DNA from: Reinekea thalattae
GTDB taxonomy: Bacteria > Pseudomonadota > Gammaproteobacteria > Pseudomonadales > Natronospirillaceae
Assembly (NCBI RefSeq): GCF_008041945.1
Contig: NZ_VKAD01000001.1
Span: 1,736,001 to 1,800,000, forward strand
Direction of reading: 5' to 3'
DNA: 64,000 bases
The position numbers and the translations under genes were made by a program. This document shows positions 1 to 64,000 of the stretch, in pieces. Positions within the stretch are counted from its first letter, which is position 1; each line of letters starts with the position of its first letter. The notes below the pieces were generated by a model. The model saw nothing but the letters and a program-made list of their open reading frames with translations. It was not told where the DNA came from and searched no databases.

Positions 1-1677
1 TTCAGAAATTGCTTCAGCCTCTTCAATGGTCTGCTCACTGGTTTGCTTAGTGCTCTCAATCGAGCTAACCACAGAGCCTGCACCCTGTTTAAGCTGGGTC
101 AAAGATTTATCAATCTCACCTGTGCTTTCTTGGGTGCGCCCTGCCAAGGCACGTACTTCATCAGCAACCACCGCAAAGCCTCGTCCTTGCTCACCAGCAC
201 GCGCAGCCTCAATCGCAGCATTCAGTGCTAATAAATTGGTTTGCTCAGCAATTTCACCAATTACCGTCAAAATAGAACCAATGTCTTCTGTTTCTTTGCT
301 CATCTGATTAACGCGCTCGGTAGCACCGTTAATTTCTTCTGCCAGTCGGTTCAAGCTCGCCTGGGCATTAACAATGGTTTCTTTTGAACGCTCACCTGAC
401 TTATTGGCGTCTTCAACAAATTGCGCCGCTTCATCCGCACTCTGCGCGACCATTTCTGACGACGAGCCGAGCTCATCCATCGCGACCACAATTTGATTGG
501 TTTCTTCTTGGTGCTCACTCAACACTTCGGTGTTTTTTTGCATGTTATGGCGCAACTGACCGATGCTATTGATCAACTCACCGCTAACCGCCTTAACATC
601 AAGCATCATGGCATTTAGGTTTTCAACAAAGCGATTCACGCCCTGAGCAATATCGCCTAAATCGTCTTTTGAACGAACTTCTAAACGCTGAGTTAAGTCT
701 CCGTTACCACTGGATAAGCCTAAAATAAGATTCTTAAGTGCGATAACTGGGCGGTAAATGCGCGCCAACACCACCAACAGGATCATTAACGAAATGATAC
801 TGATAACAACGCAAATCATCGTCAAATACTTAGAAGCCTCATACACAGGCCCTAAAGCTGTTTGTTTGTCGACCGCGTTGACTAAGAACCAATAGCCACC
901 ACCCAGTAGATTAATTTGCGATGACAGCACCAAACGCTCACGACCTTCAATGACTAGCTCGTTAATGGTTGCTTCACTGGATAAAACTTCTGACGCAATA
1001 TCGGCAAAACCTTCGGCTGCCGTGAACTCGTCTCGGATTAGGATGTTTTCTGAAGTAGAGGCCAAGATCATGCCGTTTTTATCGACGATCAAAGAGATAG
1101 TTCCCGGCTGAATATCAATACCTTCGACAATTTCTTGCAGGTTAGTCAAACGAATATCTGCGCTCAACACGCCATCTTTAATTGGTTGAACAGCCGCAGC
1201 TAAAGGCACGCCCTGTTTAGTGAAAAATACGTCGGTAACGGCTAAACCACTCTGAGCCAAACCAAATTGATACCACGGTCGGGTGCGTGGATCATACCGC
1301 TCCAGTAGGCCAACACCGTTAGGGAAGCTTTTTGAGGGTTTGGAAACATAGGAGCGACCATCATTAAAGCCGAGCGTAATTTTAGAGACGCTGCCTGTTA
1401 CGGCTGCCATTTCAACGATTTTTTCATGACCTTCTTGGTATTGGTACTTATCGTAAAGTGTCGCTAGTTGAGCGATCGGTTGGGATGCATTGTAGATATA
1501 CTCTTCGACGTTTTTAATTTCATAGCCAGCAGACGTCTGTATACGCTCAATAACTTTTTCGGTAACCACCTTCTCAAGCTGCTGAACCGCCAAATAACTC
1601 GTGGCCGCCAACGATAGTGACACAATCACCATCATCGATATTACCAGTACCGCTTTAAACCCTAACAACTTCTTCAT
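1..1677 (-). CDS. methyl-accepting chemotaxis protein, 3' end outside window
   Basis: Transmembrane chemoreceptor that would signal to CheA/CheW. Reading down from the ATG at 1677, 559 codons are open to the window edge, so the C-terminus is missing. An N-terminal membrane segment (about residues 5-27) precedes a periplasmic region of about 250 residues that looks like a dCache ligand-binding domain (it contains DPRTRPWYQ). A second membrane segment near residues 285-305 leads into a HAMP region and the signalling coiled coil. The highly conserved receptor tip is present ([20 protein letters not shown], then [12 protein letters not shown]). Ligand unknown. A sigma28-type promoter lies about 200 bases upstream, which fits control with flagellar genes. 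Confidence 0.95.
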
Positions 1678-2047
1678 TGCTATATTCCTTATATCCTACA
1701 TCCCATTCGAACAGTGTACGTTTAAGCGCCTACTATGGCTTTACCGCTTTAAGAACACAACGCCTTACACTATTTAATTACCTGGACTATTTCTTTTATT
1801 TCTTGCAGCAACGACCTTATTGTTATTGGTGCTCGTCGATACAAGTATCTCTGACCTTAATCAGCATTATGAACTTGTTATAAAGATTATCGGTCAGTGC
1901 GCTATAAAGTTTAGCCTATTCTTATATATTGACTGCTCACGGCAACAAATCGATACAAATTGATGTGCTACACTTTATGCTATAGCTCAAACACTGAAAC
2001 CTTGAACTAAACCCGTATCGTCGCCCACCTTGCGGCTAGGAGTCATC
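1678..2047. other. divergent intergenic region
   Basis: 370 bases between the chemoreceptor and the stress-protein gene. It holds the sigma28-type promoter at 1887-1913 on the minus strand. On the plus strand TTGACT at 1929-1934 followed 17 bases later by GATACA at 1952 is a weak promoter candidate for the stress protein. I see no convincing gene here. Confidence 0.5.
1887..1913 (-). promoter_or_regulatory. sigma28 (FliA)-type promoter for the chemoreceptor gene
   Basis: Read on the minus strand this is TAAACTTT, 11 bases, then ACCGATAA. The known FliA consensus is TAAAGTTT-N11-GCCGATAA, so 14 of 16 bases and the exact spacing match. The only gene downstream is the chemoreceptor, which is a typical FliA target. 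The implied leader is about 200 bases long. Confidence 0.72.
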
Positions 2048-2467
2048 ATGTATCAGACCATTGTTGCGCCCGTGGACATCTCTGAAAAGGAGATGAGTGA
2101 GAAGATCCTACAAATGGCTCTTTTTCATTTACAGCACAGTCACTGCCAAGTTCACCTACTGATGGTAACGCCGGCAACAGCCAGTGATGAAGAGGTTGAA
2201 AAGCTCTCGGTAGCGCTAATGGCATTTACCACCGAACATATTGATAAGCAGGATGGTAAAAAAGACAGCCTGAAAATGATCATCAAGAAAGGCGCGCCCA
2301 GCGATCAGATACTGAGTTATGCAACTGAGGTAAAGGCAGATTTAATAATTTTGGGGCGCCACCGTACTGCCGCTAATGTTCTTGGTCGCCCAGCCTTAGG
2401 CAGCACAACAGTGAAGGTGTCTAGTCAAGCAAGTGCCGATATTTGTATCGTAAAGAACATTGCTTAA
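2048..2467 (+). CDS. universal stress protein, UspA family
   Basis: Small cytoplasmic Usp-fold protein of 139 residues, normal length for the family. It opens with the typical beta strand (YQTIVAPVD) and ends with the nucleotide-binding pattern, here ADLIILGRHR followed by GRPALGSTTVKV, matching G-2x-G-9x-G-S/T. This implies ATP-binding Usp function; members help survival under stress, but the exact role is not predictable. I chose the ATG at 2048 rather than the in-frame TTG at 2030 because TAGGAG lies at the right distance before it. Confidence 0.93.
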   Translation: MYQTIVAPVDISEKEMSEKILQMALFHLQHSHCQVHLLMVTPATASDEEVEKLSVALMAFTTEHIDKQDGKKDSLKMIIKKGAPSDQILSYATEVKADLIILGRHRTAANVLGRPALGSTTVKVSSQASADICIVKNIA

Positions 2468-2486
2468 TCGTAAACAAAGAGGCTCT

Positions 2487-2511
2487 ACTCAAAGCCTTAC
2501 GGCTTATGAGT
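2487..2511. terminator. hairpin between convergent usp and tamB
   Basis: ACTCAAAGCC, loop TTAC, then GGCTTATGAGT forms a stem of about 10 bp with one bulged base. It sits in the 55-base gap between two converging genes. No strong T run follows on either strand (TTTGTTT further on in the minus direction is the best), so termination strength is uncertain. Confidence 0.4.
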
Positions 2512-2522
2512 GATCTAAAAAA

Positions 2523-5500
2523 TTAATAATCTAACGACCAGTTGAGCTCAATACCATTAGTATCGAGCTCTCCTACTTCACCTTGGGTATACAGCTCAAT
2601 ATAGGCGCGTTTGGTTAGCTTATATTGCAAGCTGCTGCGAAACTCTTCATCTGACCCATCCTGTTCTACTTCTAGATAAAGATAATCGTTAATATACTTA
2701 CCTGCACTAACACTGAAGGTCAGTTCGCCGTCATCATTTGAGTCGGTATCAATCACTAACGTATCCAAAGAAAGTTCGTTACGCGCTTCACCAACAATAT
2801 CGAGTCCGGTTTCACCTGTACGCAAATTATTCACCGCATTGGCCAACTGCACTGCTTGAACAATGCTCATCTGTTCAATGTTTTCGCCAAACAGTAACAA
2901 GGCCAGTAATTCATCTTGACCTTCAGCGGCATCGGATGTCAGTGACAACGACAACTCATTTTGATTGCCTGAAATTTCTAGCGTGACATCCAAGTCATTG
3001 TTTGAGTAATTACCTTGGATATCTAACGCGACCTGATCGCCTTGAATCTGAACGGTACCGCTTTCTAAGGTAAACACCTTACCAAAACCCAGGTAAGTGC
3101 CGCGCACCAACGAAAACTGACCCGCCAACACTGGGCTGTAGAGATTGTCAGTAATCGAAAACTGCCCCGAAAGCTCAGCAGTAATACCCTGACCATAAAG
3201 ATTAACCCGTTGCTGTGCGGTTAAAGTAATGTCTAGCACACCCTGCGGCGCGTAGAATGCAGGCCCATCAGCGGCGGCAGAGCCTTGAGAGGTCGCCTCC
3301 ACTATATTTAATTGCGGCGCGCCATCCCAAAGTAAGGAATCGGTTTGCATATTTAAACGTGATATCGCGACATCACCGACAATGGTTAAATTCTGATAGG
3401 AGCCTTGCGCGCGAATATCTCCGCTCATCGTTGCTTCCATCTGCGCCTGATTGATCAATCGAGCGTTACGGATTTCTGTCGCAACTGAAATATCATGCGG
3501 TAAAATAATGCCTTCGCTGGCGCTGAACTGAACTTGGCCTTGAACTGCAACACTGCCATCGGCGGCATCACTGGCTACGCCGTTAAGTTGCCACTGCTTC
3601 GATTCGGTGTTTAATGAAACAGCCATATCGGATAACCGAGTGCCTAGACCAACATGCTCATAACTGCCATCTCGCCAATGCAGCTCACCTTGCCATTGAG
3701 GATCACTTAGGCGGCCATCCAAACTGATATCACCATAGATAAAGCCGGTGAATGCCTGATCAAGCTGATTCACCAACAGCGGCTCCAGCACGTCCAGCGA
3801 GGTGTTTACGGCTAATCGCATCTCCATTGGCTGATCAGCGGCATTTGTCTGCCAACGACTCAATTCAGCAACAGGGGTTTTTAAGCGTAACTTAACTTTG
3901 GTTTGCTCATCGCTGATCAAACTTGCCTCTAGCTGATAATGCTGACTTAAAGTATTTAAATCTGCCCGTAAACTCAGTGGCGAGCTGCTGGCCTGCCAAT
4001 CGACACTGCCTTTTAGGTTCGGCTGTTTTAAATCACCGTTGGCCTGCAACCTAACATTCGCCGGACCATTAATGATCCCCGACGTTGGCAACCAGTAACC
4101 CAAATCATCGGTCACTATATTGAGTGCTAAGTCGCCCATTGTAGCTTGGCCGCTACCACTTAATGAGATTTCTAATGCATCTGGAACAGTAAACAGGGCG
4201 CGCTCTATTTGCCAAGCGGACCAGCGACCATTGGCTTGCGCCTCGGTAATGAAATCATGATTCTGGTACTGACCAAACGCCTTAAGGTCGGCATTAAATA
4301 GCGGTTCAGTCACCGTACCTGCAACACTGACACTAGCATCTAATTGACCACTCAGGTGATCAGGGATATTTGAAGAAACCAGCGCCAACTGATTAAGGTC
4401 GACACGCTGCACATTCACTCGACCTGTGATTTGCTCACTCTCAGTTTGCAGCCGACCTCGCACAATAGCGGTGCCCCAAGTTAAGTCCAAGCGGTGATTT
4501 AACGTCGACTGCAAATTGCCACTGCCTTGCCAACTAAAGAGATAAGGCTCTGTTTGTAAAACACCCTCACTGCTTAAATCACCTTCGATCAGCCAAGCTT
4601 CGCTCTGATTATCGAGCGTTAAATCGCCCTTGAGCGAGCCTTGCCACTGTTCAACCCAGGCAAATCGATCGTCTTGTTGCAACAGAGGTGCGATGCCGTT
4701 CAGCAAATAGCTGGCATCGGGCAAATCCGTTGAGGCTGTCATCGAAACCTGTTGTTGCGCCCAATTATAAAAACCAGACAATGACCAAGCACCTTGCGCC
4801 CATTCAGCTTCCGAACCGGCGATTTCTATATGTTCGGTATCCAGTTGAGTGACGGTGGTGGTCATTGAAAATGGCTGTGCATCAATTTCGCCAGAACTGG
4901 TCAGCGTGCCTGCCAACGTCGGTCGATAGATTTTACCTTCAATCGACATCTGACCATTCATGTCGAGTAAGACTCGTTCTGGTAATTTTTTCTCGATACC
5001 AGTGAAGGCTTCGCTCAACAACGGCAAATGGCTACTAGACAAAGAAGTGACTTCGGCAGCGCCGTCCAGCCAGAGATCGTAAGGCTCGAATGCGCCATGG
5101 TAACGCCATTGAGCTCCCAGCCAATTCATATCCGACAGATCAACTTGCCAATCTTCGGCCGTCGTTGGGTCAATACTGATGGCTAAACTCAATGGCTGTC
5201 CTAGCCAAGAGCCACTAAATTCACTCTCTGTTGCAATGGCAGGCCGACGCCAATAGCCAGTAATACTGGTACTACCGCGTGCATTGCCAGAAAAACTCGC
5301 TAATACTTCAGGCCACTTTGAAAACCACGGAGCAATGGCTGCCACTGGCATCGAGCTATGTTCGAAATGCAAGTCCAGCTGTTTAGCAGACCAATCCACA
5401 CCGCCATGGGCGAAGACATCGGCCTGATTAAAAGACACTCGAGAGTCACTGTAGCGGACACCCTGCGGGGTTAAAGAGTCCAGTTGGATGCTGGCATTAA

Positions 5501-7208
5501 CCGGCCACTGCTGCCAACGCCCTAAGGCATTTAAAGGGCCAGAAAACTCGAACTGACGACCTTCACCCTCCGCCAAGACATCGCCATGTACCGAAAGATC
5601 AATATCCACCGGTAGCTCAATACCAACATACGGCAAGATGTCTGTGCGTAACTCATCGACATCAAACTGACCACGCCAACGGAAGTTAGCCGGTTGCCAG
5701 CTAAAATCGCCAGTTAACTGAGCTAACCGAGAATAGAGCGCGATATTACTGAAACCAAGTTTTTGATCCTGCCAAAGGCCGCTTAATTGGACGCGGAAAT
5801 CCTCAGCGTACCAAGTACCCTCAGCTAGCCCAGCTATGGTGACAACTGGATTATCAAGCGTACCTATAATTTCACCGGTCAACTGAGCATTGCCCTGTAG
5901 CTCAGCAAAATAGTCTGGCATCAATGTAGGCAATAACGGCGCGGCGTTAATATCTGCTTGATACGCTAATGACAGCTCATCGGTCTGCCAATTGGTGGAG
6001 CCTGCGACATTCAGCTGACTATTCGCCAAGGTTAGTGAGGCTTGCTCAATATTGAAATTGGCACCATCACGATTTGAGGCTATTTGAACTTCAAACGGCT
6101 GCGCTTGCCATTGACCCGAAGCCTGTATTTTTGAGTCCGCTAGCGGACGACGCCAGCCGCCTTGAATCCGGCTTTGTACAACCAGCTCTCCGCTTAAATC
6201 TTGCACCCCAAAAACGTCAGCTAGAGGAGCTAAGGTCCAGCGATCAATAGACACCAATAAATCGGATTCATCGCGCGCTATAAAGCCTTCGGCACTGGCT
6301 TCTTTGCCATCGAGTACCAGCGTCAACGGCAAGAATTCGACTTGCTGTTCACTCACTAAATACCGCACCATGCCTTCAGCCGACAGCTCATGACTTTGCC
6401 AAGGCACGCTCCACTTATCGATAAGCACATCGAGCAAGCCATACTGACTGTAATCGATACGGATATCCCAGCTGGCCGCTAAGGGTTCCGACAGTTGCCA
6501 ATTAGCCCACTGAGACCATGCACTCAAGGGCTCAGCATCCAGCCGGCCTTTTAACCGAAAATAATCAATTGCATCGGCAGAAAGCTCCGCAGCAAAGTAG
6601 TTTCCAGTCTCAGTTTCAGATAACGACACCACAAACTTAGCAGGAATCGCGCCCCAGTTAACTTCTCCCTGGCCATGAAGCTGGGCATGAAAATCCGACA
6701 TCTCGGCACGCTCTAATGCAATCTGTGAAACATGCAATGCACTGACACGTAATGCAGGAATACTCAGCCAGCGTCGATACAGTTGAGAAAGCGCTGAAGA
6801 AGCGGTATCGGTTTTCTCGGCATTGGATCGACGATCGAGACTCAAATCAGCATCGAGCTGTTCGATACTGATACTTTTAAACCACCAGCGATTTTGCAAG
6901 GCGTATTTCCAGTTCCATTGCACATCAATATTGACTGCCTGCGCGAGTGGCTGGCCTTCGGAGGTATTCAGGCGGATGGCATCAATGTGCCACTGAGATA
7001 AAGCAGGCGATTGAACACCTTCAATCTGCAACTGATAATCGCTGACCCATTCGACCAGTCGCGCCGAGTTCATCGCCAACAAACCGCGGCCAGTTTGAGT
7101 ACCGACAAAATAAATTAACGTTAGTAGCGATAGCAGCAACAACAACAGCAACGATCGAATTGCGATAGTCCAGCTACGTTTTGCTGCGGCGCGCAGTTGT
7201 AATGCCAT
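2523..7208 (-). CDS. tamB: translocation and assembly module subunit TamB
   Basis: Very long inner-membrane-anchored AsmA/TamB-type protein (1561 residues). One membrane segment lies at about residues 14-36 and the rest is beta-rich repetitive sequence predicted to span the periplasm. The C-terminal few hundred residues form the conserved TamB (former DUF490) domain, with LLFGENIEQMS near residue 1430 and an aromatic C-terminus. TamB works with the outer-membrane protein TamA in insertion of some outer-membrane proteins and, as known for AsmA-like proteins, in phospholipid transport. It directly follows tamA with TAATG overlapping stop and start, so the two are translationally coupled. Length is above the E. 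coli protein but within the family range. Confidence 0.96.
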   Translation of the reverse strand: MALQLRAAAKRSWTIAIRSLLLLLLLSLLTLIYFVGTQTGRGLLAMNSARLVEWVSDYQLQIEGVQSPALSQWHIDAIRLNTSEGQPLAQAVNIDVQWNWKYALQNRWWFKSISIEQLDADLSLDRRSNAEKTDTASSALSQLYRRWLSIPALRVSALHVSQIALERAEMSDFHAQLHGQGEVNWGAIPAKFVVSLSETETGNYFAAELSADAIDYFRLKGRLDAEPLSAWSQWANWQLSEPLAASWDIRIDYSQYGLLDVLIDKWSVPWQSHELSAEGMVRYLVSEQQVEFLPLTLVLDGKEASAEGFIARDESDLLVSIDRWTLAPLADVFGVQDLSGELVVQSRIQGGWRRPLADSKIQASGQWQAQPFEVQIASNRDGANFNIEQASLTLANSQLNVAGSTNWQTDELSLAYQADINAAPLLPTLMPDYFAELQGNAQLTGEIIGTLDNPVVTIAGLAEGTWYAEDFRVQLSGLWQDQKLGFSNIALYSRLAQLTGDFSWQPANFRWRGQFDVDELRTDILPYVGIELPVDIDLSVHGDVLAEGEGRQFEFSGPLNALGRWQQWPVNASIQLDSLTPQGVRYSDSRVSFNQADVFAHGGVDWSAKQLDLHFEHSSMPVAAIAPWFSKWPEVLASFSGNARGSTSITGYWRRPAIATESEFSGSWLGQPLSLAISIDPTTAEDWQVDLSDMNWLGAQWRYHGAFEPYDLWLDGAAEVTSLSSSHLPLLSEAFTGIEKKLPERVLLDMNGQMSIEGKIYRPTLAGTLTSSGEIDAQPFSMTTTVTQLDTEHIEIAGSEAEWAQGAWSLSGFYNWAQQQVSMTASTDLPDASYLLNGIAPLLQQDDRFAWVEQWQGSLKGDLTLDNQSEAWLIEGDLSSEGVLQTEPYLFSWQGSGNLQSTLNHRLDLTWGTAIVRGRLQTESEQITGRVNVQRVDLNQLALVSSNIPDHLSGQLDASVSVAGTVTEPLFNADLKAFGQYQNHDFITEAQANGRWSAWQIERALFTVPDALEISLSGSGQATMGDLALNIVTDDLGYWLPTSGIINGPANVRLQANGDLKQPNLKGSVDWQASSSPLSLRADLNTLSQHYQLEASLISDEQTKVKLRLKTPVAELSRWQTNAADQPMEMRLAVNTSLDVLEPLLVNQLDQAFTGFIYGDISLDGRLSDPQWQGELHWRDGSYEHVGLGTRLSDMAVSLNTESKQWQLNGVASDAADGSVAVQGQVQFSASEGIILPHDISVATEIRNARLINQAQMEATMSGDIRAQGSYQNLTIVGDVAISRLNMQTDSLLWDGAPQLNIVEATSQGSAAADGPAFYAPQGVLDITLTAQQRVNLYGQGITAELSGQFSITDNLYSPVLAGQFSLVRGTYLGFGKVFTLESGTVQIQGDQVALDIQGNYSNNDLDVTLEISGNQNELSLSLTSDAAEGQDELLALLLFGENIEQMSIVQAVQLANAVNNLRTGETGLDIVGEARNELSLDTLVIDTDSNDDGELTFSVSAGKYINDYLYLEVEQDGSDEEFRSSLQYKLTKRAYIELYTQGEVGELDTNGIELNWSLDY

Positions 7209-8980
7209 TAAAACGCCTGCCCTAAGCTGACATAAATAATAAAGTCATCGTCTTCATCGCGCTGATCTAACGGTGTCGCAACATCAAAGCGAATTGGCGC
7301 AAAGCTGGTAAAAAATCGCACCCCGACACCTGCACCAGAATACCAAATATCCTGATCAAAGGGGTTAATTTGCTCGCTGACTGAACCACTATCTAGAAAA
7401 AACACCAAGCCCCAGCTCTCTGTTAAACGCAACCGTATCTCATTATTCAACAGCCAACGCTGGCTGGCACCTGCAATATCGCCAGCGGTGTCATCATCTG
7501 CCAAGTACTTTTCTTCCAGCTCAATAGACTCATAGGCATAACCTCGAATGGTACTGCTGCCACCAGCAGTCAGCCATTCTGACTCTGGAATATTTTCTTG
7601 CGACGAATCAAACACATCGCCATACCAAAGCGAGTTCCATTTGACACTGCTAGCTAAGGTCAACCGTGGATTTAATTCAATAAAACCCTGTACGCCAGTA
7701 CCGCTGAGCAAGTAGCTTGTAAACTCATCATCAACATCCCAAACCGGTTCAACATTTACCGACCAACGCAAGCCAGTACTCGGATTGAACGGATCGGTAA
7801 CATTGTCGTATTGGTATTCCAGCGGCACGCTGATCTGATGGTAAACATCCCATTCATCGTCGACGTACTCGTTTTCCTGAGTATAGCCAATGCCGTATTC
7901 ATAATAATCTTGACGTGAAGCCTCGCGTTCAATCGTCGCGGTGCTCGAAAAGGTATTGTATTCGTAGTCGGAGGTATCGCGTTCGAATTCATTCTGCCAA
8001 GTAAATTCATTACGACGATCAAAAAAGGAGGGGACAACAAAAGCTACACTGGCGGTCTGATTAGTCTCCTGTAGCGATAATTCTAACTCCAAGCTTTGTG
8101 CGCTATGGAATAAATCTCGATGCTGCCAACCTAAGGTTGTGGTCGGCCCTTGCTCACTCTCGTATCCCAATGCCGCCGACAGCGTTCGCTTATCTTTTTG
8201 AGTTAGAGCAAAAACGACATCGACTTGATTATCGGCCGTTTTCGAAACAGTCGGTTTAACCTGACTAAACACACCGGTATCGAGCAACGCAATTACCGCT
8301 GTACTGATCGCTGAGGCTTTATAACAATCACCCGCGTCTATATCCGCCGTTCGGCTTAGAAACTCTTGGTTTAATGTTCCTGCTCCAGTGAAACTCACTG
8401 CATTGAATTGCGCAGGGTCTTTGACATTAGCAATTAGGGTCAAATTCCCGCTGTGGTTTTCTGGGTCCAGCTGAACTTCATGACTGACCGTTGAAGTAAA
8501 ATAACAATCCTGCGTCGCTATATAGCTTTTCAGTGTCGACTGCTGGCTGATGACCGCGCTGGCATTTAAGGCATCACCTACTTCAAGACGCAACCAGTCA
8601 TCATCGAGCGGTTGAAAGTTACCCTGTAACGTGAGCTCGGCAATTTCATAACGCGGCCCAAGAATAACTCGATAACTGGGTTTCCCAACTTGGTCACTAC
8701 GTGACTGCCAACCGGCTTCGATCGTCGCCTCATAATAACCTCGGCTCTTTAACAAGAGGTTTAATCGGTTGATTTCGGCACGAATTTGTCGATCTTGCGT
8801 TAGGGTTATTTCTGAAGCATTGACTGAATCTCGATATTCGTTCAGCGTACGGACCAACTCGCCTTTTAGGCCATAACGATAGCTATCGATAGAAATATCC
8901 CACCGACTGGCAGAAGCTAAATCTTCCGCCCATGCCACGGTCGCTAACGACAACAACAAACCTAACACACTATATTTCAT
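7208..8980 (-). CDS. tamA: translocation and assembly module outer-membrane protein TamA
   Basis: Omp85-family barrel protein of 590 residues with a clear signal peptide (cleavage expected after VAWA, about residue 18). The N-terminal third has POTRA-like repeats (for example YRVILGPRYEIAELTLQGNF). The C-terminal half is a 16-strand-type barrel including GGSSTIRGYAYES, the conserved Omp85 RGY-type motif, and ends in ...SLGQAF with a terminal Phe as outer-membrane proteins do. It is partner of the overlapping tamB. No other gene precedes it in the operon; the divergent gene at 9135 shares the 154-base promoter region. Confidence 0.96.
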   Translation of the reverse strand: MKYSVLGLLLSLATVAWAEDLASASRWDISIDSYRYGLKGELVRTLNEYRDSVNASEITLTQDRQIRAEINRLNLLLKSRGYYEATIEAGWQSRSDQVGKPSYRVILGPRYEIAELTLQGNFQPLDDDWLRLEVGDALNASAVISQQSTLKSYIATQDCYFTSTVSHEVQLDPENHSGNLTLIANVKDPAQFNAVSFTGAGTLNQEFLSRTADIDAGDCYKASAISTAVIALLDTGVFSQVKPTVSKTADNQVDVVFALTQKDKRTLSAALGYESEQGPTTTLGWQHRDLFHSAQSLELELSLQETNQTASVAFVVPSFFDRRNEFTWQNEFERDTSDYEYNTFSSTATIEREASRQDYYEYGIGYTQENEYVDDEWDVYHQISVPLEYQYDNVTDPFNPSTGLRWSVNVEPVWDVDDEFTSYLLSGTGVQGFIELNPRLTLASSVKWNSLWYGDVFDSSQENIPESEWLTAGGSSTIRGYAYESIELEEKYLADDDTAGDIAGASQRWLLNNEIRLRLTESWGLVFFLDSGSVSEQINPFDQDIWYSGAGVGVRFFTSFAPIRFDVATPLDQRDEDDDFIIYVSLGQAF

Positions 8981-9134
8981 CGCCAGCGATTGGTCTCTAT
9001 ATAAAAATGAATGATAACCTGCTCCGATAGCAGCTTATGCCTGTAGCATTAGCGGCTATTCTAATTGAGCATTTTACCAAAAAGATGGCACAGATTATCA
9101 TGCTATCTACAGTCATTAACGGATACTTACACAA

Positions 9135-9413
9135 ATGAAAAAAGATAAGTCTAGAGTAGAGGGTGTCGAGTGGGGTGAGGCCCAATTACGTGAATACCTG
9201 AATTTCACGACGTTCGACGGTACAGACAAGGATTTTCACTGCCTACACCGCGCCTACACACGCATGACTGCTGACGTATTTGCTGATTTTGTTGCACTGT
9301 TCAAGGCAGAAAACCGCAATATTCATGCAATAAATTTACAAGGCAAAACCCTCGCAGAGCTGATTGCCAGCCATGATAAGAGCGCTGACTACCTTACCGC
9401 GCTCACCAATTAA
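9135..9413 (+). CDS. small conserved protein, PA4642-like
   Basis: 92-residue soluble protein without signal peptide or membrane segment. It resembles, from memory, the PA4642 family of gammaproteobacterial hypothetical proteins: a lysine-rich start (MKKDKSRVEG), a central block around FHCLHRAYTRM, and a C-terminal block with INLQGKTLAELIASH. Function unknown. The start ATG has only a weak ribosome site (GGA about 12 bases upstream). It is divergent from tamA and followed by a good terminator, so it appears to be a single-gene unit. Confidence 0.75.
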   Translation: MKKDKSRVEGVEWGEAQLREYLNFTTFDGTDKDFHCLHRAYTRMTADVFADFVALFKAENRNIHAINLQGKTLAELIASHDKSADYLTALTN

Positions 9414-9428
9414 AAGTAGCGATTGAGC

Positions 9429-9454
9429 AAACCAAGCCTGTCTAGGCTTGGGTT
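9429..9454 (+). terminator. hairpin terminator after the PA4642-like gene
   Basis: CCAAGCCT, loop GTCT, AGGCTTGG is a perfect 8-bp stem (9432-9451), extended by an AAA/TTT flank and followed by GTTTCGCTCTT. It lies 15 bases past the stop codon. On the other strand it could also stop radA transcripts. Confidence 0.7.
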
Positions 9455-9565
9455 TCGCTCTTAATGCGGGCTCTTTCTGTCTTATTATTAGCTGTTACTG
9501 TCTTAAAGTTTAGCTAGTGCTGCTTAACGTTAATTATGCAAATGCAGTCTTTCTTCTCTTATTCG

Positions 9566-10951
9566 CTACTCTTCTCTTAATTGCTGTAACGCCTCTGCCA
9601 ATGTCGTCACTGCGATCACCTGAATGCCATCGATTGTCTTTTTAGGCTTATTGCCGATTGGCACTATCGCGCGTTTAAAACCATGCTTAGCCGCTTCGAT
9701 AATGCGCTCTTGGCCATTAGGTACCGGACGAACTTCACCATTAAGCCCAAGCTCACCAAAAGCGACCCAATCAGCAGAGATAGGCTTATCTTTCAAACTC
9801 GATAAAATGGCCAATAGGCTAGCCAAGTCTGCAGCAGTTTCATTAACTCGAACACCACCGACCACATTAATAAATACATCCTGATCGCCAGTAAAAATTC
9901 CGCCGTGACGGTTCAGAATTGCCAGCATCATGTTTAATCGATTGGTATCCAAACCGACAGCAACGCGACGTGGATGACCCATGGTTGCGCCATCGACCAA
10001 CGCCTGAAACTCAATCAGCATAGGTCGAGTTCCTTCCCAAACAACGGTGACTACCGAACCAGAGGATTGTTGCGCTGAGCGATTCAAAAAGATTGAACTC
10101 GGATTTTTTACTTCTTTTAAACCCGTATCCAACATAGCAAACACACCTAACTCGTTGACGGCACCAAAGCGATTTTTGATTGCTCTTAACGTCCGAAAGC
10201 GTGAATCACCCGAGCTTTCTAACATCACAGAAGCATCGATCATGTGCTCCAATACTTTCGGTCCCGCTAACGAGCCATCTTTAGTGACGTGGCCAACCAG
10301 AACTAAAATCGTCCCTGTTTGCTTCGCATAACGGGTTAGCCAAGCCGCCGATTCACGAACCTGAGAAACACTACCGGGAGCTGACTCAATAGCGGGGGCG
10401 TGCATTACCTGAATCGAGTCAATCACCAGAATTTTCGGCTGCAGGTCTTTTGCAACTTCAGTGATGCTTTCGACACTGGTTTCAGAAAGAATTTTTAAAT
10501 CATCACGCGGTAAGTTGAGCCGCTGCGCACGCATGGCAACCTGCTGCATAGACTCTTCACCAGTGACGTACAAAACCGAATGTTGCTTAGCCATATGGCA
10601 AAGCGTCTGCAAAAGTAAGGTACTTTTACCTGCGCCCGGGTGACCGCCAATCAAGATCGCACTGCCAGCAACCATACCGCCACCGAGCACGCGATCAAAT
10701 TCGCCAATACCAGTCGCTAATCGAGACTGCTCATTTAGATCAACGTCACTGAGCGCTTGCACCGAAGCCTTAGCACCGGCGTAACCAGCAAAACGATCGG
10801 GTTGAGAAAAATCCGGTCGGCCGGCGGGTGATTTTGCTTCACGAAATTCTTTCAGTGTATTCCACTCTTTGCACTCGCCACATTGCCCTTGCCACTTGGT
10901 GTAATCTGCGCCGCAACTGGTGCATACGAATTGGACTTTAGCTTTTGCCAC
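9566..10951 (-). CDS. radA: DNA repair protein RadA
   Basis: RecA-like helicase that promotes branch migration during recombination. All hallmark parts are visible in 461 residues: a four-cysteine zinc finger (FVCTSCGADY then GQCGECKEW, residues 8-30), Walker A GGHPGAGKST (102-111), Walker B ILVIDSIQ (about 174-181), the RadA-specific KNRFG motif (259-263), and a C-terminal Lon-protease-like domain. Length equals that of E. coli RadA (460). It is divergent from the dGTPase gene, sharing about 160 bases. Start ATG at 10951 is supported by alignment of the N-terminal MAKAK with the family. Confidence 0.98.
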   Translation of the reverse strand: MAKAKVQFVCTSCGADYTKWQGQCGECKEWNTLKEFREAKSPAGRPDFSQPDRFAGYAGAKASVQALSDVDLNEQSRLATGIGEFDRVLGGGMVAGSAILIGGHPGAGKSTLLLQTLCHMAKQHSVLYVTGEESMQQVAMRAQRLNLPRDDLKILSETSVESITEVAKDLQPKILVIDSIQVMHAPAIESAPGSVSQVRESAAWLTRYAKQTGTILVLVGHVTKDGSLAGPKVLEHMIDASVMLESSGDSRFRTLRAIKNRFGAVNELGVFAMLDTGLKEVKNPSSIFLNRSAQQSSGSVVTVVWEGTRPMLIEFQALVDGATMGHPRRVAVGLDTNRLNMMLAILNRHGGIFTGDQDVFINVVGGVRVNETAADLASLLAILSSLKDKPISADWVAFGELGLNGEVRPVPNGQERIIEAAKHGFKRAIVPIGNKPKKTIDGIQVIAVTTLAEALQQLREE

Positions 10952-11109
10952 TGTAAATATATCCAGTTATTGTAATAAAGCACCTTTATAACCAATGCAA
11001 CAAACTGACTCAAGCCTATTTTCTCTTCGGCATAAGCGAGCAGCACTTGAATAGTCAGCTGAGCACCAGCATGATGCTCACTTTAGCTCGATAATTCTTG
11101 GGATCACTG

Positions 11110-12429
11110 ATGACACGTATGAATTGGGAATCGCTACTGACGACGGCGAGAGAAGGGCATGACGCATTAGGTCCAGCAGACATGGGCCGAAGTCACTTCC
11201 ACAAAGATCACGACCGCATTGTATTTTCCGGTGCGTTTCGCAAGCTCGGTGGTAAAACTCAGGTTCACCCATTAGCCAAGTACGATCATATTCACAACCG
11301 CCTCATTCATTCGATGGAAGTTGGCAGCGTGGGTCGCTCACTCGGTATTCGTGTCGCCGAAGAACTTAAACAAGAGCTGCCAATAGGCATTCAGGCTGAC
11401 GACCTCGGTACCATTATTCAGTCTGCCTGCTTAGCGCACGACATCGGCAATCCGCCCTTTGGTCACGCTGGCGAATACGCCATTCAAGACTGGTTTAAGC
11501 GAGATGCCAATAAACATTATTTAGCTGGATTGACCGAATTAGAACGCTTAGACCTACAAAGCTTTGAAGGTAACGCACAAGGCTTTCGCACACTCAGCCA
11601 AATTGAATATCATTTCAATAATGGAGGTCTAAGACTTACCTTCCCAACGCTCGGCGCTTCGTTAAAATACCCTTGGACCGCAGACTTAGCAGGCGCTAAA
11701 GGCAAATTTAGCTGTTTCAAAAGCGAACTTAGAAACCTTGAAGAGCTAGCCAATAAACTAGGGCTCAAACGAAAAGCCGATGGCCGCTTTGCTCGCCATC
11801 CGCTCAGCTATTTAATGGAAGCAGCAGACGACATCTGTTACGCCTTGATCGATCTTGAAGATGCGGTCGAGCTTTCGATTATCGAATTCAGTGAAGTCAA
11901 AGACATCTTTTTAAGCATACAGGGCACGCAAGATCTCGACTTTGATGAAGAGGGGGTTTCATCGGCCCGACAGCTTTCTGCATTACGCAGCAAAACCATT
12001 GGTTGCATTATCGATGCTGTAGTAGAAGCCTTCATGCAAAACAAAGAGACGATCCTAAACGGCGAATTGGAAGGTGATTTAATAGCCCACTGTGCACCTG
12101 CGGTACGTGACGGAATTTATAAAGCCAAGGCATTGGCGGTAAATAAAGTCTTCAAGGATGCACAAAAAACTGAAACGGAAATTGGCGCTTACACGGTGCT
12201 CTCGACCCTGTTAGAAACCTTTATTGAAGCCGGTCACGAATACTATCAGCGACCCGATAAAAACAAGCTGTCTTACCGCACCAGTCGCGTTTTTGACCTA
12301 ATGGGCGGCGAAGCACCGACAGCAAAGATGTCGCAGTATCAGGTGTACCAACGTATGGTCGACAACATTGCTGGCATGACTGATAACTACGCGCTGTATT
12401 TAGCAAAACAGTTTTCTGCACCGAGCTAA
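11110..12429 (+). CDS. dgt: deoxyguanosinetriphosphate triphosphohydrolase-like protein
   Basis: HD-domain nucleotide hydrolase predicted to cut dNTPs (dGTP preferred) to the nucleoside and tripolyphosphate. From the chosen start (439 residues) the metal ligands are visible: RLIHSMEV with His67, the HD pair in CLAHDIGNPPFGHAGE (His110-Asp111), and a later Asp in EAADDICYALIDLEDA. It is shorter than E. coli Dgt (505) and belongs to the roughly 440-residue class. I start at ATG 11110, which has GGATC just upstream, rather than the TTG at 11098. ATG 11119 is a further alternative. Divergent from radA. Confidence 0.92.
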   Translation: MTRMNWESLLTTAREGHDALGPADMGRSHFHKDHDRIVFSGAFRKLGGKTQVHPLAKYDHIHNRLIHSMEVGSVGRSLGIRVAEELKQELPIGIQADDLGTIIQSACLAHDIGNPPFGHAGEYAIQDWFKRDANKHYLAGLTELERLDLQSFEGNAQGFRTLSQIEYHFNNGGLRLTFPTLGASLKYPWTADLAGAKGKFSCFKSELRNLEELANKLGLKRKADGRFARHPLSYLMEAADDICYALIDLEDAVELSIIEFSEVKDIFLSIQGTQDLDFDEEGVSSARQLSALRSKTIGCIIDAVVEAFMQNKETILNGELEGDLIAHCAPAVRDGIYKAKALAVNKVFKDAQKTETEIGAYTVLSTLLETFIEAGHEYYQRPDKNKLSYRTSRVFDLMGGEAPTAKMSQYQVYQRMVDNIAGMTDNYALYLAKQFSAPS

Positions 12430-12450
12430 CTAACTCTCATAAAATATCGG

Positions 12451-12485
12451 AGTGCTGGCCTAGCCTAAGCGCTGGGCCTTGCACT
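12451..12485. terminator. long imperfect hairpin between dgt and the small membrane gene pair
   Basis: AGTGC and GCACT close a structure whose upper arm pairs GGCCTAGC with GCTGGGCC (one G-U pair). It lies in the 72-base convergent gap. On the minus strand it is followed by CCGATATTTTATG, so it could end the 12502-13201 unit; no T run follows on the plus strand. Confidence 0.45.
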
Positions 12486-12501
12486 CATATGCCTACGAAT
12501 T

Positions 12502-12918
12502 TCACCCTGCGATCGAAGTATAGTGCTCGACCAATTCACTGCGCTGCTCTTTTTTGAATGCACTAAGAGCGAGCTTTCGAGTAACTTCCTTACCCTTTTC
12601 ATTAACCACAATGGTAAGTCGTTTCGGCTCGGCCGTTACGCTGACAATGTTGTTATTTTTAACCAACCACGGAGATGCTAAAGGAGCCAATTTAATCTCT
12701 GAATACTGATCGTACACTCGCACCACTTGCAAACGATAATTCAACACCCCAATAATGGTTGTACCGATACCCACAAACAGAAAAAACGGGGCATCCAATT
12801 GGTATAATACTTCATTCGTAATGATAACAATAATGCCCACAATAATCTGGCAGACTGGAAGGGCTTTTGGAAGTCCGTATACCTTTTTAGGTTGCTCTTT
12901 TATTAAATCTTCAGTCAT
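12502..12918 (-). CDS. small membrane protein with PH-like C-terminal part
   Basis: 138 residues. Two membrane segments are visible (about 22-40 and 43-60, including VGIIVIITNEVLY and FFLFVGIGTTIIG). A cytoplasmic region of about 75 residues follows, rich in alternating beta pattern with SEIKLAPLASPWLVKNNNIV and ending in a helix (KEQRSELVEHY). This resembles bacterial PH-domain membrane proteins, but I cannot name a family. It overlaps the upstream gene by 8 bases, so both are made together. Function unknown. Confidence 0.7.
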   Translation of the reverse strand: MTEDLIKEQPKKVYGLPKALPVCQIIVGIIVIITNEVLYQLDAPFFLFVGIGTTIIGVLNYRLQVVRVYDQYSEIKLAPLASPWLVKNNNIVSVTAEPKRLTIVVNEKGKEVTRKLALSAFKKEQRSELVEHYTSIAG

Positions 12919-13201
12919 TTTCTATATCCTTTAAAAACTCACGTTTGGACTCTTTGTCCATTTCATTTCTAACTGCCACAAGTCCCATCAACCCAGTGGG
13001 TAGACCAAGCACAAAACCCACCATGGCTAGATAAGCCCAAAGCTTATGTTTTGTTTTTATATAAAGCAGACCCAAAGCCGATAATATAAATGACGCACCA
13101 GACGTCATTGCATACAACCTATATTCGTCACCCGGTGTAGCTTCGAACGCAATACCGACAACCAATTGGAAAACCAACGGCGTGTAATATAACCAACCCA
13201 T
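12911..13201 (-). CDS. small three-helix membrane protein of unknown function
   Basis: 96 residues with three predicted membrane segments (about 3-19, 28-46 and 53-72) and a charged tail ending KESKREFLKDIEND. I recognise no family. It is first of a two-gene unit; its stop overlaps the start of the 12502-12918 gene by 8 bases, which supports both being real. The divergent neighbour is the SLC13-type permease. Confidence 0.65.
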   Translation of the reverse strand: MGWLYYTPLVFQLVVGIAFEATPGDEYRLYAMTSGASFILSALGLLYIKTKHKLWAYLAMVGFVLGLPTGLMGLVAVRNEMDKESKREFLKDIEND

Positions 13202-13297
13202 AATACATATCTCTTCATTTTTGCGACCTACTTCATTAAGGTCTCCGTCAGCTAAACTAACCGATCTATATCGATTTAACTAGACTGTTATATTGAC

Positions 13298-13328
13298 TTG
13301 CGACCTATATTATCGGCCGCGTTATACT
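13298..13328 (+). promoter_or_regulatory. possible promoter of the permease gene
   Basis: TATACT at 13323-13328 is a good -10 match. TTGCGA at 13298-13303, 19 bases upstream, is the best -35 and the spacing is long. It lies 38 bases before the permease ATG. Weak call. Confidence 0.3.
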
Positions 13329-13365
13329 AGACTGGTCGAACTGATCCTTAGCTAAATGGCTGACT

Positions 13366-14745
13366 ATGCTTGAAATAATCAAACCGCACCGCGCTAAAAT
13401 TTTTGCTGCCCTTACTTTCACTATGGCGTTATTGTTTCCACATATCAGCCTCATCCAATCCTCTGGGCTTAATGACGCACAACTAAAAACCATCGCCATT
13501 CTATTATTAGCAGCGGTGCTTTGGGTGAGTGAGTGGGTGCCGTTGTTTATTGTCAGCTTTATTATTTTAGCGTTAGAAATAATCTGGCTATTACCTGCTA
13601 TTCATCAGCTCGATATTAGCGCCACAGAAAGCTTATTTTTTTCGCCTTTTTTTTCCAACATTATTTTATTGTTCATGGGTGGCTTTGTGTTATCGAGCAT
13701 CATGCAAAAAGCCGCACTGGACGCTCGCTTTGCCTTTTGGATACTTAAAATCACCAAGGGTGAGCCCAAAATTACGTTAATGGGCATCATTGCTGGCTGT
13801 ATTTTTCTTTCAATGTGGCTCAGCAATACAGCAACCACGGCCATGATGTTGACGATGATTCTACCACTCATTAAACAGCTTAGGTTTGACTCTCCATTCC
13901 GAGTCGGGTTGATTTTAGCGATTCCGCTGTCATGCAATCTTGGCGGTATCGGCACACCGATCGGAACGCCACCCAATGCCATTGCGATGAGCTACTTAAA
14001 CGCAAAAGGCATCGATGTCAGCTTTTTAGAATGGATCATCCTAACCTTACCGTTCTTGCTAATTACCGCGATCGTTTTGTGGTATGCCATTTTAAAAGTC
14101 TATCCACCGGGCAACGATGTTTTAAAAATGAGCGACAGCAAGATGGAACCCTTCAAAACCCGCCAATGGCTGACACTGTTTATATTTGTTGCAACGGCGA
14201 TTGGCTGGCTAGTCGGCGGGCAGTTTGGCTTAGCAACAGGAACCATTGCACTGTTCCCAATTATTGCGGCCTTCTGGCTTGGCTTATTGGATCAAACCGA
14301 CTTTCGAGCGCTGCCATGGGATGTTCTCTTTATGGTTGCAGGCGGTATTGCACTGGGCGTCGCCATTGATATTACCGACTTAGGTCAGGTCATTTTGAAC
14401 CTGCTGCCAGCCTATGAAAACTTTTTATTCTTAGTCATTTTATTAGTCGTGACGGGTGCGTTTTTAGGCACCGTAATGAGTAACACTGCAACCGCAGGCT
14501 TGCTCATCCCGATTGTCGTATCATTAGCATTGCCGACGAATCAACTGTTGGTGTTGGTGTTAGCCATCACACTCAACTGCTCCACTGCGATGATACTGCC
14601 CATCAGTACACCACCGAACGCTATTGCTTTTGGCTCCGGAGTTATTGGCGTCAAAGACATTGCCAGAATGGGGCTATTGATGAATATTTTGGGCATCGTG
14701 TTAGCAATTAGCATAGGCCCTATTTACTGGTTTATGGTGCTATAG
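13366..14745 (+). CDS. SLC13/DASS-type anion permease
   Basis: Inner-membrane transporter of 459 residues with about 11-13 membrane segments. It has the repeated signatures of the divalent-anion:sodium symporter family: SNTATTAMML (near 146) with GIGTPIGTPPNAIAM (near 195) in the first half, and SNTATAGLLIPI with ISTPPNAIAFGSG in the second. These SNT and TPPN loops form the ion and carboxylate binding sites in VcINDY-like proteins. The likely substrate is a dicarboxylate, citrate, sulfate or similar anion driven by sodium; the sequence alone does not decide. Single gene, divergent from two small membrane genes. Confidence 0.88.
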   Translation: MLEIIKPHRAKIFAALTFTMALLFPHISLIQSSGLNDAQLKTIAILLLAAVLWVSEWVPLFIVSFIILALEIIWLLPAIHQLDISATESLFFSPFFSNIILLFMGGFVLSSIMQKAALDARFAFWILKITKGEPKITLMGIIAGCIFLSMWLSNTATTAMMLTMILPLIKQLRFDSPFRVGLILAIPLSCNLGGIGTPIGTPPNAIAMSYLNAKGIDVSFLEWIILTLPFLLITAIVLWYAILKVYPPGNDVLKMSDSKMEPFKTRQWLTLFIFVATAIGWLVGGQFGLATGTIALFPIIAAFWLGLLDQTDFRALPWDVLFMVAGGIALGVAIDITDLGQVILNLLPAYENFLFLVILLVVTGAFLGTVMSNTATAGLLIPIVVSLALPTNQLLVLVLAITLNCSTAMILPISTPPNAIAFGSGVIGVKDIARMGLLMNILGIVLAISIGPIYWFMVL

Positions 14746-14803
14746 CAGCAACCTAGACTGACACCATTACCGCCAGACTTTTAGATTTAGTGAGGAGTTC
14801 AGC

Positions 14804-15124
14804 ATGCAAGTCCACATACAAAAATGCCAAAACTGCAGCTCAACAAATTTGCGTAATATTATCGCCCGCGATGATGCGCAACGCGTGTTTGTGCAATGCC
14901 AAGATTGCGGCCATTTTGTTGCCCGCTACGTACTGGCACCGGGTGGATATTTTCACGAAGGGCGCGACTACGAAAGCTTTCTGCGCACCCGAATGCTCGA
15001 CCGCGGCTACTCTTCTGGGCGTGATTTAAAATCTTTATATAAAGAAGTGTCTGAGTCTGCAAAAGAAGGCTTTGAAGAAACCTTAAAACGCACTAAAGAA
15101 AAGTACGGGGACGAATTGCCCTAA
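14804..15124 (+). CDS. zinc-ribbon protein of unknown function
   Basis: 106 residues. Two Cys-x2-Cys knuckles (KCQNC at 8-12 and VQCQDCGHF near 30-38) make a classical zinc ribbon. A basic region and a charged C-terminal helix (KEGFEETLKRTKEKYG) follow. A strong ribosome site, GAGGAG, precedes the ATG. Family not named; nucleic-acid or protein binding is a guess. It lies 58 bases after the permease gene, same strand, so it may be co-transcribed with it. Confidence 0.75.
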   Translation: MQVHIQKCQNCSSTNLRNIIARDDAQRVFVQCQDCGHFVARYVLAPGGYFHEGRDYESFLRTRMLDRGYSSGRDLKSLYKEVSESAKEGFEETLKRTKEKYGDELP

Positions 15125-15238
15125 TTCGTTTTTCGCCATTTCACATTATCTTCATCACCCTTACTTACCGTTGCGCGCGACAAACACTTAGCCGTAAACT
15201 CATCGTCTCTTGATGAACAAATAGTAAGGAAATCCATA

Positions 15239-17167
15239 GTGAAAAAAGCACATCATCTGTTGCCTATACTCATGGCAGCCTGTTCACCGATTGTCTTCGC
15301 CGCCACTGTCGAATTGCGGGTTATGGAAACAACCGACATTCACATGCATATCGCAAACTACGATTACTATAGAGATTCAGAAAGTGACTCCGTAGGGTTA
15401 GCAAAAGTTTCGACACTGATTAACCAAGCACGCAGCGAAGCAAGCAATGCCGTTTTAGTCGACAATGGCGACCTTCTGCAAGGCAATCCATTAGGTGACT
15501 ACGTCGCAAAAGGGCGAGTACTGAGAGTGGGTGAAACTCACCCTGCATTTAAAGCCATGAACTTAATGGACTATGACGTCGGTAATGTCGGCAATCATGA
15601 ATTCAATTACGGCTTAGATTTCTTAGCTAAATCACTGGCTGGTGCAAATTTCCCGTACGTTTCTGCCAATGTCTATGTCGATGATGGCGATAACAATCCG
15701 GACAACGACCAACCCTATTTCCAGCCTTACGTTATTCACACAAAGCAGGTGACTGACAACAAAGGCCAAAGCCAATCGATAAAAATAGGTTACATTGGTT
15801 TTACGCCACCTCAAATTATGAACTGGGATAAAGACAAGCTGACGCATCACGTGATCGCAAAAGACATTGTTGCCAGTGCCGAAAAATACATCCCTATGAT
15901 GAAGTCTGAAGGTGCTGATTTAATTATTGCCATTCCACACAGTGGACTTTATGCCAACCCACGCATTGAAAAAGAAGAGCACGCGGTATATCACCTAGCT
16001 AAGGTTGAAGGTATCGATGCGATTTTATTCGGCCACTCGCATCAGGTTTTTCCTGGCGGAGCTTTATTTAACGACATGCCCGGCGTCGATAACGTTAATG
16101 GTACCGTTTTTGGAGTTCCTGCTGTGATGCCCGGTTTTTGGGGAAGCCACCTTGGCATCATCGATCTAACGTTAGAGCTTAACAACAATAGCTGGAAGGT
16201 GGTTAATAGCCACAGCCAAGTGCGAGCTATTTCTAAACGTGAAGGCCGTGAAGTTATTGCACTCGTGCCTGCGGATAAAAAAATTAACGACGCGATAAAA
16301 CAAGACCATGAAGGCACACTGGCTTACATGCGCCAGAAAGTTGGTATCACTACTGCACCGATCTACAGTTACTTTTCACAAATTCAAGATGACCCTTCTG
16401 TACAGGTCGTTAACAATGCGCAGATTTGGTACGTAGAAAACATTGTCCGTGGTACTGAGTACGATGGTCTGCCGATTTTATCAGCAGCAGCACCCTTTAA
16501 AGCTGGCGGCCGCGGCGGTGCCGATTACTACACCGACGTTCCTAAAGGTGATATTGCGTTAAAAAATGTCTCTGATCTTTATATTTACCCGAACGATTTA
16601 AAAGTCGTTAAGTTAACAGGCGCTCAAGTTATTGAGTGGCTTGAACGTTCAGCAGGACAGTTTAATCAAATAGACCCGACACTTTCAGATAGCACTCAGC
16701 CATTAGTGAACGAATCATTTCCATCTTATAATTTTGATGTCATCGACGGTATCGAATACACAATCGATGTGACTCAGCCGAGTCGATATGCTGCGGACGG
16801 TTCTTTAGAAAACCCAAAAGCGCATCGTATTTTGGACGTTAAATTTAACAATAAACGGATCAATAAAAAGCAGGAATTTTTGATTGTAACCAATAATTAT
16901 CGTTCTGGTGGCGGTGGCAAATTCCCGAACTTAGATGGCAGCACAACCATTATTGATGCACCAGATAAAAACCGTGACGTCATTGCAAACTACTTACTCA
17001 GCCAAGCAGAGATCAATCCACAAGCCGACGGCAACTGGTCTTTTGCAAACTGGGGCAATGCTCGTGTCACCATTCGTACATCACCTAAAGCCCGAGACTT
17101 TGCTGGAGATGACTTATCCTTTAAAGGTATACAAGAGGATGGTTTCGCACTGTTTGAATTTAACTAA
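15239..17167 (+). CDS. cpdB: 2',3'-cyclic-nucleotide 2'-phosphodiesterase / 3'-nucleotidase
   Basis: Periplasmic enzyme that opens 2',3'-cyclic nucleotides and dephosphorylates 3'-nucleotides to salvage nucleosides. 642 residues (E. coli CpdB 647). The signal peptide ends at about residue 21 (PIVFAA). The N-terminal metallophosphatase domain shows TTDIHMHI, NGDLLQGNPLG, GNHEFNYG and GHSHQVFPG, which hold the two-metal ligands. The C-terminal 5'-nucleotidase domain has the substrate-binding aromatic and Asn residues near NNYRSGGGGKF. Start is GTG at 15239, preceded by AAGGA at good distance; the lysine-rich signal peptide begins exactly there. Followed by a strong terminator. Confidence 0.96.
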   Translation: MKKAHHLLPILMAACSPIVFAATVELRVMETTDIHMHIANYDYYRDSESDSVGLAKVSTLINQARSEASNAVLVDNGDLLQGNPLGDYVAKGRVLRVGETHPAFKAMNLMDYDVGNVGNHEFNYGLDFLAKSLAGANFPYVSANVYVDDGDNNPDNDQPYFQPYVIHTKQVTDNKGQSQSIKIGYIGFTPPQIMNWDKDKLTHHVIAKDIVASAEKYIPMMKSEGADLIIAIPHSGLYANPRIEKEEHAVYHLAKVEGIDAILFGHSHQVFPGGALFNDMPGVDNVNGTVFGVPAVMPGFWGSHLGIIDLTLELNNNSWKVVNSHSQVRAISKREGREVIALVPADKKINDAIKQDHEGTLAYMRQKVGITTAPIYSYFSQIQDDPSVQVVNNAQIWYVENIVRGTEYDGLPILSAAAPFKAGGRGGADYYTDVPKGDIALKNVSDLYIYPNDLKVVKLTGAQVIEWLERSAGQFNQIDPTLSDSTQPLVNESFPSYNFDVIDGIEYTIDVTQPSRYAADGSLENPKAHRILDVKFNNKRINKKQEFLIVTNNYRSGGGGKFPNLDGSTTIIDAPDKNRDVIANYLLSQAEINPQADGNWSFANWGNARVTIRTSPKARDFAGDDLSFKGIQEDGFALFEFN

Positions 17168-17190
17168 ACAGTCCTAAATAACTTAGAACA

Positions 17191-17217
17191 AAACCGCCAA
17201 CGATGGCGGTTTTTTTA
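17191..17217 (+). terminator. intrinsic terminator of cpdB
   Basis: AAACCGCC, loop AACGAT, GGCGGTTT, then a T-rich tail TTTTTATTT. Perfect 8-bp stem 23 bases after the stop codon. Confidence 0.92.
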
Positions 17218-17256
17218 TTTTTTAAAATATTCTTTCTAACAACTAACTAAATAAAT

Positions 17257-17982
17257 TTAGCTAGCATTGCGATTATTTAACGCATTCCACCATTTTTTGG
17301 GTAATAAAATATTGACCAGCTTTAATATAATAATAAAGCGTCTCGGGAATTCGATAGTTGCTTTGCCTTTTTCTAAGCCACTAAAAACTCTCTTCGCCGC
17401 AGCGTCTGGTTCAACTAAAAATGGCATTGAAAAATCATTTTTATCGGTAAGCGGCGTTTTAACAAAACCCGGCCGAACTGTACTGACATGGATACCTTGA
17501 GGTTGAAGATCTAAACGCATAGTTGCGGCTAAGTAATCCAGACCCGCTTTAGAAGCACCGTAAGCTTGCGCTCGAGTAAAGGGCAAATAAACCACGCTTG
17601 AACTGACGAAAACTAATCGGCCACCTTTTGTGATCTTACTCACCAACGCCTCTAATAAATAACCGGTTGCAATAAGGTTAGTGTGAATCACACGGCTAAA
17701 TAGATCAGAATCAAATTGCACGGCATCATCGATATACTCACAATCGCCTGCGTTAAGAACAACCATATCGATTTTCGTTAGCGGCTCTGCAGCCTTAAGC
17801 ACATCGGCCTTACTGGTAATATCAAAGCTCAAGGTTTCAATGTTAGTGTTAAGCTGTGCTAATTGAGCTAAACGCTGCTCACTACGACCACAGGCAATAA
17901 CTCGCCAACCTTGCTCTGCATAAAGCAAAGCTAAACTTTTACCTAACCCCGAGCTAGCACCAGTAATTAAAACAGTCTTCAT
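17257..17982 (-). CDS. short-chain dehydrogenase/reductase
   Basis: Cytoplasmic NAD(P)-dependent oxidoreductase of 241 residues, classical SDR type. The dinucleotide motif TGASSGLG (7-14), an Arg after the second strand (CGRSEQR, suggesting NADP), VLNAG (about 75-79), and the catalytic Ser with Tyr-x3-Lys in AYGASKAG (about 141-148) are all present. Substrate unknown. Monocistronic in appearance, convergent with cpdB and separated from greA by 228 bases. Confidence 0.9.
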   Translation of the reverse strand: MKTVLITGASSGLGKSLALLYAEQGWRVIACGRSEQRLAQLAQLNTNIETLSFDITSKADVLKAAEPLTKIDMVVLNAGDCEYIDDAVQFDSDLFSRVIHTNLIATGYLLEALVSKITKGGRLVFVSSSVVYLPFTRAQAYGASKAGLDYLAATMRLDLQPQGIHVSTVRPGFVKTPLTDKNDFSMPFLVEPDAAAKRVFSGLEKGKATIEFPRRFIIILKLVNILLPKKWWNALNNRNAS

Positions 17983-18076
17983 TTTTTCGGCTCCTGTGAA
18001 TTAATCTGTGAACAAAAAAACTGCGGGCGCCTCAGCAATAGACACTGTGATTTAAGAAGCAACCTATTTGAAAAGC

Positions 18077-18098
18077 GCGCTAACTTTTACGTTAGCGC
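18077..18098 (-). terminator. probable terminator downstream of greA
   Basis: GCGCTAAC, six-base loop, GTTAGCGC is a perfect 8-bp stem. On the minus strand it is followed by GCTTTTC. It lies about 110 bases past the greA stop. The short T run makes strength uncertain. Confidence 0.5.
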
Positions 18099-18210
18099 AT
18101 TGTAGATAGATCATATAAGGAGAGAATTGAGGCAATTCTTACTGCCTGTTGACGAACAGCCTCAATAAAGATTGAACTACGGCAAGTAGCCAAAAATTAC
18201 AAAAACAGTC

Positions 18211-18687
18211 TTACTTATGCTCAACTGTTTCGATTTCATATTCCACTTCGCCGCCGGGTGTTTTCACCACGACAACATCGCCTTCTTCTTTACCAATCAA
18301 GGCTCGCGCAATTGGTGAGTTCACTGAAATTTTATTCAGTTTCACTTCGGCTTCATCATCACCGACAATGCGATAGCAAACGTTTTCATCGGTATCCAAA
18401 TTGAGCAGCGTAACAGTGACACCAAAAATAACTTTGCCGCTATTTGGGATATCTTTTACATTGATGACTTGCGAGCCAGAAAGTCGGCCTTCAATGTCAC
18501 TGATGCGTGCTTCGATAAAACCCTGTTGCTCTCGAGCAGCGTGGTACTCTGCATTTTCTTTTAAATCACCGTGCTCTCGAGCTTCTGCAATAGCTTCAAT
18601 AACGGCAGGGCGCTTTACCGTTTTTAATTCTTTAAGCTCATCTTGCAGCGCCTGCTCACCTTCAACGGTCATTGGGTAACGTTGCAT
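18211..18687 (-). CDS. greA: transcription elongation factor GreA
   Basis: Secondary-channel factor that stimulates transcript cleavage by backtracked RNA polymerase. 158 residues, same as E. coli. The N-terminal coiled coil carries the acidic tip in [12 protein letters not shown] (about 40-51), and the C-terminal globular domain has [14 protein letters not shown]. It follows carB as in Pseudomonas, where carA-carB-greA grouping is known, but here a strong terminator separates carB from greA. GreA therefore needs read-through or its own promoter inside the end of carB. Confidence 0.98.
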
Positions 18688-18705
18688 GTTTCATTTCCTC
18701 AGAAC

Positions 18706-18727
18706 AAAAAGGGCGCTTAGCGCCCTT
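18706..18727 (-). terminator. intrinsic terminator of carAB, just before greA
   Basis: On the minus strand AAGGGCGC, loop TAA, GCGCCCTT is followed by TTTGTTC. Stem of 8 bp, GC-rich, with a five-T run. It lies about 40 bases after the carB stop and about 19 bases before the greA ATG, so it can set how much carAB transcript reaches greA. Confidence 0.85.
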
Positions 18728-18765
18728 AAATTTAAATAGATAATGGTGTTAAATTATCACTGACA

Positions 18766-21700
18766 TTAGCTGGCATGCAAGTCTTGCAAGCGGTTTACTG
18801 CGGTATCGCCGCGTAACTTCATTGCCATAACCGAGGCTTCTGCACCGGCTAACGTCGTGGTGTAATACACCTTATGTTGCAGTGCGCCTTTACGAATTTC
18901 GGCACTATCAACCATCGATTGGCGACCTTCTGTAGTGTTCATTACATAGGTCACTTCGTCGTTTTTAATCAGATCGACTAAATGCGGACGACCCTCTTTA
19001 ACCTTATTGACAGACTCTGTCGGCAAACCGTTTTCAGTAAAGAATTGCGCCGTACCTTTGGTCGCAACCACTTCAAAACCAAGCGCGGTCAATTCTTTAG
19101 CCATCGACAAGGCTGCGGGCTTATCTTTGCTTTTAACAGAGATGATCACCTTTCCTTGAGTCGGCATAACTGCACCAGCACCTAAAGCGGCTTTGTAAAA
19201 CGCTTCTGGGAAGCTCTTACCAGTGCCCATTACCTCACCTGTCGACTTCATCTCTGGGCTAAGAACCGGATCAACACCATGGAACTTATTAAACGGCATG
19301 ACAGCTTCTTTCACCGAGAAGTAATCGGGAATGATTTCTTTGGTAAAGCCAATTTCAGCAAGCTTTTTACCGATCATGACTTGAGTACCAATTTTTGCAA
19401 GCGAGGTTCCAATGGCTTTAGAGACAAAAGGTACCGTACGTGAGGCTCGAGGGTTCACCTCAATAATGTACAACTTGCCGTCTTGCCAAGCCATTTGCAC
19501 ATTCATCAAACCGATAACATTCAGTTCTAACGCCATGTCTCGAACTTGCGCTCGAATCATATCCTGCGCGTCTTTCGGCAAACTGTAAGGCGGCAATGAG
19601 CAAGCAGAATCTCCGGAGTGAATACCGGCCTGTTCGATGTGCTGCATAATCGCGCCCATCACAACTTGCTCGCCATCACTGACACAGTCGATGTCCATTT
19701 CGATAGCATCATCTAAGAAGTGATCAAGCAATACTGGCGCGTCATTAGAAACCTGCACTGCTTCGTTCATATAGCGTCGCAAGTCATCCTCGCCATAAAC
19801 AATCTCCATGGCTCGGCCACCCAGAACATACGAAGGACGAACAACCAATGGATAACCAATTTGATTGGCAATTGTCACCGCTTCATCCAAGCTTCGAGCA
19901 GTACCGTTTTCAGGCTGCAAGAGACCTAGTTTTTCTACCATGACTTGAAAGCGTTCACGATCTTCGGCGCGATCAATCGCATCTGGACTGGTGCCAATAA
20001 TAGGAGCACCTGCGGCTTCTAAATCTCTCGCTAGCTTCAACGGTGTTTGACCACCGTAGTGAACAATAACACCTGTTGGTTTTTCTAATTCGATAATTTC
20101 CAATACGTCTTCTAACGTCACCGGCTCAAAGTAGAGACGATCCGAAGTGTCGTAATCGGTCGATACTGTTTCTGGGTTACAGTTGACCATAATGGTTTCG
20201 TAACCAGCTTCCTTGGCAGACAAGGCAGCATGAACACAGCAGTAATCAAATTCGATTCCCTGACCAATGCGGTTTGGTCCGCCACCGATAACCATAATTT
20301 TCTGACGATCGGTCACTGCCGCTTCACATTCTTCATCGTAAGATGAATACATGTACGCGGTATCCGATGCGAATTCAGCCGCGCAGGTATCAACCCGTTT
20401 ATAAACCGGTTTAACATCTAACGCCCAACGCTTTTTACGAAATTCTTTTTCAGAAACACCCAGCAATTCAGCCAAACGCGTATCAGAAAAACCTTTGCGT
20501 TTGTATTTGCGCATCACCGATTGAGTGAAGTCTTTCAAACTTAATTGGCCCAGCTGGGCTTCGTCTTTTATCAGATCTTCAATCTGTACTAAGAACCAAG
20601 GGTCGATTGCCGTTAAGGCAAACACATCTTCAATGCTCTTACCCATACGGAACGCATCTGCGACATACCAAATTCGATCTGGCCCTGCTTCTCTTAATTC
20701 GCGCACCAAACTTTCTTCAGCATTGTCGCTATCCAAGTCGAGCATTGGATCAAAACCTGCAGCGCCAACTTCTAAACCACGCAGCGCTTTTTGCATCGAT
20801 TCTTGGAAGTTACGACCAATAGCCATGACTTCGCCAACAGACTTCATCTGTGTGGTTAATCGATCATTCGCTTGTGGGAATTTTTCAAAAGCAAAACGTG
20901 GAATTTTAGTTACCACGTAATCGATACTTGGTTCAAACGACGCGGGTGTTACACCGCCAGTAATGTCGTTTTGCAACTCATCCAAGGTATAGCCGATCGC
21001 CAATTTGGCCGCCACTTTAGCAATTGGGAAGCCGGTCGCTTTTGAAGCTAATGCCGAAGAACGCGATACACGTGGGTTCATTTCAATAATGACCATACGA
21101 CCATCTTTCGGATTAATACCGAACTGGACATTGGAACCGCCAGTTTCTACACCGATCTCACGCAATACCGCGAGCGAGGCGTTACGCATAATTTGGTATT
21201 CTTTATCGGTCAAGGTTTGCGCTGGCGCAACGGTAATGGAGTCACCGGTGTGAATCCCCATTGGATCGAAGTTTTCGATCGAACAAATAATGATGCAGTT
21301 ATCCGCTTTATCACGCACAACTTCCATTTCATATTCTTTCCAACCGATGAGGCTTTCATCGATCAATAATTCGCTGGTTGGTGATAAATCCAAACCACGG
21401 CGACAGATTTGCTCAAACTCTTCTTTGTTATACGCAATGCCACCACCGGTGCCACCCATGGTAAAACTCGGTCGAATAATGGATGGAAAGCCAAGGCCTT
21501 CAACCACTTCCCAAGCTTCTTCCATGCTGTGAGCAATACCTGAACGGGGTGTTTCCAGACCAATCGCTTTCATTGCTTTATCGAAACGATCACGGTCTTC
21601 GGCCTTGTCGATAGTATCGGCATTAGCACCAATCATTTCCACGCCGTACTTTGCCAACACGCCATGCTTTTCTAGATCAAGGGCACAGTTTAATGCGGTT

Positions 21701-21978
21701 TGACCGCCCATGGTCGGCAATAAAACATCCGGCTTTTCTTTGGCGATGATTTTTTCAACTTCTTGCCAAGTAATGGGCTCAATGTAAGTTGCATCGGCCA
21801 TGGCAGGGTCAGTCATAATGGTCGCTGGGTTAGAGTTGACCAAAATAACTCGATAGCCTTCTTCGCGAAGTGCCTTACAAGCTTGCGCGCCGGAGTAATC
21901 GAATTCACACGCCTGACCAATAACGATCGGACCGGCACCTAATATTAAAACGCTTTGAATGTCGGTACGTTTAGGCAT
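18766..21978 (-). CDS. carB: carbamoyl-phosphate synthase large subunit
   Basis: Makes carbamoyl phosphate from ammonia (delivered by CarA), bicarbonate and two ATP, for pyrimidines and arginine. 1070 residues from the chosen ATG, matching E. coli (1073). Two ATP-grasp halves are clear ([10 protein letters not shown] near 24 and [10 protein letters not shown] near 570, each with later VRPS or IRPS segments), followed by the C-terminal MGS-like allosteric domain. The reading frame is open 138 bases upstream, but the family start MPKRTDIQ and an 8-base ATGCCTAA overlap with the carA stop fix the start at 21978. Confidence 0.98.
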
Positions 21979-23104
21979 TAGCTGCTTTCTCCATGTCTTC
22001 AATGAATTGATCAAATAATGGAGCGACATCGTGAGGCCCCGGGCTTGCTTCTGGATGGCCTTGGAAGCTAAACGCCAACTTATCGGTACGACGAATACCT
22101 TGCAAAGACTGGTCAAATAAAGAGCGGTGCGTCATCTCTAAATTATCCGGTAAGGTCGTTTCATCCAGTGCAAAACCGTGGTTCTGGCTGGTAATCATGA
22201 CTGTTTTTTCAGCAATGGTTTCGACCGGATGGTTGGCTCCGTGATGACCAAATTTCATTTTGATCGACTTAGCACCACTGGCAAGCCCCAACAATTGGTG
22301 CCCAAGGCAGATGCCGAAAACAGGAACAGCGGTTTCTAAGATTTGTTGAATGGCTGTAATGGCGTAATCGCATGGCTCAGGATCACCAGGGCCGTTGGAA
22401 AGAAAAACACCATCGGGTTTCAACGCTAGCACCTCACTGGCCGGAGTCTGTGCAGGCACGACGGTTATACGGCAGCCGCGATCGGCCAACATACGAAGAA
22501 TATTGCGTTTAACGCCGTAATCGTATGCGACAACGTGGTACTTACTGGTATCCGGCTTGGTGTGGCCTTGGCCCAACTTCCAGCTGCCTTCGGTCCACTG
22601 GTACGCTTCACTCACGGTCACTTCTTTCGCAAGATCCATACCTTTTAAGCCCGCAAAGCCACTGGCTAATTCAAGTGCGCGAGCTTCATCGAGATCATCA
22701 CCGGCCATAATGCAGCCATTTTGAGCGCCTTTTTCACGCAAGATACGAGTCAATCGGCGAGTATCGATATCGGCAATAGCCACGACCTTTCGCTCAACCA
22801 AATAGTCTTGCAGTGATTGTTCACTGCGAAAATTACTATGTAGCAATGGCAAGTCACGAATCACCAGACCTGCGGCCCAGACTTGATCAGACTCTTCATC
22901 TTCTGATGTAACACCTGTATTGCCGATGTGAGGATACGTTAATGTTACGATTTGGCGGGCATACGATGGATCAGTCAAAATTTCTTGATAACCGGTCATG
23001 GCAGTATTAAACACCACCTCACCAATTGACTCCCCATTAGCACCAATGCTGATGCCTCTAAAAATACTTCCGTCTTCGAGCGCGAGTATGGCAGGCGTAC
23101 TCAA
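21971..23104 (-). CDS. carA: carbamoyl-phosphate synthase small (glutaminase) subunit
   Basis: Class I glutamine amidotransferase that supplies ammonia to CarB. 377 residues. Catalytic Cys in [11 protein letters not shown] (about residues 266-276) and His-Glu near the end ([13 protein letters not shown]). The start is TTG at 23104: no ATG or GTG is available in a sensible place, and GGGGAAGGGATC directly precedes it as a strong ribosome site. A TTG start may limit translation. An attenuator-like hairpin and a near-consensus promoter lie upstream. Confidence 0.97.
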
Positions 23105-23184
23105 GATCCCTTCCCCTTATGAATGAATGGACGATTGAGAGAACTGGCTAAGGCAGACTTGTTATTTAGCGATCTAATATTCGT

Positions 23185-23217
23185 AAAAAAGCGAGATGAA
23201 GATAACCTCACCCCGCT
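23185..23217 (-). promoter_or_regulatory. intrinsic-terminator-like attenuator in the carAB leader
   Basis: On the minus strand AGCGGGGTGA, loop GGTTATCT, TCATCTCGCT forms a 10-bp stem with two G-U pairs, followed directly by six T. It ends about 80 bases before the carA start and nothing upstream on this strand needs terminating, so it sits inside the carAB leader. A tiny frame (ATG CGC AGT TTT AAT ATT TAA) ends just before the hairpin, but it has no clear ribosome site. Attenuation of carAB by pyrimidines through a leader is, as I recall, described in Pseudomonas; its use here is inferred. Confidence 0.7.
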
Positions 23218-23313
23218 CCTTTAAATATTAAAACTGCGCATAGAAAGCACAGCCACTAGTGTTATAAGCTTTTATTAGATGAGCATCCTTTAAAAGCACA
23301 CCGCATCAGCCAA

Positions 23314-23334
23314 TGAGCGTATAAATTACGCTCA
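23314..23334. repeat. 7-bp inverted repeat in the carAB leader
   Basis: TGAGCGT, seven bases, ACGCTCA. It begins a few bases after the expected carAB start of transcription, so it would form a 5' hairpin in the mRNA, or could be an operator. No T run follows it in either direction. Confidence 0.5.
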
Positions 23335-23347
23335 AAAAATTTGCTGA

Positions 23348-23376
23348 ATTCTAATTAAAAGGTGGCAAATTGTCCA
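23348..23376 (-). promoter_or_regulatory. sigma70 promoter of carAB
   Basis: TGGACA (23376-23371), 17 bases, TAGAAT (23353-23348): 5 of 6 matches in each box with ideal spacing. The implied start near 23341 gives a leader of roughly 240 bases containing the inverted repeat and the attenuator. Confidence 0.7.
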
Positions 23377-23519
23377 TTAAATTCGAAGCTCTAGCGAATA
23401 AAGTTAATTTGATGGACTAGGGTCATAAAACAACTCAATATGACAAGCTCGGCCACTGGTCAGCCAGCGTATTTAATGAGACTATCCTGTTGTTCACGGA
23501 TGTTGAGAGGGCAGTTACT

Positions 23520-24275
23520 ATGTCGCAAACAAGCCAAGTCGTCGACACTATAAAAAAAATACTCAGAGAAAAACGCATTACTTACGCGGACGTCGCCGTT
23601 CATTTAGAACTCAGTGAAGCCAATGTAAAACGTATGTTTTCTCGCCGACACTTTACGCTAGAGCGACTAGAAGAAATCTGCACGCTGGCCGAAGTCGACC
23701 TCGAATACCTAATTCAGCGCATGCAAGAAGACTCGAAAATCACCAATGAACTCACTAAAGAAATTGAGACTGAGCTGGTCAGCAACATAAAGCTACTGAT
23801 TATCGCCCAACTGTTAATCAATCGCTGGACCGTAGAAGAGATTCAAGCCGCCTATACTTTCGATGAACTTGAGACCATTCGCCTTTTAGCTCGCCTAGAC
23901 AAGCTCGGCATTATCGAACTACTACCGGGAAATCGAGTAAAAACACTGATCTCGCGACATTTTAAGTGGGTTCACAACGGCCCCGTTCAAAAGTTCTTCA
24001 AACAGCAGGTTGCGCAAGAATTTTTTGACTGCCACTTCAAAACAGAAGCCGGTGAATTGTTGATCTTTAGTTATGGTCAGGTGACTCGGTCATCGAATGC
24101 CCAGTTACAGAAGAGCATGATTCGCTTGGCGCGAGAGTTCGATGACATCTGCAAAGAAGATGCAAAGCAACCTCTAGATCAGACCTATGGCACCGGCATT
24201 ACAATAGCCATGCGGCCGTGGGAATTAAGTGTTTTTAATGAATACCGCCGCGAGCCAAATACTAAGCGTTTTTAA
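23520..24275 (+). CDS. XRE-type helix-turn-helix transcriptional regulator
   Basis: 251 residues. An N-terminal Cro/CI-like helix-turn-helix domain (about 14-65, with TYADVAVHLELSEANVKRMF) is followed by about 185 residues of unknown fold, mostly helical, with no membrane segment and a Tyr-rich C-terminus. Such proteins are common in marine gammaproteobacteria as uncharacterised regulators; target unknown. I take the ATG at 23520, preceded by GAGAGGG, over the TTG at 23490. Its position divergent from carAB makes carAB or itself possible targets, which is inference. Confidence 0.8.
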   Translation: MSQTSQVVDTIKKILREKRITYADVAVHLELSEANVKRMFSRRHFTLERLEEICTLAEVDLEYLIQRMQEDSKITNELTKEIETELVSNIKLLIIAQLLINRWTVEEIQAAYTFDELETIRLLARLDKLGIIELLPGNRVKTLISRHFKWVHNGPVQKFFKQQVAQEFFDCHFKTEAGELLIFSYGQVTRSSNAQLQKSMIRLAREFDDICKEDAKQPLDQTYGTGITIAMRPWELSVFNEYRREPNTKRF

Positions 24276-24367
24276 TCAATGATTTCGCTCTCTGAAATCT
24301 GGCGATTGGTTATGGAATAATAAAAGGAAGCAAAAATAGTTAGATGCAAAACAACACCAAGCTCTAA

Positions 24368-25285
24368 CTAGGCGTGAGTATCTAGGTTAACACCAACTTC
24401 TTGACGCATTTGAGCCTCATAGGCCTGCATAATAGCGTGAGCTGTTTCTTGAGCTCGATTAAAAAATGCATCATTACGCTCGGCCGATTGCTCAGGTTGG
24501 GCGTCATCTGAATCATCAGACTCTGACTCTCTATCTGCTTCAGAATCCTCGACAATCTCTTCACTCGAAAATAGCGAAGTAAACTCAATAGATGATTCAG
24601 TAGCCTCATCAGAAGGTTCTGATGCAGCATTTTCGATTGTCTCTGTACGCATTTCAACCTGTGCATCAATCTGCATTTTTAATGCAATTGAGGCAACTTG
24701 TCGGTCTTGCTCTGAAGGTTCTGCAGGCGCTAGAGCCGCGGCACGCACTGTTCGAGCTTTTGAGATAGTTGCTTCAGGATCACCTGGCACTTCTGCTACA
24801 TCGATAGGAACTTCACCGCTTGTGGCATAACGCTGACCATTAGGGCCGCGGGTATAATCCAAGCTGATCGCACCAGCATATTGACCTCCCACACTCTTAT
24901 GAGCTTGCTCATGCTGGCGAACTTCTTGGTCTCTAGCGGATAGTTTGTCGATGAGCTCCATCTCTGATTGCTCAATCGACTGCTGAACACGAGAAACCTC
25001 TTCCGACTCTACTCGCTGAGTTCCCTCAGTAGGTTCTTCGCTTGTACTTGTCTGTGGCTGGTCTGCGATTGTCTGACTGGATACGCGAACGCTTTGCTCT
25101 GCAGCAACACGACCTGGCTGGCTAATGTGAGTAGCGTTGCTTTCGCTGCTCGAAGATAAGGCTTCAACCGGAGAAAAAACACGATTTTCATTTTCTCGGC
25201 GCTGACGAGTCTCTGCCGCAGGGTCGCTAGACGCTGCAAAAGTGGGGGTTATCGCATTTGGAAACATTCCACTGACAGTAGACAT
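24368..25285 (-). CDS. putative metalloprotease with HEQAH motif (SprA-related / CJM1_0395 type)
   Basis: 305 residues. A low-complexity Ser/Glu/Gln-rich N-terminal third precedes a conserved core (about 112-205) with LSARDQEVRQHEQAH (zinc-protease-like HExxH, His125-Glu126-His129), GGQYAGAISLDYTRGPNG, and a basic helix SKARTVRAAALAP. An acidic, disordered tail follows. This matches, from memory, the SprA-related putative metalloprotease family; activity is unproven. No signal peptide. It follows the miniature rod-like gene by about 90 bases on the same strand, so the two may share a transcript. Confidence 0.75.
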   Translation of the reverse strand: MSTVSGMFPNAITPTFAASSDPAAETRQRRENENRVFSPVEALSSSSESNATHISQPGRVAAEQSVRVSSQTIADQPQTSTSEEPTEGTQRVESEEVSRVQQSIEQSEMELIDKLSARDQEVRQHEQAHKSVGGQYAGAISLDYTRGPNGQRYATSGEVPIDVAEVPGDPEATISKARTVRAAALAPAEPSEQDRQVASIALKMQIDAQVEMRTETIENAASEPSDEATESSIEFTSLFSSEEIVEDSEADRESESDDSDDAQPEQSAERNDAFFNRAQETAHAIMQAYEAQMRQEVGVNLDTHA

Positions 25286-25377
25286 AATGGTTACTCTTTA
25301 ATTGCTTAGCTTCGATCGTTAATGGCTTTCGAATATTAGTGATTTTCCAAACACCAATTAACCTCGAATACCAAGCT

Positions 25378-25602
25378 CTATACTCGAATATCGATAAGCG
25401 TGCCTAGCGTTTCATCGGCAGCTTCGACAACCTTAGCGCTGGCTTTAACATCGGTTTCAGCTTTAAGCTCGTCTGTTCGAGCTTGTACGTAATCATCATT
25501 TTCTGGCTTATTCAATTTAGCCGTTTGATCAGCAGCCTTATTCAATGATTCAACACCGCTTTGAATACCTGACAAACCGACGCTCATTGCAGATTCAATC
25601 AT
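25378..25602 (-). CDS. miniature flagellar rod/hook-like protein
   Basis: 74 residues. The N-terminus (SVGLSGIQSGVESLNKAAD) has the amphipathic pattern of flagellar rod and hook proteins. The C-terminus (SAKVVEAADETLGTLIDIRV) closely resembles the last 20 residues of FlgE/FlgG-type proteins. The large central domain of true axial proteins is absent. Small proteins of this design occur widely in gammaproteobacteria, without an assigned role that I know. Start ATG at 25602 is preceded by CTAGGAGAG; the frame is open 45 bases further up but lacks a site there. Confidence 0.72.
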   Translation of the reverse strand: MIESAMSVGLSGIQSGVESLNKAADQTAKLNKPENDDYVQARTDELKAETDVKASAKVVEAADETLGTLIDIRV

Positions 25603-25822
25603 GATCGCTCTCCTAGATAAAATTAGATTACCGCTTTTACTGTTCATATTTTAGTCAAGCAGGGCGCTTTTGCTGTTATTTTTTGTATATGCGGCTAAAG
25701 TTTTCCGCTTTTTGAACGACAAAAAGCCGACGCCCCATGACTTAACCTCAAAACCCTCTACAATAAGCCCGCTATATATCTGCCCTTAAACCGAACAGTG
25801 ATCAATAACTGGAATTTCCCTT

Positions 25823-26794
25823 ATGAGTCAAAAACACCCTTTTCAGCAGTTAAGCCAAGATCGAATCATCGACTGGCTGGAAACTTTAGGTGTCTATAGT
25901 GACTATCGAATCTACCCTCTGAACAGTTATGAAAACCGCGTATACCGAGTCGGGATAGAAGATGACCAGCCGATTGTCATGAAAATCTACCGACCTGATC
26001 GCTGGTCTAAGCAGCAAATAGAGGAAGAACTGACCTTCACCCAACAACTTTATGATGCAGAGCTGCCCGTCGTGCCTGCACTAGAGTTAGGCAATCAGCG
26101 GCTTCACGAACGAGACGGCTTCTACTTTGCCTGCTTTCCAATGCGCGCTGGCCACGCATTTGAATTAGACAACGCCGATAAACTATACCGTATTGGTCAA
26201 TTACTCGGCCGACTGCATGGCTTAGGTAAACAGCAATCCTTCAATCAACGCAGCCAGCTTTCTTTTATTCAACCTATTCGTGAATCACTGGTGTTTTTCC
26301 AGCATAGCGCTCTTATTCCCGACGACATACGAGACAACTACCTAACAACACTGACTCACTTAGAAAATCTACTGCAACCTTTTGAGAACAGCCTAGCCAA
26401 TGACTCCTTGATTCGCGTGCATGGTGATTTTCATGCTGGCAACATCCTTACGCGTGACGAGAACATCCTGATTGTCGATTTTGACGATACGCTAACCGGC
26501 CCTGCGATGCAGGACATCTGGAAGCTGCTGTCGGGCTCTGACCACGAACAACAGGCACAGCTGTCCGAACTGAGTGAAGGCTACGAACAATTTTTAGAGT
26601 TCCCCAACACTCAACTGAAACTCATTGAGCCACTGCGCACTCGACATATGGTTAACCACAATTTGTGGATTGCTAAGCGTTGGAACGATCCCGCATTTCC
26701 AAAAGCCTTTCCTTGGTATGGCGAGTCACGCTATTGGAGTGAGCATTTACTGGCGCTCAGAGAGCAATGGTCGATTCTGCAAGAACTCATCTAA
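25823..26794 (+). CDS. srkA: stress response kinase A (YihE/RdoA)
   Basis: Cytoplasmic Ser/Thr protein kinase of the aminoglycoside-phosphotransferase fold, known in E. coli to protect against stress-induced death. 323 residues (E. coli 328). Catalytic loop VHGDFHAGNIL (about 203-213) and the metal-binding DFD in IVDFDDTLTGPAMQDIWKLL (about 220-239) are intact; the N-terminal lobe shows YENRVYRVG and VMKIYRP with the ATP-binding Lys. Single gene, convergent with the MarR regulator with 12 bases between stops. Confidence 0.95.
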   Translation: MSQKHPFQQLSQDRIIDWLETLGVYSDYRIYPLNSYENRVYRVGIEDDQPIVMKIYRPDRWSKQQIEEELTFTQQLYDAELPVVPALELGNQRLHERDGFYFACFPMRAGHAFELDNADKLYRIGQLLGRLHGLGKQQSFNQRSQLSFIQPIRESLVFFQHSALIPDDIRDNYLTTLTHLENLLQPFENSLANDSLIRVHGDFHAGNILTRDENILIVDFDDTLTGPAMQDIWKLLSGSDHEQQAQLSELSEGYEQFLEFPNTQLKLIEPLRTRHMVNHNLWIAKRWNDPAFPKAFPWYGESRYWSEHLLALREQWSILQELI

Positions 26795-26806
26795 CTATTT
26801 AAAGCA

Positions 26807-27253
26807 TTAATCCGCCGCTAAATCTGTCAGAGTTCGATAAAGCTTTTCCGTCAACTGCTTCAGCTGGCGAGCTTCGTCTACTTCCATATTCACCCGGCAA
26901 GCCAGAGCCTCAGGAATAGAGGCGGCCTTCTCACGCAAGGCTTGCCCCTCAGCAGTCAACAACAAGCGCTTTTGCCGCGAATCGCTGGCCGATTTGTGTC
27001 GCTGAATCAAACCTTTCGACTCCAAGCGCGCCAACATCGGTGTCAAAGTTCCCGCATCGAATCGAGTATGCTCAACTAAATCCTTAATGATGACATCGTC
27101 TTGCTGCCATAACGACAGCATCACCAAATACTGCGGATAAGTTAGCTCTAAAGCCTCAAGCAAAGGCCGGTAAGAGCGAACTAAAGCATTGGCGGCAGAG
27201 TAAATCGAGTGGCAAATCTGATTCTCTAGCTTTAACTGTTTTGGCGTATCCAT
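26807..27253 (-). CDS. MarR-family regulator of the OhrR/OspR one-cysteine type
   Basis: 148 residues. The pattern LENQICHSIYSA with Cys14, RSYRPLLEALELTYPQYLVML, a winged helix-turn-helix (DAGTLTPMLARLESKGLI) and SDSRQKRLLLT are those of peroxide- or thiol-sensing OhrR-like repressors, where the N-terminal Cys is the sensor. I start at ATG 27253 with GGA close upstream; ATG 27259 is an alternative. It is divergent from a DUF1499 gene, and two matching palindromes lie between them, suggesting self-control and control of that gene. No ohr gene is adjacent. Confidence 0.88.
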   Translation of the reverse strand: MDTPKQLKLENQICHSIYSAANALVRSYRPLLEALELTYPQYLVMLSLWQQDDVIIKDLVEHTRFDAGTLTPMLARLESKGLIQRHKSASDSRQKRLLLTAEGQALREKAASIPEALACRVNMEVDEARQLKQLTEKLYRTLTDLAAD

Positions 27254-27279
27254 AAGCATTCCACTATTTTTGACATTAT

Positions 27280-27291
27280 TTTGCGCGCAAA
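27280..27291. promoter_or_regulatory. operator-like palindrome 1 of the MarR regulator
   Basis: TTTGCGCGCAAA, a perfect 12-bp palindrome preceded by ATTAT. The same block recurs at 27324 with one base changed. It lies 27 bases before the marR-like start. Confidence 0.65.
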
Positions 27292-27323
27292 GCATTGACA
27301 GGTCAACCAGCTTCGCCCATTAT

Positions 27324-27335
27324 TTTGCGCACAAA
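27324..27335. promoter_or_regulatory. operator-like palindrome 2 of the MarR regulator
   Basis: TTTGCGCACAAA, again preceded by ATTAT, one base different from palindrome 1. Centres are 44 bases apart, about four helical turns, so two repressor dimers could sit on one face of the DNA. Confidence 0.62.
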
Positions 27336-27385
27336 CTTTATTAATAACCCTATTTTGAGACCCTCTTATGAAAGGAACTAAGATT

Positions 27386-27835
27386 ATGAGCATTATCGTC
27401 ATCGTACTGGTCGCATTCATCGCGTTGAATGCGCTACGTATCTATATGCAGAACAACCAAACACCAACATTGGGTGTAGAAAACGGACAACTTAAGCCAG
27501 TCAGCAAAAAGCCTAACAACGTCTCCACTCAGGCGGTCGATGAAGCCAAAAGAGTCGAGCCATTAGCGATGAAGGGCTCAATAGAAGAAACCATGCAAGC
27601 ATTAAAGTCAGCGGTTGAAAGCTACGGCGGCGCGAACATTGAGACAGAGACAGGCAACTACCTCTATGTCATTTTTACTACCGCCCGTATGAAATATCAC
27701 GATGACGCAGAATTCTGGATTGACGAAGCAAAGGGTGTTGTTCATTTCCGCTCTGCCAGTCGCGCGGGTTATTCAGATATGGGACTCAATCGTAAACGTT
27801 ATGAGGAGCTAGCTGAACTTTACTCAAGTCTGTAG
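27386..27835 (+). CDS. DUF1499-family protein, membrane-anchored
   Basis: 149 residues: an N-terminal membrane segment (SIIVIVLVAFIALNALRIYM), a linker, then a domain with ETMQALKSAVESYGGANIETE, YLYVIFTTARMKYHDDAEFW and IHFRSASR-like RSASRAGYSDMGLNRKRYEEL, the usual DUF1499 blocks. Function unknown; the likely location is the inner membrane with the domain outside. I choose ATG 27386 because AAAGGA precedes it; ATG 27368 lacks a site. Divergent from the MarR-type gene over twin palindromes, so its expression may respond to oxidants. Confidence 0.8.
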   Translation: MSIIVIVLVAFIALNALRIYMQNNQTPTLGVENGQLKPVSKKPNNVSTQAVDEAKRVEPLAMKGSIEETMQALKSAVESYGGANIETETGNYLYVIFTTARMKYHDDAEFWIDEAKGVVHFRSASRAGYSDMGLNRKRYEELAELYSSL

Positions 27836-27912
27836 GTCAAATTATCCGACTATACTGAAAATTTAGTCAGTCAAACTCATAACCTTTACTCACTAATAAC
27901 AATGGAAATAAC

Positions 27913-29301
27913 ATGGAAAAATTCGACCTTATCGTAATTGGATCCGGTGCTGCAGGCCTAACCTCGGCATTCACTGCACTGGGCTTTGGCAAGTCGGTAT
28001 TGATCATCGAAAAATACAAAAGCGGTGGCGAATGTACATGGTCTGGCTGTGTTCCGAGTAAAGGTTTAATCAATCAGGCTAAAGATATTTATACCGCCAA
28101 AAAGTATGCCGATGTAACCGTCGACACCGCGCAAGTACTGAACAAGGTTCGCGCGATTCGAGAAGGCATTTACCAGCATGAAACACCAGAGGTGCTGGAA
28201 AAAGCCGGAGCGGTATTTGTACAAGGGCAGGCGGTTTTTGAATCTAGCAATAACATTCGTGTTGGCGATAAAACCTACACTGCCAAAAAAGTCATCATTG
28301 CGACGGGTTCTTCACCGATGGTACCGGCTATTCCAGGTTTGGATTCCGTCCCCTATCTAACCAACGAAAACTTTTTTGAACAAACGCAATTACCGAAATC
28401 AATCATTGTTTTAGGCGCTGGTGCGATTGGCATGGAGCTTTCTCAATCAATGAATCGCCTAGGTGTGAAAGTCACCGTGGTTGAAATGATGCCAGAAGTG
28501 ATGTTCCGAGAAGAGCCAGAATTCAGTAAGGTGATTCGAGAAAAATTAACTGCTGAAGGTATTGAGTTCCACATTGGCACCAAGGCTGTCGGCGTTGAAA
28601 AAACCGACCAAGGCATTCTGCTCAGTGTTGAAAAAGATGGCCAACACAGCACCCTAGAAGCGGAGACTATATTGGTCGCGCTTGGCCGATCGCCAAATAT
28701 TCAAGGCATGAACTTAGACGCGGTGGGCATTAAAACGGATCGTCATATCGTTGTCGATGCAGGCTTACAAACGACAGCTAAAGGCGTCTACGCTTGTGGC
28801 GATGTCGCAGGTCCATATCTATTAAGCCACATGGCGAACTACCAAGGCAAAATTGCCACCATGAACGCGCTATTACCAATTAAACGAAAAGTAAATTACC
28901 AGCACGTCAGTTGGGCCACCTTTACTGATCCTGAATTTGCCCGTGCAGGTTTAACCGAAGCTGAAGCTCGCGATCTCTACGGTAATAACGTACGCGTTTA
29001 TCATTACGACTTTAACAAACTCGATCGCGCGCAAACCAAAGAAGGGGATCACGGCCAGATTAAATTGATTACCAATCAAAAAGGCCGTGTACTTGGCGCG
29101 CACATTATTGCCGATCGCGCGGGTGAGTTAATTGCAGAAGTGCAAACCATTAAAACGCTAGGCATCAACTTCGCAAAATTACAGGGTGTCATTCACCCGT
29201 ATCCAACCTACGCTGATGCTTTACGACAAATAGCCCAGCAAGTATTTATCGACAACCTATTAAACTTACCGATTGTTAAACTATTCCGTAAGAACAAATA
29301 G
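27913..29301 (+). CDS. FAD-dependent pyridine nucleotide-disulfide oxidoreductase (mercuric-reductase-like)
   Basis: 462 residues. FAD-binding GSGAAGLTSAF (10-20), redox-active pair in GGECTWSGCVPSK (Cys41 and Cys46), NAD(P)-binding GAGAIGMELSQS (about 178-189), second FAD motif VYACGDVAG, and a dimerisation domain with HPYPTYADALRQ near the C-terminus. This is the group-I fold of dihydrolipoyl dehydrogenase and mercuric reductase. The usual C-terminal His-x3-Thr-x2-Glu has Asp at the last place. No metal-binding Cys pair for mercury is seen at the C-terminus, so mercury reduction is unlikely; real substrate unknown. It follows the DUF1499 gene by 77 bases, same strand. Confidence 0.88.
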   Translation: MEKFDLIVIGSGAAGLTSAFTALGFGKSVLIIEKYKSGGECTWSGCVPSKGLINQAKDIYTAKKYADVTVDTAQVLNKVRAIREGIYQHETPEVLEKAGAVFVQGQAVFESSNNIRVGDKTYTAKKVIIATGSSPMVPAIPGLDSVPYLTNENFFEQTQLPKSIIVLGAGAIGMELSQSMNRLGVKVTVVEMMPEVMFREEPEFSKVIREKLTAEGIEFHIGTKAVGVEKTDQGILLSVEKDGQHSTLEAETILVALGRSPNIQGMNLDAVGIKTDRHIVVDAGLQTTAKGVYACGDVAGPYLLSHMANYQGKIATMNALLPIKRKVNYQHVSWATFTDPEFARAGLTEAEARDLYGNNVRVYHYDFNKLDRAQTKEGDHGQIKLITNQKGRVLGAHIIADRAGELIAEVQTIKTLGINFAKLQGVIHPYPTYADALRQIAQQVFIDNLLNLPIVKLFRKNK

Positions 29302-29328
29302 CAGCTTGGGCCAGCCTAGCGTTAGGCA

Positions 29329-30711
29329 CTAACCTCGAATATGGCGCACGCGAAAGCTGCGCCCTTTAACTTTACCTTGGCTTATCTTAGCTAAAGCCGT
29401 TTTCAACTGTTGTCGTTTCACCGCAAAGTAAGCGCTATTATCCTGCACGGCAATTTTTCCAACGTCATCTCCGGCAATGCCTTCACCGTTAGTTAACGCA
29501 CCGACAATATCACCCGGCCTTACTTTTTGTTTTTTACCACCGTCGATTTGCAACGTCACCATGCTTGGCTGATAAGCAGGGATGTCGTCGTAATGGCTTT
29601 CTGGCCATAGCGTAGGCTGTGCAATCGGGTCTTGATCCAACGCCAAATCGAGTAATCGATGGCCGTCCTTATCATTAAAAAATGTATAGGCAACGCCGCT
29701 TTCGCCAGCTCTACCTGTTCGGCCAATCCGGTGGGTATGAACTTCAGGGTCTCGTGCCAATTGGAAATTAAACACCGCATCGAGTGATTGTATATCTAAG
29801 CCGCGAGCGGCTACATCAGTCGCCACTAAAATCGAGACACTGTGATTAGCAAAACGAATCAAGGCTTCACTTCGTTGCCGCTGATCCATATCGCCATGTA
29901 ATGCAATAGCGCTATAACCACGCGCTTTGATTTCATCGACTACTTCATCAACATCACGTTTGGTATTACAAAACACGATTGCAGACTCAGGCTGATCACT
30001 GGCTAACAATCGCATCAGCAACACAAACCGTTGCTCGTGTTGTTCGACTCGATAAAATTTTTGCTCAATCGATGGCGCGGTTTGAACCGATTCAACTTTA
30101 ATACGCTCTGGCTTACTCAGCACGCGCTGGGCAATTTTTTCAATTTGCTCTGGATAGGTTGCACTAAACATCAACGACTGACGCTTTGTAGGCAGTTGCG
30201 CCACAATGGTATCAAGTGTTTCCTGAAAGCCCATATCGAGCATACGATCTGCTTCATCCAACACCAGCGTGCGAATATCCGAAGTTTTTAACGTACCTTT
30301 TCTTAAGTGCTCTTCAATACGACCCGGCGTTCCGACGACAATATGAGCACCATGCTCTAATGAACCAATCTGTGGCCCAAAAGGCATTCCGCCACACAAA
30401 GTCAGTACTTTGATGTTGTGAATCAAACGGGCAAGCTTACGTATTTCTTGAGCAACCTGATCGGCCAACTCACGAGTAGGGCACATCACCAGCGCCTGTA
30501 TGCGAAAGTTTGAGACATCTAAGTTTTGTAATAATGCCAAACCAAAGGCAACGGTTTTACCCGAGCCTGTTTTCGCTTGCGCAATGATGTCCTTGCCTTC
30601 TAACACATAGGGCAAGCTTTCTTTCTGAATCGGCGTGAAGTCGGTAAAGCCTAACGTAACTAAGTTTTTTTTAAGCTCTGGTTTAAGGTTAAGCTGATCA
30701 AATGTGCTCAC
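29329..30711 (-). CDS. dbpA: ATP-dependent RNA helicase DbpA
   Basis: DEAD-box helicase that acts on 23S rRNA hairpin 92 during 50S assembly. 460 residues (E. coli 457). Motifs: AKTGSGKT (about 45-52), PTRELADQV, DEADRMLDMG, SAT, HRIGRTGRAG, and the C-terminal DbpA RNA-binding domain ending GRSFRVRHIRG. Start is GTG at 30711; AAGGAAC lies 11 bases upstream, a little far. A 9-base tandem array lies about 90-145 bases upstream. Confidence 0.96.
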   Translation of the reverse strand: MSTFDQLNLKPELKKNLVTLGFTDFTPIQKESLPYVLEGKDIIAQAKTGSGKTVAFGLALLQNLDVSNFRIQALVMCPTRELADQVAQEIRKLARLIHNIKVLTLCGGMPFGPQIGSLEHGAHIVVGTPGRIEEHLRKGTLKTSDIRTLVLDEADRMLDMGFQETLDTIVAQLPTKRQSLMFSATYPEQIEKIAQRVLSKPERIKVESVQTAPSIEQKFYRVEQHEQRFVLLMRLLASDQPESAIVFCNTKRDVDEVVDEIKARGYSAIALHGDMDQRQRSEALIRFANHSVSILVATDVAARGLDIQSLDAVFNFQLARDPEVHTHRIGRTGRAGESGVAYTFFNDKDGHRLLDLALDQDPIAQPTLWPESHYDDIPAYQPSMVTLQIDGGKKQKVRPGDIVGALTNGEGIAGDDVGKIAVQDNSAYFAVKRQQLKTALAKISQGKVKGRSFRVRHIRG

Positions 30712-31049
30712 GAATTAGGTGTTCCTTATTAAAACTGTATCGATGATACCGCGGCTTCTGGCATCTGTATCATTATTGGGTGTAATTTTGGATCGAGCCA
30801 TTGCATGACTAATATGGGTAGCATAAATAGTATGAGCAGTATGAATAGTATAGATACCTTTGTCCCACCAAACCGTCTTAACCAACCACAGCGGGCATCG
30901 ACGCATTAACCAAAATCCACTCATCGTCGAAGCGACTCGGATTGTATGCTTGTTCATAGCAATGGTAAACCGAGCTTAGCAATTAAAGCTGCGGCGGAAT
31001 GATGACCACCGATCGATAAATATAAAGTTTTTTATTAACAACCAGACAT
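30712..31049. other. intergenic region between dbpA and adhE
   Basis: About 340 bases. It contains the 9-base array at 30801-30854. The dbpA promoter must lie here, but I could not choose one with confidence. An 80-codon open frame on the minus strand is judged not to be a gene. The right-hand end joins the adhE terminator. Confidence 0.5.
30801..30854. repeat. six degenerate 9-base tandem units upstream of dbpA
   Basis: Units TTGCATGAC, TAATATGGG, TAGCATAAA, TAGTATGAG, CAGTATGAA, TAGTATAGA, consensus TAGTATGAA. The last three or four are most alike. On the minus strand one frame reads as a Tyr/His-Thr-Ile-type tripeptide repeat, but I see no convincing gene there. Confidence 0.6.
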
Positions 31050-31074
31050 AAAAAAAGCCTGCAAATGCAGGCTT
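31050..31074 (-). terminator. intrinsic terminator of adhE
   Basis: On the minus strand AAGCCTGCA, loop TT, TGCAGGCTT, then five more T. Perfect 9-bp stem about 35 bases after the adhE stop codon. Confidence 0.92.
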
Positions 31075-31108
31075 ATTCATCATTTAAAATACCGAAATAT
31101 TCGAACCG

Positions 31109-33787
31109 TTATTTTTTCTCGGCAGGTTTTTGATCCGCTTTCTTCTTAATCACGGTAGTGCCTTCAAAGGTTTCACCTTCGACATAAGCCTGACCATGAT
31201 ACGAATCGAGCAAGACTTCTCGCAATTCCGATATTAATGGATAGCGAGGGTTTGCACCGGTGCATTGGTCATCAAAGGCATCAACCGAAAGCTCATCGAG
31301 TTTGGCCATAAAGTCTGCTTCTGGCACGCCTGCTTCTTTAATAGATTTAGGAATGTCGAGCTGGTCTTTCAACTCTTCTAACCAAGCCAGTAGCCGCTCA
31401 ATTTTTTGGGCGGTTCGGTCACCCGGTTGCACCAAACCTAAATGCTCAGCCACTTCAGCATAACGGCGACGTGCCTGTGGACGGTCGTATTGCGAAAATG
31501 CGGTTTGCTTGGTTGGGTTATCATTCGCGTTATAACGAACCACGTTGGCAATTAATAAGGCGTTAGAGAGACCGTGCGGCAAATGGAACTCGGCTCCTAA
31601 TTTATGCGCCATGGAATGACAAACACCTAAGAATGCGTTGGCAAAAGCAATACCTGCAATCGTTGCGGCATTGTGCACTTTTTCGCGCGCAATCGGGTCA
31701 GCAGCGCCGTTGGCATAACTGGATGGTAAATACTCTTTTAAGATCTTCAATGCTTGCAGCGCCTGACCATCAGAATACTCATTCGCCAATACTGAAACAT
31801 AGGCTTCAAGTGCGTGAGTCACTGCATCGTAACCACCAAAAGCAGTTAACGACTTCGGCATATTCATCACTAGATTAGCATCTACAATCGCCATCTGTGG
31901 TGTTAGTTCATAATCGGCTAACGGATATTTAGCACCGGTTTTATCGTCCGTAACTACAGCAAAAGGTGTCACTTCAGAGCCAGTACCAGACGTTGTCGTA
32001 ATACAAACCAGTTCGGCTTTTTTACCCATTTTCGGGAATTTATAAATACGTTTGCGAATGTCCATAAAACGCATCGCCAACTCTTCGAATGCCGTCTCTG
32101 GGTGTTCATACATTACCCACATAATTTTTGCAGCATCCATCGGTGAACCACCACCGAGGGCGACAATGACGTCTGGCTGGAAGCTTGCCATCATGTCCGC
32201 ACCTTTACGTACAACGGATAAGGTTGGGTCAGCTTCGACATCGAAGAACACCTGAACTTCCATACCTTGAGCTTTTAATAAACTGACGATGTCATCGGCA
32301 TAGCCGCTGTTAAATAGAAAACGGTCGGTCACTAAGAAGGCACGTTTTTTACCTTCCAGATCACCCAATGCAATCGGTAAACTGCCGCGGCGGAAATAGA
32401 TAGACTTAGGAAGTTTATGCCACAACATGTTTTCAGCCCTCTTAGCAACGGTCTTTTTATTGATTAGGTGTTTGGGTCCAACATTCTCAGAAATTGAATT
32501 ACCACCCCAAGAACCACAGCCTAAGGTGAGTGAAGGTGCAACATTAAAGTTATACAGATCGCCAATGCCGCCGTGAGTCGTTGGGATATTTACCAACAGT
32601 CGTGCGGTTTTTAATTTATCGCCAAAGTAACGAATGCGATCTTCATTTATATCTTGGTTAGTATACAAACCAGAGGTGTGACCGATGCCGCCAATCTCAA
32701 CCATCGCGACGGCCTGATCAATGGCATCTTCAAAATCTTTCGCACGGAACATTCCTAATACTGGCGATAATTTTTCATGTGCGAATTCGTCATCTGCAGT
32801 CACTCGCTTGCCTTCACCAACCAAAATTTTGGTATCGGTCGGCACCTTAACTCCGGCCATCTCTGCAATTTTTGTCGCAGGCTGGCCAACAATGTTGGCG
32901 TTTAAGGCACCATCGATAAAGATGGTTTTACGTACCTTATCGGCTTCTGCTTTGGTTAACACATAGGCTTTATGAGAGGCGAAACGTTCTTTCACCTCAT
33001 CATAGATATCATCATGAACAATCACCGCCTGCTCAGAAGCACAGACCACGCCGTTATCGAAGGTTTTAGACATTAACACCGAGGCAACGGCGCGTTTCAC
33101 ATCAGCAGTTTCATCAATCACCACCGGCACATTACCAGCGCCAACACCAATAGCTGGTTTACCAGAAGAGTAAGCCGCCTTCACCATGCCTGGGCCACCG
33201 GTTGCTAAAATCAAAGCAATATCAGGGTGCTTCATTAGAGCATTAGAAAGCTCAACCGAAGGCTCTTCAATCCAGCCGATAATATCTTTTGGAGCACCGG
33301 CAGCAACGGCAGCTTCGAGTACTAATTTAGCCGCGTCGTTGGTTGAATTTTTAGCACGAGGATGCGGTGAAAAGATAATCGCATTACGAGTTTTTAGCGC
33401 GATTAACGATTTAAAAATGGCTGTCGACGTTGGGTTGGTTGTCGGCACAATACCGCAAATAATACCGACCGGCTCAGCAATCGTCATAGTGCCTAGGTTT
33501 TCATCTTCTTCTAGAACACCACAGGTTTTTTCGTCTTTATATTTGTTGTAGATAAACTCCGACGCAAAGTGATTTTTAATCACCTTATCTTCAACAATGC
33601 CCATTCCCGATTCGGCAACAGCTTGCTGTGCTAACGGTATACGAGCTTGGTTAGCAGCCAGAGAGGCGGCACGAAATATTTTATCGACCTGTTCCTGTGT
33701 AAAGCTGGCAAACTCAGCTTGCGCCGCTTTTACACGCGAAACCATAGCGTTCAACTGCTCTAAGGGGGTTTGACTTTTTTGTGTCAT
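31109..33787 (-). CDS. adhE: bifunctional acetaldehyde-CoA / alcohol dehydrogenase
   Basis: Fermentative enzyme turning acetyl-CoA to acetaldehyde and then ethanol with NADH; forms spirosomes in relatives. 892 residues (E. coli 891). N-terminal aldehyde dehydrogenase part with catalytic Cys in NGVVCASEQAV (about 240-250), then an iron-dependent alcohol dehydrogenase part with GGGSPMDAAKIMW, the GSEVTPFAVVTD segment and metal-binding His in FLGVCHSMAHKLGAEFHLPHG. The frame is open 207 bases further upstream, but MTQKS at 33787 has GGAG nine bases before it and aligns with the family. It implies fermentation under low oxygen. An unusual inverted repeat sits in the leader. Confidence 0.97.
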   Translation of the reverse strand: MTQKSQTPLEQLNAMVSRVKAAQAEFASFTQEQVDKIFRAASLAANQARIPLAQQAVAESGMGIVEDKVIKNHFASEFIYNKYKDEKTCGVLEEDENLGTMTIAEPVGIICGIVPTTNPTSTAIFKSLIALKTRNAIIFSPHPRAKNSTNDAAKLVLEAAVAAGAPKDIIGWIEEPSVELSNALMKHPDIALILATGGPGMVKAAYSSGKPAIGVGAGNVPVVIDETADVKRAVASVLMSKTFDNGVVCASEQAVIVHDDIYDEVKERFASHKAYVLTKAEADKVRKTIFIDGALNANIVGQPATKIAEMAGVKVPTDTKILVGEGKRVTADDEFAHEKLSPVLGMFRAKDFEDAIDQAVAMVEIGGIGHTSGLYTNQDINEDRIRYFGDKLKTARLLVNIPTTHGGIGDLYNFNVAPSLTLGCGSWGGNSISENVGPKHLINKKTVAKRAENMLWHKLPKSIYFRRGSLPIALGDLEGKKRAFLVTDRFLFNSGYADDIVSLLKAQGMEVQVFFDVEADPTLSVVRKGADMMASFQPDVIVALGGGSPMDAAKIMWVMYEHPETAFEELAMRFMDIRKRIYKFPKMGKKAELVCITTTSGTGSEVTPFAVVTDDKTGAKYPLADYELTPQMAIVDANLVMNMPKSLTAFGGYDAVTHALEAYVSVLANEYSDGQALQALKILKEYLPSSYANGAADPIAREKVHNAATIAGIAFANAFLGVCHSMAHKLGAEFHLPHGLSNALLIANVVRYNANDNPTKQTAFSQYDRPQARRRYAEVAEHLGLVQPGDRTAQKIERLLAWLEELKDQLDIPKSIKEAGVPEADFMAKLDELSVDAFDDQCTGANPRYPLISELREVLLDSYHGQAYVEGETFEGTTVIKKKADQKPAEKK

Positions 33788-34181
33788 TTTTATTGTCTCC
33801 GAGATTTTTGAAAGCTTTAGTGACGACGCTAGATTGCTTATGCAATTGTTATTTTTATGTTCACTAGCGTAGTGTATTTTGCTGGTGACACTAAATAGGC
33901 TTGAGTCCCACCAGCAAAATAGGCTGCAACTCGACTTCGAATGACTGAGCAAAAGTGTAAGAAAACTACAGACCAAGCGATTGACGTGGGTCATTTTTTG
34001 CCAGAATTCCTAGCTTCCAGCCAAGAAAAGCTCGAAACCGATCACAGAATCGCCTAGACCAAACATCTCACTTTTAACATTGTTGTAACTTAGCAACATA
34101 TTTATTTGTACGCTGCCACCACAACTGTGTAAAAATAACGACTCCTTTTTTGCTCCATTGTTGCTACGAAGTATCACGCCT
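33788..34181. other. divergent region between adhE and the EamA permease
   Basis: 394 bases, holding the 13-bp inverted repeat. I searched for FNR-like (TTGAT-N4-ATCAA) and Rex-like (TTGTGA-N6-TCACAA) sites and found none convincing. No promoter could be chosen with confidence, and no gene is seen. Confidence 0.5.
33875..33921. repeat. perfect 13-bp inverted repeat upstream of adhE
   Basis: TATTTTGCTGGTG (33875-33887), 21 bases, CACCAGCAAAATA (33909-33921). Every base pairs. It lies 88-134 bases before the adhE ATG. In RNA it would make a strong stem with a large loop; in DNA it could be a repressor site of two widely spaced arms. ATAGGCT also occurs twice, once in the spacer and once just past the right arm. 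Confidence 0.75.
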
Positions 34182-35066
34182 ATGAAGTCTGAACGCCGAG
34201 CCATTATTTATGCCTTAGTTGCCGTCGCGCTTTGGTCTACCGTTGCCACTGCTTTTAAAATTGCCCTACAACAGGTTGATGTTATTCACCTATTAGCAGG
34301 CGCGAGCACGGTCTCGTTATGCGCATTCAGCTTACTGTTACTACAGAAAAAGCAGTTGCTCAATGCGATACGGGCACTAAAAACCCATTGGCGTATGCAG
34401 CTGGCGCTCGGCCTAATAAACCCAATTTTCTACTACTTAATCTTATTTGAGGCTTATCGTCGCTTGCCAGCTCAAGTCGCTCAACCAATAAATTACACCT
34501 GGGCAATTACGTTGGCGCTGTTGAGCGTACCACTGTTAAAACAGAAGCTTTCTGGCTATAGCCTAATCGGCTTAGCTATCGGCTACGGTGGCGTGGTAAT
34601 CATTTCGATGGCGGGGCAACAGGTTACCGGCACATTGGACATAGTTGGTTTGAGCTTGGCGTTAATCTCGACTCTGTTATGGGCTAGCTATTGGCTGCTA
34701 AACACGAAAAACTCTCAAGATGCTTTAACCTCATTGTTTCAAAGCTTTCTTATTGCGAGTCCGATTTTAATCGCCGCAGCAATGCTATTTGGTAGCAACA
34801 CAATCATCTGGCACGCAAAAGCCGTTTTCAGCATACTTTACGTTGGGCTGTTTGAAATGGGCATTACTTTCGTATTTTGGCAGCTGGCATTGCATCACAC
34901 TCAGAATACGGCGCGTATTGGATCACTTATTTTTCTATCGCCATTTGTCAGCCTATTTCTCATTCATCTAATTCTTGGTGAGCCGCTGCAATTGAAAACC
35001 TTTTTTGGTCTAGCGCTTATTATTACTGGCGTGGTTATCGCACAAAAATCGACTAAAGTTCGATAA
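34182..35066 (+). CDS. EamA-family (DMT) permease
   Basis: 294 residues with ten predicted membrane segments in two homologous halves (AIIYALVAVALWSTVATAFK at the start; second repeat from about residue 145 with GLSLALISTLLWASYWLL). This is the drug/metabolite transporter superfamily, which exports metabolites, amino acids or nucleosides. Substrate unknown. ATG 34182 is taken over the TTG at 34158; the ribosome site is weak for both. The second half has the family's NTARIGSLIFLSPFVSLFL block. Confidence 0.88.
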   Translation: MKSERRAIIYALVAVALWSTVATAFKIALQQVDVIHLLAGASTVSLCAFSLLLLQKKQLLNAIRALKTHWRMQLALGLINPIFYYLILFEAYRRLPAQVAQPINYTWAITLALLSVPLLKQKLSGYSLIGLAIGYGGVVIISMAGQQVTGTLDIVGLSLALISTLLWASYWLLNTKNSQDALTSLFQSFLIASPILIAAAMLFGSNTIIWHAKAVFSILYVGLFEMGITFVFWQLALHHTQNTARIGSLIFLSPFVSLFLIHLILGEPLQLKTFFGLALIITGVVIAQKSTKVR

Positions 35067-35147
35067 TTTTTTATCAGTTATTACTTTTTAATTGTTTTTT
35101 GATTAGATTAGCTGTCATTCAATTAACTTTATTGTTGCAACCCCGCC

Positions 35148-35699
35148 ATGACCCTGTCTCTTAAATTAGAAACTGACCGCTTAACCCTTGTTGGCATTAA
35201 CGACGTCAATGTTAGTTCACTCGAACACTACTATTTGGACAACTATAGTCACTTAGTCAGCAGTGGTGGTTTTACACCTAAAACAAGAAATGATGTCGAA
35301 GCGGTTTACCAACAGTGGTATGAAAATATATACAACGAAGAAGAGGTTCGTTTTTTTATATTTTTACAGCAGCAACTGATAGGCGTTTGCGGCCTTAGCA
35401 ATATTATTCGTGGCGCATTCCACGCTGCTTATTTAGGCTACCATCTCAGTGCGGAGCAACAAAACAAGGGCTACATGACAGAAGCCGTCACCGAAGTTGT
35501 TCAGTTTGGTTTTTACGGTTTAAACCTGCATCGCATTATGGCGAACTTTAGACCAGACAACCTTGCCAGTGGCCGAGTATTAGAAAAGGTCGGTTTTATA
35601 AAAGAAGGCTATGCTAAAGACTATTTAATGGTAGATGGAATCTGGCAAGACCATATACTCACCGCGCTAACCAATGCTCATTGGGTTAAACGCACCTAA
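35148..35699 (+). CDS. GNAT-family N-acetyltransferase, RimJ/RimL-like
   Basis: 183 residues. Starts with the RimJ/RimL pattern LKLETDRLTLVGIND and contains acetyl-CoA-binding elements: YLGYHLSAEQQNKGYMTEAV (about 104-123, with the loop GYMTEA) and LNLHRIMANFRPDNLASGRVLEKVGF in the typical C-terminal position. Known relatives acetylate the N-terminus of ribosomal proteins or antibiotics; target here unknown. Followed at 49 bases by the glycerophosphodiesterase gene, same strand. Confidence 0.88.
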   Translation: MTLSLKLETDRLTLVGINDVNVSSLEHYYLDNYSHLVSSGGFTPKTRNDVEAVYQQWYENIYNEEEVRFFIFLQQQLIGVCGLSNIIRGAFHAAYLGYHLSAEQQNKGYMTEAVTEVVQFGFYGLNLHRIMANFRPDNLASGRVLEKVGFIKEGYAKDYLMVDGIWQDHILTALTNAHWVKRT

Positions 35700-35748
35700 G
35701 CATTTTGTTAAAAACCTAAGTATTCATAACAACGAAAGGACACACCTT

Positions 35749-36501
35749 ATGAACAAACCTATGCCGAGCCTCATTGGTCATCGCGGACTGCCAGACTTAG
35801 CACCAGAAAATACCAAGTCCAGTGTTGTGACCGCCGCTAAACACGGCATTCGCTGGGTAGAAATCGATGTGACAATGGCTGGCGACGGCTCTTTAGTCAT
35901 TATGCACGACCCTGATCTTCGCTTATTTGGCCAAGCCGAAACGCGGCTAGTCGATATTGGTAAATCAGAGTTGAGTAGCATCGATGCCGGCAGCTGGTTT
36001 GACAGCAATTTTACCGGCGAGCCACTACTGTTTTTGCCTGAGTTGCTCGACTTAGTTATCGGTCATAATTTAGGGCTAAACCTAGAAATAAAGATCAACC
36101 CAGATATCGATATGTCACTTCAAGTTAAGGCGGTATATCAATGCCTTTCTGATTTTCATATCACAGCAGAAAATCTTTTAATTTCCAGCTTCGATATGGC
36201 GGCACTGGTTGAACTGCGCAAACTCGATCAGAATATTCAAATTGGTGCTCTGGCACAAAAAATTCCAGACCAAACACCGAGTGAACTGGCCTTTATCGCA
36301 CCGGTTTCGATCCATTGCGATCAAGAACATTTAACCCAAGAACAGGCCGCGCAGCTAAAAGAGCAGTACCCTCTTTATTGCTACACGGTAAATTCTGCAG
36401 AAAAATTTGCGCAGTTACTCAGCTGGGGCGTCAGTGGTATTTTTTGTGATCGGGCTCATGCAGAGGACATGATTGCAGTACTTACACATTCATCCAATTA
36501 A
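35749..36501 (+). CDS. glycerophosphodiester phosphodiesterase, cytoplasmic UgpQ type
   Basis: 250 residues. Hydrolyses glycerophosphodiesters to glycerol-3-phosphate and an alcohol. Motifs GHRGLPDLAPENT (10-22) with catalytic His, WVEIDVTMAGDGSLVIMHDP (Glu-x-Asp metal ligands and second His) and LEIKIN are all present. No signal peptide, so cytoplasmic. ATG 35749 is chosen because AAAGGA precedes it and the family starts here; the frame opens 75 bases earlier inside the GNAT gene. Ends 10 bases from the convergent ribA stop. Confidence 0.92.
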   Translation: MNKPMPSLIGHRGLPDLAPENTKSSVVTAAKHGIRWVEIDVTMAGDGSLVIMHDPDLRLFGQAETRLVDIGKSELSSIDAGSWFDSNFTGEPLLFLPELLDLVIGHNLGLNLEIKINPDIDMSLQVKAVYQCLSDFHITAENLLISSFDMAALVELRKLDQNIQIGALAQKIPDQTPSELAFIAPVSIHCDQEHLTQEQAAQLKEQYPLYCYTVNSAEKFAQLLSWGVSGIFCDRAHAEDMIAVLTHSSN

Positions 36502-36511
36502 ACCTTAACGA

Positions 36512-37114
36512 CTAATCATCGGTTAATAAATCTGGGGTGATCAGGTGCCCCAGTTTATCCGACTTCACCGATAGGTATTTTTTGTTATGGCTGTTCAAAC
36601 CCGCCATATGAGTTAGCTGCTCAACCACCTCAACACCAGCTGCTTTTAGCGCTTCAAGTTTTCTCGGATTGTTGGTCATCACCTTCACTTTTTTAATGCC
36701 GACATGCTCAAGCATCGTGCTAAGCATTGAGTATTCACGCATATCTGCAGCAAAGCCGAGTTTTTCATTTGCTTCGACGGTATCTAAGCCACAATCCTGT
36801 AAGTGGTAGGCGCGTATTTTATTGAGCAAGCCAATGCCTCTGCCTTCTTGGCGCAAATAGAGGATCGCGCCTCGGCCCTGTTCGACTATATTTTTCATTG
36901 CCGCTTCAAGTTGTGGGCCGCAGTCGCACTTTAAACTGAACAAGGCATCGCCAGTTAAGCATTCGGAATGAATTCGGATTAAAACAGGTTCGTCACCACT
37001 CACATCACCGTAAGTCAGAACCACCTGTTCCTTACCATTATCATCAAAACCGTGCATGTCAAAAGTGCCCATAACCGTCGGCAACTTACAAGACTCTATA
37101 AATTTTACAGCCAC
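36512..37114 (-). CDS. ribA: GTP cyclohydrolase II
   Basis: First step of riboflavin synthesis: opens GTP to the diaminopyrimidinone. 200 residues (E. coli 196). Zinc cysteines in [17 protein letters not shown] (about 51-67), the catalytic region [17 protein letters not shown] (about 87-103), and the C-terminal NNPRKLEAL segment are intact. It is the last gene of the rib cluster here and supplies the activity absent from the degenerate domain of the RibBX protein. Confidence 0.97.
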
Positions 37115-37197
37115 AAACCTTCCTATCTATTACTTCGCAATGACGCTAATTTAGCATGTCGCTTAATCATTTAATTTGAAAATAACATTCGCTTTTA

Positions 37198-37665
37198 TTA
37201 AAGCTGCTGCATCAGTGAGACCATTTCTAATGCTGTGATAGCCGCTTCTTCACCCTTGTTACCTGCTTTTGTGCCAGAACGTTCAATCGCTTGTTCAATT
37301 GAGTCGACCGTTAGCACGCCAAAGCTTACTGGTATCGATGCATTCAACGAAACTTGAGCCAAGCCTTTAGTACATTCACCAGCAACATAATCAAAGTGTG
37401 GTGTACCACCGCGAATAACAGCACCTAAGGCAATGACCGCATCGTATTTTTTAGTGTCGGCGAGCTTTTGTGCAACAACCGGAAATTCAAACGCGCCTGG
37501 AACATAAACAATCTCTATATCTTCATCAGCCGTGCCATGACGCTTCAGCGTATCTAGCGCGCCTTCTTTTAAGTGCTCAACAACAAAGCTATTCCAACGG
37601 CTAACAATAATGGCGTACTTACCACGAACATTATTAAGCTGACCTTCAATTACATTAATTGGCAT
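37198..37665 (-). CDS. ribH: 6,7-dimethyl-8-ribityllumazine synthase
   Basis: Joins the butanone phosphate with the ribitylamino-pyrimidine to form lumazine; assembles into capsids or decamers. 155 residues. Typical blocks are [15 protein letters not shown] (about 55-69), [20 protein letters not shown] (about 80-99) with the catalytic His, and [17 protein letters not shown]. Lies 66 bases after ribBX and 83 before ribA. Usually nusB follows ribH; here it does not. Confidence 0.97.
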
Positions 37666-37731
37666 CTTTATTTACCCTTATTAATTCATCTATTTAAAAT
37701 TCTGTTTAGCTAGCCTAGCGTAACAACACGA

Positions 37732-38877
37732 CTAGCGTTCCAAATACTCAACCACTTCTAAGTCAAAAGCCGATAACGCCTTAAACTTAAAAGCAGAACT
37801 CATTAAGCGCATTTTCTTCACACCCAGCTGCTGCAGGATTTGCGAACCTGTACCTATCTGCTTGTAAGCGGCATTTGGATTGCTCGGCGCTTGCTGGCCA
37901 GACAGCAACGACTCAATACTTTGTTCGATATCTGCAGAGGTTTCGGCACTGGCAATGTAAACCACCACGCCAACAGACTCTTGCGCCACGCGCGCCAGAG
38001 CATCTTTAAAACCCCAGCCTGAGTGGCCTTGCTCGGCAGCGGTTAAGCTAAACACATCTTTGGCAATAGAGCCGACATGCACTCGAACTGGCACCGCTTC
38101 AACCAACTGAAGATCACCCTTAACCAACGCAAAGTGGTGCTCATTTTCGGCAGAGTTAAAATAGGTTTTTAAACAAAACTCACCAAACTCGGTATCGACC
38201 ATGCGTTCATTGACTGGGCTGATATTTTTTTCATACAGCGCCCGGTATTGAATCAAATCGGCGATGGTTCCCATCTTAAGGCCATGCAATTTGGCAAATT
38301 TTTCTAATTCTGGACGACGCGCCATGGTGCCATCGTCGTTCATAATCTCAACGATAACCGACGCTGGCTCTAGGCCTGCCAAACGAGCTAAATCGCAACC
38401 GGCTTCAGTGTGACCAGCACGGCTTAACACACCTGAAGGCTGAGCCATTAACGGAAATATATGGCCCGGCTGAACAATGTCAGCAGGTTTGGCATCTTTA
38501 GCCACCGCAGCCAAAACGGTCGTGGCGCGATCGGCAGCAGAAATGCCAGTCGTCACACCTTCGGCGGCTTCGATAGAAAGGGTAAAGTTGGTGGAATGAG
38601 CAGCACCGTTATCGCTAACCATAAGCGATAAATCGAGCTGACGACAACGCTGCTCGGTCAGCGTTAAGCAGATTAAGCCACGTGCATAGCGCGCCATAAA
38701 ATTAATGTGTTCAGCAGTGACTTTTTCTGCCGCTATGACCAGATCACCTTCGTTTTCGCGATCTTCATCATCCATCAGAATGACCATTTTGCCTTGAGCA
38801 ATATCGTCGATAATTTCGCTGACGCTGTTCAGTCCAGACCTAGGCGCTGAATCGTCATGTTTTTTTATGATGCTCAT
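37732..38877 (-). CDS. ribBA: 3,4-dihydroxy-2-butanone-4-phosphate synthase with degenerate GTP cyclohydrolase II domain (RibBX type)
   Basis: 381 residues. N-terminal DHBP synthase (about 20-220) is intact: [13 protein letters not shown] acidic loop and [14 protein letters not shown]. The C-terminal region aligns with GTP cyclohydrolase II but has lost its zinc cysteines ([21 protein letters not shown] in place of the Cys-x-Cys block) and the REG motif. Such RibBX proteins are known; the extra domain is thought to tune activity rather than cyclise GTP. The separate ribA gene downstream does that step. Confidence 0.93.
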
Positions 38878-38993
38878 AATATGAATTCACTGTGTAAAAA
38901 ATTGAATTGTGTAATCGTTAATTTAATCGTCACTGGCCCTAACATACACCTAATCGCGCAGCTGGCTTAACCGACAAACCTTACTTTATAAGC

Positions 38994-39659
38994 TTATTTT
39001 AGGTAGCCGTGCTGCGCTAAAAAGCCACTGGTTAAGGCTGAACTATCAGCCTGTTGCAGCGCAGCTTTATCACCCATTAATAGCCGCTCTAAATAACGCG
39101 CGATAACATCTACCTCTAAATTCACGCGTGTACCTTTCTTGTAATGCTGAATAATCGTTTCACTGATGGTATGAGGCACTATATTGAGTTGAAACTCATC
39201 GCCGTCGACCGCATTCACCGTTAGGCTCGCGCCATCCATCGTAATCGAGCCCTTATGGGCGATATATTTAGCCAACGCTGCCGGAGCCTTTATTACAAAA
39301 CGTATCGATCGCGCGTCCTGATAACGCTCAACAACTTCACCAACGCCATCAACATGACCACTGACTATGTGACCGCCGAGCCGACTTGTTGGCATCAGCG
39401 CCTTCTCTAGGTTCACCAAGGTTCCAGACTGCCACGCTTTAATGGTGGTAAATTCCAGCGTTTCTAATGAAACATCTGCAACAAAGCCATCGTTTAACAG
39501 CGATACTGCGGTTAAACAGACACCGTTAGTGGCGATTGAGTCACCTAGTTGGACATCTGCCCAAGGCATGGCTTGTGAACGAATCTGTATACGCACATCG
39601 CCAGAGCGTTGCTCAATAGTGGCAATCTCACCAACGGCCTGCACTATACCTGTAAACAT
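38994..39659 (-). CDS. ribE: riboflavin synthase alpha chain
   Basis: Dismutates two lumazines to riboflavin. 221 residues, two similar halves as in the family: MFTGIVQAVGEI and SIATNGVCLTAV in the first; GGHIVSGHVDGVGEV and ITMDGASLTVNAV in the second, with IVPHTISETI. Start ATG 39659 follows the universal MFTGIV start; the frame opens 72 bases further inside ribD. Only 19 bases separate it from ribD. Called ribC in E. coli. Confidence 0.97.
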   Translation of the reverse strand: MFTGIVQAVGEIATIEQRSGDVRIQIRSQAMPWADVQLGDSIATNGVCLTAVSLLNDGFVADVSLETLEFTTIKAWQSGTLVNLEKALMPTSRLGGHIVSGHVDGVGEVVERYQDARSIRFVIKAPAALAKYIAHKGSITMDGASLTVNAVDGDEFQLNIVPHTISETIIQHYKKGTRVNLEVDVIARYLERLLMGDKAALQQADSSALTSGFLAQHGYLK

Positions 39660-39678
39660 ACAAACAACCTGCTTATCA

Positions 39679-40779
39679 TTATTTGAAATTTGGCGTAGCG
39701 ATAATACGCCAATCCGAGCCAACAGGCTCAACCTGCGTTATGGTTAAATCAATGGCTTGCGACATACGTTCAAATGGCAATTGAAATAACGGTCGTGCGC
39801 TGGAACCTAATAATTTAGCGGCCATATAGACCACCATTTCATCGACCAAGCCTGCCATCAGATAACTACCGGTAAGGCTAGCACCGGCTTCTACCAACAC
39901 TTCGTTACATTGCTGCTCAGCTAGCTGAGCTTGCAAGGCATGCAGATCGACGCGACCGTCTTTCTCCGGCAAGCGCCAAACATCGCTGGCACGCTGTATC
40001 AACGCGACATCCAATTTCGCTTGCTCAGTAGTGGCGATAATCGTCTGCCCAGGTTGATCAAAAATTGCCGCCTGCGCTGGCGTACGCCCATGACTATCGA
40101 CAATGATGCGGATCGGCTGTCGCTGGCAATCGGCCAGTCGCACCGTCATCTTAGGATCGTCTTGAATCACAGAATCAACGCCGGTGATAATAGCACAGCT
40201 GCGAGCTCGCCAATGCTGTACATCTTGCCGTGCATCAGCACCTGTTATCCATTGGCTCTCACCACTGGCCATTGCGGTACGGGCATCTAAACTCATCGCT
40301 GACTTGGTTCGAACAAGCGGCAGGTTATCGGTCATCCGTTTAATAAAACCAGCGTTCAATGCATAGGCCTGCTGTTCCAGAACCGGCCCTGCGACCTCAA
40401 TACCCGCCTCCTTCAAAGCCTGCAAGCCACGACCACTGACGAGGCTGTTTGGGTCTTGCATGGCAAACACAACCCGCCGAACTTCGGCTTTAATTAACGC
40501 TTGGCAACAGGGTGGTGTGCGGCCAAAGTGACTGCATGGCTCTAACGTCACATAGGCAGTTGCGCCTTTAGCTTTATTGCCTGCTTGGCGCAAGGCGTTT
40601 ACTTCTGCATGCGGCTCGCCGGCTCGTTCATGAAAACCTTCGCCGACCACCTGCTGGTCGGCATCAACAATGACACAGCCAACTCTGGGGTTCGGTGATG
40701 TGCTGTATAAGCCGCGCTCAGCCAATTGCAATGCTCGCTGCATCCAAATGCTGTCTACTTCGTTCGTTTGTGCTGCCAT
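39679..40779 (-). CDS. ribD: bifunctional pyrimidine deaminase / reductase RibD
   Basis: Second and third steps of riboflavin synthesis. 366 residues. N-terminal zinc deaminase with HAEVNALRQAG (about 58-68) and TLEPCSHFGRTPPC (about 78-91), and a C-terminal NADPH reductase with SLDARTAMASGES and EAGASLTGSYL. First gene of the rib unit; three 15-base tandem repeats lie just before its start, with AGAGAG as the probable ribosome site. Confidence 0.97.
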   Translation of the reverse strand: MAAQTNEVDSIWMQRALQLAERGLYSTSPNPRVGCVIVDADQQVVGEGFHERAGEPHAEVNALRQAGNKAKGATAYVTLEPCSHFGRTPPCCQALIKAEVRRVVFAMQDPNSLVSGRGLQALKEAGIEVAGPVLEQQAYALNAGFIKRMTDNLPLVRTKSAMSLDARTAMASGESQWITGADARQDVQHWRARSCAIITGVDSVIQDDPKMTVRLADCQRQPIRIIVDSHGRTPAQAAIFDQPGQTIIATTEQAKLDVALIQRASDVWRLPEKDGRVDLHALQAQLAEQQCNEVLVEAGASLTGSYLMAGLVDEMVVYMAAKLLGSSARPLFQLPFERMSQAIDLTITQVEPVGSDWRIIATPNFK

Positions 40780-40786
40780 AGCTCTC

Positions 40787-40831
40787 TAACTTGTAACACC
40801 TTAACTTGAAACACCCTAACTTATAACGCCT
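40787..40831. repeat. three tandem 15-base repeats before ribD
   Basis: TAACTTGTAACACCT, TAACTTGAAACACCC, TAACTTATAACGCCT follow each other without gaps. They start 8 bases upstream of the ribD ATG, so they fall in its mRNA leader or its promoter. Confidence 0.85.
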
Positions 40832-40879
40832 ATTCTGATACGAAACGTGATCACCATACGATCACCCATGCTGCAACGC

Positions 40880-41800
40880 TCACGACTCAACATCTTCAAA
40901 ATAGTCTTTGAACGGCTGGTAATTATGCAGCGGTTGTAAGATTTCATCTTCAAAAATTTCTTCGCGATAGCTGGCATTAATTTCCACCGAGCGGATCAGG
41001 CTTTTAACCGCGTCATCATATTGATCTAACAGCGTATAAGCACAGCCCAACTGGTAATGCGCGTGTGAGTTTTCCTGATCAATATCTAATGCTTGGTTAC
41101 AAAGGTTAATTGCCCACAAAGGCTCACTGAGTTCCAACACGGCATCGGCTTTATAGGTTAGCGCTTCGGTATCTTCAGGGCTGACCGATAGAATTTGATC
41201 GTAAGTCACTATTTTACTCGACGGCGTTAATTCTTGCTGTGCTCTCAACCATAGCGACTGCACTTCTTTCGCCGTTTCTAAATCTTCTTTGTTGGCGGCA
41301 ATGTCGACTGACTTAGCGCGTAACTGGTTTTCTAAGCTCTGTAATCGGCTTTCATATTCTTCAATCAGTTTTGAAATTTCGGTGTTGGCAAAAGAATGAA
41401 CTCGCTCTTTAATATCCCGAATCGAGGTCCAACCAACGGCCACTAGAATCGACGACGCCGCTGCAACCAGGTAGAAAAAGTAAGTCACGGTATCTGTTGC
41501 ATAAGTCACCGCTCGGTCAACCGATTGATGCTCACGATCAAGAATCTGCTGTTGTAGGTCGTTTCGCTGTTCCGCCATCTGCACTCGGAGTGAGCGCAAG
41601 TCATCCAAAATATAGCGTTCAATAAATGGTGAATACATGGCTTCATCGAGTTCATCGACCGCCAATTCAACTGCCTGATCGTCGTAAGCTTGACCGGAAA
41701 CATCATCATCGGCAGCTAACGCGAACGACATGAGACAGCTAACGCACACCAGCAATACGCGCGCAACGCTATGAATTAGATTAAAACCTGACACTTGCAC
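40880..41800 (-). CDS. membrane-associated TPR protein
   Basis: 306 residues. An N-terminal signal or anchor (VARVLLVCVSCLMSFALA), an acidic stretch, a region with long helices, one membrane segment (about 106-127, YFFYLVAAASSILVAVGW), a coiled coil (about 140-180) and C-terminal TPR units (EDTEALTYKADAVLELSEPL and SHAHYQLGCAYTLLDQYDDA). The last ends LQPLHNYQPFKDYF, a pattern typical of TPR proteins. Function unknown. It lies 100 bases upstream of ribD, same strand, with a small GTGATC/GATCAC hairpin at 40847-40865 between. Confidence 0.8.
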   Translation of the reverse strand: MQVSGFNLIHSVARVLLVCVSCLMSFALAADDDVSGQAYDDQAVELAVDELDEAMYSPFIERYILDDLRSLRVQMAEQRNDLQQQILDREHQSVDRAVTYATDTVTYFFYLVAAASSILVAVGWTSIRDIKERVHSFANTEISKLIEEYESRLQSLENQLRAKSVDIAANKEDLETAKEVQSLWLRAQQELTPSSKIVTYDQILSVSPEDTEALTYKADAVLELSEPLWAINLCNQALDIDQENSHAHYQLGCAYTLLDQYDDAVKSLIRSVEINASYREEIFEDEILQPLHNYQPFKDYFEDVES

Positions 41801-41984
41801 TACCCCTACATCTGTAAATTTACAGCCTTGTTAAAACGCAACAAAGCCGCGACATCATTTGACCGTTAACCATAGCAGCAAACCTTCGAGCATCAAAAAA
41901 CCGCGATCGACAACAGCAACATTGGCTTGGCTAAGTACGGTTTGCTGGCTATCATCGCCCTTTAGGCTCTCAAGGTATTCCAAG

Positions 41985-43175
41985 ATGACGATGTCCACGC
42001 TGTTACTGCTAAAAAATGCTCAACTATACGCACCTAAGTTTTTGGGCACAAAGGATGTCCTGTTAAGCGCAGGTAAAATAATTGCTATAAGTGATCAGAT
42101 TAAGCTGGATTCTAACCTTGATGTAACAGAATACGATTGCCAGCAGGCTATTTTATGCCCTGGGTTTGTCGACACCCTGACGCATGTAACCGGAGGCGGC
42201 GGTGAAGGTGGTTTTGCTACTCGAACACCAGAAATGCAACTGACCGACGCTATTCTCGGTGGCGTTACCACGGTGACCGGCGCGCTCGGTACCGACGGCG
42301 TATGCCGCACACATAAAGAATTACTCGCCAAAATCAAAGCCTTAAAAGAAGAAGGTTTATCGGGCTATTTTTATACTGGCAATTACCATTATCCAATTGT
42401 CACGCTAACCGGATCTGTCGAACAGGACATCATGTTTATCGACGAATGCATTGGCGTTGGCGAAGTTGCCATTGCCGACCATCGCGGCAGCCAAATTACT
42501 TGGCAAGAACTGGCTCGCCTCGCTTCTCAAGCACGCGTGGCTGGCATGTGCTCAAACAAAGCGGGCATCGTCAGTATTCACACTGGCAGTAACCAGCAAA
42601 TGCTAACGCCATTGTTTGAAGCCGCGGCACAGAGCGCCATTCCACTCAGCGCTTTCTACCCGACCCATATAAATCGTAATGCCAAACTGCTTGAGCAGGG
42701 CATAGAATTTAACAAACAGGGCGGCACTATCGATTTTACCGCCAGCACGACGCCAGAAATTTTAGCTCGCGGTGAAGTGCTCTGCGCTCAAGCATTAAAA
42801 ATAGCGCTCGATGCCGGCGCCGATGAAGACCGCATTACCTTTAGTACCGATGGCCACGCCAGCTTGCCAGTATTTAATGATCAGGGTGAATTGGTCAGCC
42901 TTAAAACTGGCTCAATGACATCGCTACATGAACAGCTGGTACGCGCAGTGAAAGAGTTTAACGTTGAATTATCGACCGCGTTAAAAACCGTTAGCCAAAA
43001 CCCAGCTCGCATTCTGAAACTAGAAAACAAAGGCCAGATCGAAATAGGCCGCGATGCTGATCTATTGTTATTGCAGCCTGATTGCCTTAGCCTAAATGGC
43101 GTTATAGCAAAAGGCCATTGGATGATGAAAGATAAAAAACTACTCCGGCGAGGCATGTTCGAAACGCAACGTTAA
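41985..43175 (+). CDS. iadA: isoaspartyl dipeptidase-like amidohydrolase with altered metal site
   Basis: 396 residues, same length as E. coli IadA (390), which removes N-terminal isoaspartyl residues. Strong similarity includes FVDTLTHVTGGGGEGG, TRTPE, GVTTVTGALGTDGVCR, LTGSVEQDIMFID, IADHRGSQ, PTHINRN and STDGHASLP. The first metal ligand of the family His-x-His motif is Leu65 here (codon CTG), while His67 is kept. The bridging position may be Glu (GVGEVAIADH) rather than carbamylated Lys. Activity is therefore uncertain. ATG 41985 with AAGG upstream is chosen; the frame opens 126 bases earlier. The next gene is an AraC/GlxA regulator. Confidence 0.85.
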   Translation: MTMSTLLLLKNAQLYAPKFLGTKDVLLSAGKIIAISDQIKLDSNLDVTEYDCQQAILCPGFVDTLTHVTGGGGEGGFATRTPEMQLTDAILGGVTTVTGALGTDGVCRTHKELLAKIKALKEEGLSGYFYTGNYHYPIVTLTGSVEQDIMFIDECIGVGEVAIADHRGSQITWQELARLASQARVAGMCSNKAGIVSIHTGSNQQMLTPLFEAAAQSAIPLSAFYPTHINRNAKLLEQGIEFNKQGGTIDFTASTTPEILARGEVLCAQALKIALDAGADEDRITFSTDGHASLPVFNDQGELVSLKTGSMTSLHEQLVRAVKEFNVELSTALKTVSQNPARILKLENKGQIEIGRDADLLLLQPDCLSLNGVIAKGHWMMKDKKLLRRGMFETQR

Positions 43176-43204
43176 ACATCATCCCCCTGACTTCGGAGTG
43201 AATC

Positions 43205-44167
43205 GTGCCACTGTCTATTGGCTTTATTTTATTACCCAATTACTCATCCATGAGTTATGTCTCAGCAATGGAGCCGCTGCTGATGTGCAATGAATTGATG
43301 GGTGAGAGCAGTTTCGAATTTTTTACGGTCTCGCTGAAAAACCACAAAACAGTGTCTAGCCTAGGTAACTCGGTAGACACTCATTACTGCTTAGACGACG
43401 CACCCGAAGCCGATTGTTGGGTAGTCGCAGGTACAACTCCAGCACGTCACACCGACTCTCAAGCACTCACCGAATTCTTAAAATCAAAGCATCAAAAAAC
43501 ATTAATCGGTCTTGCCTCTGGCAGTTACAGCCTAGCCAATGCCGATCAGCTGGATGGCTACCGCGCCGTTGTGCATTGCTTATCTTATGAATCACTGATG
43601 GTCAATCACAAGGCAATTTTGCTGGCTCAAGAGCAATTCTGTATCGATCGAGGCAGACTCACTTGCCGTGGTGGCAGCGCCAGTTTAGACCTCATGCTGA
43701 TGTGGATTGCCCAACTGATCGGTGCCGAAACCGCAGAAGCAATTTCGAAACACTTTGTTAACGAGCGCCTAGGCAGCGCTGACTCAATTTCTCATCAACA
43801 GCTCAATGCGCGCACAAAACTGGAACAACCTAAATTAGCCGAAGCGTTAACGCTGATGGAAAATAACATTGAAGAACCCTTAAGTACCGACGACATTGCC
43901 TATCACGTCGCCATGAGTCGCCGCCAGCTGGAACGACTGTTTAAAAAGCACCTCAATTCAGTACCTAGCCGCTATTATTTAAGAGTGCGTTTAGAAAAAG
44001 CACGTGCGCTGCTGTTTAGCAGTCAACGTAGCTTGGCAGAAATTGGTTTAAGTTGTGGTTTTTCTTCTGGTGCTCACTTTTCGACTGCTTACCGAAACCA
44101 ATATGGACTGACGCCTTCGGAAGACAGAAGCTTACACTCCGCCGTTGGTAAAATTGAAAACCTATAA
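43205..44167 (+). CDS. GlxA-type AraC-family transcriptional regulator
   Basis: 320 residues: an N-terminal DJ-1/PfpI-like domain without enzyme role (about 1-190) and a C-terminal AraC helix-turn-helix domain (about 215-310; DIAYHVAMSRRQLERLFKKH, then SLAEIGLSCGFSSGAHFSTAY). Start is GTG at 43205, with GGAG six bases before. It is 29 bases after the IadA-like gene, same strand, so it probably regulates that gene or shares its transcript. Ligand unknown. Confidence 0.92.
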   Translation: MPLSIGFILLPNYSSMSYVSAMEPLLMCNELMGESSFEFFTVSLKNHKTVSSLGNSVDTHYCLDDAPEADCWVVAGTTPARHTDSQALTEFLKSKHQKTLIGLASGSYSLANADQLDGYRAVVHCLSYESLMVNHKAILLAQEQFCIDRGRLTCRGGSASLDLMLMWIAQLIGAETAEAISKHFVNERLGSADSISHQQLNARTKLEQPKLAEALTLMENNIEEPLSTDDIAYHVAMSRRQLERLFKKHLNSVPSRYYLRVRLEKARALLFSSQRSLAEIGLSCGFSSGAHFSTAYRNQYGLTPSEDRSLHSAVGKIENL

Positions 44168-44180
44168 CGATAGGATGATC

Positions 44181-44206
44181 GTTAAAAAATTTTAACCGGC
44201 GCGCCG
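44181..44206. terminator. palindromic cluster between convergent regulator and LysE genes
   Basis: GTTAAAA, two bases, TTTTAAC (44181-44196), overlapping a GC palindrome CGGCGCGCCG (44197-44206). It fills most of the 39-base convergent gap. Likely a two-way terminator; exact fold uncertain. Confidence 0.4.
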
Positions 44207-44827
44207 TTAACTGAACATCAATAATTTAACGCCCAACAAGCAATAGATTAGCGATGAGGCTTTCAGTAACGGACGGCGGCAGCGGTTGTATACCTTTAAA
44301 AAACCAGAACAGGAAAAAACTAGCGCAAATGAACTGTGCGTAATGAACGACAAAATAAAGGTGCCGCCAATCACCGATGCCGCAACCCAAGTAGGTGAGT
44401 CTTTATAAATTGAAAGCGAAGCAATGGCTAACCAGCCAAACGCTGACTTAGGGTTAGTCATCATCAACAGATAACCGGAAACAAAAAATTCGCTCAATTT
44501 CTTTGCTGGTAAACTCTCGTTAATCTGTTCCTGCTCGCTAGATGCTTTAAATACTTTATAGCCAATATAAATAAGATAAGCGCCACCTAGCAGCTTAATC
44601 AACCAAAGCACATAGTCGTAACTGGCAATAAAATGCGTTAAACCGACAACCGTTAAAATACTCCACGTCAATGAACCCATAGCAATGCCGACACCAAACA
44701 AAGTGCCCGCAGCTCGGCCACGCTCAAGTGTGGTTGTCAGAATCCCCATCAAATTAGGGCCCGGTGTCAAAAGTGCTAACAGTACGGCGACGTAGGTCAG
44801 TAATAAGCCAATAATGTATTCATTCAT
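44207..44827 (-). CDS. LysE/RhtB-family amino-acid exporter
   Basis: 206 residues, six predicted membrane segments. The N-terminal pattern LLTPGPNLMGILTTTLERGR (about 19-38) and GAYLIYIGYKVFKAS (about 81-95) are family signatures. Exports an amino acid or derivative; substrate unknown. AAGGA precedes the ATG at about 10 bases. A perfect 12-bp palindrome CGATAGCTATCG lies upstream at 44933-44944 and could be an operator, though this is weak. Confidence 0.9.
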   Translation of the reverse strand: MNEYIIGLLLTYVAVLLALLTPGPNLMGILTTTLERGRAAGTLFGVGIAMGSLTWSILTVVGLTHFIASYDYVLWLIKLLGGAYLIYIGYKVFKASSEQEQINESLPAKKLSEFFVSGYLLMMTNPKSAFGWLAIASLSIYKDSPTWVAASVIGGTFILSFITHSSFALVFSCSGFLKVYNRCRRPLLKASSLIYCLLGVKLLMFS

Positions 44828-45037
44828 CGGGTGTCATCCTTACCCTAATATTTATTATTTTTTCTTAATGGCATGCATTCGGTACTCCAAAACCAAATCT
44901 CGATGCTTTATTTTTTAGCCTGTTTTTTAACTCGATAGCTATCGCTATAGGTTTTATTTTTATAATTATTCAAATTTTACAGCTACTGTATTTTTATAAC
45001 CAAGCAGCTTTTATAACCGCTGAACTTTACTAGCCGA

Positions 45038-46138
45038 TTACAGTACAGCAACCGACTTTAGCTGAATCCATAACTCTGTATTGATTTCAATCGCCAAGCT
45101 GTTCAATGAATAACGGCTGATTTGCGCCAATATTTTTTGACCACTTGCTAGCTCAGTCGTCACTAACATTTCTGCGCTTAATCTTGCCGGCTCTATAGCC
45201 AGCACCTTTGCTGGGAAAATATTTAAGATACTGCTGTCTGTTGGTTTTGATAAACATAGACTGACGTCACTGGCAAACACGCGGCAACGTTGACGCGAGC
45301 CGATTGCAAACGGCCGATGAGTAATCCTTAAACAGGTTTTAACATCTCTGTGCTGATCATGATAAAGCTCTAGTTCGGTTAAGCCATCTTTAGCACTTTG
45401 ACCCACCACCTCGCCTTCTAATAAACTGCTGGCGCCATCAATAAACAGATCGTTATTTTTTTGTGCCAGCAAAACCTCTCCGATATCGCCACTGGCAATC
45501 ACCGAACCTTGGCGAAGAATGCACAAATAATCGGCCAACCGAGCAACTTCATCAGCAGCATGGCTGACATAAACCACCGGTATAGAAAGTTGCTGATTAA
45601 GGCGCTCTAAATACGGCAAAATATCTTGCTTGCGATTTGCATCCAGCGCCGATAACGGCTCATCCATTAATAGCAAAGCTGGCGAAGTCAGTAGTGCTCG
45701 CGCAATCGCTACGCGCTGTCGCTCACCACCGGACAATGCTGCCGGAAAACGCTTAAGCATTGTTTCGATGCCTAACAAAGACACCACTTCATCGTAGTTG
45801 ACCGTTCGCGATGTCGCTGCGACTCGGGATAATCCAAACTGTAAATTTTGTTCCACACTCAAGTGCGAAAACAAACTGGCTTCTTGAAATACATAACCGA
45901 TTTGACGCTTATGAGGCGGAATAAAAATACCGCGCGCCTCGTCTTGCCATACTTCACCGGCAACAGAAAAGTTGCTATTCGGTAGTCGTTCTAGCCCGGC
46001 CATGGCACGTAAGCAGGTGGTTTTCCCTGAGCCAGAATGACCAAAGAGCGCACTCACTCCATGGCTTGGCAAGTTAAGTTCAACGTCCAAGCAAAAATCA
46101 CCACGGTCGACCTGAAAACGACATTCTAATTGCGTCAT
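45038..46138 (-). CDS. modC: molybdate ABC transporter ATP-binding protein
   Basis: 366 residues. ATPase domain with Walker A GHSGSGKTT (34-42), signature LSGGERQRVAIARAL (about 136-150), Walker B LLLMDEPLSALD. The C-terminal 140 residues carry the MOP/TOBE molybdate-sensing domain (DVSLCLSKPTDSSILNIFPA). Energises ModB. ATGA overlap with modB shows coupling. Last gene of the unit. Confidence 0.96.
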   Translation of the reverse strand: MTQLECRFQVDRGDFCLDVELNLPSHGVSALFGHSGSGKTTCLRAMAGLERLPNSNFSVAGEVWQDEARGIFIPPHKRQIGYVFQEASLFSHLSVEQNLQFGLSRVAATSRTVNYDEVVSLLGIETMLKRFPAALSGGERQRVAIARALLTSPALLLMDEPLSALDANRKQDILPYLERLNQQLSIPVVYVSHAADEVARLADYLCILRQGSVIASGDIGEVLLAQKNNDLFIDGASSLLEGEVVGQSAKDGLTELELYHDQHRDVKTCLRITHRPFAIGSRQRCRVFASDVSLCLSKPTDSSILNIFPAKVLAIEPARLSAEMLVTTELASGQKILAQISRYSLNSLAIEINTELWIQLKSVAVL

Positions 46139-46815
46139 AAGGTGCCTCGATTCGCCATGCGTTGATTAACAAAGTAAATCGCCAGTAACGCGATGAAAGA
46201 AAACGCAACCATACCGGCAGCAAGCCAATGCGCTTGCGCATATTCTAAGGATTCTACGCGGTTAAATATTTCTACCGACAACACACGTGTCCGGCCTGGA
46301 ATATTGCCACCAATCATCAGCACGACGCCAAACTCGCCAATGGTGTGGCAAAAGCCCATCACAATGGCAGTTAAAAAACCTGGCCGAGCCAAGGGCAACA
46401 CAACATAATAAAATCGATTCCACGGCCCTGAACGCAATGTGGCGGCAACCTCCAAAGGCCGTTTACCAATGGCCTCAAAAGCATTTTGCAATGGCTGCAC
46501 AACAAAGGGTAACGAATGTAAAGCGCAGGCGATTGCAATGCCCGCAAAACTAAACGGCAACAAGCCTAAACCCAAAAACTGACTTAGCTGGCCAATCGGA
46601 CCATTAGGGCCTAACAACAACAGTAGATAAAAACCCAAAACGGTTGGAGGTAACACCAGAGGCAGTGCCACAATCGAAGAGACAAACAATTTAAGTTTTG
46701 AATGGGTTTGCGACAACCACCAAGCAATCGGCGTCGCTACAAGCAATAGCAGGCTAGTGACGACAACAGCCAATTTAATAGTTAAAAAAATCACGCCGAC
46801 ATCTAACACGATCAA
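46135..46815 (-). CDS. modB: molybdate ABC transporter permease
   Basis: 226 residues, five or six membrane segments. The ATPase-contact loop EAIGKRPLEVAATLRSGPWNRF (about 116-137) and ALPLVLPPTVLGFYLLLLLG fit ModB. Forms the channel with ModA and ModC. Start ATG at 46815, 54 bases after modA. Confidence 0.96.
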   Translation of the reverse strand: MIVLDVGVIFLTIKLAVVVTSLLLLVATPIAWWLSQTHSKLKLFVSSIVALPLVLPPTVLGFYLLLLLGPNGPIGQLSQFLGLGLLPFSFAGIAIACALHSLPFVVQPLQNAFEAIGKRPLEVAATLRSGPWNRFYYVVLPLARPGFLTAIVMGFCHTIGEFGVVLMIGGNIPGRTRVLSVEIFNRVESLEYAQAHWLAAGMVAFSFIALLAIYFVNQRMANRGTL

Positions 46816-46869
46816 TATCCTTTACTGGCTTTATTTAGCCGCGCTGCATAAATATGAGGTTATAGATTA

Positions 46870-47631
46870 TTACAGCTGATAACCAAAGTCTTGAATAAGC
46901 TGCCGGATCTGATCGGTTTGTAAAAATTGCCAAAGCTGTTCAGCTGCTTCGTTTGCTTGTGCGCCTTTTACTTGCCCGCCTTTTAAGAGTACCGCATCCT
47001 GTTTGATCGGTTGATACATTGATTCGGGAACCAGCCAAGCCGAGCCATAAGGAATATCGCCATCTTCAAGCACCTGAGAAAGCGACAAAAACCCAGCCGG
47101 AACCGTTCCGCTAATCAAATATTGATAGGTTTGCGATAAATTTTGCCCTTCAACCAGCTTACCTTGATACTGTTCAAGCAGGCCTAGCCTGGTTAACACC
47201 TCGACCGCCGCCTGACCATAGGGCGCTGTTTTCGGATTAGCGATAGCAATCAGCGGCAGTTCACCGTTAACCAACTTACTGGCTTGAGCATCGATAACGT
47301 CAGCTTTCGGCGACCAAAAAACCAATCGCCCCTTGGCGTAAGTAAAACGACTTTGCTCCACTATTAAATGCTTGCTTTCTAACAAGGCTGGTCGCTGTTG
47401 ATCGGCAGCCAAAAAAAGATCGTACGGCGCACCCTGCGTAATTTGCGCATAGAGAGCGCCTGTTGAGGCAGCTGACAACTCAACCTCGTGATTCGTCTGC
47501 GCCTCAAATAGCGCACTGATATGCTGCATCGGCAGATAGAAATTTGCGGCAACAGCCACGCGAACAGTTTCAGCCTTTAAACCCTGCATCGATAGCAGCA
47601 GTATGATCAAAACGGAGTAAAAAAAACCCAT
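46870..47631 (-). CDS. modA: molybdate-binding periplasmic protein
   Basis: 253 residues with signal peptide (cleavage near QGLKA, about residue 20). Blocks VAVAANFYLPMQHISALFE, SAASTGALYAQITQGAPYDLF and ADQQRPALL are typical of ModA; the loop APYDLFLAAD lines the oxyanion site. Tungstate or molybdate is the expected ligand. AAAAGGGGC precedes the ATG. It lies 19 bases after a small membrane-protein gene, which may be co-transcribed. Confidence 0.95.
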   Translation of the reverse strand: MGFFYSVLIILLLSMQGLKAETVRVAVAANFYLPMQHISALFEAQTNHEVELSAASTGALYAQITQGAPYDLFLAADQQRPALLESKHLIVEQSRFTYAKGRLVFWSPKADVIDAQASKLVNGELPLIAIANPKTAPYGQAAVEVLTRLGLLEQYQGKLVEGQNLSQTYQYLISGTVPAGFLSLSQVLEDGDIPYGSAWLVPESMYQPIKQDAVLLKGGQVKGAQANEAAEQLWQFLQTDQIRQLIQDFGYQL

Positions 47632-47650
47632 CGCTTGCCCCTTTTAACAG

Positions 47651-48064
47651 TTACATCGTTTGGCTGGGGAACTTATCATTGCCTGTCAATTCCATTGACT
47701 TAGGCTCTTTGTATTTAGCGAAGTAAGAGACAAGGTACGAAATCCAAATTCCGACGATGCCGAATAATATTGAAACAGCCAACCAAAGCAGTTTATTACG
47801 ACCAATGGTTTTCATGTGCCGAGTTATTGCAAAGAAATACACGAAGATATTTAAAAAGCAGAACAGCCAAAATAACAACAACACCGACACAATCACTTCT
47901 TGGTATTGAGTTAAGGCGATTACAAGATCCGTGCCTAAAATAGACATACCGCTGATTATCGATTGATTAACCTGTTCCAAGCCAGCCGTCGCAAAGGTAG
48001 CTAAATAAAACAGGTTCACAAAAATAAAGCTGCTATCCAGCAGCTTTCGTCCTTTAAAAAACAT
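47651..48064 (-). CDS. three-helix membrane protein of unknown function
   Basis: 137 residues from ATG 48064, with three predicted membrane segments (about 12-28, 51-75 and 88-108) and a soluble tail. I recognise no family. The frame stays open to 48247 inside the response-regulator gene, but that extension is out-of-frame overlap and poor in sense, so the internal ATG with AGG upstream is preferred. Set between the response regulator and modA on one strand; a link to either is inference. Confidence 0.6.
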   Translation of the reverse strand: MFFKGRKLLDSSFIFVNLFYLATFATAGLEQVNQSIISGMSILGTDLVIALTQYQEVIVSVLLLFWLFCFLNIFVYFFAITRHMKTIGRNKLLWLAVSILFGIVGIWISYLVSYFAKYKEPKSMELTGNDKFPSQTM

Positions 48065-48134
48065 AAGCCTATGCCAACTGTCAGTAATATAAGAACTGAC
48101 TATAACATAATGATCAGTGTGCCATAGCTGCCAA

Positions 48135-48584
48135 TTACTCATCCAATGTCGGCAATGCAACAACAGAGAACCAAAAATTCTCCACAGCATTAACCACATC
48201 CACAAACTGACTGAGATTAATCGGCTTAACCACATAGCTATTGGCATGCAGATCGTAGGTTTTTACGATGTCTTTTTCTGCTTGTGAGCTGGTCAACACC
48301 ACCACCGGTATGCGCTTAAGCACATCGCTATTTTTTATTTTATCGAGTACTTGTCGGCCGTCGACTTTAGGAAGATTTAAGTCCAATAGGATTAACTCGG
48401 GTCGCTTAGCTTGCTGGTAGTCACCTTCGCGGAACAAATACTGCAAAGCCTCTTCACCATCTTTAACGACCTGAAGGTTGTTGAGAATTTTTGCTTCCGA
48501 GAAAGCCTCTTGGGTAAGCACGACATCACCCGGATTGTCCTCAACTAATAGAATCTCTATGGGTTTCACGCGTCTACTCTCCAT
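48135..48584 (-). CDS. single-domain response regulator, Rcp1-like
   Basis: 149 residues, a receiver domain only. Acid pocket in LLVEDNPGD (Glu-Asp 15-16), phospho-acceptor Asp68 in [13 protein letters not shown], Thr/Ser in [11 protein letters not shown] and Lys in YVVKPINL are present. It matches regulators paired with PAS or phytochrome-type kinases. No output domain, so it must act on a partner protein or pass phosphate on. It starts 32 bases after the FixL-like kinase stop, same strand, which makes that kinase its likely partner. Confidence 0.93.
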
Positions 48585-48616
48585 TTGTTTTTCCTTTTGA
48601 TCGAGCGTTAATGTAT

Positions 48617-50953
48617 TTATTTTGGTAATGTAAAATAAAAAGTACTGCCTTTACCCAGAGCCGACTCGGCCCAAAGTTGGCCTCCCATTGCCTCGACAGA
48701 TTTTCGACAAATAGATAAACCCATGCCCGTGCCACTGTACTCATCCTTAGCATGTAAGCGCTGGAAGGGTTCAAAAATTTTTTCAATATATTCTGACTTC
48801 ATACCGATGCCGTTATCCGTTACTGAAAACAAATAATCAAACATGCGTTCTTCAAAGCCCACATCAACAATTGGGTTTTGTTTCTTTTTTCGATACTTCA
48901 ATGCATTGCCTAATAAATTTTGAAAGATCGACACCATTCGAACAGGGTCAACATGTACGGTCGGCAAACCTTGCTGCGGCCAATTTATTTGCGCATCTGA
49001 TCGCTCAATGCTGTCATACAAATTCTCGGTAACGACTTTTTTCAGTTTATTTAAATCGTAGCGTTTTTTAACCTGACTGCCTTTGCCAATACGCGCATAT
49101 TCTAATAAGCCCTTAACCAACTCTCGCATTCGTATAGCGCCGTCGTTAGCATAACGAATATACTCAAGTCCCTGATCACCTAACTGGTCGCCATAGCGTT
49201 TAGCCAGTAGTTCAGTAAAATTTGTGATCATCCGCAATGGTTCTTGTAAATCGTGTGACGCGACATAGGCAAAACGCTCCAACTCCATATAGGATTGCAT
49301 TATTTCTTGCTGGGCATTTTTTTTCTGCGTTATATCGTCGATAGACCCGGCCATGCGAAGAGGGTTATCAAGCTCATCCCAAAGCGCCTGACCTCTGGCA
49401 TGCACCCATATATAATGACCATCGCTACACACAATTTGATATTCAATGTCGTAAGGCGTTTTTTCTTCTAAATGCCGGTTTAAGGCGCGCTCAACCTGAT
49501 CTCTATTGTCGATGTGAACCATCGTTAAAAACGACGTTATCGAAGGACTAAAACTTTTATCGGCATAACCTAATATTTCGTAAAACCTCGGCGACCAATA
49601 CAAGTTATCGCTTTTAATATCCCAATCCCACAAACCAACCGAAGAGCCCGATACGGCTATTTCATAACGCTCTTCACTATTACGCAAAGCCTGTTCTATT
49701 TCTTTTCGTTTAGTAATGTCCCGGCTTATACCTAAAATAAGCGGATCACCATTTGGGTCGGTAAATCGAATTTTTTTTGTTTCCAGCAGGTGTTTATTAC
49801 CATCAGGAAAGATCACCTCTTCTTCGGTCTCTGAACGGCCTTGCTCGAACGCTAATCGATCCTGTTCTAAAAAATGCTTCGTTGTCTCATCGCTAAAGGG
49901 CTTGGTGGCTTTAGTGCCCATAACCTTATCGCGACTTTGCTCAGCATACATGGCTAAAAAAGCTTGGTTCGCATCGATCAGCCGTGATCGCTTATCTTTT
50001 ACAAACAATAAATCCGGTATACTTTCTTTAACTAATTCTAAGTAATCGTGCGACTGCTCTATCTTTTTTAAACTTAACTGATTGCTAATTTCTGAAGATA
50101 CCCACTGTGCAACTAATCTAACAAAACTCTTTTCTGATTTACTAAAGGCCGTGGCTCGTTTCTCTTTTTTAAAGTATGCCAAGGTGCCGTAGGCTTCATT
50201 GTTTACAAACAGTGAAGTGCCGATGTAAGCATTAAATGGATTTTTAATATAGCACTGATCATTTTTAAGCTGACTGCGAGAAACATCTTGCCAAGCACGC
50301 ACCGAAGCGGAACCTATTAGGTAAGAACAGTAGGCCTCTGTGTAATGTTGTCGGTCACCCACTTTAAAGGCTGAACTGGGCAGCACATAAAGTACTTCAC
50401 ATTCATCACCCTCAACCTGAGTAATCTTAGCCTGCTCCAAACCTAAGTATTCAATCCCTAGCTCCAATACTTTGATAATTTTTTGCTCTGAAGAATATTT
50501 ATTGCTCAGCACTAAACCATGAAATCGATTCAGGACATCCTCTGCTTTAGTATCCTCTTCAAACTGGAAAGACGCTTCTTGCAACGCAACGATGGTACCA
50601 ACAAACAAACGCTCGCCATCGGCTTTCACTTCATTAACATTCAGTTTTATTGGGAATACCGTGCCGTCTTTTTTTTGCGCGGTCACTTCACGACCAATAC
50701 CGATGACTCGTTTTTGACCGGTATGAATATAATCGGATATGTAGTGATCATGCTCATCTTGATAGGGCTTTGGCATAAGTATGGTCACCGGCTGGCCAAC
50801 TGCCTCATCAGCAGTATATTGAAACAACTGTTCAGCCGCCTGGTTAAAGCTCAGCATCTGACCCCTTTCATTAATAATAATGGTGCCAGTAGGGATGCTT
50901 TTTAATACTTGATCCGCCGAAAAGCTTTTTAAAATATCATCGCTTACCTTCAT
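48617..50953 (-). CDS. sensor histidine kinase with FixL-like haem PAS domain
   Basis: 778 residues, no membrane segment, so cytoplasmic. Domains in order: PAS 1 (about 10-125), GAF-like (about 140-295), PAS 2 (about 303-420), PAS 3 (about 425-550), HisKA with His567 in [10 protein letters not shown], and ATPase (N box [10 protein letters not shown]1 DNGIGM, G2 GTGMGLSI). PAS 1 resembles oxygen-sensing Fix[10 protein letters not shown] places His68 where FixL has its haem-binding His, and VIGIGREVT places Arg88 where FixL has the oxygen-sensing Arg; KKDGTVFPI follows as in FixL. Oxygen sensing is inferred from these residues. Downstream is the single-domain regulator. Confidence 0.92.
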
Positions 50954-51135
50954 TTAAACCTCTGATATAACGTTCAATATTCACTGACACCAAGCAATGA
51001 CAGCTGCAGAAGCGGCGCTGAATTTGAATCGGCTCACACAAATAAAACCCGAATCAATATAGTCCAGCCTACTCTATAGCGCCATTATCAATTTGGTAAG
51101 CTACAATAAGTCGACTATTAAATGAGGCGACAGTT

Positions 51136-51852
51136 TTGGACTCTGATCACAAAAATGAAATTCTGATGAGACCTTTTATCGAAGAGCTGATTCGAGGGCT
51201 CATTCACGACCTAGGCGCACCGGCTCGCCACATTGTCTTTTTTTCGAATATGCTCAACGAACAGGTTAAAGAGGGTGTTAGTGAAAAACACAAGCAGTGG
51301 CTTAATTTCATTAATGAAGGCGGCACCAATATTCAGACCATGCTCAATAGTCTGGAGTTTATCGACCAGATCAGTCAGCAAGCCAGTCAGCACGATTCTG
51401 TCGACCTAAAACCCTTATTCGAACAAGAGTTAAGTCTTTTGACAAAAAATCACAATTACTCGGCGAGCGATATCGAGTGCACGATAAGTGGCGACTGGCC
51501 AGTGATCGAAGCCAGTAAAATGCACTGGCAAACATTGTTCTCCTGTTTGCTGGATAACGCGCTGACCTATCAGCCCAAAGACGAAAAGCCTAAAATTTGT
51601 TTAACCGCCCACCTGCAAACCGCAGAATCTCAGCTAACCTTTTTTTTAGATGACAACGGGATTGGTTTAAGCAAGGAGCAACAAACGGATATTACCCGTC
51701 CGTTTAAACGCCTACACAGCCACGACGATTATCCTGGACTTGGGATGGGGCTTTCTTATTGCAAGTTAATCGCGGAGCTGCATAACGCCAGCTTAAGGTT
51801 TGAACGCTCGCCAACGGGCGGTCTTAGAGTCATCTATCAGCAGCGCCTTTAA
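51136..51852 (+). CDS. minimal sensorless histidine kinase
   Basis: 238 residues. The phospho-His motif comes almost at once (RGLIHDLGAPARHIVFF, about 20-36), then a dimerisation helix pair and an ATPase domain with N box SCLLDNALTYQP, G1 DDNGIGLS and G2 GLGMGLSYC. No sensor, PAS or membrane part, so input must come from a partner. Start is TTG at 51136 with GAGGCGA nine bases upstream; the first ATG (51166) lacks a site. 52 bases or more before the REC-GGDEF-EAL gene, same strand, and divergent from the FixL-like kinase. Confidence 0.85.
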   Translation: MDSDHKNEILMRPFIEELIRGLIHDLGAPARHIVFFSNMLNEQVKEGVSEKHKQWLNFINEGGTNIQTMLNSLEFIDQISQQASQHDSVDLKPLFEQELSLLTKNHNYSASDIECTISGDWPVIEASKMHWQTLFSCLLDNALTYQPKDEKPKICLTAHLQTAESQLTFFLDDNGIGLSKEQQTDITRPFKRLHSHDDYPGLGMGLSYCKLIAELHNASLRFERSPTGGLRVIYQQRL

Positions 51853-51928
51853 TTGCAATTGCTGAGTTTATTATTTCATTAAACGACTGGATGATTTTTA
51901 AGTAGTGATGAATCTTGTAAGGCAACCG

Positions 51929-53719
51929 ATGCTAGAACCCTCAGGTCACATGCTGCAAAACTATGCAGCCAGTGAACACCTTTTCTTGATGGCTGAAGAC
52001 AACCCCATCGATGCCGCTATGTTTTCAGAAATGTTTTGCCAAGCATTTGGCCGCAGTGTCCAGCTTGTTTGTGTCGATCGATTCGATAAGATCCCAGAAC
52101 AACTCAACACACGTCAGTTCGATGCGTTAATTCTCGATTTGGATTTACCCGACAGCTCTGGCATTGAAAACATTCAAAAAATTAAGCAACCCTACCCAAA
52201 CTTGCCGATCATTGTATTAACCGGCAATGACGATTTAAGCTTGGCTCTGGATTCATTACAAAATGGTGCGCAAGATTATTTATCGAAAAATAAGGTGACG
52301 CCCGATCTGCTCACGCGCAGTATTTTTTACGCCAAAGAGCGCAAGCAAAGTGAATTAGAACTTAAGGGCGCGCTAGATGATTTATACACCAAAAACATTC
52401 AACTCGAATCTCTTGCCAAGCACGACTCATTAACCGGGCTTGCAAACCGATCTTACTTTCATGATGAAGCCAATCATATTTTAACGCGCGCAAAACGGCA
52501 TGAGCTAAAGTCTGCCTTACTCTATTTTGATCTAAATAATTTTAAAAAGATTAACGACAGCTATGGTCACTTAGCAGGCGATACACTGCTAAAACAGACA
52601 GCCGATCGGCTTAGACTTGTTGTGCGTGAATCGGATTTTATTGCCCGCTTAGGTGGCGATGAGTTTGTTATTATTACCGATATTTTAAGCCATAAAGAAG
52701 AGGTGTTTCCATTAATTCAACGTATTGAAGAGCAATTCAATTATCCGTTTGAAATTGGTCCGCACCAATTAGAAATGAAGCCTTCGATCGGTATTGCTTT
52801 TTATCCTGATGCTGACAACCTCGACGCTCTAATTAAGCAGGCCGACTTTGCCATGTACGAGGCGAAAAAGAACAAAGGCAATAACATCTGCTTTTATTCA
52901 GAAAAAATCGCCCAACAACATTACCGCAATAAAGATATTGAAAATCATCTAATCGAGGCAATAGAACAGGGCGAACTGTTCACGGCTTTCCAACCAATTG
53001 TTTCTGTACAACCCGGAAAGCCTGTACATTTTGAAGCGCTGGCACGTTGGAAATCGAAAAGTCTGGGTAATATTCGCCCAGATGAATTTATTCCTATTGC
53101 CGAGAGCACGCCGCTTATCAATAGCATTACTCAAGTCATGACCCGCAACACCAAACTGCTATTGGAATTAAGCAAACACCGTCGACAGCCTATAGGCAGC
53201 ATCTCGATTAACGTCAGCGCTCGGCAGTTAACTTGCAAAAACTTTGGCCAAACTTTTTTACAGTGGCTTGATGAACAAAACATCGATAGCCAACATATTT
53301 GCTTAGAGCTCACCGAAACCCAAGCCATTGAAAACTACCAACAATGCTTAGACCAGTTTATGTTTTTACGCAGCCAAGGCATTAAGATTTCACTCGATGA
53401 TTTTGGCAGTGGCTTTGCCTCAACCAATCATCTGCTGGATTTACCCTTCGATATTATTAAGTTAGATAAGCAACTGATTCGCTGCATCGATAAAAACACC
53501 CGTGGCCAGGCTTTGGTCGCTGGCACCATTGAGATGGCGCATCGGCTCAATATGACGGTCATCGCCGAAGGCATGGAAAATTTTGAAGAGCGCCAAACCG
53601 TTATCGATTTAGGCTGCGATTACTTACAGGGTTTTTTGATCGCCAAACCACTTTCGTTAGGTGCCGCAGCGTCATTTTCACAATGCGGGCCAAGCCAACC
53701 ATTTAGCCGCCAAAGCTAG
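51929..53719 (+). CDS. REC-GGDEF-EAL cyclic-di-GMP signalling protein
   Basis: 596 residues. Receiver domain with phospho-acceptor Asp70 (ALILDLDLPDSSG), GGDEF domain with intact ARLGGDEFV and a RESD product-inhibition site five residues before it, then EAL domain with HFEALARW, ELTETQ, DDFGSGFAS and KLDKQLI. Both synthesis and breakdown of cyclic-di-GMP look possible; the receiver should choose between them. The small kinase just upstream is the obvious phosphate donor. I take ATG 51929 (AAGG seven bases before); GTG 51905 or ATG 51908 would add 7-8 residues. The stop lies inside a terminator hairpin. Confidence 0.93.
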   Translation: MLEPSGHMLQNYAASEHLFLMAEDNPIDAAMFSEMFCQAFGRSVQLVCVDRFDKIPEQLNTRQFDALILDLDLPDSSGIENIQKIKQPYPNLPIIVLTGNDDLSLALDSLQNGAQDYLSKNKVTPDLLTRSIFYAKERKQSELELKGALDDLYTKNIQLESLAKHDSLTGLANRSYFHDEANHILTRAKRHELKSALLYFDLNNFKKINDSYGHLAGDTLLKQTADRLRLVVRESDFIARLGGDEFVIITDILSHKEEVFPLIQRIEEQFNYPFEIGPHQLEMKPSIGIAFYPDADNLDALIKQADFAMYEAKKNKGNNICFYSEKIAQQHYRNKDIENHLIEAIEQGELFTAFQPIVSVQPGKPVHFEALARWKSKSLGNIRPDEFIPIAESTPLINSITQVMTRNTKLLLELSKHRRQPIGSISINVSARQLTCKNFGQTFLQWLDEQNIDSQHICLELTETQAIENYQQCLDQFMFLRSQGIKISLDDFGSGFASTNHLLDLPFDIIKLDKQLIRCIDKNTRGQALVAGTIEMAHRLNMTVIAEGMENFEERQTVIDLGCDYLQGFLIAKPLSLGAAASFSQCGPSQPFSRQS

Positions 53720-53729
53720 CGGCTATTTT
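53704..53729 (+). terminator. terminator overlapping the stops of two convergent genes
   Basis: TAGCCGC, eight bases, GCGGCTA, TTTT. The 7-bp stem covers the last codons of the plus-strand gene and reaches into the stop of the minus-strand gene at 53723. Confidence 0.65.
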
Positions 53730-54595
53730 AAAACACCTTCATCACCGGCAGCGTGATTACGTAACCAGCCCCATACTCGGCGAGTGGTTCGGTCAATATC
53801 CGGCTTACCATAGGTGCCTTGGCGAGCAGCATCTTTAATCTGCAAATAGTCGGAATGTCCCGCTCGGGCAGCAGCGCCTTTACGCAGCTTGGCTTGCAAT
53901 TCCACCGCTGGATTATCCAGCATATATAAATCCAGCGTCGAAATATCCAACGAACCTATCATCTCGGGTAAATCTGGCCTTGCTAACGGCGCATTAATTA
54001 ACACCAACGAATAGCCTGGTTTTTCTTCTTCGCTTAGCCGCTCACTTAAATAGCGCGTGCCCCAATAACTGCCTTCACCGACGCCGACTAGGACAATGTT
54101 GAACTGACCGCGACGATTTAACTCTGCGATGCTGGCACCAATATGCGCCATCATTCGGGCTTGCCACTGCTCTTCAGATTGCTCTGTGTAAGTGGTTGCA
54201 TCGGCGGCACGTTGCTCAGCAAACTCACGGTATGGAATAGGCAAACTTACTGAGAGCGTTGACCAGCCAACTTCCGGTAAGTACTGACGTAACTGTTTTA
54301 ATAAATAGGGCCAGTCGGCACTGGCGCCAGCATCATGCAACAACAGCAGGCCGCCTTGTGGTTGGTCGCTAAGCTGCTCAAGAAACAAGGCTAAAAAGGC
54401 TTCGCCGTCGGCATCCAGCTGAATCACCTGTTCAGCTAAATAGTCGGACTGATAATAGATTTCTAAATTACGTTGCAAGGTTGTCGATGACTCCGGCAAC
54501 GTTGCTGCCTGAACCGGCAGCAACATCGCAGCCCAGACAAACAGGCTACGCCAGACAAATTGAATTAGACCTTGGTTGCGGCGAGCAAACGCCAT
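53723..54595 (-). CDS. DUF3530-family alpha/beta-hydrolase-like secreted protein
   Basis: 290 residues from ATG 54595. A signal peptide (VWRSLFVWAAMLLPVQAA) directs it to the periplasm. Inside, GGLLLLHDAGASADWP resembles the oxyanion region of alpha/beta hydrolases and VLVGVGEGSYWGTRYL has a G-x-G-x-G elbow in which the nucleophile Ser is replaced by Glu. It therefore may lack esterase activity. Family assignment is from memory. The open frame extends into the divergent rpe gene, which is not used. 37 bases separate the two starts. Confidence 0.75.
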   Translation of the reverse strand: MAFARRNQGLIQFVWRSLFVWAAMLLPVQAATLPESSTTLQRNLEIYYQSDYLAEQVIQLDADGEAFLALFLEQLSDQPQGGLLLLHDAGASADWPYLLKQLRQYLPEVGWSTLSVSLPIPYREFAEQRAADATTYTEQSEEQWQARMMAHIGASIAELNRRGQFNIVLVGVGEGSYWGTRYLSERLSEEEKPGYSLVLINAPLARPDLPEMIGSLDISTLDLYMLDNPAVELQAKLRKGAAARAGHSDYLQIKDAARQGTYGKPDIDRTTRRVWGWLRNHAAGDEGVLK

Positions 54596-54632
54596 AGAAT
54601 AGCGCCTCAAATTTTCAGTGGATCTTGTTAAC

Positions 54633-55307
54633 ATGTCGGATTTTGTCATTGCCCCATCCATTTTGTCAGCCAACTTTGCTCGATTAGGTGAAGAAGTCGA
54701 TAACGTGCTTGCAGCCGGTGCTGACTGGGTGCATTTCGATGTTATGGACAATCATTATGTACCGAACCTCACTATTGGGCCAATGGTCTGTAAAGCGCTG
54801 CGTGATCACGGTGTCACCGCGCCAATCGACGTGCATTTGATGGTTTCCCCTGTAGATCGGCTGATCGGCGATTTTGTTGAGGCTGGCGCATCAATTATTA
54901 CCTTCCACCCTGAGGCCAGCGACCATATCGATCGCTCTTTGCAACTGATTAAAAACGCTGGTCTGCAAGCCGGTTTAGTCTTTAACCCTGCAACGCCACT
55001 GCATTATCTCGATTATGTACTTGATAAGATCGATGTCGTTTTGATTATGTCTGTTAACCCAGGTTTTGGCGGCCAAGCGTTTTTACCTTCTGCGTTAGAC
55101 AAACTGCGTGAAGCCAGAAAAATCATTGATCGCAGCGGCCGAAATATTCGCTTAGAAATCGACGGCGGCGTTAAGGCCAGCAATATTGCTGAAATCGCCG
55201 CTGCCGGTGCAGATACCTTTGTTGCTGGTTCGGCAATTTTCAACGCCGACGATTACGCTGCAGAGATTGCCCAATTCCGCACCAATCTCGCCAACAATAA
55301 CGGCTAA
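54633..55307 (+). CDS. rpe: ribulose-phosphate 3-epimerase
   Basis: Pentose-phosphate enzyme interconverting ribulose-5-phosphate and xylulose-5-phosphate. 224 residues. Metal and catalytic motifs are [17 protein letters not shown] (about 34-50), [18 protein letters not shown] (about 141-152) and the second Asp in EIDGGVK. TIM barrel, typical length. ATG 54633 is used; a GTG at 54618 is in frame. Followed at 57 bases by a HAD phosphatase, as rpe is often followed by gph, though this one is a different HAD class. Confidence 0.97.
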
Positions 55308-55364
55308 AAGCGACGCTTGTCGTCACATCATTGCCTTGCAGCAAAAGATAAAAGGACCGCTCAC

Positions 55365-56195
55365 TTGAACGAGTTATTAGTATTTGATCTGGACGGAACA
55401 CTACTCAACGAACACGAGCAGCTTTCTCCAGTCACTCAAAAAGCATTAGATCAGCTTGATCGCCTAGGTATTAATTGGACTGTCGCCACCGGCCGGATGC
55501 CTCACGGTGCCCGCGAAGCGCTGCCAAATTTAGTCTTTAAACACCCTCAGGCATACAAAAACGGCGTATTGCTGTGGGATTTAAACGAAGACACTGTGTT
55601 TAGCAAAATCCCAATGAGCCAGCAGGATGCGATCGAAGTTTGCCAACGACTTTACGCCAAAGACATAAAGCCTTGGGTTAACACCATTGATCACGAAGAC
55701 AACATTGGCGCGGTGATCACCGGCATCACGTCAGATAAAGAAAAACAATGGTCCGACTACCTTAGCTCTCAAGGTATTCGCGTACAGCAGCAGTCTGATT
55801 ACAGCACCTTGCCTGAGCACGTGTTAAATATCTTTGCTGCCACCAACAACCCCGCCGTATTAGATATGAGCGAAGAGCTTGCCCACCTTGACGGAGTCGC
55901 TGTTTTTGCTGGCCCTGACATGTACCACGCAGGCGGTTATTGGCTTGATATTCATCACTCATCCGGCACCAAAGGCGACGCTGTTCAGCTAATTAAAAAA
56001 CAGCTCGGCGCTGACAAGACCATCTGCTTTGGCGATTCAGATAACGATATCTCGATGTTTGAACTGGCCGACGAATGCTATGCCATGGGCCAAGGGTTGG
56101 ATGAACTCAAAGCCATTGCTACAGCAACCATTGGTAGCAACAGTGAAGATGGTATCGCGCATTTTTTAGCTCAGCGCTACGGTTTCGACCTTTAA
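55365..56195 (+). CDS. HAD-superfamily phosphatase, class IIB (Cof-like)
   Basis: 276 residues. Motif I LVFDLDGTLLNE (Asp nucleophile near residue 8), motif II VATGRM, and motif III/IV HHSSGTKGDAV plus CFGDSDNDISMF. The alpha/beta cap between about 80 and 190 marks class IIB, whose members dephosphorylate sugar phosphates, pyridoxal phosphate or flavin precursors. Substrate unknown. Start is TTG 55365 with AAAGGA upstream; the frame opens earlier only with another TTG. Co-directional with rpe. Confidence 0.87.
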   Translation: MNELLVFDLDGTLLNEHEQLSPVTQKALDQLDRLGINWTVATGRMPHGAREALPNLVFKHPQAYKNGVLLWDLNEDTVFSKIPMSQQDAIEVCQRLYAKDIKPWVNTIDHEDNIGAVITGITSDKEKQWSDYLSSQGIRVQQQSDYSTLPEHVLNIFAATNNPAVLDMSEELAHLDGVAVFAGPDMYHAGGYWLDIHHSSGTKGDAVQLIKKQLGADKTICFGDSDNDISMFELADECYAMGQGLDELKAIATATIGSNSEDGIAHFLAQRYGFDL

Positions 56196-56223
56196 ACCAC
56201 AACCTCATAAGCAGCCTTACTCC

Positions 56224-57135
56224 ATGAACAATCTCGTGTTAAAAGCTCACGCGGCGGTCTTTACCGCCGTGGTTATTTGGGCCTGTTCCTTTATTGCACT
56301 AAAAGTTGCGGTCAATGAAGTAGCGCCAATGGTGGTTATTTTTTTACGAATGTTGCTCGGTTCGTTAGCATTCTTAGCCGCTTGGCCGTGGATCCGTCAC
56401 GGCATTAATTATCAGCCTGGCGATTGGAAACTGCTTGCTGGCATGGCGTTATTTGAACCCTGCTTTTATTTTATATTTGAAGCACAGGCCGTACGCTACA
56501 CCAGTGCAGGGCAAGCAGGCATGGTGACGGCGACATTGCCGCTATTGGTTGCGGTACTGGCCTACTTCACGCTAAAAGAACGCAACAGCCTACGACAATG
56601 GCTTGGCTTTTTAATCGCGGTTATCGGGGTTATTTGGATGACGCTAAACAGCGAAGATGGCGAACAAGCACCAAATGCGCTCTTGGGTAATCTGCTGGAA
56701 TTTTTAGCCATGCTGATGGCCGCTGGCTATACGTTGATGGTGAAGCACCTTACTCGGCGTTATTCCGCCTTTGTGCTCACGGCCATACAAAGCTTTATCG
56801 GCACTGTATTCTTTTTACCGCTGGCACTGGCTTCAACCTGGCCGAGTTCTATCTCAATGACCGCTGTGGGCTGCATTGTTTTTTTAGGCCTTATCGTTTC
56901 GCTAGGTGGTTACGGCCTATACAACTACTCGCTGTCGCACATTAAGGCTTCTACCTCTGCTGGCTACATTAATTTATTGCCGGTCTTTACGCTGTTGTTC
57001 TCAATGTTGTTACTCGGTGAGCGACTCGTCCTTATGCAATGGCTTGCCATCGGTTTAGTCTTTTTAGGGGTGTTTCTCAGCCAAGAAAAAACACCCATCA
57101 TCCCAAAAGAAGTTCCGCCTGGAGCAACGGGCTAA
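56224..57135 (+). CDS. EamA-family (DMT) permease
   Basis: 303 residues with ten predicted membrane segments in two repeats (AVFTAVVIWACSFIALKVAV at the start; second repeat from about 155, LLEFLAMLMAAGYTLMVKHL). Conserved family blocks are FEAQAVRYTSAGQAGMV and ASTSAGYINLLPVFTLLF. Metabolite exporter of unknown substrate. It follows the HAD gene by 28 bases on the same strand, so rpe-HAD-permease could be one unit. 17 bases separate its stop from the convergent PfkB stop. Confidence 0.9.
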   Translation: MNNLVLKAHAAVFTAVVIWACSFIALKVAVNEVAPMVVIFLRMLLGSLAFLAAWPWIRHGINYQPGDWKLLAGMALFEPCFYFIFEAQAVRYTSAGQAGMVTATLPLLVAVLAYFTLKERNSLRQWLGFLIAVIGVIWMTLNSEDGEQAPNALLGNLLEFLAMLMAAGYTLMVKHLTRRYSAFVLTAIQSFIGTVFFLPLALASTWPSSISMTAVGCIVFLGLIVSLGGYGLYNYSLSHIKASTSAGYINLLPVFTLLFSMLLLGERLVLMQWLAIGLVFLGVFLSQEKTPIIPKEVPPGATG

Positions 57136-57152
57136 CCGGCTGCAACAACAAG

Positions 57153-58031
57153 CTAGTCGACCGCTTGAGCTATATCGTCCAGGCTGGGCATGGCATCAAA
57201 AGCACCAGGTTTAGTGACGGCATGCGCACCACAGCGGCTGGCAAAGAGCGTCAATTGTTCCAGCTTTTGCTGGTCAGCCATGGTCTTTTTGCTATCACCC
57301 TGCTCAACCAAGGCAAACAAGAGTGCGCCCATAAAAGCATCGCCTGCGGCAGTCGCATCAACCACCTCAACCGTTGGTGGTGTCACTTCCGAATAGATAC
57401 CTTTAGCAATGACCTTAATAGCATTGGTCTCGTCGGTAATCACAACAAACGAAACACCCTGAGCAACCACAGACTTCACAAACGCAATTTCACCTTCCGG
57501 TGACAGCAGCTCAAGCTCCTGCTGCGACAACTTAACCATATCGACACTGGCAAAACAGCGCTCAATCACGGCCTGATCGACTTTACCGTTCGGCCACAAA
57601 TGAGGCTGCAGATTAACATCGAAAGTGACTAAATTGCCCTGCTTGCGGGCTTTGCTAATGGCGGTGAGTGTCGTCTCTGCCATGCTTGGCTCAGTCAGCG
57701 TATTAGAACTAAAGTGAAACACCGCGCTATTGATAAACCACTGATCTTTAATATCCTGAACAGTTAGCGCCAGCGTGGTTTGCTTATCGGCTTGTTTTTG
57801 CACCAAGCTGGTGTCGACTTCTCGTTGCGCTAAGGCGGTGAGAATTTGCTCGCTAACGGCGTCATCGGCCAACTGACTGATAAACCGAGCCGAGCCGCCG
57901 AGCGTTGCCACGGCGACCGCGACATTAGCTATCGCACTGGTCGTCGGTAATGCCTCACTGCTTTGCTCATTTGCTTGCGGTTGAGATAAAAAATCCATCG
58001 ATGCTTCACCGAAGCAAGTTATAAACGCCAT
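57153..58031 (-). CDS. PfkB-family carbohydrate kinase (fructokinase-like)
   Basis: 292 residues. The N-terminal CFGEASMDFL resembles fructokinases (usual FGEALVD), followed by ANVAVAVATLGGSARFI and the C-terminal PfkB signature DATAAGDAFMGALL, where the anion hole and catalytic Asp lie. Predicted sugar or nucleoside kinase, substrate not settled. ATG 58031 with AGGGCG nine bases before is chosen over the longer frame. No sugar transporter or regulator lies nearby. Confidence 0.87.
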   Translation of the reverse strand: MAFITCFGEASMDFLSQPQANEQSSEALPTTSAIANVAVAVATLGGSARFISQLADDAVSEQILTALAQREVDTSLVQKQADKQTTLALTVQDIKDQWFINSAVFHFSSNTLTEPSMAETTLTAISKARKQGNLVTFDVNLQPHLWPNGKVDQAVIERCFASVDMVKLSQQELELLSPEGEIAFVKSVVAQGVSFVVITDETNAIKVIAKGIYSEVTPPTVEVVDATAAGDAFMGALLFALVEQGDSKKTMADQQKLEQLTLFASRCGAHAVTKPGAFDAMPSLDDIAQAVD

Positions 58032-58208
58032 GGGGTTCGCCCTGTAGTGTGAATCTAAAAGAAGCGCTGATTGTAACTGCAAGCTTGATTTTTATCAGCC
58101 ATGGGCGCGCAAAGCGTCACCTAAACTGGCTAAATGGCGATAAAAGCCGTTAAATAACCAAGATGAAAATACAGCCACCAGCCAATACAGGCGAATAAGG
58201 ATTCACCC

Positions 58209-58526
58209 ATGCTAAAACGCATGCTATTAGCAAGCTTTATAATGCTACTCACTTCTGGACTCTATGCTGGCGATGCCGCAGCCGGTAAAGCAAAATCAAC
58301 CACCTGCGCCGCCTGCCATGGCAGATCCGGCATTTCCATGATTCCTATTTATCCGAATTTAGCAGGGCAACATCAATCTTATTTAAGTACATCCCTAAAA
58401 GCTTATCGGTCACAACAACGAAAAGGCGGTAACGCTGCGATGATGTGGGGAATCGCTGCGAGTTTATCGGACGACGATATCGACGACCTTGCGGCTTACT
58501 ACGCCAGCCTGCCAAGCACAAAATAG
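58209..58526 (+). CDS. small periplasmic class I cytochrome c
   Basis: 105 residues with signal peptide ([16 protein letters not shown]; mature start near residue 21). One haem site, [12 protein letters not shown] (Cys-x2-Cys-His), and a distal Met in the [13 protein letters not shown]...GGNAAMMWG part. Resembles cytochrome c553/c4 half-domains, electron carriers to terminal oxidases. Single gene with long flanking spaces. Confidence 0.92.
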
Positions 58527-58545
58527 TCACCCGACTTACTGTGCT

Positions 58546-58579
58546 ATTCGGTTGGAAGTAATGCGATTCGGTTGAAAGT
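58546..58579. repeat. two 14-base direct repeats, period 20
   Basis: ATTCGGTTGGAAGT at 58546-58559 and ATTCGGTTGAAAGT at 58566-58579, one mismatch. Period 20 bases places them on nearly the same DNA face. They follow the cytochrome stop. Confidence 0.7.
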
Positions 58580-58697
58580 CCACCAGAGGTATCGCGGTTT
58601 TATACCCAGAACATCAGCGCTCAATATTAACGACTCATATTGACTTAGCGGTTATTCATTAACTCTTGGATAAACCATAAAAACTATCCACTGATAC

Positions 58698-58732
58698 TGT
58701 GGATAACTTTGGGTATAACCTTTGGGCATAAT
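58698..58732. promoter_or_regulatory. DnaA-box-like site next to a 13-base tandem repeat
   Basis: TGTGGATAA (58698-58706) is the exact complement of the DnaA box TTATCCACA. CTTTGGGTATAAC and CTTTGGGCATAAT follow in tandem (58707-58732). A weaker match, CTATCCACT, lies at 58684-58692. Confidence 0.5.
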
Positions 58733-59047
58733 CAGCAAAGGCCGATAGTTACTCGCTTTTCTATAATTGAGCGTTTTATGTTCGCTGCCCGAAAAGCCCC
58801 GTAAATCAATGGATTAGCAAGTAATAATGTAAAAAGTCAAAGCCAAATAACGATAAAATCGTGATCAGGTTCATAAAAATTGAGATGTGAATAACTAACG
58901 GCAGATTCAGCCCAGAAGCCGCCTAGCCTCGATCATTGTCAAGCCCAATTTAAAGAAAAAATAAAATTATATTTGGTGCTCTCGTTAAGATCTGTAACAC
59001 TCAACCTTCTGTTCAACGTTAGCACCGAAAGCCAATAAGGAAGCACC

Positions 59048-59506
59048 ATGCACTGCCCATTCTGTAATGCCCAAGATACCAAAGTTATCGACTCCCGATT
59101 GGTAGCCGAAGGTGAGCAAGTAAGACGCAGAAGAGAGTGCGTTCAATGTGGTGAGCGTTATACGACTTACGAAACTGCTGAACTTGTGATGCCGAAAATC
59201 ATCAAACAGAACGGCAATCGCGAACCCTTTAATGAAGACAAACTCAGAGCTGGCTTTTTACGCGCCCTAGAAAAGCGCCCGGTATCTGTTGAAGCCATAG
59301 AAGCCTCCATCACTCGTATAAAACAAAAGCTACGCGCCACCGGCGAACGTGAGCTAGATTCGCGCCGAGTAGGTGAGTGCGTCATGATGGAATTGAAAGA
59401 GCTCGATCAGGTCGCCTATGTTCGATTTGCCTCGGTATATCGCAGCTTTGAAGATTTAAGTGAGTTTATTCAAGAAATCGACCAGCTAGAACAGACCGGA
59501 AAATAG
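59048..59506 (+). CDS. nrdR: transcriptional repressor NrdR
   Basis: Represses ribonucleotide reductase genes when dATP is high. 152 residues (E. coli 149). A zinc ribbon of two Cys-x2-Cys pairs (CPFC at 3-6, [12 protein letters not shown] at 31-42) leads to an ATP-cone domain with [30 protein letters not shown] precedes the ATG. In most relatives ribD follows; here nusB does, and ribD lies 20 kb away on the other strand. Confidence 0.98.
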
Positions 59507-59515
59507 CTTTTCTAC

Positions 59516-59543
59516 TTGATTTCAACGCCTTAACGCTCATAAT
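59516..59543 (+). promoter_or_regulatory. candidate promoter of nusB
   Basis: TTGATT (59516-59521), 16 bases, CATAAT (59538-59543). The -10 has 5 of 6 matches, the -35 has 4. It begins 10 bases after the nrdR stop, within the 163-base gap before nusB. Confidence 0.42.
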
Positions 59544-59669
59544 CCGCGGCCAGATAAAACAGCAAGCTTAGCCAGTTGTGAGCAGCGCCACCGATGACAG
59601 GCTAAATATCAGCTTTGACGCTAAAAACCGATAAACTGGCCAAGCAATCGCTACCGGAGTAATTGAAGT

Positions 59670-60113
59670 ATGAACAGCACCCAAAAGCCAAACCCAAGCC
59701 AGCGCCGAAAAGCTCGCAAATTAGCGCTACAGGCCCTGTACCAATGGCACATTGCAGAACAACCGATCACTCAAATTGAAGCTGAATTCCTAGTTGATAA
59801 CGATATGAGCAAGGTCGATCAAGAGTACTTCAGCGATGTACTGCGTGGCGTGCCACGTATAAAGTCCGAACTCGACGAACACATCAGCAAGCACACTGAT
59901 CGCGCTATCGATGAAATGACGCCTATTGAATTGGCTATTTTACGCATGGGCACTTTCGAATTTATGCATCGTATCGACGTACCATACAAGGTAATCATCA
60001 ACGAAGGCGTAGAGCTGTCTAAATCGTTTGGCGCCAATGAAGCTCACCGCTTTGTGAACGGTGTACTAGACAAACTAGCGCAAGAACTTCGCATCACCGA
60101 AGTCAAAGCCTAG
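59670..60113 (+). CDS. nusB: transcription antitermination factor NusB
   Basis: Binds boxA RNA with S10 during rRNA antitermination. 147 residues, all helical. [19 protein letters not shown] at the start (about 12-30), [18 protein letters not shown] in the middle (about 90-107) and [12 protein letters not shown] and KFVNGVLD-like [11 protein letters not shown] at the end are the usual NusB blocks. Normally follows ribH; here it follows nrdR. Confidence 0.97.
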
Positions 60114-60165
60114 TCGTTTAATAACGCCAAAGCCTAAGCTAGAAAGCATTAATAATGCGTACAAC

Positions 60166-60196
60166 AAAAAGCCCGCAATGAAGCGGGCTTTTTTAT
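60166..60196. terminator. two-way intrinsic terminator between nusB and dppC
   Basis: AAAAAGCCCGC, loop AATGAA, GCGGGCTTTTTTTATT. Six-bp GC stem flanked by an A run and a T run, so it works for nusB on the plus strand and for the dpp genes on the minus strand. Confidence 0.9.
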
Positions 60197-60225
60197 TGTC
60201 ATTTGCAAACTGGATGCAATGAGCA

Positions 60226-61134
60226 CTAGTTTTTCAGTTTTGGATCCAAAGCATCGCGCAAGCCATCGCCCATCAGATTGAACGCCAACACCGTCAATAG
60301 AATCACAATGCCCGGGAAGGTCACTACCCACCAAGCGCTTTGAATAAACTCACGCGCAGTTGCCAGCATGGTGCCCCATTCTGGTAATGGCGGCTGTGCG
60401 CCCAAGCCTAAAAAGCCAAGTGCGGCCATATCTAAAATCGCATTCGAAAAGCCAAGTGTTGCCTGCACAATTAATGGCGCCAAACAGTTTGGTAAAATGA
60501 TCACCACCATTAAACGTAAGTTAGGCGTGCCAATAGCTTTCGACGCCGTGACATAATCACGCATCTTTTCAGACAGCACCGAAGCACGAGTAATGCGAAT
60601 ATAGTGCGGCAAATACACCAAAGCCAAGGCAAAACAAGCATTCAATAGACTCGGCCCAAGCACCGCCACCAAGGCAATGGCTAACAGCAATGCTGGTAAC
60701 GATTGCAAAATATCGCTTACCCGCATAATCGCGACATCGATCTTACCGCCAAAAAAGCCAGCCAATAGCCCTAAGCAAATGCCCATGGCTAATGAAAGCA
60801 GAACAATCACCAGACCGATCACTAACGAATAGCGCGCGCCATACATAAGCCGTGAAAGGATGTCGCGACCGACGCCATCGGTACCTAAAATAAATTGCCA
60901 ACTGCCGCCGTCAACAAAGGCAGGCGGAGCCAAAATAAAATCTCGGTACTGTTCAATCGGTGAGTAGGGTGCAATCAGATCGGCAAAGGCGGCCAAAAAG
61001 ACCACGGATGCGACCCAAAAAAGGCCAACGACAGCGCCTTTGTTTTTTGAGAACTTTTTCCAAAAATCACGCAGTGGACTGGCAGGCTTGTCCGCCAGTA
61101 GTTGCTTTTCAGGAGCTACCTGTTGTTCAGTCAT
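60226..61134 (-). CDS. dppC: peptide ABC transporter permease DppC
   Basis: 302 residues, five or six membrane segments, with a cytoplasmic N-terminus (about 25 residues) before the first (about 37-58). EAA-type loop is TASKAIGTPNLRLMVVIILPNC (about 196-217). DppC pattern GTDGVGRDILSRLMYGARYS is present. Works with DppB and periplasmic DppA to import di- or oligopeptides. 9 bases after dppB. No ATPase gene follows before the terminator. Confidence 0.94.
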   Translation of the reverse strand: MTEQQVAPEKQLLADKPASPLRDFWKKFSKNKGAVVGLFWVASVVFLAAFADLIAPYSPIEQYRDFILAPPAFVDGGSWQFILGTDGVGRDILSRLMYGARYSLVIGLVIVLLSLAMGICLGLLAGFFGGKIDVAIMRVSDILQSLPALLLAIALVAVLGPSLLNACFALALVYLPHYIRITRASVLSEKMRDYVTASKAIGTPNLRLMVVIILPNCLAPLIVQATLGFSNAILDMAALGFLGLGAQPPLPEWGTMLATAREFIQSAWWVVTFPGIVILLTVLAFNLMGDGLRDALDPKLKN

Positions 61135-61143
61135 AATACCTCC

Positions 61144-62151
61144 TTACTGCTTTCTAATGCGTGGATTAATGAAACCGTAGGTTAAATCAACCAGCAGGTT
61201 AATAACGATAATAATAAACGCAATTAACAGCAGGCCGCCTTGCACAACTGGGTAATCACGACGGCCAATCGCCTCGATTAACCACTTGCCAATACCCGGC
61301 CAAGCAAAAATAGTCTCTGTTAAAATAGCTCCGCTGAGCAATGTGCCAACCTGTAAACCGATCACTGTGACCACGGGGATTAACGTGCCACGAAAGGCAT
61401 GACGAGTGACCACCTTTATTTGCGGTAAACCTTTCGATCTCGCGGTGCGAATGTAATCTTCGCCCAACACTTCAAGCATGGCTGAACGGGTCATACGGGC
61501 AATAACAGCCATCGGGATGGTGCCTAAAACAATCGAAGGCAACACCAAGTGGTGTAACGCCGAAGCAACGGCTCCTTTTTCACCGGATAGCCAAGCGTCG
61601 ATAATCATAAAGCCAGTGACGTGATCGACCCAGAACATTACATCGATGCGCCCGGAAACAGGGGTTAGGTTGAGCTGCACCGAGACAAATAGGATAAGCA
61701 ATAAGCCCCACCAAAATATCGGCATTGAATAACCGGTTAACGACACCGTCATCACTGTGTGGTCTAAAAAGCTACCACGCTTTACCGCCGCTAACATACC
61801 TAAAGGCAAGCCCACTAAAATGGCAAAAAGAGCGGCAAAAAAAGAAAGTTCTAATGTCGCAGGGAACAGCGTTAAAAATTCTTTCATGACCGGCTCGCGC
61901 GTCACGAACGATGTGCCTAAATCACCCGTTAAAACATTGCCTGCATAAATTAAATATTGCACGACCAGTGGCTTATCCAAGCCAAGCATCGCTTCCATTT
62001 CTGCGCGTTGCTCTTCGGAAACCCCTCGTTCGCCGCCCATAATGGTGACTGGGTCGCCGGGGATTAGATGAATGAGTGAGAAGGTCAGTATCGAGACGCC
62101 TATGAAGGTTGGAATAACCATCCCCAGACGTTTTAGTATGTATTGAATCAT
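61144..62151 (-). CDS. dppB: peptide ABC transporter permease DppB
   Basis: 335 residues, six membrane segments. Typical start MIQYILKRLGMVIPTFIGVS and HLIPGDPVTIMGGERG. The EAA loop is around TARSKGLPQIKVVTRHAFRGTL (about 226-247) and AILTETIFAWPGIGKWL follows. Start at ATG 62151 by family alignment; the frame opens 30 bases earlier. A terminator hairpin lies 14 bases before the start, so only part of the dppA transcript is expected to reach it. Confidence 0.95.
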   Translation of the reverse strand: MIQYILKRLGMVIPTFIGVSILTFSLIHLIPGDPVTIMGGERGVSEEQRAEMEAMLGLDKPLVVQYLIYAGNVLTGDLGTSFVTREPVMKEFLTLFPATLELSFFAALFAILVGLPLGMLAAVKRGSFLDHTVMTVSLTGYSMPIFWWGLLLILFVSVQLNLTPVSGRIDVMFWVDHVTGFMIIDAWLSGEKGAVASALHHLVLPSIVLGTIPMAVIARMTRSAMLEVLGEDYIRTARSKGLPQIKVVTRHAFRGTLIPVVTVIGLQVGTLLSGAILTETIFAWPGIGKWLIEAIGRRDYPVVQGGLLLIAFIIIVINLLVDLTYGFINPRIRKQ

Positions 62152-62164
62152 CTTTGAGCCTGAT

Positions 62165-62197
62165 AAAAAAAGACGGCGCAACCAAATGGCGCGCCGT
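62165..62197 (-). terminator. intercistronic terminator between dppA and dppB
   Basis: On the minus strand ACGGCGC, 11-base loop, GCGCCGT, then C and six or seven T. Seven perfect pairs. It lies about 120 bases after the dppA stop and 14 bases before the dppB ATG. Confidence 0.8.
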
Positions 62198-62318
62198 TCA
62201 TTATTTTAAATGAAGTCACCCTTATCGTTCTAAGCAGTCGTTTTAAAAAGCCGCTTTAATAGGTCATTTTAATAACAACACAACTCGATAACGGGTGAAA
62301 CTCCAGCTAAAAGCAAGC

Positions 62319-63920
62319 TTAGTCCGCGAGTGTTACAGCATAGAAATCATGCTTACCAAACGGGCTCATCTTATAGCCAGAAACTTCATTACGCATTGGC
62401 TCGAATACTACCGAGTGTGCAACAGTAATCCAAGGCGCTTGCTCTTTAAAGATAAGCTGAGACTCTTCATACAATTCTGTACGCTTAGCAACATCAGCTG
62501 TCACTTTTGCTTCTTCTAACAGGTCGTTGAATTCGGTGTTACACCAGAATGCAATGTTACCGCCAGTTTCAGCCGCTGGGCAGCCAAGCAATACGTATAG
62601 GAAGTTATCTGGGTCACCGTTATCACCCGTCCAACCTAGCATCGCAGTTTCGTGCTCACCATTTTTAGTACGCTCAAGGTATTCACCCCATTCGTAAGAA
62701 ACGATTTCAGCCTCAACACCTACTTTCGCCCAGTCGGCTTGCATTAACTCAGCCATACGTTGTGCGTTCGGGTTATAAGGACGCTGTACTGGCATCGCCC
62801 AAATGTTAGTTTTAAAACCATCTGGGTAACCTGCTTCTGCTAATAGTTTCTTCGCTTCAGCAATGTTCATGTCGTAATCAACAGTATCTTCGTTGTAAGA
62901 CCACATTGTTGGTGGGATTGGGTTTTTAGCAATTTCACCGGCACCTTGGTAAACCGTATCTAAGATCGATTGCTTGTCAGTTGCCATGTTTAATGCTTTA
63001 CGCACTAGAACATTATCGAACGGAGGCTTTTGCGTGTTAAACGCTAAGTAACCAACGTTTAGGCCGTTAGACTGCATAACATTGATGTCAGACTCAGCTT
63101 TCATCTGCTCGATATCAGCAGGGTTCGGGTAAGGCATGTGGTGACATTCGCCTTTTTTCAATTTCGCATAACGTACAGAAGCATCAGGCGTAATAGAGAA
63201 AACTAAACGATCGATGTCTGACTTGCCTTCCCAGTAGCTTTCGTTAGCAACGTAACGGATAGATGAATCTTTCTGGTATGAATTAAATACGAATGGGCCG
63301 GTGCCGACTGGTGAGTTATCAACCATTTCTGGCGTGCCTTTAGCCATCATTGCATCAGCGTATTCTGATGACATGATCGATGCGAAATCCATCGCCATGT
63401 TTGCTAAGAAAGTCGCGTCTGCTTTGGTTAGGTGGAACACAACCGTCATGTCGTCGACTTTTTCAATGCTGTCGATGATGTTAGCCATGTCCATGTAACC
63501 GAAGTATTTGTATTCCTGACCACTCACTTCATGGTACGGATGATCTTCTAACAACTGGCGGTTGATACTGAACAATACGTCGTCAGCATTGAATTCACGC
63601 TTAGGAGAGAAGCTCTTAGTTTTGTGGAAGTCGACACCCTTACGTAAATGGAAGGTGTAAGTTTTGCCGTCTTCAGAAACGTCCCAGCTTTCTGCAAGAC
63701 CAGGAACAAGGCTAGTACCGCCGCGCTCAAACTCAACCAAACGGTTGTATAGCGGTACTGATGATGCGTCAAACGAAGTACCTGAAGTATAGAAAGAAGG
63801 GTTGAAACCTTCAGGGCTTGCTTCTGAACAATATACGAACGTCTTTGTTGCCGCTGCAGCGCCAGTCGAAAGGCTTATGGCCATCGTGGCGGCAGCAAGT
63901 AAATTCAAACGCTTTTTCAT
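62319..63920 (-). CDS. dppA: periplasmic peptide-binding protein DppA
   Basis: 533 residues (E. coli DppA 535) with signal peptide (LLAAATMAISLSTGAAAA, cleavage near residue 24). SBP_bac_5 family: FVYCSEASPEGFNPSFYTSG, RKGVDFHKTK, SPVGTGPFVF and DNGDPDNFLYVLLGCPA (conserved ligand-binding region) are present. Binds dipeptides, possibly haem or aminolaevulinate as in E. coli. GGAG precedes the ATG and overlaps the end of an upstream open frame. Followed by a terminator before dppB. Confidence 0.96.
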   Translation of the reverse strand: MKKRLNLLAAATMAISLSTGAAAATKTFVYCSEASPEGFNPSFYTSGTSFDASSVPLYNRLVEFERGGTSLVPGLAESWDVSEDGKTYTFHLRKGVDFHKTKSFSPKREFNADDVLFSINRQLLEDHPYHEVSGQEYKYFGYMDMANIIDSIEKVDDMTVVFHLTKADATFLANMAMDFASIMSSEYADAMMAKGTPEMVDNSPVGTGPFVFNSYQKDSSIRYVANESYWEGKSDIDRLVFSITPDASVRYAKLKKGECHHMPYPNPADIEQMKAESDINVMQSNGLNVGYLAFNTQKPPFDNVLVRKALNMATDKQSILDTVYQGAGEIAKNPIPPTMWSYNEDTVDYDMNIAEAKKLLAEAGYPDGFKTNIWAMPVQRPYNPNAQRMAELMQADWAKVGVEAEIVSYEWGEYLERTKNGEHETAMLGWTGDNGDPDNFLYVLLGCPAAETGGNIAFWCNTEFNDLLEEAKVTADVAKRTELYEESQLIFKEQAPWITVAHSVVFEPMRNEVSGYKMSPFGKHDFYAVTLAD

Positions 63921-63923
63921 TAT

Positions 63924-64000
63924 TTAATGCTCCTGATTATCACCTTGGTACAGGTGTTTTAAAATGACTTCGAAGGCGCTCTGGTCGTCGCCGACAAATC
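63924..64000 (-). CDS. C-terminal end of an unidentified upstream gene
   Basis: Only the last 24 codons are inside the window. The tail reads FVGDDQSAFEVILKHLYQ, then GDNQEH and TAA at 63924-63926. The stop is three bases before the dppA ATG and the dppA ribosome site lies in its last codons, as in coupled genes. Too short to name. Confidence 0.45.
   Translation of the reverse strand, partial: FVGDDQSAFEVILKHLYQGDNQEH

Follow-up and report, generated by a model that had tools for sequence, protein, structure and literature searches.

The leader of carA in Reinekea thalattae carries, judged by its position, stem and operon, a member of the carA attenuator known from Pseudomonas, and we read the leader as a whole, with somewhat better than even confidence, as a two-step control in cis of carA-carB-greA that most likely answers to pyrimidines. 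The first step would be a transcription start of the UTP-dependent stuttering type and the second an intrinsic terminator in front of carA. The attenuator itself is already known in Pseudomonas (the P32 leader). As far as our searches of the open-licence literature go, new are the definition of the attenuator at the sequence level across an order, its pairing with a stuttering-type start, the separate occurrence of these two modules and the placement of the Rfam family RF01676 on its reverse strand. How pyrimidines control carAB is only partially known for bacteria other than enterics; the leader described here probably lets the cell turn carAB down when pyrimidines are plentiful; by analogy with better known leaders, carAB of R. 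thalattae would respond to pyrimidines.

The window analyzed here is a stretch of 64,000 nucleotides of the R. thalattae genome, in which the operon lies on the minus strand in the order carA, carB, greA (Table 1). The carAB products synthesize a precursor of both pyrimidines and arginine, and GreA is an elongation factor able to act on stalled polymerases. A carA gene is present in all 57 genomes searched (R. thalattae and relatives), and greA lies downstream of both carA and carB in 21 of 21 genomes checked. The 3′ end of carA and the start of carB overlap by several bases (21971-21978), suggesting translational coupling, and an orf is reported between the two genes in P. aeruginosa in the part of the source used here (PMC4619228). 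Upstream, the region is bounded by a divergent gene with its start near 23490. All features that a sequence-only reading of this DNA had named in the carAB leader were found, on the minus strand, among them the TTG start of carA, a 5′ hairpin and a leader of some 240 bases, which comes to about 237 nt when counted from the putative start near 23341. The stretch 23343-23090 folds at −85.1 kcal/mol, 5.1 SD better than its shuffles (−59.4 kcal/mol, SD 5.0).

Table 1. Features of the carA leader and operon; positions refer to the window unless a locus is named.
Feature	Position	Strand	Basis or remark
−35 hexamer TGGACA	23371..23376	minus	pattern scan; conserved in family
−10 hexamer TAGAAT	23348..23353	minus	spacer of 17 to −35; conserved in relatives
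putative start and initially transcribed region AAATTTTTTG	23333..23342	minus	start pattern in family genomes
5′ hairpin GAGCGTA-ATTTA-TACGCTC, 7 bp	23315..23333	minus	directly after start; fold and relatives
six-codon frame ATG CGC AGT TTT AAT ATT TAA	23221..23241	minus	without ribosome site; not conserved
intrinsic terminator/attenuator: 13-bp stem, TTAT loop, six T	23185..23218	minus	fold and conservation across order
conserved 3′ leader TCTCAATCGTCCATTCATTC and ribosome site	23100..23140	minus	genus conservation; predicted hairpin
carA (carbamoyl-phosphate synthase small subunit), TTG start	21971..23104	minus	
carB	18766..21978	minus	ATG at about 21978 (by inspection), overlaps carA 3′ end
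greA	18211..18687	minus	
P31 matches opposite the carA attenuator	L045:1920-2001, L037, L030, L067, L036, L046, L032	minus	

The promoter, TGGACA-17-TAGAAT (23376-23348), is followed by TCAGCAAATTTTTTGAGCG. It had been described as near-consensus; it is present and conserved in relatives, but its consensus alone is not above chance, with 4 sites found and 4.7 expected in a 3-kb scan. Hence, the promoter owes its credibility to the relatives, which retain both the TGGACA/TA..AT pair and the start, and not to its consensus. In all 22 family genomes, a −10 hexamer is preceded, at a spacing of 17-18 bp, by TGGACA, TAGACA, TGGACG or TGGACT and followed, 6-8 nt further on, by (A/G)ATTT+, with G as the next base in 21 of them; in this count the −10 hexamer was fixed via the conserved TGGACA-like −35 hexamer. 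A similar start pattern occurs in 9 of 35 genomes outside the family, and the background, the same pattern after any TANNNT in these regions, is 47/332 with the true starts included. AAATTTT at the start is invariant in the genus alignment, and a CCGCC-like discriminator is often present, as with the E. coli starts treated below. Transcription would begin at about the A near 23341. Among 80 named carA loci, counted under a slightly different rule from that used for the family, 18 show the start pattern, including all five Aeromonas, both Thalassotalea and Kangiella; a few of these 18 are probably chance occurrences, and the AATTT start is absent from the Pseudomonas carA loci of this set.

At its putative position 6-8 nt from the −10 hexamer, the R. 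thalattae start places a purine immediately ahead of a homopolymeric T run, as in the UTP-dependent reiterative class. In the portion of PMC6245113 drawn on here, E. coli carAB P1 starts with GUUUGC and slips at high UTP, both carAB P1 and pyrBI are controlled by UTP-dependent stuttering, and stuttering is stronger with A as the first base and with longer spacing. The R. thalattae start shares with these E. coli starts a purine followed by at least three T at 6-8 nt from the −10 hexamer, and differs in its longer T run (six) and in its combination with a downstream attenuator in the carA leader. For E. coli pyrBI, we take the start sequence to be AATTTG. Because both sequence and position match the E. 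coli starts, we infer that UTP-dependent stuttering is the best reading of the start in AAATTTTTTG. This stretch, which lies just before the 5′ hairpin and was absent from the sequence-only reading, is the most telling pyrimidine-related feature of the leader.

The arms of the terminator (23218-23206 with 23201-23189; −18.8 kcal/mol) form a stem that can extend into the T run, and its six T (23190-23185) stand 81 bases upstream of the TTG at 23104. The intrinsic terminator with six T that had been placed 80 bases before carA is therefore there, but its stem has 13 bp and not 10. The pattern scanner did not list it in the 3-kb scan, probably because the stem runs into the T run. A strong terminator, defined as a hairpin with a folding energy of at most −12 kcal/mol and a T run behind it, located 30 to 190 nt before carA, is found in 45 of the 57 genomes with nearly the same stem sequence, AAGCGRGAUGRAG..CUUCAUCUCGCUUUUUU. 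The 12 genomes excluded comprise five without a candidate, five with candidates weaker than −12 kcal/mol and two removed by hand (G013 and G034), in which the candidates (−13.7 kcal/mol) are 345 and 255 nt away from carA and do not show the motif. Five of the 22 members of the window's own family are among the genomes in which the terminator is missing (G007, G008, G010, G013 and G015), and because these five still keep the start, the start and the attenuator are separable modules.

The stem alignment comprises 40 of the 45 sequences, four near-duplicates (G006, G016, G019 and G021) and one sequence with a long apical insertion (G026) being omitted. Ten of its columns do not vary, namely a CG low in each arm and the six T. 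The lower stem, AAGCGRGAU/AUCUCGCUU, hardly changes across many families, whereas changes in the upper stem are compensatory, with at least one double change at 8 of 12 pairs and, at the uppermost pair, double changes in 15 of 40 sequences. The covariation in relatives that the sequence-only reading had named as a check is thus present in the upper stem. Over the 6 nt before the T run, identity is 90% at carA versus 38% at the greA terminator in 7 of 21 genomes, chosen by eye for a clean greA terminator; an unaligned greA control in 15 genomes gave 0.54 versus 0.38. By these comparisons, the conservation of the terminator is not chance and concerns the sequence of the stem, not its shape alone, which is new relative to the known Pseudomonas attenuator. 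The near-perfect inverted repeat overlaps the transcribed leader and might instead be a DNA operator for a dimeric repressor. However, the distance between the arms, and thus between the half-sites, varies (loops of 3 to >20 nt) and six T follow the stem on the sense side in 40 of 40 aligned sequences, which makes an operator very improbable.

A stem conserved in this manner suggests that it is recognized and not merely folded. Since a bare terminator would not need a fixed lower stem, our leading idea for the relief of termination is that a pyrimidine-sensing (or arginine-sensing) protein or ligand binds the terminator stem and decides termination. We hold this idea tentatively, as a possibility with the balance still against it. 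Across families, the lower stem is nearly invariant, whereas the loop differs in size and the upper stem changes with covariation, and the greA terminators of the same genomes are not conserved; on the other hand, the conservation could also reflect a constraint on termination efficiency, and no candidate protein was found. Among nine phosphoribosyltransferase-like matches in the R. thalattae genome, three small ones were scanned, and each fell below every curated cut-off for PyrR, so that none of the three was accepted as PyrR. Two further structures were considered and rejected. Pairing of the 5′ arm with upstream RNA as an antiterminator was not above shuffled sequences (0.47 versus 0.54), and an outer helix over the terminator is not general, matched flanks pairing at −17.4 kcal/mol (91 elements) versus −16.7 (SD 4.8) for mismatched ones. 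Such an outer helix is seen in the fold of the window and, by eye, in Pseudomonas.

The short RNA itself might be the main product, acting in trans as an sRNA with attenuation of carA as a secondary effect, given that an sRNA of about 80 nt, P32, has been detected in P. aeruginosa (PMC4997734). We consider this quite improbable, because the single-stranded leader from start to stem shows little conservation, whether among genera or inside the genus, and thus offers no conserved seed, and because deletion of P32 in P. syringae had little phenotype in the part of the same source cited here (PMC4997734). Between the 5′ hairpin and the terminator, the leader is mostly unalignable within the genus. 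A 5′ stem built from different sequences is retained in the six remaining genomes of this genus (e.g., GAGTTG/CAACTC and GGTTG/CAACC).

The E. coli pyrBI leader combines a start and a downstream terminator within one leader, an arrangement shared by the leader studied here. In attenuation of the pyrBI type, a ribosome on a leader peptide trails a UTP-starved polymerase and blocks formation of the terminator. A sensing peptide, Met-Arg-Ser-Phe-Asn-Ile, had been proposed for the window; the six-codon frame is present and ends at the stem, but it lacks a ribosome site, as had been remarked from the outset, and no such frame is conserved, so that it is probably not translated. In one relative (G002), a 25-codon frame with U-rich codons stops 8 nt short of the stem. 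Of 45 leaders, 15 have a frame, whatever its kind, that ends at the stem, versus 10.6 expected, and for P. aeruginosa a leader peptide has been reported (PMC4997734). Against this stands that neither a frame nor a peptide is conserved, and that Shine-Dalgarno-led frames reaching the terminator are found in 13 of 45 leaders versus 16.6 expected, where the window's own expectation is 1.00 because a candidate GTG lies inside the unshuffled part. Furthermore, no leader peptide was seen in P. syringae according to the section of PMC4997734 used here. In contrast to pyrBI, we found no translated leader peptide with a ribosome site that runs up to or into the terminator. Attenuation of the pyrBI type is thus unlikely for the window, and a leader peptide as the general mechanism was rejected with and without the ribosome-site rule, although it is possible for the single species G002. 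Hence, the results argue against a leader peptide as a general sensor. Of the carAB attenuation originally proposed, the intrinsic terminator is strongly supported by conservation, but the peptide sensing is not sustained.

With a threshold of E ≤ 0.001 and the training genomes counted, a covariance model of the attenuator matches 219 of 293 genomes of the order, and the comparison thereby establishes an attenuator that is conserved in sequence throughout one bacterial order. Of the in-order loci, 47 were checked (the 30 best matches and 17 weaker ones, 37 of the 47 not in the training set), and every one has carA directly downstream and in the right direction. Within the 57-genome set, matches at carA range from E 7e-10 to 4e-4 and matches elsewhere are weak, the best having E 1.6e-4; in the R. 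thalattae genome the stem pattern occurs once. Among the 80 named carA loci, 46 match before carA, a count that excludes a match at 1042 in L060 and includes three loci that look like records of training genomes (L008, L014 and L057). Matching genera include Pseudomonas, Stutzerimonas, Marinobacter, Halomonas/Vreelandella, Marinomonas, Natronospirillum and Aestuariicella; Acinetobacter carA loci match weakly, and in the same set no match was found at carA of Aeromonas, Thalassotalea, Colwellia and Alteromonas. A draw of 229 genomes from across the class gave 6 with a match, of which three belong to the window's order. The other three matches (G380, G443 and G459) have no carA beside them and were taken as chance, so that, by this model, the element is essentially absent outside the order in the sample drawn.

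Some neighboring observations concern single loci. The locus L014 is titled as a Klebsiella pneumoniae MAG, and its region upstream of carA is identical in the printed stretch to L109 (G028), which belongs to the window's order; the title is probably wrong. The region upstream of pyrB in the R. thalattae genome has neither an AATTT start nor a stem of the carA type, and pyrB (L148:2700-2500, minus strand) is preceded by a stretch resembling a tRNA (Ala, with GGC as the anticodon by eye) and by a terminator. Upstream of carA in G001 and G005 (L084 and L085), TGTCGC-N8-AA overlaps the −10 hexamer; this sequence, quoted as the ArgR motif in PMC4997734, is not evident in the window.

Because one covariance model covers the Pseudomonas leaders and that of the window, homology of the terminator with the Pseudomonas carA attenuator is, in sequence and position, well supported. 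Both have a single promoter, a terminator with the same conserved stem and T6 between start and carA, and a downstream carA-carB-greA operon. They differ in leader length (118 nt in P. syringae DC3000 versus about 237 nt here), in the 5′ hairpin and in the AAATTTTTTG start, which is absent in Pseudomonas; the two steps are hence not obligatorily linked. The precedent of leader attenuation of Pseudomonas carAB, named in the sequence-only reading, is correct. In the parts of PMC4997734 cited here, P. syringae carA has a single start 118 nt upstream and a 3′ end mapped just after the terminator, disrupting or removing the stem-loop raises expression of a carA reporter, uracil lowers expression of the full-length carA fusion, and arginine and uracil added together leave P32 and carA RNA unchanged by qRT-PCR; work cited there found that the pyrimidine response of P. 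aeruginosa carA is lost without the stem-loop. The text of a 3′ end mapping study in P. aeruginosa names neither carAB nor PA4758 (PMC8297930), the text of PMC2965389 contains no whole-word carA, and PMC2375449, in the portion available, names P32 once and does not name P31.

The Rfam family RF01676 (Pseudomonas sRNA P31) overlies the carA attenuator on the opposite strand in 7 of 7 Pseudomonas and Stutzerimonas loci scanned and matches 0 of 14 other loci scanned. No Rfam family matches the window at gathering score; its sub-threshold matches include P31 at 23152-23216 on the plus strand (15.9 bits versus a cut-off of 40). The sense strand is favored because its T run is invariant and the A run that an antisense terminator would need is not. 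This suggests that P31 might be a family drawn on the wrong strand, or it may be a real antisense RNA.

In the two-step reading that we favor, RNA polymerase would initiate at the A of AAATTTTTTG, and at high UTP the nascent AAUUU would slip, extra U would be added, the complex would be released and initiation would fall. Polymerases that escape would reach the intrinsic terminator some 155 nt further along, where a short RNA would be released if termination is not relieved; conservation supports the terminator, and its regulation is presumed. The 5′ hairpin probably makes both RNAs less prone to decay. A more far-reaching version, which we regard as doubtful and as slightly less probable even than recognition of the stem taken by itself, would combine several of these elements: an order-wide element that occurs once per genome and only before carA, a stem read by its sequence by a pyrimidine- or arginine-responsive factor, and P31 as its wrong-strand shadow. 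In one family, the element would be stacked behind a UTP-stuttering start, so that the operon, including GreA, would sense UTP twice per transcript.

Ahead of the carA ribosome site, AAGGGGAAGGGA, the genus conserves TCTCAAT.GTCCATTCATTC (23140-23100), for which pairing with both the ribosome site and TTGAG is predicted. In the predicted hairpin, CTCAA of the 3′ leader pairs with TTGAG at the carA start region; no compensatory change was seen in the comparison, which covers the same genus only. Translational control of carA by this predicted hairpin is possible.
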